Source: Thermoleophilia bacterium (GTDB lineage Bacteria > Actinomycetota > Thermoleophilia > Gaiellales > Gaiellaceae). Taken from it: 32,104 nt of DNA. Below, piece by piece: positions 1 through 32,104 of this stretch. A program made the translations under genes and the position numbers. Location of the stretch: assembly GCA_025936995.1 (NCBI GenBank), contig JAICSH010000022.1, positions 1 to 32,104 on the forward strand. Direction: 5' to 3'. Below the pieces are notes generated by a model. The model worked only from the letters and a program-made list of their open reading frames with translations, was not told the DNA's origin and made no database searches. The number at the start of each line of letters is the position of its first letter. The first letter of the stretch is position 1.

Positions 1-2085
1 CGGGCGCTGCTCATCCCGCGCCGCCGTCCCGGAGAGCGGACGCCGCTCTGGCAGCAGCGGCTCAAGGCGCAGGGCCTGCTCCAGGTCGCGCGCAAGTACT
101 CGAGCTTTCCCATCGTCCTCGAGACATACCGCGAGTGCCTGCAGGACGTGTTCGACCTGCCCGCCCTGAAGGGGCTGCTGCAGGGGCTGAAGACGCGCGA
201 GCTCGACGTCGTCGAAGTCGAGACCTCGAGCGCGTCGCCGTACTCGTCGTCGCTGCTCTTCGACTACATCGCCACCTACATGTACGAGGACGACACGCCG
301 CCGGCGGAGCGGCGTGCGCAGGCGCTCTCGCTCGACCGCGACCTGCTGCGGGAGCTGCTCGGCCAGGAGGAGCTGCGCGAGCTCATCGACTCTGCCGCGC
401 TCGCCGAGGTGGAGGCGTCGCTGCGGCCGTTCCCGCAGGATCCCGAGCGGCTCCACGATTTGCTGCGCCTGAGAGGAGACCTCTCGACGGGCGAGTTCGA
501 CGAGGCGCACGCCGCGATCCTCGAGGCGGAACGGCGCGCGATCCGCGTCCGGATCGCGGGGGAGGCGCGGCTCGCGGCGGCGGAGGACGCGGGCCGTTAC
601 CGCGACGCGCTCGGCCTCGTGCCGCCTTCCGGCCTGCCGGCGGTGTTCCTCGAGCCGGTGCCCGACGCGCTCCGCTCGCTCGTTGCTCGCTGGGCGCGCG
701 GTCGCGGGCCGTTCACGACCGCCCAGACGTCGGCCTGGTTCGGGCTCGACGTCGAGGAGGAGCTGCGCGAGCTCGAGCGCGAGGAGAAGCTCGTCCGCGG
801 CGAGCTCCGTCCCGGCGGCACCGAGCGCGAGTGGTGCGATCCCGATGTCCTGCGACGGCTGCGCCGCGCCTCGCTCGCCGCGCTGCGCCGCGAGGTGGAG
901 CCCGTCGAGCAGGCAGCGCTCGGCCGCTTTCTCCCGAGCTGGCACGGCGTCGACCGCCGCGCGTCCCTGCGCGAGGCGCTCGTCCCGTTGCAGTCGCTGG
1001 CGCTGCCGGTCGCCCTCTGGGAGGCGGAGGTCCTGCCCCGGCGCGTGCCCGGCTACCGGCCCGAGCAGCTCGACCAGCTGTGCGCCTCGGGCGAGCTCGT
1101 CTGGGTGGGAGCCGGGCTCGACCGCGTCGCGCTCTTCTTCCGCGACGATGCGCCCGTGCTCGGGCGGCCGGCCGGAGCGCCGGCGCCCGAGGGCGAGCCG
1201 CACGACGCGATCCGCGCGGCACTCGCCGGCGGCGCGCTCTTCTGGGACGGGCTCCTCTCCGCCACGGATCTCGATGCCGCGACGGCGCTGCCCGCGCTCT
1301 GGGACCTCGTCTGGAGCGGGGAGGTGACGAACGACTCCTGGTCGCCTCTGCGCGCGGAGCGCCGGTACCAGCCGCCGCGTCCGGACCGGCGCGCGCGGCG
1401 CTTCTCGCGCACCCGGGCGCAGCGCCCGACGGCGACGCAAGGGCGGTGGTCGCCGGCAGCGGAGCTCTTCGCGACCCAGGAGCCGGACCGCCGCGGGCTC
1501 GCGGAGCTCCTGCTCGAGCGGCACGGCATCGTGACCCGCGACTCCGTCCGGGCCGAAGGTATCCCGGGCGGTTATGGCGCCGTCTACGGCGAGCTCCGAG
1601 CGCTCGAGACGCTCGGCTCGTGCCGCCGCGGCTACTTCGTCGAGGGGCTCGGCGGTGCGCAGTTCGCGCTCGGCGGAGCGGTCGAGCGCCTGCGTGAGCT
1701 GCGGCCCCGGGCGGACGACGAGGCGGAGCCGCTCGTCCTCGCCGCGGCGGATCCGGCCCAGCCGTACGGCGCCGTCCTCGCCTGGCCGAAGCGCGCCGGC
1801 GCGCGGGCCGCGAGGGTGGCAGGAGCCCACGTCGTCCTCCTCGGCGGCGAGCCTGCGCTCTTCGTCGAGCGTGGCGGGCGCTCGCTCGTCCCGCTCCGCG
1901 AGCCGGACGAGGAGTGGCTGCGACCCGCGCTCGCGGCGCTCGTGGCCTTCGTGAAGCGCGGTGGAGCGAGACGCCTCGCGGTCGAGCGCTTCGATGGCGA
2001 GCCGGTCGCGGAGACGATCGCGATGCCGCTCCTCGTCGACGCGGGGTTCGTCGCAGGACCGCGGCGGGCGGTGCTCCGCGCCTGA
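1..2085 (+). CDS. lhr: Lhr-family ATP-dependent helicase, C-terminal part (5' end outside window)
   Basis: The frame is open from base 1 to a TGA at 2083-2085, so this is the last 694 residues of a larger protein. The first residues (LLQVARKYSSFPIVLETYRE, then CLQDVFDLPAL) match the region just after the helicase core of large helicase-related (Lhr) proteins, normally about 1,500 residues. What follows fits the Lhr C-terminal part: winged-helix and beta-barrel modules, including the conserved stretch around RAEGIPGGYGAVYGELRALE and RRGYFVEGLGGAQFAL at about residues 515-560. Lhr proteins are superfamily 2 helicases that move 3'-5' on single-stranded DNA and are linked to DNA repair. The DEAD/DEAH motifs lie upstream and cannot be checked. 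No frameshift is seen. Confidence 0.9.
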   Translation, partial: RALLIPRRRPGERTPLWQQRLKAQGLLQVARKYSSFPIVLETYRECLQDVFDLPALKGLLQGLKTRELDVVEVETSSASPYSSSLLFDYIATYMYEDDTPPAERRAQALSLDRDLLRELLGQEELRELIDSAALAEVEASLRPFPQDPERLHDLLRLRGDLSTGEFDEAHAAILEAERRAIRVRIAGEARLAAAEDAGRYRDALGLVPPSGLPAVFLEPVPDALRSLVARWARGRGPFTTAQTSAWFGLDVEEELRELEREEKLVRGELRPGGTEREWCDPDVLRRLRRASLAALRREVEPVEQAALGRFLPSWHGVDRRASLREALVPLQSLALPVALWEAEVLPRRVPGYRPEQLDQLCASGELVWVGAGLDRVALFFRDDAPVLGRPAGAPAPEGEPHDAIRAALAGGALFWDGLLSATDLDAATALPALWDLVWSGEVTNDSWSPLRAERRYQPPRPDRRARRFSRTRAQRPTATQGRWSPAAELFATQEPDRRGLAELLLERHGIVTRDSVRAEGIPGGYGAVYGELRALETLGSCRRGYFVEGLGGAQFALGGAVERLRELRPRADDEAEPLVLAAADPAQPYGAVLAWPKRAGARAARVAGAHVVLLGGEPALFVERGGRSLVPLREPDEEWLRPALAALVAFVKRGGARRLAVERFDGEPVAETIAMPLLVDAGFVAGPRRAVLRA

Positions 2086-2105
2086 TCTCCGGGCTGCGGG
2101 AGCCC

Positions 2106-2134
2106 TTGAAAAGCATCGTAACGCGGACTAAGTT
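2106..2134 (+). promoter_or_regulatory. Predicted sigma-70-type promoter of the small secreted protein gene
   Basis: TTGAAA at 2106-2111 is followed after exactly 17 bases by TAAGTT at 2129-2134. The first matches the -35 consensus at five of six positions; the second keeps the TA...T core of a -10. It leaves a leader of about 35 bases with a strong Shine-Dalgarno before the GTG at 2176. It is one of the few leadered promoters in the window. Prediction from motif only. Confidence 0.5.
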
Positions 2135-2163
2135 GCGCGTGATCGTCCTGTCAACCTGAACTC

Positions 2164-2173
2164 GAGGAGGGGG
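2164..2173 (+). promoter_or_regulatory. Strong ribosome binding site (GAGGAGGGGG) deciding the GTG start at 2176
   Basis: A purine run containing GAGGAGG ends just before the GTG at 2176. It supports that GTG as start, since the signal peptide begins there with MRYRIAALVAALV. Confidence 0.65.
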
Positions 2174-2175
2174 AA

Positions 2176-2526
2176 GTGAGGTATCGCATCGCCGCGCTCG
2201 TCGCGGCTCTGGTTGCCGTGCTGGCTCTGGCCGGAACGGCGTTTGCAGACAACTGCTTCAACGCGAGCCGCCCGGGCGGCGGTCTGAGCACGAATCCGGC
2301 CGACTTCGCGGCACCGGTGTTCCAGGGCCGCTGGGTGTGGCTGCCGAGCGTCGGCGCGCCCATCCCGGCGTGGGGCTTCGAGGTGCCCGAGAACTACCTC
2401 AACTCCGGCGGCGCGGAAGCATGGCTGCTGGAGAACACGCCGTACTGCGAGGCCGGCGGCGTGCTGTTCTACAACGGGCCGCGCACCACCGAGCACGGCA
2501 TCCAGAGCGGCTGCGGCGCGTTCTGA
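2176..2526 (+). CDS. Small secreted protein of unknown function
   Basis: A 116-residue protein with a clear Sec signal peptide: basic MRYR, hydrophobic core to about residue 20, probable cleavage after AFA at residue 24. The mature part is about 92 residues, rich in Trp, Gly and Pro, with three cysteines (DNCF near the new N-terminus, PYCEAGG, and SGCGAF at the C-terminus), so one disulfide is possible and one Cys could remain free. I do not recognise a family. It has its own promoter, a strong ribosome binding site and a terminator hairpin just downstream, so it is likely a single-gene transcript. The gene is bounded by Lhr upstream and a convergent flavoprotein gene downstream. Start chosen by the Shine-Dalgarno at 2164-2173. 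Confidence 0.75.
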   Translation: MRYRIAALVAALVAVLALAGTAFADNCFNASRPGGGLSTNPADFAAPVFQGRWVWLPSVGAPIPAWGFEVPENYLNSGGAEAWLLENTPYCEAGGVLFYNGPRTTEHGIQSGCGAF

Positions 2527-2550
2527 GGTCGTAGCAGGCAATCCACGACA

Positions 2551-2582
2551 GGGCGCCGCGCCGAGGACTCGGCGTGGCGCCC
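2551..2582. terminator. Hairpin between convergent genes, probable bidirectional terminator
   Basis: GGGCGCCGCGCCGA (2551-2564) pairs with TCGGCGTGGCGCCC (2569-2582): a 14-bp stem with a single G-T wobble and a GGAC loop. It lies 24 bases after the stop of the small secreted protein gene and 8 bases beyond the stop of the opposing flavoprotein gene. There is no clear T-tract on either side, as is common in GC-rich actinobacteria. Confidence 0.7.
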
Positions 2583-2590
2583 GTCCTGCT

Positions 2591-3490
2591 TCAGGGACCG
2601 CCGGCGGCCTCTACCTCGGCCGCGAGCAGGCGCACGAGGTCGGCGGCACCGAGCTCGCGTCCTCGCGTCGCGCCGGTGCCGCCCATGAACAGCGGGCCCT
2701 TCTCCGCCGCGATTGCCCGCTGCTCGGGGAACGGGAGTGGCGCGGGCCCCGCCATCAGCTCCTCGAGCGCGGGTGTCCGAGCCGCGCGCATGGGGCGGCC
2801 CGTGTACGCATCGGTGACCACGGTCTCGAGCGAGCGCAGAGCCTCGAGGTGCTCGCGGGGACGGCCCGCCTCGCGCGTGAAGAGGAAGGCGGTCCCGAGC
2901 GACGCGCCTGCCGTGCCGAGGCTCAGCATCTCGACGATTCCCGCGCCGTCCATGATCCCGCCGGCGGCGACGACGGGCAGCGACACGGCATCGACGCACG
3001 CGGGCACGAGCTCTCTGAGCGGCACGAGCGGGAAGCCGTCGAGGAACGAGCCGCGATGGCCGCCGGCCTCGGCGCCCTGCGCCACGACGGCGTCGACGCC
3101 GGCCTGCTCGAGGGCGCGTGCCTCCTCGACGGTCGTCGCGGTGCCGAGGACGACGATCCCGGCCTCGCGCAACGCCGCCGCGTTCACGACTCCGAAGGTG
3201 AAGCTGAACACGCGCGGCCGCTCCTCCAGCACGACCTCGAGCGCGCCGTCGCGAAGGTAGGGCGGCGCGAACAGGTTGACGGCGAACGGCCGGTCGGTCG
3301 TGTCGCGCACCTCGCGGATCGCCGCCCGCAGCACGTCCGGGGACAGCGTGCCTCCGGCAACCGAGCCGAGAGCGCCCGCGGAGGAGACGGCGGCGGCGAG
3401 CGCCGGCGGCGCGTTGTTGGCCATCGGCGCCTGCACGAGAGGGAAGCGGACGCCGAGCAGCTCGCAGAGCGGCGTGTCGAGGAGCCTCAC
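2591..3490 (-). CDS. Nitronate monooxygenase / 2-nitropropane dioxygenase-like FMN oxidoreductase
   Basis: A 299-residue TIM-barrel flavoprotein of the NMO/enoyl-reductase II-like family. Family features seen: LVQAPMA at 19-25 near the FMN, the AGGHRG motif with the conserved His at residue 145, and the phosphate-binding stretch AAGGIMDGAGI followed by LGTAGASLGTAFLFT. The family oxidises alkyl nitronates or related substrates using FMN and O2; members are usually cytoplasmic. Several paralogues act on unknown substrates, so the exact reaction is not claimed. Translation starts at a GTG whose last bases overlap the stop of the response regulator gene (GTGA, 3487-3490), so it is probably co-translated with the two-component system upstream. 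The protein is slightly shorter than many NMOs (320-350 residues) but looks complete. Confidence 0.85.
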   Translation of the reverse strand: MRLLDTPLCELLGVRFPLVQAPMANNAPPALAAAVSSAGALGSVAGGTLSPDVLRAAIREVRDTTDRPFAVNLFAPPYLRDGALEVVLEERPRVFSFTFGVVNAAALREAGIVVLGTATTVEEARALEQAGVDAVVAQGAEAGGHRGSFLDGFPLVPLRELVPACVDAVSLPVVAAGGIMDGAGIVEMLSLGTAGASLGTAFLFTREAGRPREHLEALRSLETVVTDAYTGRPMRAARTPALEELMAGPAPLPFPEQRAIAAEKGPLFMGGTGATRGRELGAADLVRLLAAEVEAAGGP

Positions 3491-4197
3491 GCCGCGACGA
3501 GCTTGTAGCCCGAGCCGCGCACGGTCACGAGCCGCTCCGGCTGCGACGGGTCGCGCTCGATCTTCCGCCGGAGGTTGGAGATGTGCACCTCGCAGGCGTG
3601 CTCGTCGCCGACGTGCTCGCTCGCCCAGAGGTGCTGCATCAGCGCGCGGCGCGAGACCACGGCGTCCGACTGCTCGGCGAGGAGCGAGAGGACCTTGAAC
3701 TCCGACAGCGTGAGATGGACGCGCTCGCCGTCGACGAGCACCTCGTGCCGGCCGAGGTCGATCTGGAGCCCCCCGAGCTTGCGCACCGTCGAGCCGCCCG
3801 CGCGGTCGAGCTCGCGGCGGCGCAGGATCGCGCGCACGCGGCTGAGGAGCTCCGCGCTCGAGAACGGCTTCGTCACGTAGTCGTCGGCGCCGAGCTCGAG
3901 CCCGAGCACGCGGTCGGACTCCGCGTCCCGCGCCGTGAGCATGAGGATCGGGACGTCGCTCTCCGCCCGCAGCGCGCGGCAGACCTCGACACCCGAGAGC
4001 CCGGGCAGCATCACGTCGAGGACGACGAGCGAGTACCGGCCCGAGCGGCCCGATTCGAGCGCGGACGCCCCGTCCCGCTCCTCGTCGACGTCGAAGCCCT
4101 CACGCCGCAAGGTGAACGCGACGACGTCGCGGACGCCCGCGTCGTCGTCGACGAGCAGGATCCGGTGGCCGTGCCCGTTCGCCGGCGCCACGCTCAC
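3487..4197 (-). CDS. OmpR/PhoB-type response regulator
   Basis: A 236-residue two-domain regulator. Receiver domain about 11-125: acidic cluster D17-D19, phospho-acceptor D61 in LVVLDVMLPG, T88 in LMLTARD, and K110 in YVTKPFS. All key residues are present. A short linker leads to an OmpR-type winged helix (about 140-236) with the typical LTLSEFKVLSLLAEQ, the recognition-helix region ACEVHISNLRRKIE and the C-terminal hairpin VRGSGYKLV. It should bind DNA when phosphorylated by the adjacent kinase. Start is GTG at 4197, overlapping the kinase stop by four bases (GTGA); its own stop overlaps the flavoprotein start in the same way. Target genes are unknown. Confidence 0.95.
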   Translation of the reverse strand: MSVAPANGHGHRILLVDDDAGVRDVVAFTLRREGFDVDEERDGASALESGRSGRYSLVVLDVMLPGLSGVEVCRALRAESDVPILMLTARDAESDRVLGLELGADDYVTKPFSSAELLSRVRAILRRRELDRAGGSTVRKLGGLQIDLGRHEVLVDGERVHLTLSEFKVLSLLAEQSDAVVSRRALMQHLWASEHVGDEHACEVHISNLRRKIERDPSQPERLVTVRGSGYKLVAA

Positions 4198-5858
4198 GCC
4201 GCGGGCACCTCCTCGCGCACGCGCGCCGGGGCCAGCAGGATCCGGAAGACCGTTCCCTGGCCCGGTGAGGAGTCGAGCTCGATGCGGCCCCCGAGAGTCC
4301 GGACCGACTCGCGCACGATCGCGAGGCCAAGGCCGAAGCCGAGCTCGTCGCGCTCGCCGCGGTAGAAGCGGTCGAACACGTGGCGCTGCACCTCGGCGCT
4401 CATGCCCGGGCCGGAGTCCTCCACCTCGACGGCGACCCGGCCTCCTTCGACGTGTGCGCGAAGGACGACGGAGCCGCGCACCGTGTGCTTCGCGGCGTTC
4501 TCGCCGAGGTTGCGCAGCGCCTGCTCGAGGAGGTCGCGGTTCGAGTCGACCGTGAGGCCGTCCGGCACCTCGACGTCGACCGAGACCCCGGTGTGGGGCT
4601 GGAGCCCGGCGGCGACCTCTCGCAGGAGCGGCCCGACCTCGACGATTTCCATCCGCGGCTGCTCCTGCCCGGCGTGGGCGCGGGCGAGCGTCAGCATTGC
4701 TCGGGCGAGCCGGGCGAGCCGGCCGGACTCCCGCTCGATGTGGGCGAGGAAGCGATCACGCTCCGCGGGATCGTCCTTCGCTCCGGCCTGGAGCACCTCC
4801 ACCGCGCCGATGATCGTCGTCAGCGGCGTGCGCAGCTCGTGGGCGGCGTTCGAGACGAACTCGCGCTCGGCGAGCTCGCGGCGCTCCTGCTCGGTCAGGT
4901 CGTCGACGACGAGCAGCGCCCAGTCCGTCTCGGGCTGGGACGGGATGCCGACGACGCCGTACGCGTGCTGCTCGTCGGGCGCCACGTGGACCTGGGTGAC
5001 GGTCGCCCGCTCGTCGAACAGCCCCTGCGCGAACTCGCGGAGACCGAAGCCCAGCCACGGCTCGGGTAGCGCGTCGCCCTCGCGAAGGCGCCCGCCGAGC
5101 AGCCGGCGCGCCTCGGCGTTCGCGAAGTGCACCACGAGGTCCTGGTCGATCGTGAGCACTCCTTCCTGGAGCCGCTCGAGGAGCAGCCGGAGCCGGTCGC
5201 GCTCCGCCTCGAGGCGCTGGAACGAGCGGCGCAGCTGGCGGCGCATCCGGTCGAAGTTCCGCGCGAGCGTGCCGAACTCGTCGCGGAAGCGGTAGCGCAG
5301 CGGCGTCTCGAAGTCACCGTGCGCGATCGCCTCGGTGGCCTTGTTGAGGTTGCGCAGCCGCAACGCGATGAGCTGCGCGAGAAGCAGTCCCACGATGACG
5401 CCGATCACCCCGGCGATCACGCCCGCGCGCAGGGCCTCTCCGTTGACCGTGTCGATCGCCTCCGAGACGTCCGGAAGCCGGCTGACCGCGACGAGTGCGC
5501 GGCCGTGGTCGGGGATCGCGGCGACGAAGGTCCCGCCGTCCGCGGTTCCCTGGGCGAACTCGTCACCCCGGAGCGCGGCGAGCACCGCCTTGCGCTGGAG
5601 CGGCGATCCCGCGACCGGCGCCGTCGAGACGAGTCGGAACCGCACGTTCTGCAGCCGGCCCTCGAGCCGTCCGAAGTTCGCCGGGCCGCCACGCTTCGCC
5701 GACCGGGCGTCGGCGAGCGTGAGCACCTGGCCGTGGCGGCGGAACGCGTTCTCCGAGCGGTCCGAGAACTGCGAGACGACGATCGCGGTCGACGTCGCGG
5801 CCACGACCGCGAACGCCACCCCGAGCCACCAGCGCACTCCGATGAAGGGTCTCGGCAC
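4194..5858 (-). CDS. Membrane sensor histidine kinase (HAMP-PAS-HisKA-HATPase)
   Basis: A 554-residue kinase. TM1 about 9-30, an extracytoplasmic sensor of about 110 residues, TM2 about 143-166, then a HAMP (about 167-220), a coiled segment, a PAS-like domain (about 225-320), HisKA with the phospho-accepting His at 340 in SNAAHELRTPL, and a HATPase domain: N-box around N454 (LGENAAKHT), G1 VEDSGPGM at 479-486, F-box FDRFYRG, G2 GFGLGLAI at 507-514. All catalytic motifs are intact. The ligand is unknown; the small outer domain has no cysteines and no obvious known sensor fold. It is first in a three-gene unit with the response regulator and flavoprotein. The start is GTG at 5858, six bases after a TACGAT box, so the mRNA may be leaderless. 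Confidence 0.93.
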   Translation of the reverse strand: MPRPFIGVRWWLGVAFAVVAATSTAIVVSQFSDRSENAFRRHGQVLTLADARSAKRGGPANFGRLEGRLQNVRFRLVSTAPVAGSPLQRKAVLAALRGDEFAQGTADGGTFVAAIPDHGRALVAVSRLPDVSEAIDTVNGEALRAGVIAGVIGVIVGLLLAQLIALRLRNLNKATEAIAHGDFETPLRYRFRDEFGTLARNFDRMRRQLRRSFQRLEAERDRLRLLLERLQEGVLTIDQDLVVHFANAEARRLLGGRLREGDALPEPWLGFGLREFAQGLFDERATVTQVHVAPDEQHAYGVVGIPSQPETDWALLVVDDLTEQERRELAEREFVSNAAHELRTPLTTIIGAVEVLQAGAKDDPAERDRFLAHIERESGRLARLARAMLTLARAHAGQEQPRMEIVEVGPLLREVAAGLQPHTGVSVDVEVPDGLTVDSNRDLLEQALRNLGENAAKHTVRGSVVLRAHVEGGRVAVEVEDSGPGMSAEVQRHVFDRFYRGERDELGFGLGLAIVRESVRTLGGRIELDSSPGQGTVFRILLAPARVREEVPAA

Positions 5859-5864
5859 GGCTCA

Positions 5865-5870
5865 ATCGTA
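5865..5870 (-). promoter_or_regulatory. Predicted leaderless -10 box (TACGAT) for the histidine kinase operon
   Basis: On the minus strand TACGAT ends six bases before the GTG start at 5858, matching TA-N3-T. No -35 is evident. Its first TA is shared with the opposing box at 5869-5874. Confidence 0.5.
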
Positions 5871-5874
5871 GGCT
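5869..5874 (+). promoter_or_regulatory. Predicted leaderless -10 box (TAGGCT) for the nei-like gene
   Basis: TAGGCT ends seven bases before the ATG at 5882. The whole spacer between the two divergent start codons is 23 bp (5859-5881), so both promoters must lie here or inside the opposite coding region. Confidence 0.5.
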
Positions 5875-5881
5875 TCCCGGC

Positions 5882-6640
5882 ATGCCGGAAGGGGATTCGC
5901 TGCACCGGGCGGCCCGGCGGCTGCAGGTGCTCGTCGGCGAGCAGGTCGAGGTGGAGACGCCGCATCCGCGCGCGGCCGTGAAGGGGCTCGTGGAGCGCCT
6001 CGACGGCCGGCGGCTCGAGCGGGTCGAGGCGGTGGGGAAGAACCTCCTGCTCCATTTCGACGGCGGTCTCGTACTGCGCAGCCACCTGCGCATGACCGGA
6101 CGCTGGCGCGTTGAGCCGCGCGGAACGGCGAGGAGGGGAAGCCCGTGGCTCGTGCTGCGCGGAGCCGAGCACGAGGCCGTCCTCTGGAACGGCGCGGTGC
6201 TGGAGCTCCTCGGCGCGCGCCCCGCGCCGCGGCTCGGCCCCGACATCCTCGGCGAGCCGCCGGACTACGGGACGATGCTCGCGCGGTTCCGCGCCGAGGC
6301 GCAGGAGCGCGCGATCGGCGACGCGCTTCTCGACCAGCGGCTCGTGGCCGGCATCGGCAACCTCTGGAAGGCCGAGGCGCTGTGGGAGGCGCGCGTCTCG
6401 CCGTGGCGGCGGCTGGGGGAGGTCGGCGACGACGACGTGCGAGCCGTACTCGAGGCGGCTCACACACTGATGCGGACCTCGGTCGAGGGGACGCGGCCGC
6501 CGCGACGCGTGTACCGCCGGCCGGGTCGGTGCTGCCCGCGCTGCGGCGGCATCGTGCGCTCCGCGCCGCAGGGCGACCATGCGCGCACCGCGTACTGGTG
6601 CCCGGACTGCCAGGTAGGAGGCGCCGCGCCGCCGTCGTAG
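5882..6640 (+). CDS. nei: Fpg/Nei-family DNA glycosylase (endonuclease VIII-like)
   Basis: A 252-residue base-excision repair enzyme. The N-terminus MPEGD gives the catalytic Pro2 and Glu3, and the form MPEGD rather than MPELP points to the Nei branch. The conserved lysine lies in VEAVGKNLLLHF. The H2TH region is seen as QRLVAGIGNLWKAEALW, and the C-terminus carries a C4 zinc finger, CCPRCGG then YWCPDCQ. The family removes oxidised bases, mainly pyrimidines for Nei, and nicks the backbone by beta,delta-elimination. It is divergent from the histidine kinase gene with only 23 bp between starts. The next gene begins 12 bases after the stop and its Shine-Dalgarno overlaps the stop codon, so the two are likely one transcript. 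The length is near the family's usual 260-270 residues. Confidence 0.92.
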   Translation: MPEGDSLHRAARRLQVLVGEQVEVETPHPRAAVKGLVERLDGRRLERVEAVGKNLLLHFDGGLVLRSHLRMTGRWRVEPRGTARRGSPWLVLRGAEHEAVLWNGAVLELLGARPAPRLGPDILGEPPDYGTMLARFRAEAQERAIGDALLDQRLVAGIGNLWKAEALWEARVSPWRRLGEVGDDDVRAVLEAAHTLMRTSVEGTRPPRRVYRRPGRCCPRCGGIVRSAPQGDHARTAYWCPDCQVGGAAPPS

Positions 6641-6651
6641 GAGACGGTCGG

Positions 6652-7863
6652 ATGCGCGCGCCGCACCTCCACGACACCCTTCGCCGCTTCTGCCTCGGCG
6701 CCTTCGCCGTCTTCACGCGGGAGCTCGAGGACGGCGTGAACCTCCCCTTCGCGTTCGAGGAGCACGGCTCGTACGGCCGCCCGACGCTCTACGAGTACCG
6801 CCCTCTCGTGCGCGGCTTCGTCGAGGCGCGCGCCGAGCGGCTCTTCGAGCGGGTGGACGTCCAGGACGCGGTTGCCGACCTGCTGCGCGAGCCGGCGGCG
6901 CGCATCTTCGCCCACGCGCACGAGGGAGAGGTGAGGGACGAGCGTCGCGCGGTCTACCGCAGCGTGCTCGTGCCGCTCCTCGTCCGCACGGCGGAGGGCT
7001 GTGGCGGCTTCGACTGGGATGACACGGCGTTCACCCGGGCGTACGAGGAGCTCGAGGGATCGCTCTACGGCGAGGGACACGCGTACGGAGCCGTGGCGCC
7101 CCTCGTCGGGCTTTCCGTCGGCACGCAGATCGAGCTCGGCGACGGGATCCGCGTGCGCGTCGCAGCCGCGGGCGAGCTCGCCGCGATGTGGCCCGAGGCC
7201 GCGGGGCTGCTCCCGAGGGAGTTCGGCCGGGCGCCCGACCGCATCTGCGTGCTCGAGCTCGAGCGTCCGCTGCCGGGTGGCACGCACGAGGCTCCCGATG
7301 CGCCGGGCGAGCTGGCCGACGCGGTCACGGCGATCCGCCTCGCCACGTCGGCGCCTGTCGCCGCAGGCCCCGTCCTCTTCGAGCGCCTCGACTGGCGGCC
7401 GTACGGGATCCGCCCGGTGCTCCCGATCGCGGCGACGGCGCCCCCGGGCGAGCCCACGCGGCTCGACCCGTTCCGCGCCTCCGTGGCGACCGACCTCCGC
7501 TCCCGCCTCGGCACGGCGGACGAGGATCCGCGGCTCGGCGACGCGCTCGACCGCTGGGAGCTCGCCCTCTTCCAGGCGGAGCCGTTCCGCGGCGAGCAGC
7601 TCCGTCATGCACTCGAGGCCGCGCTCGGAGAAGGCGAGGGAGCGTGGGCCGCCGCGATGCGCGGAGCCGTCCTGCTCGGCGCCACGCCGCAGGAGCGTGC
7701 CGGCCTGGCCGTGAAGCTGCGGGAGCCGGACTGCGAGCTCGTGCGCCGCCTGCTCGTCTCCGTCTTGCTCCACGGCGACCGACCGGCGCTCGTCCGCGAC
7801 CTCGACGACGCGCTCCTCGGCGTCACGGACGCGGTCGCGAGTCTCCAGCAGCGCGCCAGCTAG
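6652..7863 (+). CDS. Hypothetical protein downstream of the Nei-like glycosylase
   Basis: A 403-residue soluble protein with no recognised domain. The frame is open far upstream, but that part only shadows nei; the ATG at 6652 is preceded by AGGAG at 6639-6643 with an eight-base gap, which decides the start. The sequence is Glu/Arg/Ala/Leu-rich with no signal peptide or membrane segment. Notable stretches are FAFEEHGSYGRPTLYEYRPLV near residues 28-48, a central region with GDGIRVRVAAAGELAAMWPE that could be a small beta domain, and a helical C-terminal third. Its coupling to nei may suggest shared expression, but a repair role is not shown by the sequence. Confidence 0.7.
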   Translation: MRAPHLHDTLRRFCLGAFAVFTRELEDGVNLPFAFEEHGSYGRPTLYEYRPLVRGFVEARAERLFERVDVQDAVADLLREPAARIFAHAHEGEVRDERRAVYRSVLVPLLVRTAEGCGGFDWDDTAFTRAYEELEGSLYGEGHAYGAVAPLVGLSVGTQIELGDGIRVRVAAAGELAAMWPEAAGLLPREFGRAPDRICVLELERPLPGGTHEAPDAPGELADAVTAIRLATSAPVAAGPVLFERLDWRPYGIRPVLPIAATAPPGEPTRLDPFRASVATDLRSRLGTADEDPRLGDALDRWELALFQAEPFRGEQLRHALEAALGEGEGAWAAAMRGAVLLGATPQERAGLAVKLREPDCELVRRLLVSVLLHGDRPALVRDLDDALLGVTDAVASLQQRAS

Positions 7864-7892
7864 CCGGCACAGACACGTCACCGTTTGCCTCC

Positions 7893-7898
7893 TACCCT
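7893..7898 (+). promoter_or_regulatory. Predicted leaderless -10 box (TACCCT)
   Basis: TACCCT ends six bases before the ATG at 7905 in the 41-bp gap after the previous gene. It matches the TA-N3-T pattern seen before other first genes in this window. Confidence 0.45.
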
Positions 7899-7904
7899 CG
7901 GGGC

Positions 7905-8120
7905 ATGGAGGAAGCGCGTGCGGTGCTGGCCCGGCTGGAGCGGATCGAGGCGCTCGACCGTGAGGGTGCGGATGCGCCGTCGCTTCTCGCGGAGCTCCGT
8001 GAGCTCGTGCGCGAGGCGGGCGAGTGGGCTCAGCGGGAGCGAGACCCGCGGGCGATCGAGGCGGCAGCGGCGCTCGGCGACGCGCGTCCGGATCCGCTCA
8101 TGGCCCGCGGAGCCGCATGA
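7905..8120 (+). CDS. Small helical protein of unknown function
   Basis: A 71-residue protein, almost entirely charged and helical, beginning MEEARAVLARLERIEALDREG, with Leu spaced so that an amphipathic helix or short coiled coil is likely. No family is recognised. Its stop overlaps the start of the next gene by four bases (ATGA, 8117-8120), which supports it as a real translated gene coupled to the secreted protein downstream. The open frame reaches far upstream through the previous gene, but the ATG at 7905 sits just after a TACCCT box. Confidence 0.55.
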   Translation: MEEARAVLARLERIEALDREGADAPSLLAELRELVREAGEWAQRERDPRAIEAAAALGDARPDPLMARGAA

Positions 8121-9016
8121 GGCTGCGCCTTGCAGCGATCGCCGTCGTGGCCGGCCTCGGGCCGTTCCCGGCGGCCGCCCGCGCAGCGCCGTCGCCGGTC
8201 ACGGCCTGGTACGTGTACGGCACCAACGCGAGCGAGCTCGCGTCGTACGCGTACGCACGCGGCTGCGACTTCGCGAGAGCCCAGCCCGACACGCGTCTCC
8301 GGCTCCTCCTGCTCGACTTCGGAGCGGCGCGGAAGCTGAGCTCGACCACCTGGGGCGCCGTCGACTTCAGCAACACGAGGTTCTCGAACGCCGACATCCT
8401 CGACGCCCTGAAGCGGGCGGCGGACGGGTACCACAACTGCCATGCCCGGGGCTCCGTCGACATCGCCTACGGGAGCACCAACTACCGCATGTCCGGCTTG
8501 GGCATGACGGCGTCCGACGCGTGGAGCGCCGGCTGGCACCAGTCCGAGCGCTCCCAGAATCTTCACGGCTACCAGGCCTCGCACGGCTACGACAGCCAGA
8601 CGTCCGACGCCGCCGCCGACATGGAGCCGAGCTGGGACGCCGTCACGATCACGAAAGCCCTCGTCGACGGCGACGAGGCCCAGGGCTGGGCGCTGTACTT
8701 CGACTTCGGGTCGGCCGACGGCTGCCCGCAGAGCGGCAGCGCCGACGGGGCGTGCACCAACGGCTGGCGCGTCAGCGACGTGGCGTACGTGTCCTTCGCA
8801 GGGCTCGCGCTGCCGCTCCCGGAGATCTACTACGCGGCGAACGCGAGCCAGTGGACCGTCGTGAGGAAGTGGTGGGAGGCCGGCGAGGGCTGGTACGCAT
8901 TCGCCGGCGCGACCGCGTCGACCGGAGTCGGCCTGACGCCCGCCGCCGCCTGGAACACGCTCAACTCCTCGAACAGCGGCCTCGTCGAGCCGGAGCTCGC
9001 GTGCTTCGGCTGCTGA
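8117..9016 (+). CDS. Secreted protein, possible glycoside-hydrolase-like TIM barrel
   Basis: A 299-residue protein with a signal peptide (MRLRLAAIAVVAGLG, cleavage near AARA, residue 23). The mature protein is Trp/Tyr/Ser-rich with alternating hydrophobic strands: LRLLLLDFGA, VDIAYGSTNYR, AAADMEPSWD (D168, E170), WALYFDFGSADG, and VAYVSFAG followed by LPEIYYAANASQW. The DxE-P motif at a strand end and the later P-x-I-Y-Y strand recall GH25/DUF1906-type barrels, where such acids sit in the active site. This is inference from pattern only. Six cysteines (C50, C108, C203, C213, C296, C299) could form disulfides. It is coupled by ATGA to the small protein before it, and the next gene starts inside its last codons. 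Confidence 0.55.
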   Translation: MRLRLAAIAVVAGLGPFPAAARAAPSPVTAWYVYGTNASELASYAYARGCDFARAQPDTRLRLLLLDFGAARKLSSTTWGAVDFSNTRFSNADILDALKRAADGYHNCHARGSVDIAYGSTNYRMSGLGMTASDAWSAGWHQSERSQNLHGYQASHGYDSQTSDAAADMEPSWDAVTITKALVDGDEAQGWALYFDFGSADGCPQSGSADGACTNGWRVSDVAYVSFAGLALPLPEIYYAANASQWTVVRKWWEAGEGWYAFAGATASTGVGLTPAAAWNTLNSSNSGLVEPELACFGC

Positions 9017-9533
9017 CTGTGTTGGCGCTGCTCGGGCTCGGCGCCGGAGGGGGCATCGCCCTCGCCGCTGTGGTCGGCACGCCGCCGGACAAGGCTGCGG
9101 CGCTGGCGCGGCTCGCCTCGGTCGCCACGACCGACTCGAACACCGAGCCGGCTCCCGCGCCCCCATCCGACCCGCATCCGATTCCCGGCCGGATCCTCGC
9201 CTCCGACGCGCCGGCACCCATCTCCCCGGCGGTCCTGGAGCCGAGCAACGGCTGGCTCGTCAGCGACGGGCGAACGCTCGTCGCCGTCTACGCGGGCGCC
9301 GCGGGCGGCGATCCGTCGGTGGGGCGCGTCGTCGTCGTCCGGCAGGACCTTGCGGCCGGGACTCAAACCGTCCGGACCGTCGAGCCCGAGCGACCGGAGC
9401 CCTCACGATCGCGGCCGCACCGCTCGGCGCCTCGGTGGAGACGTCGGCCCAGACGGGGAGCCTCCGTCTCCGGGCGGCCGACGGCCGCCTGCTCTCGCTC
9501 GACCTCCGGACCGGAAAGGTCGGCGGCGGGTGA
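9001..9533 (+). pseudogene. Membrane-anchored secreted protein gene with a frameshift
   Basis: From GTG 9001 (or GTG 9019) one frame reads MLRLLTVLALLGLGAGGGIA, a signal/anchor helix, then a Pro/Ala-rich linker and a beta-rich part ending VGRVVVVRQDLAAGTQTVRTV near 9381. After that this frame turns into Arg/Ser-rich nonsense. The natural continuation is in another frame from about 9393: TGALTIAAAPLGASVETSAQ, then SLRLRAADGRLLSLDLRTGK and a TGA at 9531-9533. The loss of one base between about 9381 and 9392 would join them into a protein of about 177 residues. No family is recognised. It could be a sequencing or assembly error rather than a true mutation. The start overlaps the end of the preceding gene. 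Confidence 0.6.
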
Positions 9534-9655
9534 GGCGGCCCACCTCATGTGATGCTCACAAAGCGTTGGTACGGTGCCGCGTTGACCTCCGCCGCCCCAA
9601 TCGGGTGACACAGCCTCACCTCTTGTTCGCCGATAACACCGTGGTAACTGCGGTG

Positions 9656-10609
9656 ATGCGGCTTTTGTCCAATCGGAAGATTCAGCTCGCGCTGAACGGC
9701 GGCTTCGGTCTCGTCCTCCTGGCCGTGGCCGTCTTCAGCGTCCGTCACTTCGTCGGTAGCGGCTGGCCGATCCACCACGCGGACCCGTTGCTGGTCTCGG
9801 GATCTGCGCTCCTCTTCCTCGCCGCCTACGCGTTCAAGGCGTGGGGCTGGCAGCGGCTCTTCCACGCGAGCGATCGGCCGACGGCCGGAGCTCTTGCCTT
9901 CGCGGGCGGCGCTGCCTGCGTGGGTGGGATCGCTCTGCCGGGACGGTTCGACGACGCCCTGCGGATCGCGGTCGTGAAGCGCTTCCCCGGCACGAAGACC
10001 GGACTGGGGACGCTCGGGATCAGCCTGCTCGTGGTCGGGATGCTCGACAACGCGGCCCTGACCCCGATGGCCTCGGTCGCCGCCGCCGGATCGAGCCACT
10101 GGACGGCTCGCGCCGGCTTCGCCGTCGTCGCCCTCGCCGGGATCGCCGCAGCCGCGATCGTCGCCTTCCTGCCTCGAATCGTCCGCCTCCCCTTCGTGAC
10201 CCGTCGCCGCTTCGGCCGCTGGGTCGCCGAGCACACGCACTGCACCAAGGAAGCGTGGGCTGCGTGGCTCCTCATCTCCGTCTCGTGGAGCCTCCGCGGT
10301 CTTGCCGTCTTCCTCCTCCTCAACGCGCTCTCGATGCCCGGCTCGTTCGTGCTGGCACTCGCGTTCCTCGTCGCGTCCGCGGCATCGGCGGCTCTTCCGA
10401 TCGCCCCGGCCGGCGCTGCCACCCAGGCAGGTGCCGGCGCTGCGATCCTCGCCTTGAGCGGGGTCGGCACCGCGCATGCGGTCGCCTTCTCGATCGCCGC
10501 ACAGGCGCTCGTCATCGTGACGGGGGCGGCCGTGGTCCTCCTGATCGGTTCCTGGCAGCTCGCGCTGCATCTGCGTCCGCGCTTCGCCCGGGCCGCGGCT
10601 CCGGCCTAG
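9656..10609 (+). CDS. Polytopic membrane protein, flippase-like (LPG synthase TM region / UPF0104 type)
   Basis: A 317-residue protein with about eight hydrophobic segments. Patterns fit the COG0392/PF03706 family of flippase-like integral membrane proteins: GGIALPGRFDDALRIAVVKR resembles the family's P-x-R-x(3)-R motif, and LPIAPAGAATQAGAGAAILALSGV resembles the later P-x-G-x-G...G motif. Such proteins act in lipid or glycolipid transfer across the membrane; the substrate here is unknown. The frame is open upstream and other in-frame GTGs exist at 9605, 9641 and 9653, but MRLLSNRKIQLALNGGFG from ATG 9656 gives a normal first membrane helix. Its TAG stop shares the CTAG palindrome with the stop of the convergent exporter gene. 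Confidence 0.6.
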   Translation: MRLLSNRKIQLALNGGFGLVLLAVAVFSVRHFVGSGWPIHHADPLLVSGSALLFLAAYAFKAWGWQRLFHASDRPTAGALAFAGGAACVGGIALPGRFDDALRIAVVKRFPGTKTGLGTLGISLLVVGMLDNAALTPMASVAAAGSSHWTARAGFAVVALAGIAAAAIVAFLPRIVRLPFVTRRRFGRWVAEHTHCTKEAWAAWLLISVSWSLRGLAVFLLLNALSMPGSFVLALAFLVASAASAALPIAPAGAATQAGAGAAILALSGVGTAHAVAFSIAAQALVIVTGAAVVLLIGSWQLALHLRPRFARAAAPA

Positions 10610-12111
10610 GCCGGCTCGGCAGCGGCGGCCGGACCGCTCGCGACGAAGTCCTTCCGACGTACGAGCACGACCGCGAGGATCGCGGCCGCGAAGAGCAGGA
10701 ACGCGGCGACGAACAGGATCTCGTTCAGGCCGGCGATGAAGGACGAGTGCGCCAGACGGATCGCCGACTCCCGGTTCCCCGAGGACGGGACGCTTCCGCC
10801 CGAGGAGATCGCCTGCGCCAGCCGGTGAACGGACTGCGGGGGCAGGCCGGACGCCGCGAGGTGCGACGTGATCCGGCTCTGGAAGATCGCGCCGAGCGCT
10901 GCGATGCCGGTCGCGATCCCGATCTGGCGGAACGTGTTGTTGATCCCGGATGCCATGCCGGCCTTACGCTGCTCGACGACGCTCACCGCGGTGGAGGCGA
11001 GCGGCGCGTTGACGAGGCCGATGCCGACCCCGGCGACGATGAAGCCGGGGAGGAGCGTCGTCCAGCCCGACCCGAGCTTGATCCCCGACATGAGGAGCAG
11101 CGCGACACCGATGATCGCGAGCCCGCCGCCGAGGAGCAGCTTGACGGGCATGCGAGCCGACAGCCGGCCGGCGATCGGGGCGACGACGAACGACACGAGG
11201 GAGAGCGGGAGGAAGCGCACGCCCGCACCGACGGCGGAGTAGCCGAGGACGTTCTCGATGTAGAGCGGGATGAAGAGAAACTGGGCGAACATCCCCGACG
11301 ACATCGCGAAGGCCGTGATCTGCGCGCCGGTGAACGTGGGAACCCTGAAGAGGCGGAAGTCGAACATCGGCGCCTCCTGTCGCAGCTCGATCACCGCGAA
11401 GGCGACGAGGAGGACGATCGCCGCGGCGAGGAGACCGACGATGCGTCCGCTCGACCAGCCCCAGTCGTTGCCGCGGAACAAGCCGACGACGAGCGCGAAC
11501 AGCCCAGCGGTCAGCGTGAGGAGACCCGGCAGGTCGAAGCCGCCGTGGCCCTCGTCCCGCGTCTCGTGCAGCGCCCGCACGCCGGCGGCGACGCAGGCGA
11601 TCCCGATCGGGACGTTGACGAAGAAGATCCAGCGCCAGCCGACATACGTCGTGAGCGCGCCGCCCACGAGCGGACCGATGGCCACGGCCATCCCGACGGT
11701 CGCGCCCCAGATCCCGAAGGCCGTCCCGCGCTCGCGGCCGTGGAACTCCTGCGAGATGATCGCGAGCGAGACGGCGAACATCCCCGCGCCGCCGATCCCC
11801 TGCGCGCCACGTGCGACGATGAGCCAGAGCGGGGAGGTGGCCGCGCCGCAGAACGCGGAGGCGAGCGTGAACAGCGCGATTGCGACGAGGAAGACCCGCT
11901 TGCGGCCGAGCAAATCTCCCAGCGAGCCGGCGTTGAGCATCGTCGCGGCGAGGGTCAGCGCGTACGCGTCCACGACCCACTGCAGGTCGGTGAACGAGGT
12001 GTGGAGCTCGTCCTCGATGTTCGGCAGCGCGACGTTGACTACCGTGATGTCGAGGAGGAGCATGAAGACCGCCACGCACACCACGATGAGAACGCGCCAT
12101 TTCCGCTCCAT
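10606..12111 (-). CDS. MFS multidrug exporter, DHA2 (EmrB/QacA) family, 14 TM
   Basis: A 501-residue transporter. N-terminal LLDITVVNVALPNIE (motif D1) at about 19-33, motif A GSLGDLLGRKRVF at about 63-75, RGAQGIGGAGMF (motif B region), and motif C ATVGMAVAIGPLVGG, the signature of drug/proton antiporters. The hydrophobicity pattern fits 14 helices. It should export lipophilic cations or drugs by proton antiport; the substrate cannot be told. No TetR- or MarR-type regulator gene is adjacent. The ATG at 12111 follows a TAGCTT box by seven bases, suggesting a leaderless mRNA. The C-terminus ends in an Ala/Glu-rich tail. It converges with the flippase-like gene with a four-base overlap. Confidence 0.93.
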   Translation of the reverse strand: MERKWRVLIVVCVAVFMLLLDITVVNVALPNIEDELHTSFTDLQWVVDAYALTLAATMLNAGSLGDLLGRKRVFLVAIALFTLASAFCGAATSPLWLIVARGAQGIGGAGMFAVSLAIISQEFHGRERGTAFGIWGATVGMAVAIGPLVGGALTTYVGWRWIFFVNVPIGIACVAAGVRALHETRDEGHGGFDLPGLLTLTAGLFALVVGLFRGNDWGWSSGRIVGLLAAAIVLLVAFAVIELRQEAPMFDFRLFRVPTFTGAQITAFAMSSGMFAQFLFIPLYIENVLGYSAVGAGVRFLPLSLVSFVVAPIAGRLSARMPVKLLLGGGLAIIGVALLLMSGIKLGSGWTTLLPGFIVAGVGIGLVNAPLASTAVSVVEQRKAGMASGINNTFRQIGIATGIAALGAIFQSRITSHLAASGLPPQSVHRLAQAISSGGSVPSSGNRESAIRLAHSSFIAGLNEILFVAAFLLFAAAILAVVLVRRKDFVASGPAAAAEPA

Positions 12112-12118
12112 TCGGGCA

Positions 12119-12124
12119 AAGCTA
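12119..12124 (-). promoter_or_regulatory. Predicted leaderless -10 box (TAGCTT) for the exporter gene
   Basis: On the minus strand TAGCTT ends seven bases before the ATG at 12111, matching TA-N3-T. No -35 box is obvious. Confidence 0.45.
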
Positions 12125-12227
12125 ATCGAGAAGGAGTCGACTACGGCGCTACGAAAGGTCAGCAGGGATGGTGCTCACGCGGTTACTCGCACGTCCGCAG
12201 GCGCGGACGGCCGATAGCGGTCCAGCC

Positions 12228-12998
12228 ATGGCCCGGGTGATCGCCTTCGCCAACCAGAAGGGCGGCGTCGCGAAGACGACGACGACGCTCAACCTCGGGG
12301 TCGCGCTCGCCGAGCAGGGAATGCGCGTGCTCGCGGTCGACCTCGACCCGCAGGGCAACCTGACGATGTCGCAGGGATGGAACCCCGACGAGATCGACCG
12401 CTCGATGTTCGACGTCCTCGTGCACCGGCTGCCGATCAGCGAGATCGTCCGGGTCAACGAGATCGACGTCGGCGTGTCGTCGATCGACCTGGCGGGAGCC
12501 GAGCTGGCGCTCGCCTCGATGATCGGACGCGAGCGCGCGCTCGACAAGGCGCTCGCGCCCGTACGGGAGACCTACGACTTCGTCCTCATCGACACGCCGC
12601 CTTCGCTCGGGCTCCTGACGATCAACGCGCTCGTGGCCGCGGACGGCGTGATCGTCCCCGTCCAGTGCGAGTACCTCTCGCTGCGCGGGCTCGTCCAGCT
12701 CGAGAACACGCTGTCGATGATCCGCGAGAACCTCAACCCGAAGGTCGGGATTCAGGGCATCCTGGCGACCATGTTCGACCGTCGGCTCCTTCATTCCCGC
12801 GAGGCGGTCGAGATCCTGAAGGAGAACTTCGGCGACCTCGTGCTCAACACGAAGATCCGCAAGACGATTCGGTACGCGGAAGCTCCGGTGAAAGGGCAGT
12901 CGATCTTGAAATACGACCCGAGCGGCGAGGCCGCCGGGATGTACCGTGACCTGGCGAAGGAGGTGCTCGATGGCGCGTCGGCGCGCCAGCATGCGTGA
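12228..12998 (+). CDS. ParA/Soj-family partition ATPase
   Basis: A 256-residue Walker-type ATPase. The deviant Walker A is KGGVAKTT at 11-18, with signature Lys11 and P-loop Lys16. The A' motif VDLDPQGN is at 37-44, and Walker B VLIDTPPS is at 119-126. The C-terminal stretch [19 protein letters not shown] is typical of chromosomal ParA/Soj, so it should dimerise on ATP and bind DNA non-specifically. An in-frame ATG at 12168 would add 20 residues that do not resemble ParA, so 12228 is chosen. A weak TAGCGG lies seven bases before it. There is no ParB gene beside it; instead its 3' end overlaps the FtsZ gene by 29 bases, with the FtsZ ribosome binding site inside it. That context suggests positioning of FtsZ rather than of plasmid or chromosome DNA. 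Confidence 0.92.
12956..12964 (+). promoter_or_regulatory. Ribosome binding site (GAAGGAGGT) inside parA, deciding the FtsZ start
   Basis: GAAGGAGGT is a near-perfect anti-SD match and ends five bases before ATG 12970. It favours that start over ATG 12946 (which lies before the site) and ATG 12991 (too far), and implies translational coupling of ParA and FtsZ. Confidence 0.75.
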
Positions 12999-14427
12999 GG
13001 GGCCGCTCGCGGAACTCTTCCGCGCGACCGAGGCTGCGCAGAAGCAGTCCGAGCAGCGCGGAGAGACCGAGGAGCAGCCGCCCGAGGACGCCGCGACCGT
13101 GGCGCCCGAAGCGCCGGCCGAGCCGGACGAGCGCACGGTCGAGCACGTCCCGAGCTGGGAGGAGGCGGGCGTCGAGACCCCGACGCCTACCCCGCCGACC
13201 CCTTCGCCCGAGCCGACGCCGGTACCGCCGCTGCCCGACCCACAGCCGCCGGCGCCGACGCCCGAGCCCGATCCACTGCCGCCGCCGGAGATTCGCGCCG
13301 CGGATCTGCCGCCCGTCTCCCGTTACGTCGAGCCGCTGCCGGACTCGCCCGCGCGCCTGCATCGCGCCGGTCCCGACACGGGCGCGTACCTCGCCGTGAT
13401 CAAGGTCGTGGGCGTCGGCGGGGCAGGGCTCAACGCCGTCAACCGGATGATCGACGCCGGCATCAGCCAGGTTGAGTTCATCGCCGTCAACACCGACATC
13501 CAGGCGCTCCGCACGAGCGACGCGCCGGTCAAGATCCACATCGGCCGCGAGCTCACGCAGGGGCTCGGCTCCGGGGCCGACCCGGACGTCGGCCGCCGCG
13601 CTGCCGACGAGGCGTACGACGAGCTGAAGCAGGAGCTGCGCGGCGCGGACATGGTCTTCGTCGCCGCCGGCGAGGGCGGCGGCACGGGCTCCGGCGCGGC
13701 ACCGATCGTCGCGCGCATCTCACGCGAGCTCGGCGCCCTCACGGTCGGGATCGTGACGACCCCATTCCGCTTCGAGGGAACGAAGCGGCGCAGCCAGGCC
13801 GAGCAGGGGGTCGCGGAGCTTCGCAGTGCCTGCGACACGACGATCGTGATTCCGAACGACCGGCTCCTCGAGGTGCTCGAGCGCTCGACGTCGATGCTCG
13901 ACGCCTTCAAGGTCGCCGACGACGTCCTGCGGCAGGGCGTGCAGGGGATCTGCGACCTGATCACGATGCCCGGCCTGATCAACCTGGACTTCGCGGACGT
14001 GCGCACGATCATGTCCGACTCGGACACGGCTCTCATGGGCATCGGCTTTTCCTCCTCGACCGGCGAAGGACGCGCGAGGGAGGCGGCGGAGCGGGCGCTG
14101 CGCTCGCCGCTGATCGACGCGGAGATCACGGGAGCGCGGGGGATCCTCCTCTCGATCGCCGGCGGCGACGACCTCACGCTGATCGAGGTGAACGAGGCCG
14201 CGGAGGTGATCCGCGCCGCCGCGACCGACGATACGAACATCATCTTCGGCGCGACCGTCGACGACCGGCTGACCGGGCAGGTCTGGGTCACCGTCGTCGC
14301 CACAGGCTTCGGCGGCCGCGGCCGCCGGCCGCGCGGCGACCTCGGCGCGCCTTCCACCGAGCAGCAGCGGCGGCCGCCCGGCGAGGGCGGCGACGGTCTC
14401 GACGTCCCGTCCTTCCTCCGTACCTGA
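12970..14427 (+). CDS. ftsZ: FtsZ with a long proline-rich N-terminal extension, coupled to ParA
   Basis: A 485-residue protein. Residues 1-138 are an extension: a short basic N-terminus ([20 protein letters not shown]), an acidic region, then a Pro/Thr/Glu tract (about 70-107). The tubulin-like GTPase core runs from about 140 to 449: [15 protein letters not shown] (147-161), the GTP signature GGGTGSG at 236-242, and the T7 loop NLDFAD at 338-343 with both Asp residues, so GTPase activity should be intact. A short linker of about 27 residues leads to a canonical C-terminal peptide, LDVPSFLRT, which in other FtsZ proteins binds FtsA, SepF or ZipA. It forms the cytokinetic ring. Usual FtsZ is about 380-400 residues with almost no N-terminal extension. 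No dcw-cluster gene is near. Start set by the strong ribosome binding site at 12956-12964. Confidence 0.93.
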
Positions 14428-14442
14428 CATCGGCCGCGGGCG

Positions 14443-14934
14443 GTGGACACGTACCTCGCCATCGCCTCGAAGCGCGACGAGCGTGCGTACGCCGACGCGC
14501 CCATCTCCGCCGGCGCGCGCGAGCGGATCCTCGACGCCGGCCGGCTCTCGGGCAGCTCGAAGAACCGCCAGCGCTGGGAGTTCGTCCTGGTCTCAGGCGA
14601 GGCGAAGGATCGCCTGGCCGAGGCGGTCTACGCCCCCGAGAACATCCGGTCGGCTGCGCTCGTCGTCGCGATCGTCGGCGAGGCGGGGAGCTTCGACACG
14701 GGCCGCTGCGCGCAGAACATGATGCTCGCGGCCTGGGGAGAGGGCGTCGCGTCATGCCCGAACGGCGTGCGCGACCCCGAGGCGGCAGCGCAGGTCTGCG
14801 GCGGCGAGGTGCGCGCGATCCTCTCCTTCGGCCATCCGGCGAAGCCGCGCGACCCCGCCGGCCGGAGCGCGGAAGAGTGGTCGGAGCGGGCGAACCGGAA
14901 GCCGCTCTCGGAGCTCGTCCGCGAAGTCGGCTAA
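14443..14934 (+). CDS. Nitroreductase-family FMN protein, short form
   Basis: A 163-residue protein starting at GTG 14443, 15 bases after ftsZ. The N-terminal SKRDERAYADAPIS and the following SGSSKNRQRWEFVLVSG resemble the FMN-phosphate and pocket motifs of nitroreductases (Arg-rich first helix, then a Ser/Asn-Gln-rich segment before a strand). The C-terminal part GRCAQNMMLAAWGEGVASCP matches the family's helix that packs on the flavin. It is shorter than classical members (about 190-220 residues), lacking part of the middle. Members reduce nitro compounds, quinones or other acceptors with NAD(P)H; the substrate here is not known. Its TAA overlaps the stop of the convergent membrane protein gene (CTAA, 14931-14934). 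Confidence 0.72.
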   Translation: MDTYLAIASKRDERAYADAPISAGARERILDAGRLSGSSKNRQRWEFVLVSGEAKDRLAEAVYAPENIRSAALVVAIVGEAGSFDTGRCAQNMMLAAWGEGVASCPNGVRDPEAAAQVCGGEVRAILSFGHPAKPRDPAGRSAEEWSERANRKPLSELVREVG

Positions 14935-16586
14935 CGCTTCGGCGAGGCGCACGCCGGCCGTGTGCCGGCGAAGGCGTGGAACAGGCTCCCCGCGTCCACG
15001 TCGAAGGCGATGCGCACCGTCGCCGCCGCCGGCGTGCGGAGCTGGACCATCCCGTGCGGTGAGCGCGTGAGGCAGCCGCTCGACGCGTGCCAGTAGGGGG
15101 ACCAGCGGACGGCGACGCGGTACGTCCCCGCGCTCGGGAGGCGGACGACGAGCCACGACTCGCGCAGGTCGAGCACCGCCGGCCGGCCGGGCCCGGTGAC
15201 GATCGGCCACGGAGCCGGAACGGCGTAGATCGAGACGCGCGGCGACACGAAGACCCGGCGTAGTCCGGTCGTCCCGCTCCGTACGAGCTCGGCCTCGCGG
15301 CGGGAGCTGTGGTCAGGCGGCGCGTTCGTGAGGACGACATAGGCGACGCCGAGCCGGCGCAGCCAGGCTGTGTACTCGGCCGCGGTGTACGGCCGGTAGA
15401 GGAACCGGGCCACGGGGTGGTCGTCCTGGCGGAACCAGCCGCGCACCAGCGGAATCCGCGCCCGCGCGAGGTACAGAGCCGGCCAGTGGTCGGTCGTGTC
15501 CACGGCCTCGACGCGGTAGCCGGTGCGCAGGTGCTCGTGCAGGTAGCGCACGGGGCTCGTCCACAGGGTGGGGCTCGAGGTGCGGTCGGCCGAGCTGCTC
15601 GCCCAGCTGCTCGCGAGGGGGAAGAGGTTCCAGGAAGCGGCGAGGCCGACGGCCACGACGACGATCGGCAGCGGGCGCCAGCGGCGCAATGCAGAGACGA
15701 GCAGCGCTACGGGCAGGGCGAGCAGCCGCATGCGCGCGATGTCGTGACCGAGTCCCGAGGGGACCACGTATGTCCCGATGACGGCGACCAGGTAGACGGC
15801 GAGGAAGAAATGCAGGCCCCGGGCGCCTTGGAGCCGCCACGTCATCCCGAGCAGGACGACGCAGAACGCGACCGCCTGAACCGCCTCTCCTGCGGGGAAG
15901 CCGAGCGTCCCCGTGGGGAAGAGGTGGAGCGTGACGAGCTCCGCAAGAGTGGCGAGCGCGATCGCGAGCGCCGGGACGGCGATGCTGCGAAGCCGCAGCC
16001 CGGGCCGGCGCCCGGCGGCCATTCCCGCGAGCACGACCGCGAGCAGGACGAACGCGACCGGACTCGTGGCGAGGACGAGCACGATGAAGCCCGTCCCGAG
16101 CCAGCGCCTCCCCGACTGCAGCGCGAGCAGGCAGACGAGCGCGAGTGCGACGCCGAGCGCGAGCGGGAACTCGCCGGCGAGGACCACTCCCGGCCAGACG
16201 AGCGCGAAGGAGCGGCTGGGCCAGATCGCGGCGCGGCCCCACTCCCGTTCGAGCAGCCGCGCGAACGCGCCCGCGGCGAGGGCGACCGACAGCACCGCGA
16301 GCAGCCCGATCCCGAGCACGGCGGCGAACGGGTAGTAGAGGACGCTGTAGCCGATGAACGCGTAGCGACCCGCGTACCAGTAGTTGTCCCAGAGCGTGAA
16401 TCCGTGGGCGAGGAAGACCGAGCGCTGGTACTCGTGCGCTGCGAGGTCGCCCCCGGGCGGGGCGAGCCAGACCAGGAGCGAGGCCAGAAGCGCGGCGACC
16501 GCTGCGCACAGCATCGCTTCGCGCACGACCGGCAGGCGGAGCCGCCACGCCACCCGCCCCGCGGCGGCGAACGAGACGTCGGTCAT
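14931..16586 (-). CDS. Large polytopic membrane protein, possible GT-C-type glycosyltransferase
   Basis: A 551-residue protein with about ten to eleven membrane helices over the first 330 residues and a large C-terminal domain outside the membrane. The first loop after TM1 carries GGDLAAHEYQRSVFLAHGFT (D47, H51, E52), followed by LWDNYWYAGRYAFIGYSVLYYP. An acidic pair in this loop is the mark of GT-C enzymes that use lipid-linked sugars, so a transferase role is plausible but not certain. The C-terminal part from about residue 440 looks beta-rich, ending in a CASPKR tail. No sugar or cell-wall gene is adjacent. It starts at ATG 16586, six bases after a TACGCT box, and is divergent from ggt with a 23-bp spacer. 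Confidence 0.6.
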   Translation of the reverse strand: MTDVSFAAAGRVAWRLRLPVVREAMLCAAVAALLASLLVWLAPPGGDLAAHEYQRSVFLAHGFTLWDNYWYAGRYAFIGYSVLYYPFAAVLGIGLLAVLSVALAAGAFARLLEREWGRAAIWPSRSFALVWPGVVLAGEFPLALGVALALVCLLALQSGRRWLGTGFIVLVLATSPVAFVLLAVVLAGMAAGRRPGLRLRSIAVPALAIALATLAELVTLHLFPTGTLGFPAGEAVQAVAFCVVLLGMTWRLQGARGLHFFLAVYLVAVIGTYVVPSGLGHDIARMRLLALPVALLVSALRRWRPLPIVVVAVGLAASWNLFPLASSWASSSADRTSSPTLWTSPVRYLHEHLRTGYRVEAVDTTDHWPALYLARARIPLVRGWFRQDDHPVARFLYRPYTAAEYTAWLRRLGVAYVVLTNAPPDHSSRREAELVRSGTTGLRRVFVSPRVSIYAVPAPWPIVTGPGRPAVLDLRESWLVVRLPSAGTYRVAVRWSPYWHASSGCLTRSPHGMVQLRTPAAATVRIAFDVDAGSLFHAFAGTRPACASPKR

Positions 16587-16592
16587 TCGGCA

Positions 16593-16598
16593 AGCGTA
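16593..16598 (-). promoter_or_regulatory. Predicted leaderless -10 box (TACGCT) for the membrane protein gene
   Basis: On the minus strand TACGCT ends six bases before ATG 16586. It is one half of the palindrome AGCGTACGCT (16593-16602). Confidence 0.5.
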
Positions 16599-16602
16599 CG
16601 CT
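16597..16602 (+). promoter_or_regulatory. Predicted leaderless -10 box (TACGCT) for ggt
   Basis: TACGCT ends seven bases before ATG 16610 and shares its TA with the opposing box. The geometry equals that at 5865-5874. Confidence 0.5.
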
Positions 16603-16609
16603 CGACCCC

Positions 16610-17989
16610 ATGAAGGGTGCGTTGGCGGCCGGTCATCCGCTCACGGCAGAGGCCGGCGCCGAGGTTCTGCGCACGGGCGGGAACGCCGTGGACGCCTGCA
16701 TCGCCGCGGCCGCCGTCTCCTGGGTCTGCGAGAGCCCGCTCACCGGCCCCGGTGGGGGCGGCTTCCTTCTCGTGCACCCGGCAGGCGAGGCCCGGACGCA
16801 CCTGCTCGACTTCTTCGTCGCCGTGCCGCTCCAGCCGGAGCCGGCGTCGGATCTCCTGGAGCTCGTCGTGGACTTCGGCGACTACCAGCAGATCTTCTAC
16901 TCCGGCTCGGCGTCGGTCGCGGTGCCCGGTGTGAGCCTCGGGCTCTGGGAGGCGCACGCCCGCTGGGGGTCGCTGCCGTGGGTGGAGCTGCTCGCGCCTG
17001 CGGCGCGCCTCGCGCGCGACGGTGTCGTCCTCGACGAGCCGCGGGCGTATCTCCACCGGATCCTCGACCCGTTGCTCCGCCACTCGCCGGAGGGGGATGC
17101 GCTCTACGGGCCGGGCCGCGCCCTCGAGGTCGGAGAGCGCTTCGCCGCGCCGGAGCTCGCTGACACGCTGGAGCAGCTTGCCGCGGAGGGCCCGGGCTGT
17201 CTCTACACCGGAGAGCTCGCGCAGCGGATCGCCGCTCATGTCCCGGTCACGCTCGAGGATCTCGCCCGCTACCGGGTGATCGAGCGCGAGCCGCTCGAGG
17301 TGCGCTACCGCGGCGGCTTCCTCCGCACCAACCCGCCGCCGTCGCGCGGCGGGTCGCTGCTCGTCGTCGGGCTCGAGGCACTCGGCGACGCGGACGCGAC
17401 CCCGCTCGCTGTGGTGCGGGCGATGGAGGCGCAGGAAACCGCGAAGAACGCGGCCGGTGCGGGCGGCACGACGCACATCAGCGTCGTCGACGGCGAGGGG
17501 AGCGCAGCTTCGCTGTCGTGCTCGCTCGGCTCCGCCAGCGGCGTCGTCGTCCCCGGCACCGGCCTCGCGCTCAACAACATGCTGGGCGAGACCCACCTCG
17601 CAGGCGAGGAGCGGCCGGGCGAGCGGGTTCTGTCGCTCATGGCGCCGTCGCTGCTGATGGGAGACCGGGGGCCGCGGCTCGTCATCGGCTCGGCGGGAAG
17701 CAGACGGCTGCACGGCGCGATCCTCCAGGTGGTGGCGAACGTCGCCGCCCGCGGGCTCGGGGTGGAGGAGGCGGTCGAGGCGCCGCGCATGCACGTCGAG
17801 GAGGGAGTCGTGCACTGTGAGGATCCGACGGTGGCGGACGAGGTCGAGGCTGCGGGTTATCCGGTCGTCCGCTGGCAGGATCGGAATCTCTTCTTCGGCG
17901 GCGCGTCGGCGGTCGAGATCAGGGAAGACGGCTCGCTCGCTGCGGCGGGAGATCCGCGCCGCGGCGGCGGTTCGGTAGTTGTTCCCTGA
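16610..17989 (+). CDS. ggt: Gamma-glutamyltransferase family protein, cytoplasmic form
   Basis: A 459-residue N-terminal-nucleophile hydrolase. The N-terminal GHPLTAEAGAEVLRTGGNAVDA and the stretch ESPLTGPGGGGFLLV are typical of GGT. The nucleophile motif GGTTHISVVD places the catalytic Thr at 287, where the proenzyme would cleave itself into large and small subunits. The small subunit carries SGVVVPGTGLALNNMLGE and GSAGSRRL (family GSPGG-like). Known family reactions are transfer or hydrolysis of gamma-glutamyl groups, as in glutathione-like peptides; many actinobacteria lack glutathione, so another gamma-glutamyl amide may be the substrate. There is no signal peptide, and it is about 100 residues shorter than exported GGT, so it probably stays in the cytoplasm. 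The stop overlaps the GNAT start by one base. Confidence 0.9.
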   Translation: MKGALAAGHPLTAEAGAEVLRTGGNAVDACIAAAAVSWVCESPLTGPGGGGFLLVHPAGEARTHLLDFFVAVPLQPEPASDLLELVVDFGDYQQIFYSGSASVAVPGVSLGLWEAHARWGSLPWVELLAPAARLARDGVVLDEPRAYLHRILDPLLRHSPEGDALYGPGRALEVGERFAAPELADTLEQLAAEGPGCLYTGELAQRIAAHVPVTLEDLARYRVIEREPLEVRYRGGFLRTNPPPSRGGSLLVVGLEALGDADATPLAVVRAMEAQETAKNAAGAGGTTHISVVDGEGSAASLSCSLGSASGVVVPGTGLALNNMLGETHLAGEERPGERVLSLMAPSLLMGDRGPRLVIGSAGSRRLHGAILQVVANVAARGLGVEEAVEAPRMHVEEGVVHCEDPTVADEVEAAGYPVVRWQDRNLFFGGASAVEIREDGSLAAAGDPRRGGGSVVVP

Positions 17990-18498
17990 TGGGCTTCGAG
18001 ATCCGGCACGCCGACCCGTCCGACGCCGAGCAGCTGACCAGGCTCGCCGACGAGGTCAGCGCGGAGCCGCAGGGCTGGCTGATCAGCGTCGCGGGCGAGT
18101 GGCGGAGCGCGGGGGACGAGCGCCGCTTCCTCAAGGCCCTTCGCCGCTACCCGCATGCGGCGGTCTTCGTCGCGGAGCGCGACGACGGGACGCTCGTCGG
18201 CCGGCTCTCGATCGGGCGCGACCCGCACCCCGCGAGCACGCACGTCGCCGACGTCGGTCTCATGGTGGCGCAGGACGCGCGCCGGCAGGGAGTGGGGACG
18301 GCGCTCATGCGAGCCGCAGTGGACTGGGCGCGTGGGGCGGGCGTCCACAAGCTCGAGCTGCACGTCTTCCCGTGGAACGAAGCCGCGATCGCGCTCTACG
18401 AGGCGTTCGGCTTCGAGCGTGAGGGCTTCCGCAAGCGTCACTACCGCCGCGGCGGCGAGTTCGTCGACGCGATCCTGATGGCCTACGAGATCGAGTAG
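17989..18498 (+). CDS. GNAT-family N-acetyltransferase
   Basis: A 169-residue single GNAT domain. The acetyl-CoA binding motif A is ARRQGVGTALM, preceded by the strand ADVGLMV, and motif B follows as HVFPWNEAAIALYEAFGFE, with the family's N-x-x-A-x-x-L-Y-x-x-x-GF signature. It resembles RimI/phosphinothricin-type enzymes; the acceptor amine is unknown. The ATG shares its A with the TGA of ggt (TGATG), so the two are probably translationally coupled. The gene converges with the OsmC gene with a 16-base overlap of the 3' ends. Confidence 0.9.
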   Translation: MGFEIRHADPSDAEQLTRLADEVSAEPQGWLISVAGEWRSAGDERRFLKALRRYPHAAVFVAERDDGTLVGRLSIGRDPHPASTHVADVGLMVAQDARRQGVGTALMRAAVDWARGAGVHKLELHVFPWNEAAIALYEAFGFEREGFRKRHYRRGGEFVDAILMAYEIE

Positions 18499-18998
18499 GA
18501 CAGGTCGACCGGCACGCCGCCGGCGAGCGTCTGGTAGACGACGCAGTAGCGCTCCGTCCGCTCCATGAGCTTCGCGAGCTGCTCTTCCGGCGCGTCCGAG
18601 GCGAGCTCGAAGCGGAGCCGGATCGACGCGAACCCGACGGGAGCCTCGCGGTCGACGCCGAGCGTGCCCCGGAAGTCCAGGTCGCCCTCGGCGTGGATGC
18701 TCCCCGAGACGTCGACCTCCATCGACGTCGCAACCGAGCGGAGCGTGACCCCGGCGCAGGCGACGAGCGCCTCGAGCAGCATGTCGCCCGAGCAGGCGAG
18801 CGCGCCGCTGCCGCCGGTGGCGGGGTGGAGGCCCGCCTCGACGAGGGCGCGGCCGGTCTCGACCTTGCAGGCGATCTTCTCCTCGTCGAGCTTGCCCTGC
18901 GCGCGCAGCGTGACGACGGCGGCCGCAGGCTGCTCGCGGTAGCGCTCCTTGAGGGGTGCCTGCAGTGCCTGCAGCTCGGCCCGGTCCACGCCCCGCAT
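18483..18998 (-). CDS. OsmC/Ohr-family peroxidase-like protein
   Basis: A 171-residue protein. The two family cysteines are present: C81 in LLEALVACAGVTLR and C152 in RTERYCVVYQTL, as in OsmC/Ohr proteins that reduce organic hydroperoxides through a Cys pair. The N-terminal region is longer than in Ohr and fits the OsmC-like subgroup (YhfA-type). The open frame extends upstream to 19088, but those residues overlap the divergent SDR gene and do not look like protein; the ATG at 18998 (MRGVDRAELQALQAPLKERY) is chosen. No clear -10 or Shine-Dalgarno was found before it. Confidence 0.85.
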   Translation of the reverse strand: MRGVDRAELQALQAPLKERYREQPAAAVVTLRAQGKLDEEKIACKVETGRALVEAGLHPATGGSGALACSGDMLLEALVACAGVTLRSVATSMEVDVSGSIHAEGDLDFRGTLGVDREAPVGFASIRLRFELASDAPEEQLAKLMERTERYCVVYQTLAGGVPVDLSYSIS

Positions 18999-19044
18999 CC
19001 TAGAGACCTGATCAGCGACGACGGCGGTGCGGAAGAATGACGGG

Positions 19045-19797
19045 GTGGCTGACCGGGTCGCACTCGTCACCGGCGCGAACACCGGCATCGGGCTCGCGAT
19101 CGCCGAGCGGCTTCTCGCCGACGGCTGGAGGCTCGGCTACGCAACCCAGGACAACGCAGAACGGCACGAGGGACCGCTCGTCGAGCTGCGGGAGCGGCAC
19201 GGCGACGAGCGCATCCACTGGATCTGGGGCAACATCGCCGACCCGGACGTCCCCGAGCGGCTCGTGGCCGAGACCGTGGAGAAGCTCGGCCGGCTCGACG
19301 CGCTCGTCAACAACGCGGGCCTCTCGACCGCGAAGCCGTTCCTCGAGCTCACGGTCGAGGACTTCGATCTCACGTTCGACGTCGACGTGCGCGGCAGCTT
19401 CCTCGCCGCGCAGGCGGCAGCGCGGCGGATGAAGGAGCAGGGCGGGGGGTCGATCGTGAACATCACGTCCGTCCACGAGCACATCCCGCGTCCCGCCTTC
19501 TCCGTGTACGCGGCGGCGAAGGCGGCGCTCGGGATGCTGAGCCGCAACCTCGCGCTCGAGCTCGCCGAGCACGGGATCCGCGTCAACTCCGTCGCGCCGG
19601 GCGTGATTGCGACCCCCCGCAACGAGGCGGACGCGGAGCGCCTCGACCCGGAGGTGCCGCTCGGCCGTCCCGGCAAGCCGGAGGAGGTCGCCGCCCTCGT
19701 CGCCTGGCTCTGCTCGGACGAGGCCACGTACGTCACGGGCTCGAGCTACGTCATCGACGGCGGCATGATCCAGCAGGTCGTCAGCATCCCCGCCTGA
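19045..19797 (+). CDS. Short-chain dehydrogenase/reductase (SDR)
   Basis: A 250-residue classical SDR. Cofactor motif TGANTGIG at 9-16, NNAG at 89-92, catalytic Ser142 (NITSVHEH), Tyr155 and Lys159 (YAAAK), and the C-terminal YVTGSSYVIDGGM typical of FabG/glucose-1-dehydrogenase-like enzymes. There is no Asp after the second strand to fix NAD over NADP with certainty. The substrate is unknown. A GTG at 19027 would add six residues; GTG 19045 is preferred because GGAAG at 19031-19035 lies nine bases before it and MADRVALVTG is a normal SDR N-terminus. It is divergent from the OsmC gene. Confidence 0.88.
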   Translation: MADRVALVTGANTGIGLAIAERLLADGWRLGYATQDNAERHEGPLVELRERHGDERIHWIWGNIADPDVPERLVAETVEKLGRLDALVNNAGLSTAKPFLELTVEDFDLTFDVDVRGSFLAAQAAARRMKEQGGGSIVNITSVHEHIPRPAFSVYAAAKAALGMLSRNLALELAEHGIRVNSVAPGVIATPRNEADAERLDPEVPLGRPGKPEEVAALVAWLCSDEATYVTGSSYVIDGGMIQQVVSIPA

Positions 19798-19819
19798 ATC
19801 TCTCGAGAGACGAGTGGCG

Positions 19820-19825
19820 TAGGTT
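19820..19825 (+). promoter_or_regulatory. Possible -10 box (TAGGTT) of the truncated SnoaL-like gene
   Basis: TAGGTT lies 35 bases before ATG 19861 and would give a leadered mRNA that includes the ribosome binding site AGGGGAGG (19847-19854). Motif only. Confidence 0.3.
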
Positions 19826-19860
19826 CTCCAGAACAGTCGTCGAGCCAGGGGAGGACTGTC

Positions 19861-20058
19861 ATGGGCGAAGCGAAGCGAGTGCTCGAACAGGCGATCGAGC
19901 ATTGGAACGCCGGCGATCGCGAGGCGTGGGCCAGGCTCTATGCGGACGATGTCGTCTACGAGGCGGAGGCCAGCGGATCCGAAGCGCGTAGAGGGCGAGA
20001 ACCCGGCAAGACCGGCGAGCGCCTACTGTCCCGTCTCGAGCCAAACGACGAGCCCTAG
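19861..20058 (+). pseudogene. Truncated SnoaL/NTF2-like protein remnant
   Basis: The first about 40 residues, MGEAKRVLEQAIEHWNAGDR and EAWARLYADDVVYEAEAS, are the start of a SnoaL-like (NTF2 fold) protein, normally about 110-140 residues. After about 19976 the reading continues as low-quality Arg/Glu/Pro sequence to a TAG at 20056-20058, with none of the later strands of the fold. The strong ribosome binding site AGGGGAGG six bases before the ATG shows it was once a normal gene. The 3' part seems replaced by foreign sequence, since the island with direct repeats begins here. A 65-residue product could still be made. Confidence 0.6.
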
Positions 20059-20195
20059 CAACCCGCAGGCCAGCTGGTTAGCCGGCCAGTCCTTCAGGGT
20101 GTCGCGCTCAAACCGACGCCGTCCCCGAACCAGTCGCAGGAGGCCGCGCACCTGCCGAGCGTACTGCTCCGCTCCAAAGGGTCAAGATCTTTGAT

Positions 20196-20224
20196 TGGGC
20201 CGGTGTTCCGGATTGACCCCCGAG
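20196..20224. repeat. 29-bp direct repeat, copy 1
   Basis: Matches 20604-20632 at 27 of 29 positions (differences at 20213 and 20221). Its core is GGGCCGGTGTTCCGGA followed by TGACCCC. The copies are offset by 408 bases and flank the small membrane protein gene. Confidence 0.85.
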
Positions 20225-20243
20225 GGCTTTGGGACTCGACGCT

Positions 20244-20549
20244 TCAGCTCACCATGAGAGAGAGCAGCCAGCCAACGTAGAACGTCGCGACTAGCCCACC
20301 GAGTACGACGAGAACCCTTGGAGGCAAGGGGGTGAGGCTGAAGAGGAAGATCGCGAGACTCAGAAACGCCGGGACGAACGGGAAGACGCTCGGATAACGG
20401 GGGATCAGGGAGCAAGTCGCGGGAGTGTGGGTGGTGTTTTCCGCGTTGCAGCCGAGAGTGCCCCAAAAGAGTGCGGCGTACGACAGGCAAAGTGTCGCGA
20501 GCGCCACGCCGAGTCCCAGTCCTGGATGCCTACGAGCCTCGATGTGCAA
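20244..20549 (-). CDS. Small membrane protein between direct repeats
   Basis: From a TTG at 20549 the frame gives 101 residues: a short N-terminus (LHIEARRHPG), TM1 about 11-33 (LGLGVALATLCLSYAALFWG), a loop with two Cys (GCNAENTTHTPATCSLIP), TM2 about 57-75, and TM3 about 79-101 (RVLVVLGGLVATFYVGWLLS). No family is recognised. The frame stays open upstream to 20753, but there it shadows the cyclase remnant. TTG is the only usual start near the protein-like part, and no good ribosome binding site is seen, so the 5' end may be lost. It sits between two copies of a direct repeat. Confidence 0.45.
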   Translation of the reverse strand: MHIEARRHPGLGLGVALATLCLSYAALFWGTLGCNAENTTHTPATCSLIPRYPSVFPFVPAFLSLAIFLFSLTPLPPRVLVVLGGLVATFYVGWLLSLMVS

Positions 20550-20603
20550 CTGATCGGTCGCGGTCGGGTCGAGCCTTAGACCGGAAAGGCGACGCTCGCC
20601 GCC

Positions 20604-20632
20604 TGGGCCGGTGTTCCGGAATGACCCCTGAG
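20604..20632. repeat. 29-bp direct repeat, copy 2
   Basis: Second copy, 27/29 identical to 20196-20224, starting nine bases beyond the stop codon of the cyclase remnant. Confidence 0.85.
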
Positions 20633-20640
20633 CGGCTCGG

Positions 20641-21538
20641 TTAGCTCGCTGTCTCTTGGAGGGTGGCGAGCCGTTCGCGGACGCGGCGGGCGAGCGGGAC
20701 GATCCCCTTGCGTTCGTAACGGTCGAGCGCCTCCTGCCACGCGGTGATTGCATCCTCGCGGCGGCCGCCGGCCTCCAGCACCTCGGCGAGATCCCACCAC
20801 CCGTCTCCTTGCCACGCGAGACTGTCGGTCTGCTCCAGCCTTGCCACCGCCTCCCGGGCGAGACGTTCCGCCTCCGAGTGCTCGCCGCGATGCGCGAGAA
20901 CGCGCGCCTGTACTTGCCGCCAGGCTAGCGCCCGCTCCCACGCCTCGACGAGCTGCCGGAGCTCCCGCTCTCGCCCGACGAACCGGGACGCATGCGACCG
21001 CTCGGCCACTTCGCGGACCGAAAGGAGCGTGTAGGCGGCGACCGGTTCGCTTTTCCCCTTCAGCTCCAGCAGCCGCTCCTCGCCGACCTCGACCGCATCC
21101 CCGACGAGCGCGAGCGTCTCCGCGCCGATCAGCATCTCCCCCGGGCTCCGCCGCCTGCTCCAAGCGCGCCGCAACGTTGACCGCGTCCCCCGTCGCGAGC
21201 CGCTCCTCGGTTCCGGTCAGCACCTCGCCCGTGTTGACACCGATCCGGCCCTCGACCCCGAGCTCCGGTAACGCGTCCCGCATCTCGACCGCGGCCCGGC
21301 ACGCGCGGAGCGCATCATCCTCGTGCGCGACCGGCACCCCGAACACCACCATCACCGCGTCGCCGATGAACTTCTCCACCGAGCCACCGTGCGACTCGAC
21401 GATCCCCTTCATGCGCTCGAAGTAGCGGGCCAGTAGTTCCTGCAACGCCTCCGGATCGACCGACTCGCCGAGCGCCGTCGAGCCGACCACGTCGCAGAAC
21501 ACCACCGTCACGACCTTCCGGTGCGCGCTGATCGTCAT
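20641..21538 (-). pseudogene. Class III adenylate/guanylate cyclase regulator, frameshifted and internally deleted
   Basis: Starts at ATG 21538 with a class III cyclase domain: metal Asp16 (VVFCDVVGST) and Asp60 (KFIGDAVMVVFG), Lys56, Asp118, Asn121 and Arg125 in TGDAVNVAARLE, all intact. At a run of five C's (21136-21140) an extra base shifts the frame; the other frame continues properly as PGEMLIGAETLALVGDAVEV and then FVGRERELRQLVEAWERA. That is the usual entry to an AAA/NB-ARC ATPase, but it jumps at about 20925 straight into the C-terminal TPR-like part (RVLAHRGEHSEAERLAREAV). The ATPase P-loop and several hundred residues typical of this family are absent. The gene ends at TAA 20641-20643. 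The cyclase domain could still be made as a fragment. The frameshift might be an assembly error; the deletion is harder to explain that way. Confidence 0.75.
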
Positions 21539-21544
21539 CAGTCG

Positions 21545-21550
21545 AGGCTA
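21545..21550 (-). promoter_or_regulatory. Predicted leaderless -10 box (TAGCCT) for the cyclase gene
   Basis: On the minus strand TAGCCT ends six bases before ATG 21538. The box is intact although the gene is damaged. Confidence 0.45.
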
Positions 21551-21632
21551 GAGCATCGACACCGGCGCGCCTAGCCATTCCAGGTGTGTAGGCAGGCTCG
21601 CGAGGGCCAGCGTGCTCACGCCTGATCCCTTG

Positions 21633-22115
21633 CTAGCGGCGCGCGACCCAGATTCCCGTGCCCGCGGCGCCAACGGCCGCTGCGGCGCCCGCGACCGTCC
21701 ACGCGAGGCCGTGGTCCGGCGGCACCGCCGACAGGGCGACGACGAGGCCCGCGGCGACGAGACCCGCGAATGCGAGAGCGGCGATCGCACCGCCACGCCG
21801 CCATGCGAGCGCCGCGTCCGCGCGTATCGGCAACCGCTCGTCGAGCGACCACGCCGCAAGCTCGGCGCAGAGGAGGAGCAGGACGGCGACGAGCGGCGCC
21901 GTCGCCTCCACCCGGTGCTCGACGTGGACGACGAAGGCGACGTACGTCGCGCCGCCGAGCCAGAGCGATGCGCCCAGCCCCCAGCCGCCGTGGACCAGGG
22001 CGACGACGAGGAGCAGGACTCCCACCCCGGCGACAGGAGCGAGCACCAGGGCCGTCGATCCGGCGCGGGCGAGAGCGTCGGCGAGCACGCCGCCGTATGC
22101 GGCGACCGCTCCCAC
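21633..22115 (-). CDS. Small polytopic membrane protein ending the MoxR/DUF58 operon
   Basis: A 160-residue protein with about five hydrophobic segments (roughly 18-40, 45-62, 70-90, 108-128, 134-155) and little else; the loops carry VHVEHRVEATAP and SLDERLPIRADAALAWRR. No family is recognised. It begins at GTG 22115, eight bases after the DUF58 stop, so it is the last gene of the unit. In many actinobacteria the place after DUF58 is taken by a large transglutaminase-like membrane protein (TgpA/DUF3488); this protein has no such domain and may be a substitute or a reduced relic of its membrane part, which is a guess. Confidence 0.65.
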   Translation of the reverse strand: MGAVAAYGGVLADALARAGSTALVLAPVAGVGVLLLVVALVHGGWGLGASLWLGGATYVAFVVHVEHRVEATAPLVAVLLLLCAELAAWSLDERLPIRADAALAWRRGGAIAALAFAGLVAAGLVVALSAVPPDHGLAWTVAGAAAAVGAAGTGIWVARR

Positions 22116-22123
22116 TGCGGGTG

Positions 22124-23386
22124 CTACGCGGGCCGGGCGAGGTGCCTGAATGCGTTCACCTCCTCGAGCGGGGCCGCGAGCGGGACGCCCTCGCGCCAGG
22201 TGACGACGGGCACGCCGACCTGCTCGTAGCGCCAGCGCAACGCCTCGCGCGAGAGCCTCCAGAGCCGGTGGGCGAGCTGGGTGGACGACTCGGGATCCGG
22301 CTCGAGGAGCTCGAGCGGGGAGACCTCGACTACGATCAGGTCATAGCCCCGGGCGCGCAGGTCGAGCAGCGCGGCGGCAGTGCGCTCGTCGAGCAGCGGC
22401 GTGATCGCGAGCACGAGCGCCTTCGGCGGCAGCGTCCGAGGCGGCAGCACGTCGACGCCGCGCAGCGCATAGCTGTGGACGATGTCGCTCGCCAGCAGCG
22501 TGTCCACGATCGCGTACAGCTGCCGCGCGCCCGACTCCGGCACGAGCCACGAGAGGAAGCCGCCGAAGCCGACGAGGCCGACGCGGTCCTTCCGCTCGAG
22601 GTAGCCGTGCGCGAGGGTCGCGGCGGCGCGCACCGCGCGGTCGTTGGTGCTGCGTCCCTCGGAGCGAACCTCGGCGAACGTGTCGAGGAAGAGGACGACG
22701 TCGGTGTTCCGCTCGGGGTACTGCTCGTTCACCCACAGCGAGCCGCGCAGCGCGGTCGCGCGCCAGTTGACGCGCCGGATGCGGTCGCCGGGCTGCCACT
22801 CGCGGAGGTCGGCGAACTCGATCCCCTCGCCGCGGACCCGCGAGACCTGGTTCCCCGCGAAGACCTGCGTCTCGAGCGGCGCCACGAGCGACCGAAGCGT
22901 CTCCTCCCTCGGGTAGACACGCAGCGAGTGCGCGTCGCCGGCCGATCCCTCCCACGAGCGGACGCCCAACAGGTCGCGGCCGCGGACGAGCAACGGGCCG
23001 ATCGAGAACGCGCCCCAGCGCTCGCACCGCAGCTTCAGCTCGACCGTCCGCTCGCGGCCGGCGCGCAGCAGGAGCGCCCGCGCCGTCCCGCCCTCCGCGG
23101 TCAGCTCCGGCGGGAGGGGGAGCAGCAGCTCGAAGCGCTCGACGGTGCGCGGCGAGGAGAGCTCGATCGTCGCCTGCACCTCGTCCCCCTCGAGCGCGCG
23201 GTCGCGGTCGAGCGACAGCCGGACGGAGACCTCCGGCTCGCGTCCCACGACGGCCGCGAGGAGCGCGAGCAGGAACGGAGCTGCCAGCGCGACCGGCTCG
23301 ACCCGGCCGAAGGCGAGACCGGCCACGAGCCCGCCGGCGGCGAGCGAGGCGTAGACCGTGAGGCGCGACGAGGTGAGGCCGGTCAC
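22124..23386 (-). CDS. DUF58 domain protein (MoxR-associated)
   Basis: A 420-residue protein of the COG1721 family. Two closely spaced hydrophobic helices at about 11-28 and 31-48, then a beta-rich domain, then the DUF58 signature GEGIEFADLREWQPGD (186-201), RVNWRATALRGSLWVNEQY, and a vWA-like part beginning VVLFLDT at 230-236, with later strands VLAITPLLD and LIVVEVSP. DUF58 proteins always go with MoxR ATPases and are thought to act with them in assembling or activating envelope or metal-binding proteins; the mechanism is not settled. GTG start at 23386 overlaps the moxR stop by four bases (GTGA). Confidence 0.92.
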   Translation of the reverse strand: MTGLTSSRLTVYASLAAGGLVAGLAFGRVEPVALAAPFLLALLAAVVGREPEVSVRLSLDRDRALEGDEVQATIELSSPRTVERFELLLPLPPELTAEGGTARALLLRAGRERTVELKLRCERWGAFSIGPLLVRGRDLLGVRSWEGSAGDAHSLRVYPREETLRSLVAPLETQVFAGNQVSRVRGEGIEFADLREWQPGDRIRRVNWRATALRGSLWVNEQYPERNTDVVLFLDTFAEVRSEGRSTNDRAVRAAATLAHGYLERKDRVGLVGFGGFLSWLVPESGARQLYAIVDTLLASDIVHSYALRGVDVLPPRTLPPKALVLAITPLLDERTAAALLDLRARGYDLIVVEVSPLELLEPDPESSTQLAHRLWRLSREALRWRYEQVGVPVVTWREGVPLAAPLEEVNAFRHLARPA

Positions 23387-24360
23387 GCCTCGGCGGCGCG
23401 CGAGAGGTCCTCCGCCGGCGGGGTCGGCACCGTCTCGAGCGCCTCCTGCACGACGTCCTCTCCGCGAAGCCGCTGCACCCAGAGCTCCGGCCGCACCATC
23501 AGCCGGTGCGCGAGCGCCGGCACCGCCACGGCCTTCACGTCCTCGGGCGTGACGAAGTCGCGGCCCGCGAGCGCGGCCTTCGCACGTGAGAGCTTTAGCA
23601 GCGCGATGCTGCCGCGCGGGCTCGCGCCGACCGCCAGCCGCTGCGAGTCGCGGGTCGCAGCAACGAGGTCGACGACGTAGCCCTCGATCGCCTCCGAGAC
23701 GTGCACCTGCTCGAGCGCGCGCTGCAGCTCCACGAGCGTCGGCGCGTCGATCACCGGCTCGAGCTCGACCTCGTCGACGCCACGCTCGAGCCGGCGCTCG
23801 AGCATCTCGATCTCGTCCTCGCGCTCCGGATAGCCGATCGCGATGCGCACGAGGAACCGGTCGAGCTGCGCCTCGGGCAACGGATACGTCCCCTCGTACT
23901 CGATCGGGTTCTGCGTCGCGAGCACGAGGAACGGCGGCTCGAGCCGGTGCGTCGTGTTCTCGATCGTCACCTGGCGCTCCTGCATCGCCTCGAGCAGCGC
24001 CGCCTGGGTCTTCGGCGGGGCGCGGTTGATCTCGTCGGCGAGGAGGAGGTTGGCGAAGACGGGACCCGGGCGGAAGACGAACTCGGTCGTCCGCTGGTCG
24101 AAGATCTGCGAGCCGGTGACGTCCCCAGGCATGAGATCCGGCGTGAACTGGATGCGCGCGAAGCGGAGGGACGTCGCCTGCGCGAAGGAGCGCGCGATCA
24201 GCGTCTTCGCGAGTCCCGGGTAGTCCTCGAGCAGCACGTGGCCGTCGCTCAGGAGCGCGAGCAGGATGAGCTCGAGCGGCCCGCGCTTGCCGACGATCGC
24301 CTTCTCCACCTCGGCGAGCACCTGCTCGGCGCGCCGCCGCAGCTCGGCAAGGGCGGTCAC
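23383..24360 (-). CDS. MoxR-family AAA+ ATPase
   Basis: A 325-residue chaperone-like ATPase. Walker A DYPGLAKT at 46-53 (MoxR subgroup form, the first Gly of the P-loop replaced by Asp but Lys52 and Thr53 kept), Walker B LLLADE at 105-110 followed by INRAPPKTQAALLEAMQE, sensor 1 LATQNPIEYEGTYPLPEAQL, then the helical lid with the sensor-2 Arg in GASPRGSIALLKLSRAKA. It should form hexamers that remodel client proteins with the vWA/DUF58 partner. The open frame extends upstream to 24462, but GTG 24360 overlaps the stop of the gene before (GTGA) and gives the right N-terminus. Confidence 0.93.
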   Translation of the reverse strand: MTALAELRRRAEQVLAEVEKAIVGKRGPLELILLALLSDGHVLLEDYPGLAKTLIARSFAQATSLRFARIQFTPDLMPGDVTGSQIFDQRTTEFVFRPGPVFANLLLADEINRAPPKTQAALLEAMQERQVTIENTTHRLEPPFLVLATQNPIEYEGTYPLPEAQLDRFLVRIAIGYPEREDEIEMLERRLERGVDEVELEPVIDAPTLVELQRALEQVHVSEAIEGYVVDLVAATRDSQRLAVGASPRGSIALLKLSRAKAALAGRDFVTPEDVKAVAVPALAHRLMVRPELWVQRLRGEDVVQEALETVPTPPAEDLSRAAEA

Positions 24361-24869
24361 AGCGACTCGATCCGCTCGATCAGCGCGGCGGCGCGTTCGC
24401 GCGGCACTCCCGGCGCAAAGCGGTCGGCGGGCTCCGGCCGGTCGGGGCGCAACAGCTCCCACGCATCTGCGCCGAGCAGCGACTCGGCCCCCTCGGGCCG
24501 CCGGTCGAGCTCGATCCCGTGACGCGAGGCCAGCCGTGCCGATGCCGCTGCGCGCAGGAGCGGCAGGAGCCGGTGATGCGCGCTGCCCGCGCTCGCAATG
24601 CCGAGCTCGAGGTCGCGCTCCATGCGCAGGAGCTCGACCGGTGGCGGATTCGCCGGAGCACGGCCGCGCAGCTCGGCCTCGAACCGCCCGGCCCGCGGCT
24701 GCCCGGGCCCGCGGGAGTGCCGGATGAGCACGACGAGCGCGATCGCCGCGACGAGAACGACCCAGATCGCGAGGGCGCGCGACGTCGAGAGCGGCCGGAT
24801 CGCCAGCAGACCCGCGAGCGCAGCCGCGGAGACGAGCACGGGCACCGCCAGCCGACGAACGGGGCTCAT
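24357..24869 (-). CDS. Small membrane protein in the MoxR operon
   Basis: A 170-residue protein with two hydrophobic helices at about 7-24 and 31-49 and a cytoplasmic tail of about 120 residues, Arg/Ala/Glu/Pro-rich and mainly helical (ELLRMERDLELGIASAGSAH, then HRLLPLLRAAASARLASRHG). No family is named with confidence; similar short two-helix proteins are often found between the DUF4129 and moxR genes of actinobacteria. Its ATG overlaps the preceding stop by four bases (ATGA) and its stop overlaps the moxR start (GTGA), so its level is tied to both. Confidence 0.75.
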   Translation of the reverse strand: MSPVRRLAVPVLVSAAALAGLLAIRPLSTSRALAIWVVLVAAIALVVLIRHSRGPGQPRAGRFEAELRGRAPANPPPVELLRMERDLELGIASAGSAHHRLLPLLRAAASARLASRHGIELDRRPEGAESLLGADAWELLRPDRPEPADRFAPGVPRERAAALIERIESL

Positions 24870-25615
24870 GCCAGGGCCGGCTCCGAGGCGCGCAGCTCGT
24901 CGCGCACCGCGACCAGCGCGTCCACCGCCTCGTCTCTCATCAACGGCTCCGGCTCATGCTGGCTGAACCTAGCCCATTCGAAGAGGTCGGTGAGCCTGCG
25001 GACTGCGGCGGCGCTCGCGTCGAGGGTGAGCAGCGCGCGCTCGACGTACTCGAGCGGCGCCTCGGCCGGCTCCCGCGGGAGCCCGGCAGCGGCGAGGGCC
25101 GTCTCCATCCTCGCGTAGGCGGCGATGATCGCCCGGCGCAGGTCGGGGTCGCTCCGCAGGTCGTCGAGGGACTCGTCGAGCGCGGCGGCGAGCACCTCGG
25201 GCGCGCTCCGCCGCCACAGCCCGGGGGCCTGCCGCGAGCGCGTCCTCGCAGCTACCACGCCGAGCGCGGCCAGTACCGCGAGGACGACAACGAGCTCCTC
25301 CCAGCGGAAGTGGACGTGCTGGGACGTCGCCGGCTGCCGCTGCCGCTTTCCCTTGGGGATTTTGGTGACCGGCGCGGACGGGGGCTGGGCGGCGTGATGG
25401 GGATGCAGCAGGCCGAGGATGTTGACGTTGTGCCCGACGAAGGCGAGCAGCGCCGCGATCCCGATCAGGAGGAGCAGGGCGCGGAGCGTCTGGCTGCGGC
25501 GGGGCGGGCGCTGATCCGGATCGCGGCGGAAGAAGAAGAGCGCGACGAAGGCGACGAGCACCAGGAGCAGCTCGACGATGACCAGGGTCGTGAAGGCGTA
25601 GTCCCAGAACGACAC
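24866..25615 (-). CDS. DUF4129-like membrane protein, first gene of the MoxR operon; N-terminus uncertain
   Basis: From GTG 25615: 249 residues, TM helices at about 7-30, 43-62 and 106-122, then a soluble C-terminal part (about 135-249) whose pattern, DLRRAIIAAYARMETALAAA followed by PLEYVERALLTL and RLTDLFEWARFSQHEPEP, fits DUF4129, a domain usually found in transglutaminase/MoxR operons. The same frame stays open upstream to 25760 and there reads RRRLVPLALVVTALLAVVAI, then AAHGRPLGSGSGRSSGLP, a very plausible signal or membrane helix, but it contains no ATG, GTG or TTG. The true start may therefore be a rare codon such as ATC at 25735. No box like those of the other first genes was found in front. 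Confidence 0.75.
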   Translation of the reverse strand: MSFWDYAFTTLVIVELLLVLVAFVALFFFRRDPDQRPPRRSQTLRALLLLIGIAALLAFVGHNVNILGLLHPHHAAQPPSAPVTKIPKGKRQRQPATSQHVHFRWEELVVVLAVLAALGVVAARTRSRQAPGLWRRSAPEVLAAALDESLDDLRSDPDLRRAIIAAYARMETALAAAGLPREPAEAPLEYVERALLTLDASAAAVRRLTDLFEWARFSQHEPEPLMRDEAVDALVAVRDELRASEPALA

Positions 25616-25763
25616 CGGCAGGCCGCTGCTCCTGCCGCTCCCGGAGCCGAGCGGGCGCCCGTGCGCGGCGATCGCGACGACCGCGAGCAGCGCGGTGACG
25701 ACGAGAGCGAGCGGGACGAGACGACGCCGAACGATGCAGGGAAGTCTCGCAGGACCGACCTTC

Positions 25764-25769
25764 TACGCT
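25764..25769 (+). promoter_or_regulatory. Predicted leaderless -10 box (TACGCT)
   Basis: TACGCT ends seven bases before GTG 25777, the same sequence and spacing as in front of ggt. Confidence 0.5.
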
Positions 25770-25776
25770 TGGCGCC

Positions 25777-26235
25777 GTGAGAGTCGAGTCGATCCGGCTC
25801 AGGCTGCTGCTCGTCGCGCCACTGCGACTGGTGCTGGGCATCGCCTGGCTGGGAGCGGCTCGTGCCGTGGGAGGCTCGTCCGGCCCGGTGTTCCTGGCCT
25901 TCGCGGCCGGAGCGTTCGCGATCGCCTTCCTCGTGCCGAACGACCCGCGGGCCCGCTTCCGGCGCACCGCGCCCGAGTTCGCGGAGCTTCCCCCGGACGC
26001 AACCGTCGCGCCGGCCTGGCTCCACGTCCTGCACGCGTCCCTGCCGAGCACGGTCGGCGTGGCGACCCTCGCGGCCGTCACGCTTGCGTTCGAGCCGACG
26101 CTCACCGCGCTGCTCGCGGGAGTTTTGGCCGGCCTCGGGCTGACGGCCCTGTTCAGGGCGTACGGGATGGACGGCGGGCTCTACGTCGACCCGCGGCGGG
26201 GCGCGCTCTTCCGCAAGAAGGCCGGCGCTACCTGA
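25777..26235 (+). CDS. Small membrane protein of unknown function
   Basis: A 152-residue protein starting at GTG 25777 (MRVESIRLRLLLVAPLRLVL). Hydrophobic segments at about 9-29, 36-54, 92-105 and 107-126; the loop between the second and third is soluble (NDPRARFRRTAPEFAELPPD), and the C-terminus ends DPRRGALFRKKAGAT, positively charged and probably cytoplasmic. No family is recognised. It is divergent from the MoxR operon, so a link with that system is possible. It converges with the secreted protein gene, the 3' ends overlapping by eight bases. Confidence 0.65.
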   Translation: MRVESIRLRLLLVAPLRLVLGIAWLGAARAVGGSSGPVFLAFAAGAFAIAFLVPNDPRARFRRTAPEFAELPPDATVAPAWLHVLHASLPSTVGVATLAAVTLAFEPTLTALLAGVLAGLGLTALFRAYGMDGGLYVDPRRGALFRKKAGAT

Positions 26236-26581
26236 CGACGATCACGACGCGGAAGCTCCGCGTCGTGCACGCCGGGCAGGTCGGTCTCCCGGTCGCGCGG
26301 ATCGTGGCCCGGCCGCGCCTTCGCGCGTCGATCGTCCACTCGCGGAAGCCGGGGTCGGTGAAGTACTCGACGGGCGTCAGCTCCACCACCTTCGTGCTCA
26401 CGCGAGGATCGCTCCACTGCCAGCGGCTCGAGAGCCTCAGCGTGGCGGTGTCGCCCTTCGCCAGCCGGAACGTCTTGCCGGCGCTGCACTCGGTGATCTG
26501 ATGCGGCGTAGCCGACGAGGCACCCACGGCTGTGACGGCCACGAAGGCGACGGCGGCGAGGAGCGGCGGGATGCGGCTCAT
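26228..26581 (-). CDS. Small secreted beta-rich protein, possibly chagasin-like
   Basis: A 117-residue protein with a signal peptide (MSRIPPLLAAVAFVAVTAVG, cleavage near ASSA, residue 24). The mature part of about 93 residues alternates strands and turns: GKTFRLAKGDTATLRLSSRW, then STKVVELTPVEYFTDP, ATIRATG and SFRVVIVVR at the C-terminus. The order GDT-x(3)-L, a Trp-containing turn, then G-x-A-x-I and a last F-x-V strand recalls chagasin-type protease inhibitors and related Ig-like folds, but the diagnostic chagasin loops are not clear. Two cysteines in RPTCPACTTR are close together, and one lies at TECSAG. The gene is downstream of the M36 peptidase on the same strand, after a terminator and its own TACCAT box. 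The open frame before ATG 26581 is not used. Confidence 0.65.
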   Translation of the reverse strand: MSRIPPLLAAVAFVAVTAVGASSATPHQITECSAGKTFRLAKGDTATLRLSSRWQWSDPRVSTKVVELTPVEYFTDPGFREWTIDARRRGRATIRATGRPTCPACTTRSFRVVIVVR

Positions 26582-26587
26582 GGTCCG

Positions 26588-26593
26588 ATGGTA
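26588..26593 (-). promoter_or_regulatory. Predicted leaderless -10 box (TACCAT)
   Basis: On the minus strand TACCAT ends six bases before ATG 26581, just beyond the terminator hairpin of the peptidase gene. Confidence 0.45.
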
Positions 26594-26599
26594 GGCGCC

Positions 26600-26627
26600 C
26601 GGAGGGCCGGCTCGCACCGGCCCTCCG
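26600..26627 (-). terminator. Hairpin terminator of the metallopeptidase gene
   Basis: CGGAGGGCCGG (26600-26610) and CCGGCCCTCCG (26617-26627) form a perfect 11-bp stem around a six-base loop, 21 bases past the stop of the peptidase gene. No T-tract follows. Confidence 0.7.
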
Positions 26628-26648
26628 AGTCCATTCCTCCGGTCGTCC

Positions 26649-29600
26649 TCAGCTCCCGGGAAGCACGGCGTCGTCGACCGTTCCCTGCTTGCCGAACACC
26701 TGGAGCTCGGACACGTGCACCTCGTTCGCACGGATGGTCGCGAGGCAGTCCGAGTTGTTGTTCGGGTCGCTGTCCTGGTCGCCGACGTAGGACGGCTGGC
26801 CGGTGCACTGGTTCGCGTCGACGACGAGCTTCACGTGCGTCGCCGGCGACGCTGCCCCCGCGTCGAAGTACCGGAGCGTCATGTCCGGGGTCACGGGCCG
26901 CGGGTTCACCGACGGGAACGCATCGGCCCGGGACATGACGATTCGCGTCCAGCCCGCGTCGATCGAGCCGTCGCAGGTCGGGTTGGCCTTCTTCGCCGCG
27001 GTGCAGGCGTACACCTCGAACGAGCGCAGCGCGGTGAACCGGCTGTTGCCCGGCACGAGGAGGGTGGACACGCCGACGGTGCCGATCGAGACCGGCTTGC
27101 CGAGCGCCACGACCACCCAGCGGCCTGCGACCGGCGCCCCGGTCTGGCCGTCGTTCGTCGCCTCGGTGTCGTCGATCAGGTTGCCGAGGTCGGCATTCGT
27201 GCCGAGCGTGTCGCCGGCGATTGTCGCACCCTGCGCCGCCGACGCCTCGTTCGGCTCGAAGTGGATCGTGACGTCGTGCGTCTGGCCCGGCGTCAGGTTC
27301 CTGAGGCTGAACCGGACGAAGCCGTAGCCGGGTGCGACTGCGACGAAGTTGTACGCCTGCCACCGCTGCCCCGCCGGTCCCGTCGGGATCAGCGAGCCCG
27401 GGCCGTTCGGCGCGAGCTGCGCGGTGTTGTCGAGGTTCCCCGTGGCGTCGTCATCCGGAGTCGCCACGGTCGCGGGGTCGGTGTCGGCGACCTGCGTCGC
27501 CCGTGCCTCGTAGTCCCCGACGTAGATCTTCGCGTTCACCGGCTGGGCGCTGCCGCCCGTGCCGGTGGTGGCGAAGAAGTTGACCGTCGCGTTGTTCGCG
27601 ACCGGGGAGGAGAAGTCGGGCACCGGATCCGTGTCGGAGCTGTCGACCGTGCTCTGGTGCTCGCCGAAGCCGCGCATCGCAAAGCCCTGCCAGAGCAGGT
27701 CCTCGTCCGCGCCGCCGAAGCGGGCGAGATCGGCCGCGAGCATGGCGTCGCGCGCATCGATCATCGTCGGCTCCCGCGGCATCATCACCATCGCGTCGTA
27801 GTAGTCCTGGATCCACCGGCGATCGCCCGGGCACTGGTCCGGGGCGATCTGACCGCGGGCGCAGGCGACGTCGGTGGCGGCTCCGGGCGACGGGAAGCGC
27901 GTGAGCAGCAGGTCGCGGAGGTCCATCTGGACCGCGACCCAGAGCTCGCCGTCCGCGTGCACCTCGGGGCCGACGTTGTCGAACCCGAAGTCGCCGTAAT
28001 TCAGCGGATCGGTGTCGGGGTTCCGGCCCGGCTTCGGGAACGCTCCGCCCATCGGCCGCCCCGCGAGGAAGTCCCGGATCCCGTTGTACGGGTTGCCCGT
28101 GGCGTACGCGCCCACCGTGTAGTGGTCGGATCCCGTCGGGAGCGGGAGGTGCAGCTCGTTGAAGGCGGCGAGCGCGTCGAAGTCGCCGAACGCCTCGCCC
28201 ATCGCCCCGGCGGCGAAGCCCCGCCGGGAACCCTCGCCCTTGCCGATCATGCGGTTCTCGATCAGGTGTCCGTACTCGTGCCCGAACACGCTGAAGTCGT
28301 AGGCACCGTCGACGCACGGCGCGTAGAACGACGCGGCGAGCGGCTGCCAGAGGAACTGGTTCGTCGTGGGATGGAGGCCGTCGCGGCCGGTGCTCATGTT
28401 CGCGTTGTCGCGCGAGTTCCGGGGCGGAGCGGCTCCCGACTGGGCGTTGCCCAGCAGCCCGTCGTCGCCGAGCGGCGCCGCGGCCAGGTCTCCGGGCGTC
28501 GGCGACGGATCGATCGACGTGACGCCGTTGTTGTACTGCTGGGCGTTCCAGTGGCCCTCGTCGAAGCCGAGGTAGTACGCCCAGTCGTGCATGACGTTGT
28601 GGCCGACGAACAGGGAGACGGTGGACGCCTCGATGTCGTTGCCGAGCGGGTTGGTGCCGTCGACGTTGGCCGGGTTGCAGCCCGCCGTGTACCAGGCGTC
28701 CGTGAAGGCCGGCTGGTAGTCGCGGGTCGCGCTCGTGTCACGGACGAGCGCCGGGTTGCCGTAGGCACCGTGGCTTCCCGTCCAGACCTGGGCGTCGTCG
28801 ACGTTGTTGCCCGTCGTCTGCGTCGTCCCGAGGTCGGTGCCCGCGACGTCGAGCTGGACGTCCCACGGGAACTTCGAGGCGACGCCGCCCGGATAGGCCG
28901 TCGTGCCCGGGTCGTCGCTCGCGACGACGTCGCAGCCCGACGTCGCCGTCCAGCAGAAGAGCGAGCGGCCGTCCGTGGTCGGGTAGTTCCACGGGAAGGC
29001 GTTCATCGGGTTGTACGGCATCGAATGCCGGGGCGCGAGCCAGGTCGGGTTGTCGGTGAGGTAGTCGACCTGGTTCTGGCGGTAGAGGAGGCTGCCGGTG
29101 CTCGCGTCGACGACGACCTCGTAGCTCTGGAGGTCTCCGCCGGTGCCGGTCGTGACGGTCGCGTCGTACGCGGCGCGGGCGCCGTGCGACGGAGTCGCGA
29201 AGACGGCCTTTCGGACGTTCTGCGCCTGCGAGAGCCCGCTCACGCCGAGCATCGTCGAACCGGCCTTCGTCGACTGCGCCGTCACGTTGACGACGGATTT
29301 GTCCACGCCGACCTCGTGCGCCGCCGCGCTCCACGCGGTGGCGGGAGCGAGGCCGAAGGAGCCGGTCGTCGTCGTGGATCCACCGGCGAGGCTGGACGAC
29401 GCGTACACGATGTTCCAGTGCGCGCGCTTCGAGCCTACGAGCGCGACCGTCACCGCGCCGTCGGTGGACGCCACGCCGTCCACGACCTGCTTGAACACGA
29501 TCGCGTAGTCGTTGGTGGTGCCGACGAAGGGCTGCGCCGTGACGGCCACGAGGCTCGAGGTCGAGTCGAGGCCGAAGAGCGCCCTGTTCGACTCGATCCA

Positions 29601-29915
29601 CTTGCGCGCGGCAGAAACGGCGTCGGGTGCGTGCACGCCCTTCGTGACGTAGCGGCCTTCGTTGCTGATCGACGCTGCGACCCCGAACCGGTTCCAGTCG
29701 ACCTTCGCGCCGAGCGCATGCGCGGCGGCGAGCTGCGCGGCGGACGGCGCCACGGAGGCGCGGGAATCGAAGTTCGGGAGCGGCGTCGGTGTCTGCCCCT
29801 CGATGTCGACGACCGCGCGGCCGGCGGACGGGAACGCCAGCGCGAAGCACGCCAAGATCGCGAGGACGACAACAGAGAGCTGTCCGCGCAAAGGCGGACG
29901 CTTGACCTGCGTCAT
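26649..29915 (-). CDS. Secreted fungalysin-type (M36) metallopeptidase with C-terminal discoidin-like region
   Basis: A 1,088-residue exported protein. Signal peptide about 1-33, then an FTP/PepSY-like propeptide (about 40-260), followed by the M36 catalytic domain. The zinc site is HEYGH with His546, Glu547 and His550, and the third ligand is Glu574 in GAMGEAFGDF, the spacing expected for fungalysin/thermolysin-like enzymes. After about residue 720 come a region with a beta-sandwich pattern and a C-terminal part (AGRWVVVALGKPVSIGTVGV, then FTALRSFEVYAC) like an F5/8 (discoidin) carbohydrate-binding domain. It should be an extracellular endopeptidase activated by propeptide removal. ATG 29930 is possible, but ATG 29915 is preferred because AGGGGGGAG lies just before it. 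A terminator follows the gene. Confidence 0.88.
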   Translation of the reverse strand: MTQVKRPPLRGQLSVVVLAILACFALAFPSAGRAVVDIEGQTPTPLPNFDSRASVAPSAAQLAAAHALGAKVDWNRFGVAASISNEGRYVTKGVHAPDAVSAARKWIESNRALFGLDSTSSLVAVTAQPFVGTTNDYAIVFKQVVDGVASTDGAVTVALVGSKRAHWNIVYASSSLAGGSTTTTGSFGLAPATAWSAAAHEVGVDKSVVNVTAQSTKAGSTMLGVSGLSQAQNVRKAVFATPSHGARAAYDATVTTGTGGDLQSYEVVVDASTGSLLYRQNQVDYLTDNPTWLAPRHSMPYNPMNAFPWNYPTTDGRSLFCWTATSGCDVVASDDPGTTAYPGGVASKFPWDVQLDVAGTDLGTTQTTGNNVDDAQVWTGSHGAYGNPALVRDTSATRDYQPAFTDAWYTAGCNPANVDGTNPLGNDIEASTVSLFVGHNVMHDWAYYLGFDEGHWNAQQYNNGVTSIDPSPTPGDLAAAPLGDDGLLGNAQSGAAPPRNSRDNANMSTGRDGLHPTTNQFLWQPLAASFYAPCVDGAYDFSVFGHEYGHLIENRMIGKGEGSRRGFAAGAMGEAFGDFDALAAFNELHLPLPTGSDHYTVGAYATGNPYNGIRDFLAGRPMGGAFPKPGRNPDTDPLNYGDFGFDNVGPEVHADGELWVAVQMDLRDLLLTRFPSPGAATDVACARGQIAPDQCPGDRRWIQDYYDAMVMMPREPTMIDARDAMLAADLARFGGADEDLLWQGFAMRGFGEHQSTVDSSDTDPVPDFSSPVANNATVNFFATTGTGGSAQPVNAKIYVGDYEARATQVADTDPATVATPDDDATGNLDNTAQLAPNGPGSLIPTGPAGQRWQAYNFVAVAPGYGFVRFSLRNLTPGQTHDVTIHFEPNEASAAQGATIAGDTLGTNADLGNLIDDTEATNDGQTGAPVAGRWVVVALGKPVSIGTVGVSTLLVPGNSRFTALRSFEVYACTAAKKANPTCDGSIDAGWTRIVMSRADAFPSVNPRPVTPDMTLRYFDAGAASPATHVKLVVDANQCTGQPSYVGDQDSDPNNNSDCLATIRANEVHVSELQVFGKQGTVDDAVLPGS

Positions 29916-29918
29916 GAT

Positions 29919-29927
29919 CTCCCCCCT
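29919..29927 (-). promoter_or_regulatory. Ribosome binding site (AGGGGGGAG) favouring the metallopeptidase start at 29915
   Basis: The site lies three bases before ATG 29915 and inside the first codons of the longer frame from ATG 29930, so it favours the shorter protein. The distance is somewhat short for its 3' end. Confidence 0.5.
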
Positions 29928-29991
29928 CATGGGTTGTGCGGCCGCGGGACACTAAACGATCGGGCTCGAGAGCGCCGTCTCGGGCCGGCGC

Positions 29992-29997
29992 TAAGCT
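29992..29997 (+). promoter_or_regulatory. Predicted -10 box (TAAGCT) for dnaE, near-leaderless
   Basis: TAAGCT ends nine bases before GTG 30007, so transcription would begin at or just before the start codon. Confidence 0.4.
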
Positions 29998-30006
29998 CGA
30001 CCTCCC

Positions 30007-32104
30007 GTGCCCGAAGCGCCGTTCGTCCACCTCCACGTCCACTCCGAGTACTCGATCCTCGACGGCGCCTGCCGGATCCCGGACCTCGCGAAGCGCGCCG
30101 CCGAGCTCGAGATGCCCGCCGTCTCGCTCACCGATCACGGCTCGCTCGCCGGCGCGGTCGACCTCTACAAGGCGGCCCGGAACGAGGGGGTCAAGCCCGT
30201 CCTCGGCTGCGAGGTCTACGTCGCCGACGACCGGCACGTGCAGCAGAAGGGGTACGCCCACCTGACGCTGCTGGCCGAGACGAACGAGGGCTACGGGAAC
30301 CTGATCAAGCTCTCCTCCCTCGGCTACCTCGAGGGCTACTACTACAAGCCGCGCGTCGACTGGGAGCTGCTCGAGCGCCACCGCGGAGGCCTGATCGCGC
30401 TCTCGGGCTGCCTCTCGGGCCGCGTCTGCAAGGCGCTCGAGGAGAACCGGCCGACCGACGCCGAGGCCGAGCTCGACCGGCTCGAGCAGCTCTTCGGACG
30501 CGACCAGATCTACGTCGAGCTCCAGAACGCGCATCTCGAGGTCCAGCAGCGGATCAACCCCGAGCTCGCGGCGCTCGCCGAGAAGCGCGGGCTGCCGCTC
30601 GTCGCCACCGGCGACGTCCATTACCTCCGGCACGAGGACGCGCGCGCCCACGAGGCGCTGCTCTGCATCCAGTCCGGGGACTCGCTCAAGAACCCGAACC
30701 GCTGGCGCTTCGAGACCGACCACTTCTACTTCAAGACGCCGGAGGAGATGGCCGGCGACTTCCCGGGCCACGAGGAGGCGCTGCGCCGCACGCTCGAGGT
30801 CGCCGAGCGCTGCAACGTCGAGATCGAGCTCGGCCGGATCCTGCTCCCGAAGTTCGACACGCCCGAGGGCCGCGACGCCTTCGAGTACCTCGTCGAGCTC
30901 GTCGAGACCGGAGCCGCGAAGCGCTACGGCACCGTGGCCCCGGAGCTGCGCGAGCGTCTCCAGTTCGAGCTGAAGACGATTAAGGAGATGGGCTTCTCGG
31001 ACTACTTCCTGATCGTCGCCGACCTCATCGCCTTCGCCCGGCGGAACGGGGTCAGCGTCGGCCCCGGGCGCGGCTCGTCCGCCGGCAGCCTCGTCGCATA
31101 CTGCCTCGAGATCACCGACGTCGACCCGATCGTGTACGGCCTGCTGTTCGAGCGCATGCTCAATCCGGGGCGCAAGTCGATGCCGGACATGGATCTCGAC
31201 TTCGCCGTGGAGGGCCGCGAGCGCGTCATCAACTACGCCCGCGAGAAGTACGGGCGCGACCGGGTTGCCCAGATCATCACCTTCGGGACGATGGCCGCCC
31301 GGGCGGCCGTCCGCGACGCCGGTCGCGTGCTCGAGCATCCCTACGGCGTCGTCGACCGGATCGCCAAGCTCATTCCGGAAGGTCCCGGCCAGATGCTCGC
31401 GGACTGCCTGAAGCCGGGCGGGGAGCTGAAGCAGGCGTACGACGCGGATCCCGTCGCGAGGGAGATCGTCGACCTTGCGAGGCCGCTCGAGGGTCTGACC
31501 CGACAGGACGGGATCCACGCCGCCGCCGTCGTGATCGGCGCCGAGCCGCTCACGAACCTCGTCCCGGTGCAGCAGAAGGGAGCCGACCAGGAGGTCGTGA
31601 CGCAGTTCTCCGGCACGGTGATCGAGACGATCGGGCTGCTGAAGATCGACTTCCTCGGGCTGCGCAACCTCGACGTCATCGACAAGGCCTGTCAGCTCGC
31701 GGGCGTCGCCGAAATCGGCTCGATCCCGCTCGACGACCGGAAGACGTACGAGATGCTCGCGCGTGGCGAGGCGATCGGCGTCTTCCAGTTCGAGGGGTCG
31801 GGAATGCGCGAAGCGTTGCGGCAGGTGAAGCCGACGAACTTCGAGGATCTGATCGCCCTCGTCGCGCTCTACCGGCCGGGGCCGATGCGGTACATCCCGG
31901 ACTACGCGCGCCGCAAGAACCGCCAGGAGCAGGTCACCTACCCCGACGCCCGGCTGAAGGCGATCACCGCGGCGACGTACGGCATCTGCATCTACCAGGA
32001 GCAGTACATGGAGATCGCGAAGCAGATCGCCGGCTTCTCGCCCGCCGAGGCCGACGACCTGCGCAAGGCGATCGGCAAGAAGATCCACTCGCTCATGGCG
32101 TCCC
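30007..32104 (+). CDS. dnaE: DNA polymerase III subunit alpha, N-terminal part (3' end outside window)
   Basis: The first 699 residues of a replicative polymerase normally about 1,150-1,200 long; the frame runs off the window without a stop. The PHP domain begins at once (VHLHVHSEYSILDGA, His8, His10, His12, then LTDHGS), with all metal-binding His motifs that can be checked, so proofreading-type PHP activity is possible. The palm carries PDMDLDF with catalytic Asp396 and Asp398, and the third Asp548 in LLKIDFLGL. The sequence GPGRGSSAGSLVAYCL and VALYRPGPM are typical of DnaE. It is the main chain-elongating enzyme of the replisome. GTG start at 30007 follows a TAAGCT box by nine bases. Confidence 0.97.
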   Translation, partial: MPEAPFVHLHVHSEYSILDGACRIPDLAKRAAELEMPAVSLTDHGSLAGAVDLYKAARNEGVKPVLGCEVYVADDRHVQQKGYAHLTLLAETNEGYGNLIKLSSLGYLEGYYYKPRVDWELLERHRGGLIALSGCLSGRVCKALEENRPTDAEAELDRLEQLFGRDQIYVELQNAHLEVQQRINPELAALAEKRGLPLVATGDVHYLRHEDARAHEALLCIQSGDSLKNPNRWRFETDHFYFKTPEEMAGDFPGHEEALRRTLEVAERCNVEIELGRILLPKFDTPEGRDAFEYLVELVETGAAKRYGTVAPELRERLQFELKTIKEMGFSDYFLIVADLIAFARRNGVSVGPGRGSSAGSLVAYCLEITDVDPIVYGLLFERMLNPGRKSMPDMDLDFAVEGRERVINYAREKYGRDRVAQIITFGTMAARAAVRDAGRVLEHPYGVVDRIAKLIPEGPGQMLADCLKPGGELKQAYDADPVAREIVDLARPLEGLTRQDGIHAAAVVIGAEPLTNLVPVQQKGADQEVVTQFSGTVIETIGLLKIDFLGLRNLDVIDKACQLAGVAEIGSIPLDDRKTYEMLARGEAIGVFQFEGSGMREALRQVKPTNFEDLIALVALYRPGPMRYIPDYARRKNRQEQVTYPDARLKAITAATYGICIYQEQYMEIAKQIAGFSPAEADDLRKAIGKKIHSLMAS

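What the first reader, a model, noticed from the sequence alone, without database searches (positions are those of the whole stretch)
12970..13390. FtsZ with its disordered linker and a ParA-partner-like peptide at the N-terminus
Seen: 138 residues precede the GTPase core, ending in a Pro/Thr/Glu tract, while the usual C-terminal linker is only about 27 residues. The first residues, [20 protein letters not shown], are basic and then hydrophobic with the pattern G-x-L-x-x-L-F. Known: ParB-family and other ParA partners often stimulate the ATPase with a short basic N-terminal peptide of the kind KRGLGKGLxALF. Inference: this FtsZ may itself be the ParA partner, so the ring could be placed by direct ParA gradients, unlike MipZ or PomXYZ, where separate proteins link ParA-type ATPases to FtsZ.
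Basis: partly seen in the sequence, partly recalled or inferred. Interest (0 to 1): 0.85.

Follow-up and report, generated by a model that had tools for sequence, protein, structure and literature searches.

The report
Second FtsZ with ParA-partner-like tag
Bacteria of one class carry a second copy of the division protein FtsZ that starts with a conserved tag of the kind other proteins use to be handled by a ParA positioning protein, and its gene overlaps that of its own ParA, which suggests, but does not yet show, that these cells position FtsZ directly with ParA.

Summary
FtsZ at 12970-14427 has a basic N-terminal peptide, a Pro/Ala/Glu-rich linker without sequence conservation, a normal FtsZ core and a short C-tail. 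It overlaps parA and has a strong ribosome-binding site. It is a second FtsZ ("FtsZ2"); a canonical FtsZ lies elsewhere in the same genome. The arrangement spans the class: parA lies directly upstream at 79 of 80 fetched places. The peptide (K/R-x-S-M-R-E-G-P-L-x-x-L-F-R-x-T) is better conserved across genera than the GTPase core. FtsZ2-linked ParAs form one clade, apart from the ParA of parAB. In other Actinomycetota a related ParA is followed, in overlapping position, by a stand-alone small protein that starts with a related peptide (RASLPGADELFRxT) but has a different C-terminal part (17 of 20 loci). Hence the peptide is most likely a ParA-partner tag, FtsZ2 being cargo and activator at once. 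Binding, ATPase stimulation and ring placement are inferred, not shown. Seven searches of an open-access library found no description. New variant of a known kind; high interest.

The parts
12228..12998 (+). parA: 256-aa ParA ATPase with NQKGGVAKT Walker A, linked to ftsZ2
   Evidence: tree: FtsZ2-linked ParAs one clade (100/98), separate from the parB-linked clade (100/100)
12957..12964 (+). Shine-Dalgarno-like AAGGAGGT for ftsZ2, inside parA
   Evidence: Read directly; 5 nt before ATG 12970
12970..14427 (+). ftsZ2: 485-aa second FtsZ, start overlapping parA by 29 nt
   Evidence: TIGR00065 over cut-off; paralogue on contig C57
12970..13029 (+). N-terminal peptide (residues 1-20), proposed ParA-partner tag
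   Evidence: AlphaFold2 model has a helix at residues 12-30, moderate confidence
13030..13395 (+). Pro/Ala/Glu-rich N-terminal linker (residues 21-142), predicted disordered
   Evidence: 29-181 aa in 79 rows, identity little above shuffled; pLDDT under 50 over 32-75 and 113-138
13399..14310 (+). FtsZ GTPase core (residues 144-447), GGGTGSG and NLDFADV intact
14311..14424 (+). Short C-terminal linker and terminal peptide LDVPSFLRT (14398-14424)
   Evidence: near-same ending in the canonical FtsZ ([10 protein letters not shown])

Best explanation
A class-wide two-gene positioning module. FtsZ2 carries at its N-terminus a short peptide that docks on the ATP-bound dimer of its own ParA and stimulates hydrolysis; a flexible linker joins this tag to a normal FtsZ polymerising core. 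A nucleoid-bound ParA gradient would therefore act directly on FtsZ2 filaments, each filament presenting many tags, and would place or move them relative to the nucleoid, helping to site the division ring together with the canonical FtsZ. Shown: the gene pair, its conservation, the peptide, the variable linker, the intact FtsZ core motifs, the second canonical FtsZ, the separate ParA clade, and a related peptide on another protein beside a related ParA. Inferred: binding (I would put about 0.85), ATPase stimulation (about 0.75), positioning of the division ring (about 0.6).
For: Gene order: parA directly upstream at 79 of 80 fetched places (the 80th, G110, ends at its contig edge after parA and peptide). 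In a DNA pattern scan of named genomes (stopped at 120 stretches, 80 held), 62 of 80 have both genes with the motif, 10 have parA and motif and 4 have FtsZ and motif at the edge of the stretch held, 4 are chance. Starting from FtsZ: of 40 class genomes that I chose, some because they had no peptide hit, 34 have two or more FtsZ matches; of these 31 carry the peptide or its variant, 2 are cut by contig ends and 1 (G077) lacks it (for G198 the hit's place was not listed). Variant families keep SGLxxLFRxT or DGLxELFRRT or close to it. Same-position partner: 17 of the 20 best ParA loci outside the class are followed by a small protein starting RASLPGADELFRxT or close to it. Profiles: variant FtsZ2 peptide against that peptide 91.6%, E 8.1e-7, 0 of 60 shuffles as good; main form 73.9%, E 2.8e-5, 0 of 100. 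ParA tree. MinC_C found in 0 of 99 class genomes and in 6 of 14 controls. Literature (passages seen): ParA/MinD partners act through short basic N-terminal peptides (PMC7993993, PMC10241942, PMC13170346, PMC12204374).
Against: No binding or ATPase data and no complex model. The outside peptide profile does not find FtsZ2 in a six-frame search of 30 class genomes: 23 have some hit at E<=10, none below 0.05, and only two are at FtsZ2 (G061 at E 0.31, G118 at E 2.0); the likeness shows only when the two peptides are compared directly. The main form does not resemble ParB. In the tree the FtsZ2-linked ParAs stand with the type beside a zinc-ribbon-like protein (98/93), not with the type whose partner has the related peptide, and the zinc-ribbon partner's stretch shows no significant likeness. 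G077 has an FtsZ2 core with neither peptide nor an FtsZ2-type parA; it may be a loss or a chimeric assembly.
Confidence: 0.66

Rival explanations
1. The peptide binds ParA, but FtsZ2 is not a division-ring protein: it forms a separate filament that ParA positions (or that positions ParA) for another purpose, such as nucleoid organisation.
For: FtsZ2 is a distinct clade beside a canonical FtsZ. In family f3 the C-terminal P-x-F-[LMVI] motif is missing in 23 of 25 rows while the N-terminal peptide stays.
Against: In most other rows the C-terminal motif is kept (27 of 28 in f1, 9 of 11 in f8, 6 of 8 in f6); GGGTG[TS]G and T7 loop are found in 77 and 80 of 80 rows; MinC_C was found in 0 of 99 class genomes.
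Confidence: 0.2
2. ParA acts on FtsZ2 as an inhibitor gradient, as MipZ does: the peptide lets ParA cap or disassemble FtsZ2 away from midcell.
For: MipZ is a ParA-family inhibitor of Z-ring formation (passage of PMC13170346); P0002 matches Pfam MipZ over its cut-off (51.9 against 20.7 bits), though AAA_31 matches far better (202.4 bits).
Against: The peptide is separated from the core by 29-181 variable residues, which suits a tether rather than capping; a basic N-terminal peptide is the mark of activators (passages of PMC7993993).
Confidence: 0.15
3. The N-terminal peptide binds something other than ParA (membrane, FtsZ1, a membrane anchor), and the operon with parA is coincidental or regulatory.
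For: No direct contact was tested. A helix is predicted.
Against: Hydrophobic moment (0.14-0.19) and mean hydrophobicity (below 0) of the peptide are low (no known membrane helix was run as a control). A related peptide occurs on a non-FtsZ protein beside a related parA. Gene order is kept in the intact loci that I examined except G077.
Confidence: 0.12

Closest known systems
PomX/PomY/PomZ of Myxococcus xanthus
   Same: ParA/MinD ATPase with an activator that uses a short basic N-terminal peptide, and a positive link to FtsZ (passages of PMC7993993, PMC13170346)
   Different: There separate proteins PomX and PomY link PomZ to FtsZ; here the peptide is on FtsZ itself and I found no third conserved gene next to the pair
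ParA with ParB, McdA with McdB, ParF with ParG
   Same: N-terminal peptide, then a part dedicated to cargo (passages of PMC7993993, PMC10241942, PMC12204374)
   Different: Cargo part is DNA-binding or carboxysome-binding, not a polymerising FtsZ; the main form of the peptide is not that of ParB
Orphan ParA PldP/Rv1708 of Actinobacteria
   Same: Actinobacterial ParA outside parAB with a division phenotype (passages of PMC3989709, PMC10482377)
   Different: PMC10482377 reports ScpA and ParB as its binding partners; scpA-linked ParAs, taken here as the Rv1708 type because Rv1708 lies by scpA (recalled), fall with the small-protein-linked ParAs, not inside the FtsZ2 clade
MipZ of Caulobacter
   Same: ParA-family protein that regulates the Z-ring (passage of PMC13170346)
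   Different: Inhibitory and working with ParB; no ParA-partner peptide on FtsZ is known there (recalled)
Dual FtsZ of archaea (FtsZ1/FtsZ2)
   Same: Two FtsZ proteins per cell (listings and abstract starts seen)
   Different: No ParA tag is reported in what I saw; the name FtsZ2 is used here only as a label, and no archaeal FtsZ was in my tree

Membership tests
FtsZ | Tubulin/FtsZ GTPase domain and FtsZ_C domain over curated cut-offs | tested here: met
   (TIGR00065 415.7 against 295.2 bits)
FtsZ | GTP-binding GGGTG[TS]G and T7 loop | tested here: met
   77 and 80 of 80 FtsZ2 rows
FtsZ | C-terminal peptide for anchors | tested here: met
   LDVPSFLRT in the window; P-x-F-[LMVI] lacking in 23 of 25 rows of family f3
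FtsZ | Polymerises and acts in division | not testable with these tools
   Needs biochemistry and imaging
ParA/MinD ATPase-activating partner | Gene next to the ParA gene | tested here: met
   79 of 80 places
ParA/MinD ATPase-activating partner | Short, basic, conserved N-terminal peptide followed by a disordered or cargo part | tested here: met
   4 of the first 9 residues of the window peptide are Arg
ParA/MinD ATPase-activating partner | Peptide shared with a putative partner of a related ParA | tested here: met
   but not detectable in a genome-wide search
ParA/MinD ATPase-activating partner | Binds the ATP-bound dimer and stimulates hydrolysis through a basic residue | not testable with these tools
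   No assay or multimer prediction
ParB | N-terminal peptide RGLGRGLxALI/L | tested here: not met
   Main form 0.25%, 43 of 100 shuffles as good; variant form 4.8%, 0 of 100 shuffles as good
ParB | ParB domains | tested here: not met
   only the two FtsZ domains
ParA of parAB (Soj) | Falls in the parB-linked clade | tested here: not met
   separate clades, 100/98 and 100/100

The most novel reading that the evidence does not exclude
A self-contained two-protein system places the division filament: FtsZ2 is cargo, polymer and ParA activator in one molecule, so a ParA gradient on the nucleoid positions a bacterial tubulin directly with no adaptor, and this takes the place of Min across a class. 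It arose when a ParA-partner tag was joined to a duplicated FtsZ.
Probability: 0.5. Interest if true: 0.93.

Novelty: new variant of a known kind. Interest (0 to 1): 0.85.

Why it matters
How bacteria without Min site their division is open in much of the Actinomycetota. Here a ParA of its own clade and an FtsZ with a ParA-partner-like tag form one operon across a class. If right, it would be the simplest positive division-site system that I know of, and natural evidence that the ParA tag is a portable module, as Pulianmackal et al. (PMC10241942, passage seen) foresee when they speak of a 'luggage tag'. It also points to a protein family, the small proteins starting RASLPGADELFRxT, as the probable partner of a related actinobacterial ParA.

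Tried and rejected
Likeness of the peptide to ParB: rejected for the main form, weak for the variant. Likeness to the protein beside a third ParA type (GKxALYS stretch): 15, 6 and 20 of 100 shuffles as good for the main, variant and outside peptides. Membrane helix: low moment (no positive control). Conservation forced by the parA overlap: rejected. Peptide outside the class: the two weak phylum hits (G399, G445) lie in loci with neither FtsZ nor this ParA. Genomes without a clear peptide hit: (30 genomes, most chosen for lacking one) a full-length FtsZ2-type ParA (65-68% identity) was found in 4 (G244, G016, G086, G022), all with the peptide or a variant, and partial ones in 2 (G074, G102); of the other 24, 19 showed only ParA hits of about 40-46% identity and 5 none, which fits gaps in the assemblies but does not exclude losses. 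Search with the outside peptide in class genomes: no significant hit. Conserved third gene: none found next to the pair; a gamma-glutamyltransferase-like gene (my reading) lies downstream in 32 of the loci, one locus per genus. FtsZ tree (quick method): FtsZ2 one clade (98), two rows with long branches; L201 and L406 dropped before the tree. L073 dropped before the counts. Not searched: MinD, MinE, SepF, FtsA, MapZ.

Full report
What is there. The ORF 12970-14427 (+) encodes a 485-aa FtsZ (Pfam and NCBIfam over cut-off). It starts inside parA (12228-12998), behind AAGGAGGT. Residues 1-20 are the peptide, 21-142 a Pro/Ala/Glu-rich linker, 144-447 the GTPase core, and the tail ends in LDVPSFLRT. 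An AlphaFold2 model (25 rows: the window protein and 24 from DNA-search loci; mean pLDDT 72.9, pTM 0.62) gives a helix at 12-30 with block pLDDT 66-71, a largely disordered linker (32-75 and 113-138 under 50) and a confident core.

It is a second FtsZ. The same genome (1.85 Mb, 70% complete) has a 353-aa FtsZ without N-terminal extension after genes that I read as murB and ftsQ, and elsewhere a ParA followed by a ParB with the usual RRGLGRGLEVLIGG. In a phylum sample of 119 genomes, 10 of 10 class genomes have two FtsZ matches; of 109 others, 102 have one, 5 two, 1 three fragments at one place and 1 none.

Which class. Of the 80 named loci, 43 are ranked as Thermoleophilia (Solirubrobacterales 21, Thermoleophilales 6, Miltoncostaeales 1, no order 15), 22 as Actinomycetota without class, and the rest otherwise, the 4 chance hits among them.

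It is class-wide. Of 149 class genomes, 89 match residues 1-66 at E<=0.01. I fetched 80 of the places; at 79 an FtsZ lies there with parA directly upstream, the other being cut by the contig end. A profile of the peptide hits 278 of 299 class genomes at E<=1. Divergent families keep a variant, for example MEKRSSMKDSGLSSLFRATE and MADRPSMKDGLSELFRRTD, and the two forms match each other (97.4%, E 1.3e-11, 0 of 60 shuffles as good). Starting from FtsZ in 40 genomes that I chose, 34 have two or more FtsZ matches, of which 31 have the peptide or variant, 2 are cut and 1 (G077) lacks it (the place of the G198 hit was not listed). In the scan of named genomes, 80 loci were held (stopped at 120): 62 with both genes, 10 with parA and 4 with FtsZ at the edge of the stretch held, 4 chance.

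Why the peptide matters. In 250 pairs over 41 genera its identity (0.82) exceeds that of the core (0.65), whereas the linker (0.40) is hardly better than shuffled (0.37) and runs from 29 to 181 residues (rows drawn by N-terminal search). Synonymous codon variety shows selection on the protein.

Why ParA. The FtsZ2-linked ParAs form one clade (100/98; 53 rows), as do the parB-linked ones (100/100; 12 rows). Outside the class the best ParA hits (about 50% identity) were examined at 20 loci: at 17 a small protein follows in overlapping position, starts RASLPGADELFRxT or close to it, goes on with a variable stretch and ends in a part that I read as ribbon-helix-helix-like; the two of them that I scanned match no Pfam family over cut-off and no NCBIfam family. 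The other three are followed by ParB, ScpA and a zinc-ribbon-like protein. Profile comparison of the two peptides is significant against shuffles. The two ParA groups share six residues that the parB-linked ParAs lack or nearly lack (R153, I178, H189, E192, K212, V221), of which only V221 is absent from the third, zinc-ribbon-linked type. Against this, the outside profile alone does not single out FtsZ2 genome-wide, and in the tree the FtsZ2 clade stands with the zinc-ribbon-linked type (98/93), whose stretch does not match.

Mechanism. By the known logic of ParA/MinD partners (PMC7993993, PMC10241942, PMC13170346, PMC12204374; passages seen, not whole texts), a basic N-terminal peptide stimulates the ATPase and the rest of the protein is dedicated to cargo. 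Here the cargo would be FtsZ itself. MinC_C was found in 0 of 99 class genomes, which leaves room for another positioning system; other division regulators were not searched. That the division ring is what is positioned is inference.

What is not in print, as far as seen. Searches of the open PMC library list no paper that I recognise as describing a second FtsZ or a ParA-FtsZ pair in this class; only one paper holds both 'Thermoleophilia' and 'FtsZ' (listing seen), on microbes of fruits and vegetables. Papers of subscription journals are mostly not held.

Noticed in passing
L346-L357, L359-L361, L363, L365 (outside the class): 17 small proteins, about 110-190 aa, starting RASLPGADELFRxT or close to it, directly after a ParA; the two scanned have no Pfam match over cut-off and no NCBIfam match; probably the partner of that ParA.
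   Followed up: partly
L362, L367, L369, L371, L373, L375, L377, L380, L382: A third actinobacterial ParA type followed by a small cysteine-containing (zinc-ribbon-like, my reading) protein with a KxALYS or KxALFS-like stretch.
   Followed up: partly
G326, G350, G381, G391, G401: Two FtsZ matches about 1.3-1.6 kb apart on one contig in families f32 and f47, a tandem pair; relation to the ParA arrangement not examined.
   Followed up: no
G077, L211: FtsZ2 core without peptide and without parA upstream; a gene that looks like a phytoene desaturase (my reading) lies there instead; loss or chimeric assembly.
   Followed up: partly
L062 and L063 (G041): One genome with two FtsZ2 loci, one of which groups with family f1; duplication, transfer or contamination.
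   Followed up: no
window 16610-17989 (+): A gamma-glutamyltransferase-like gene (my reading) downstream of ftsZ2; a similar gene lies downstream on the same strand in 32 of the loci compared.
   Followed up: no
FtsZ2 of family f3 (25 rows): The C-terminal P-x-F-[LMVI] motif is missing in 23 of 25 while the N-terminal peptide stays.
   Followed up: no
L217, L263: Two metagenome assemblies titled Bifidobacterium breve carry the class-typical parA-ftsZ2 locus; probably mislabelled records.
   Followed up: no
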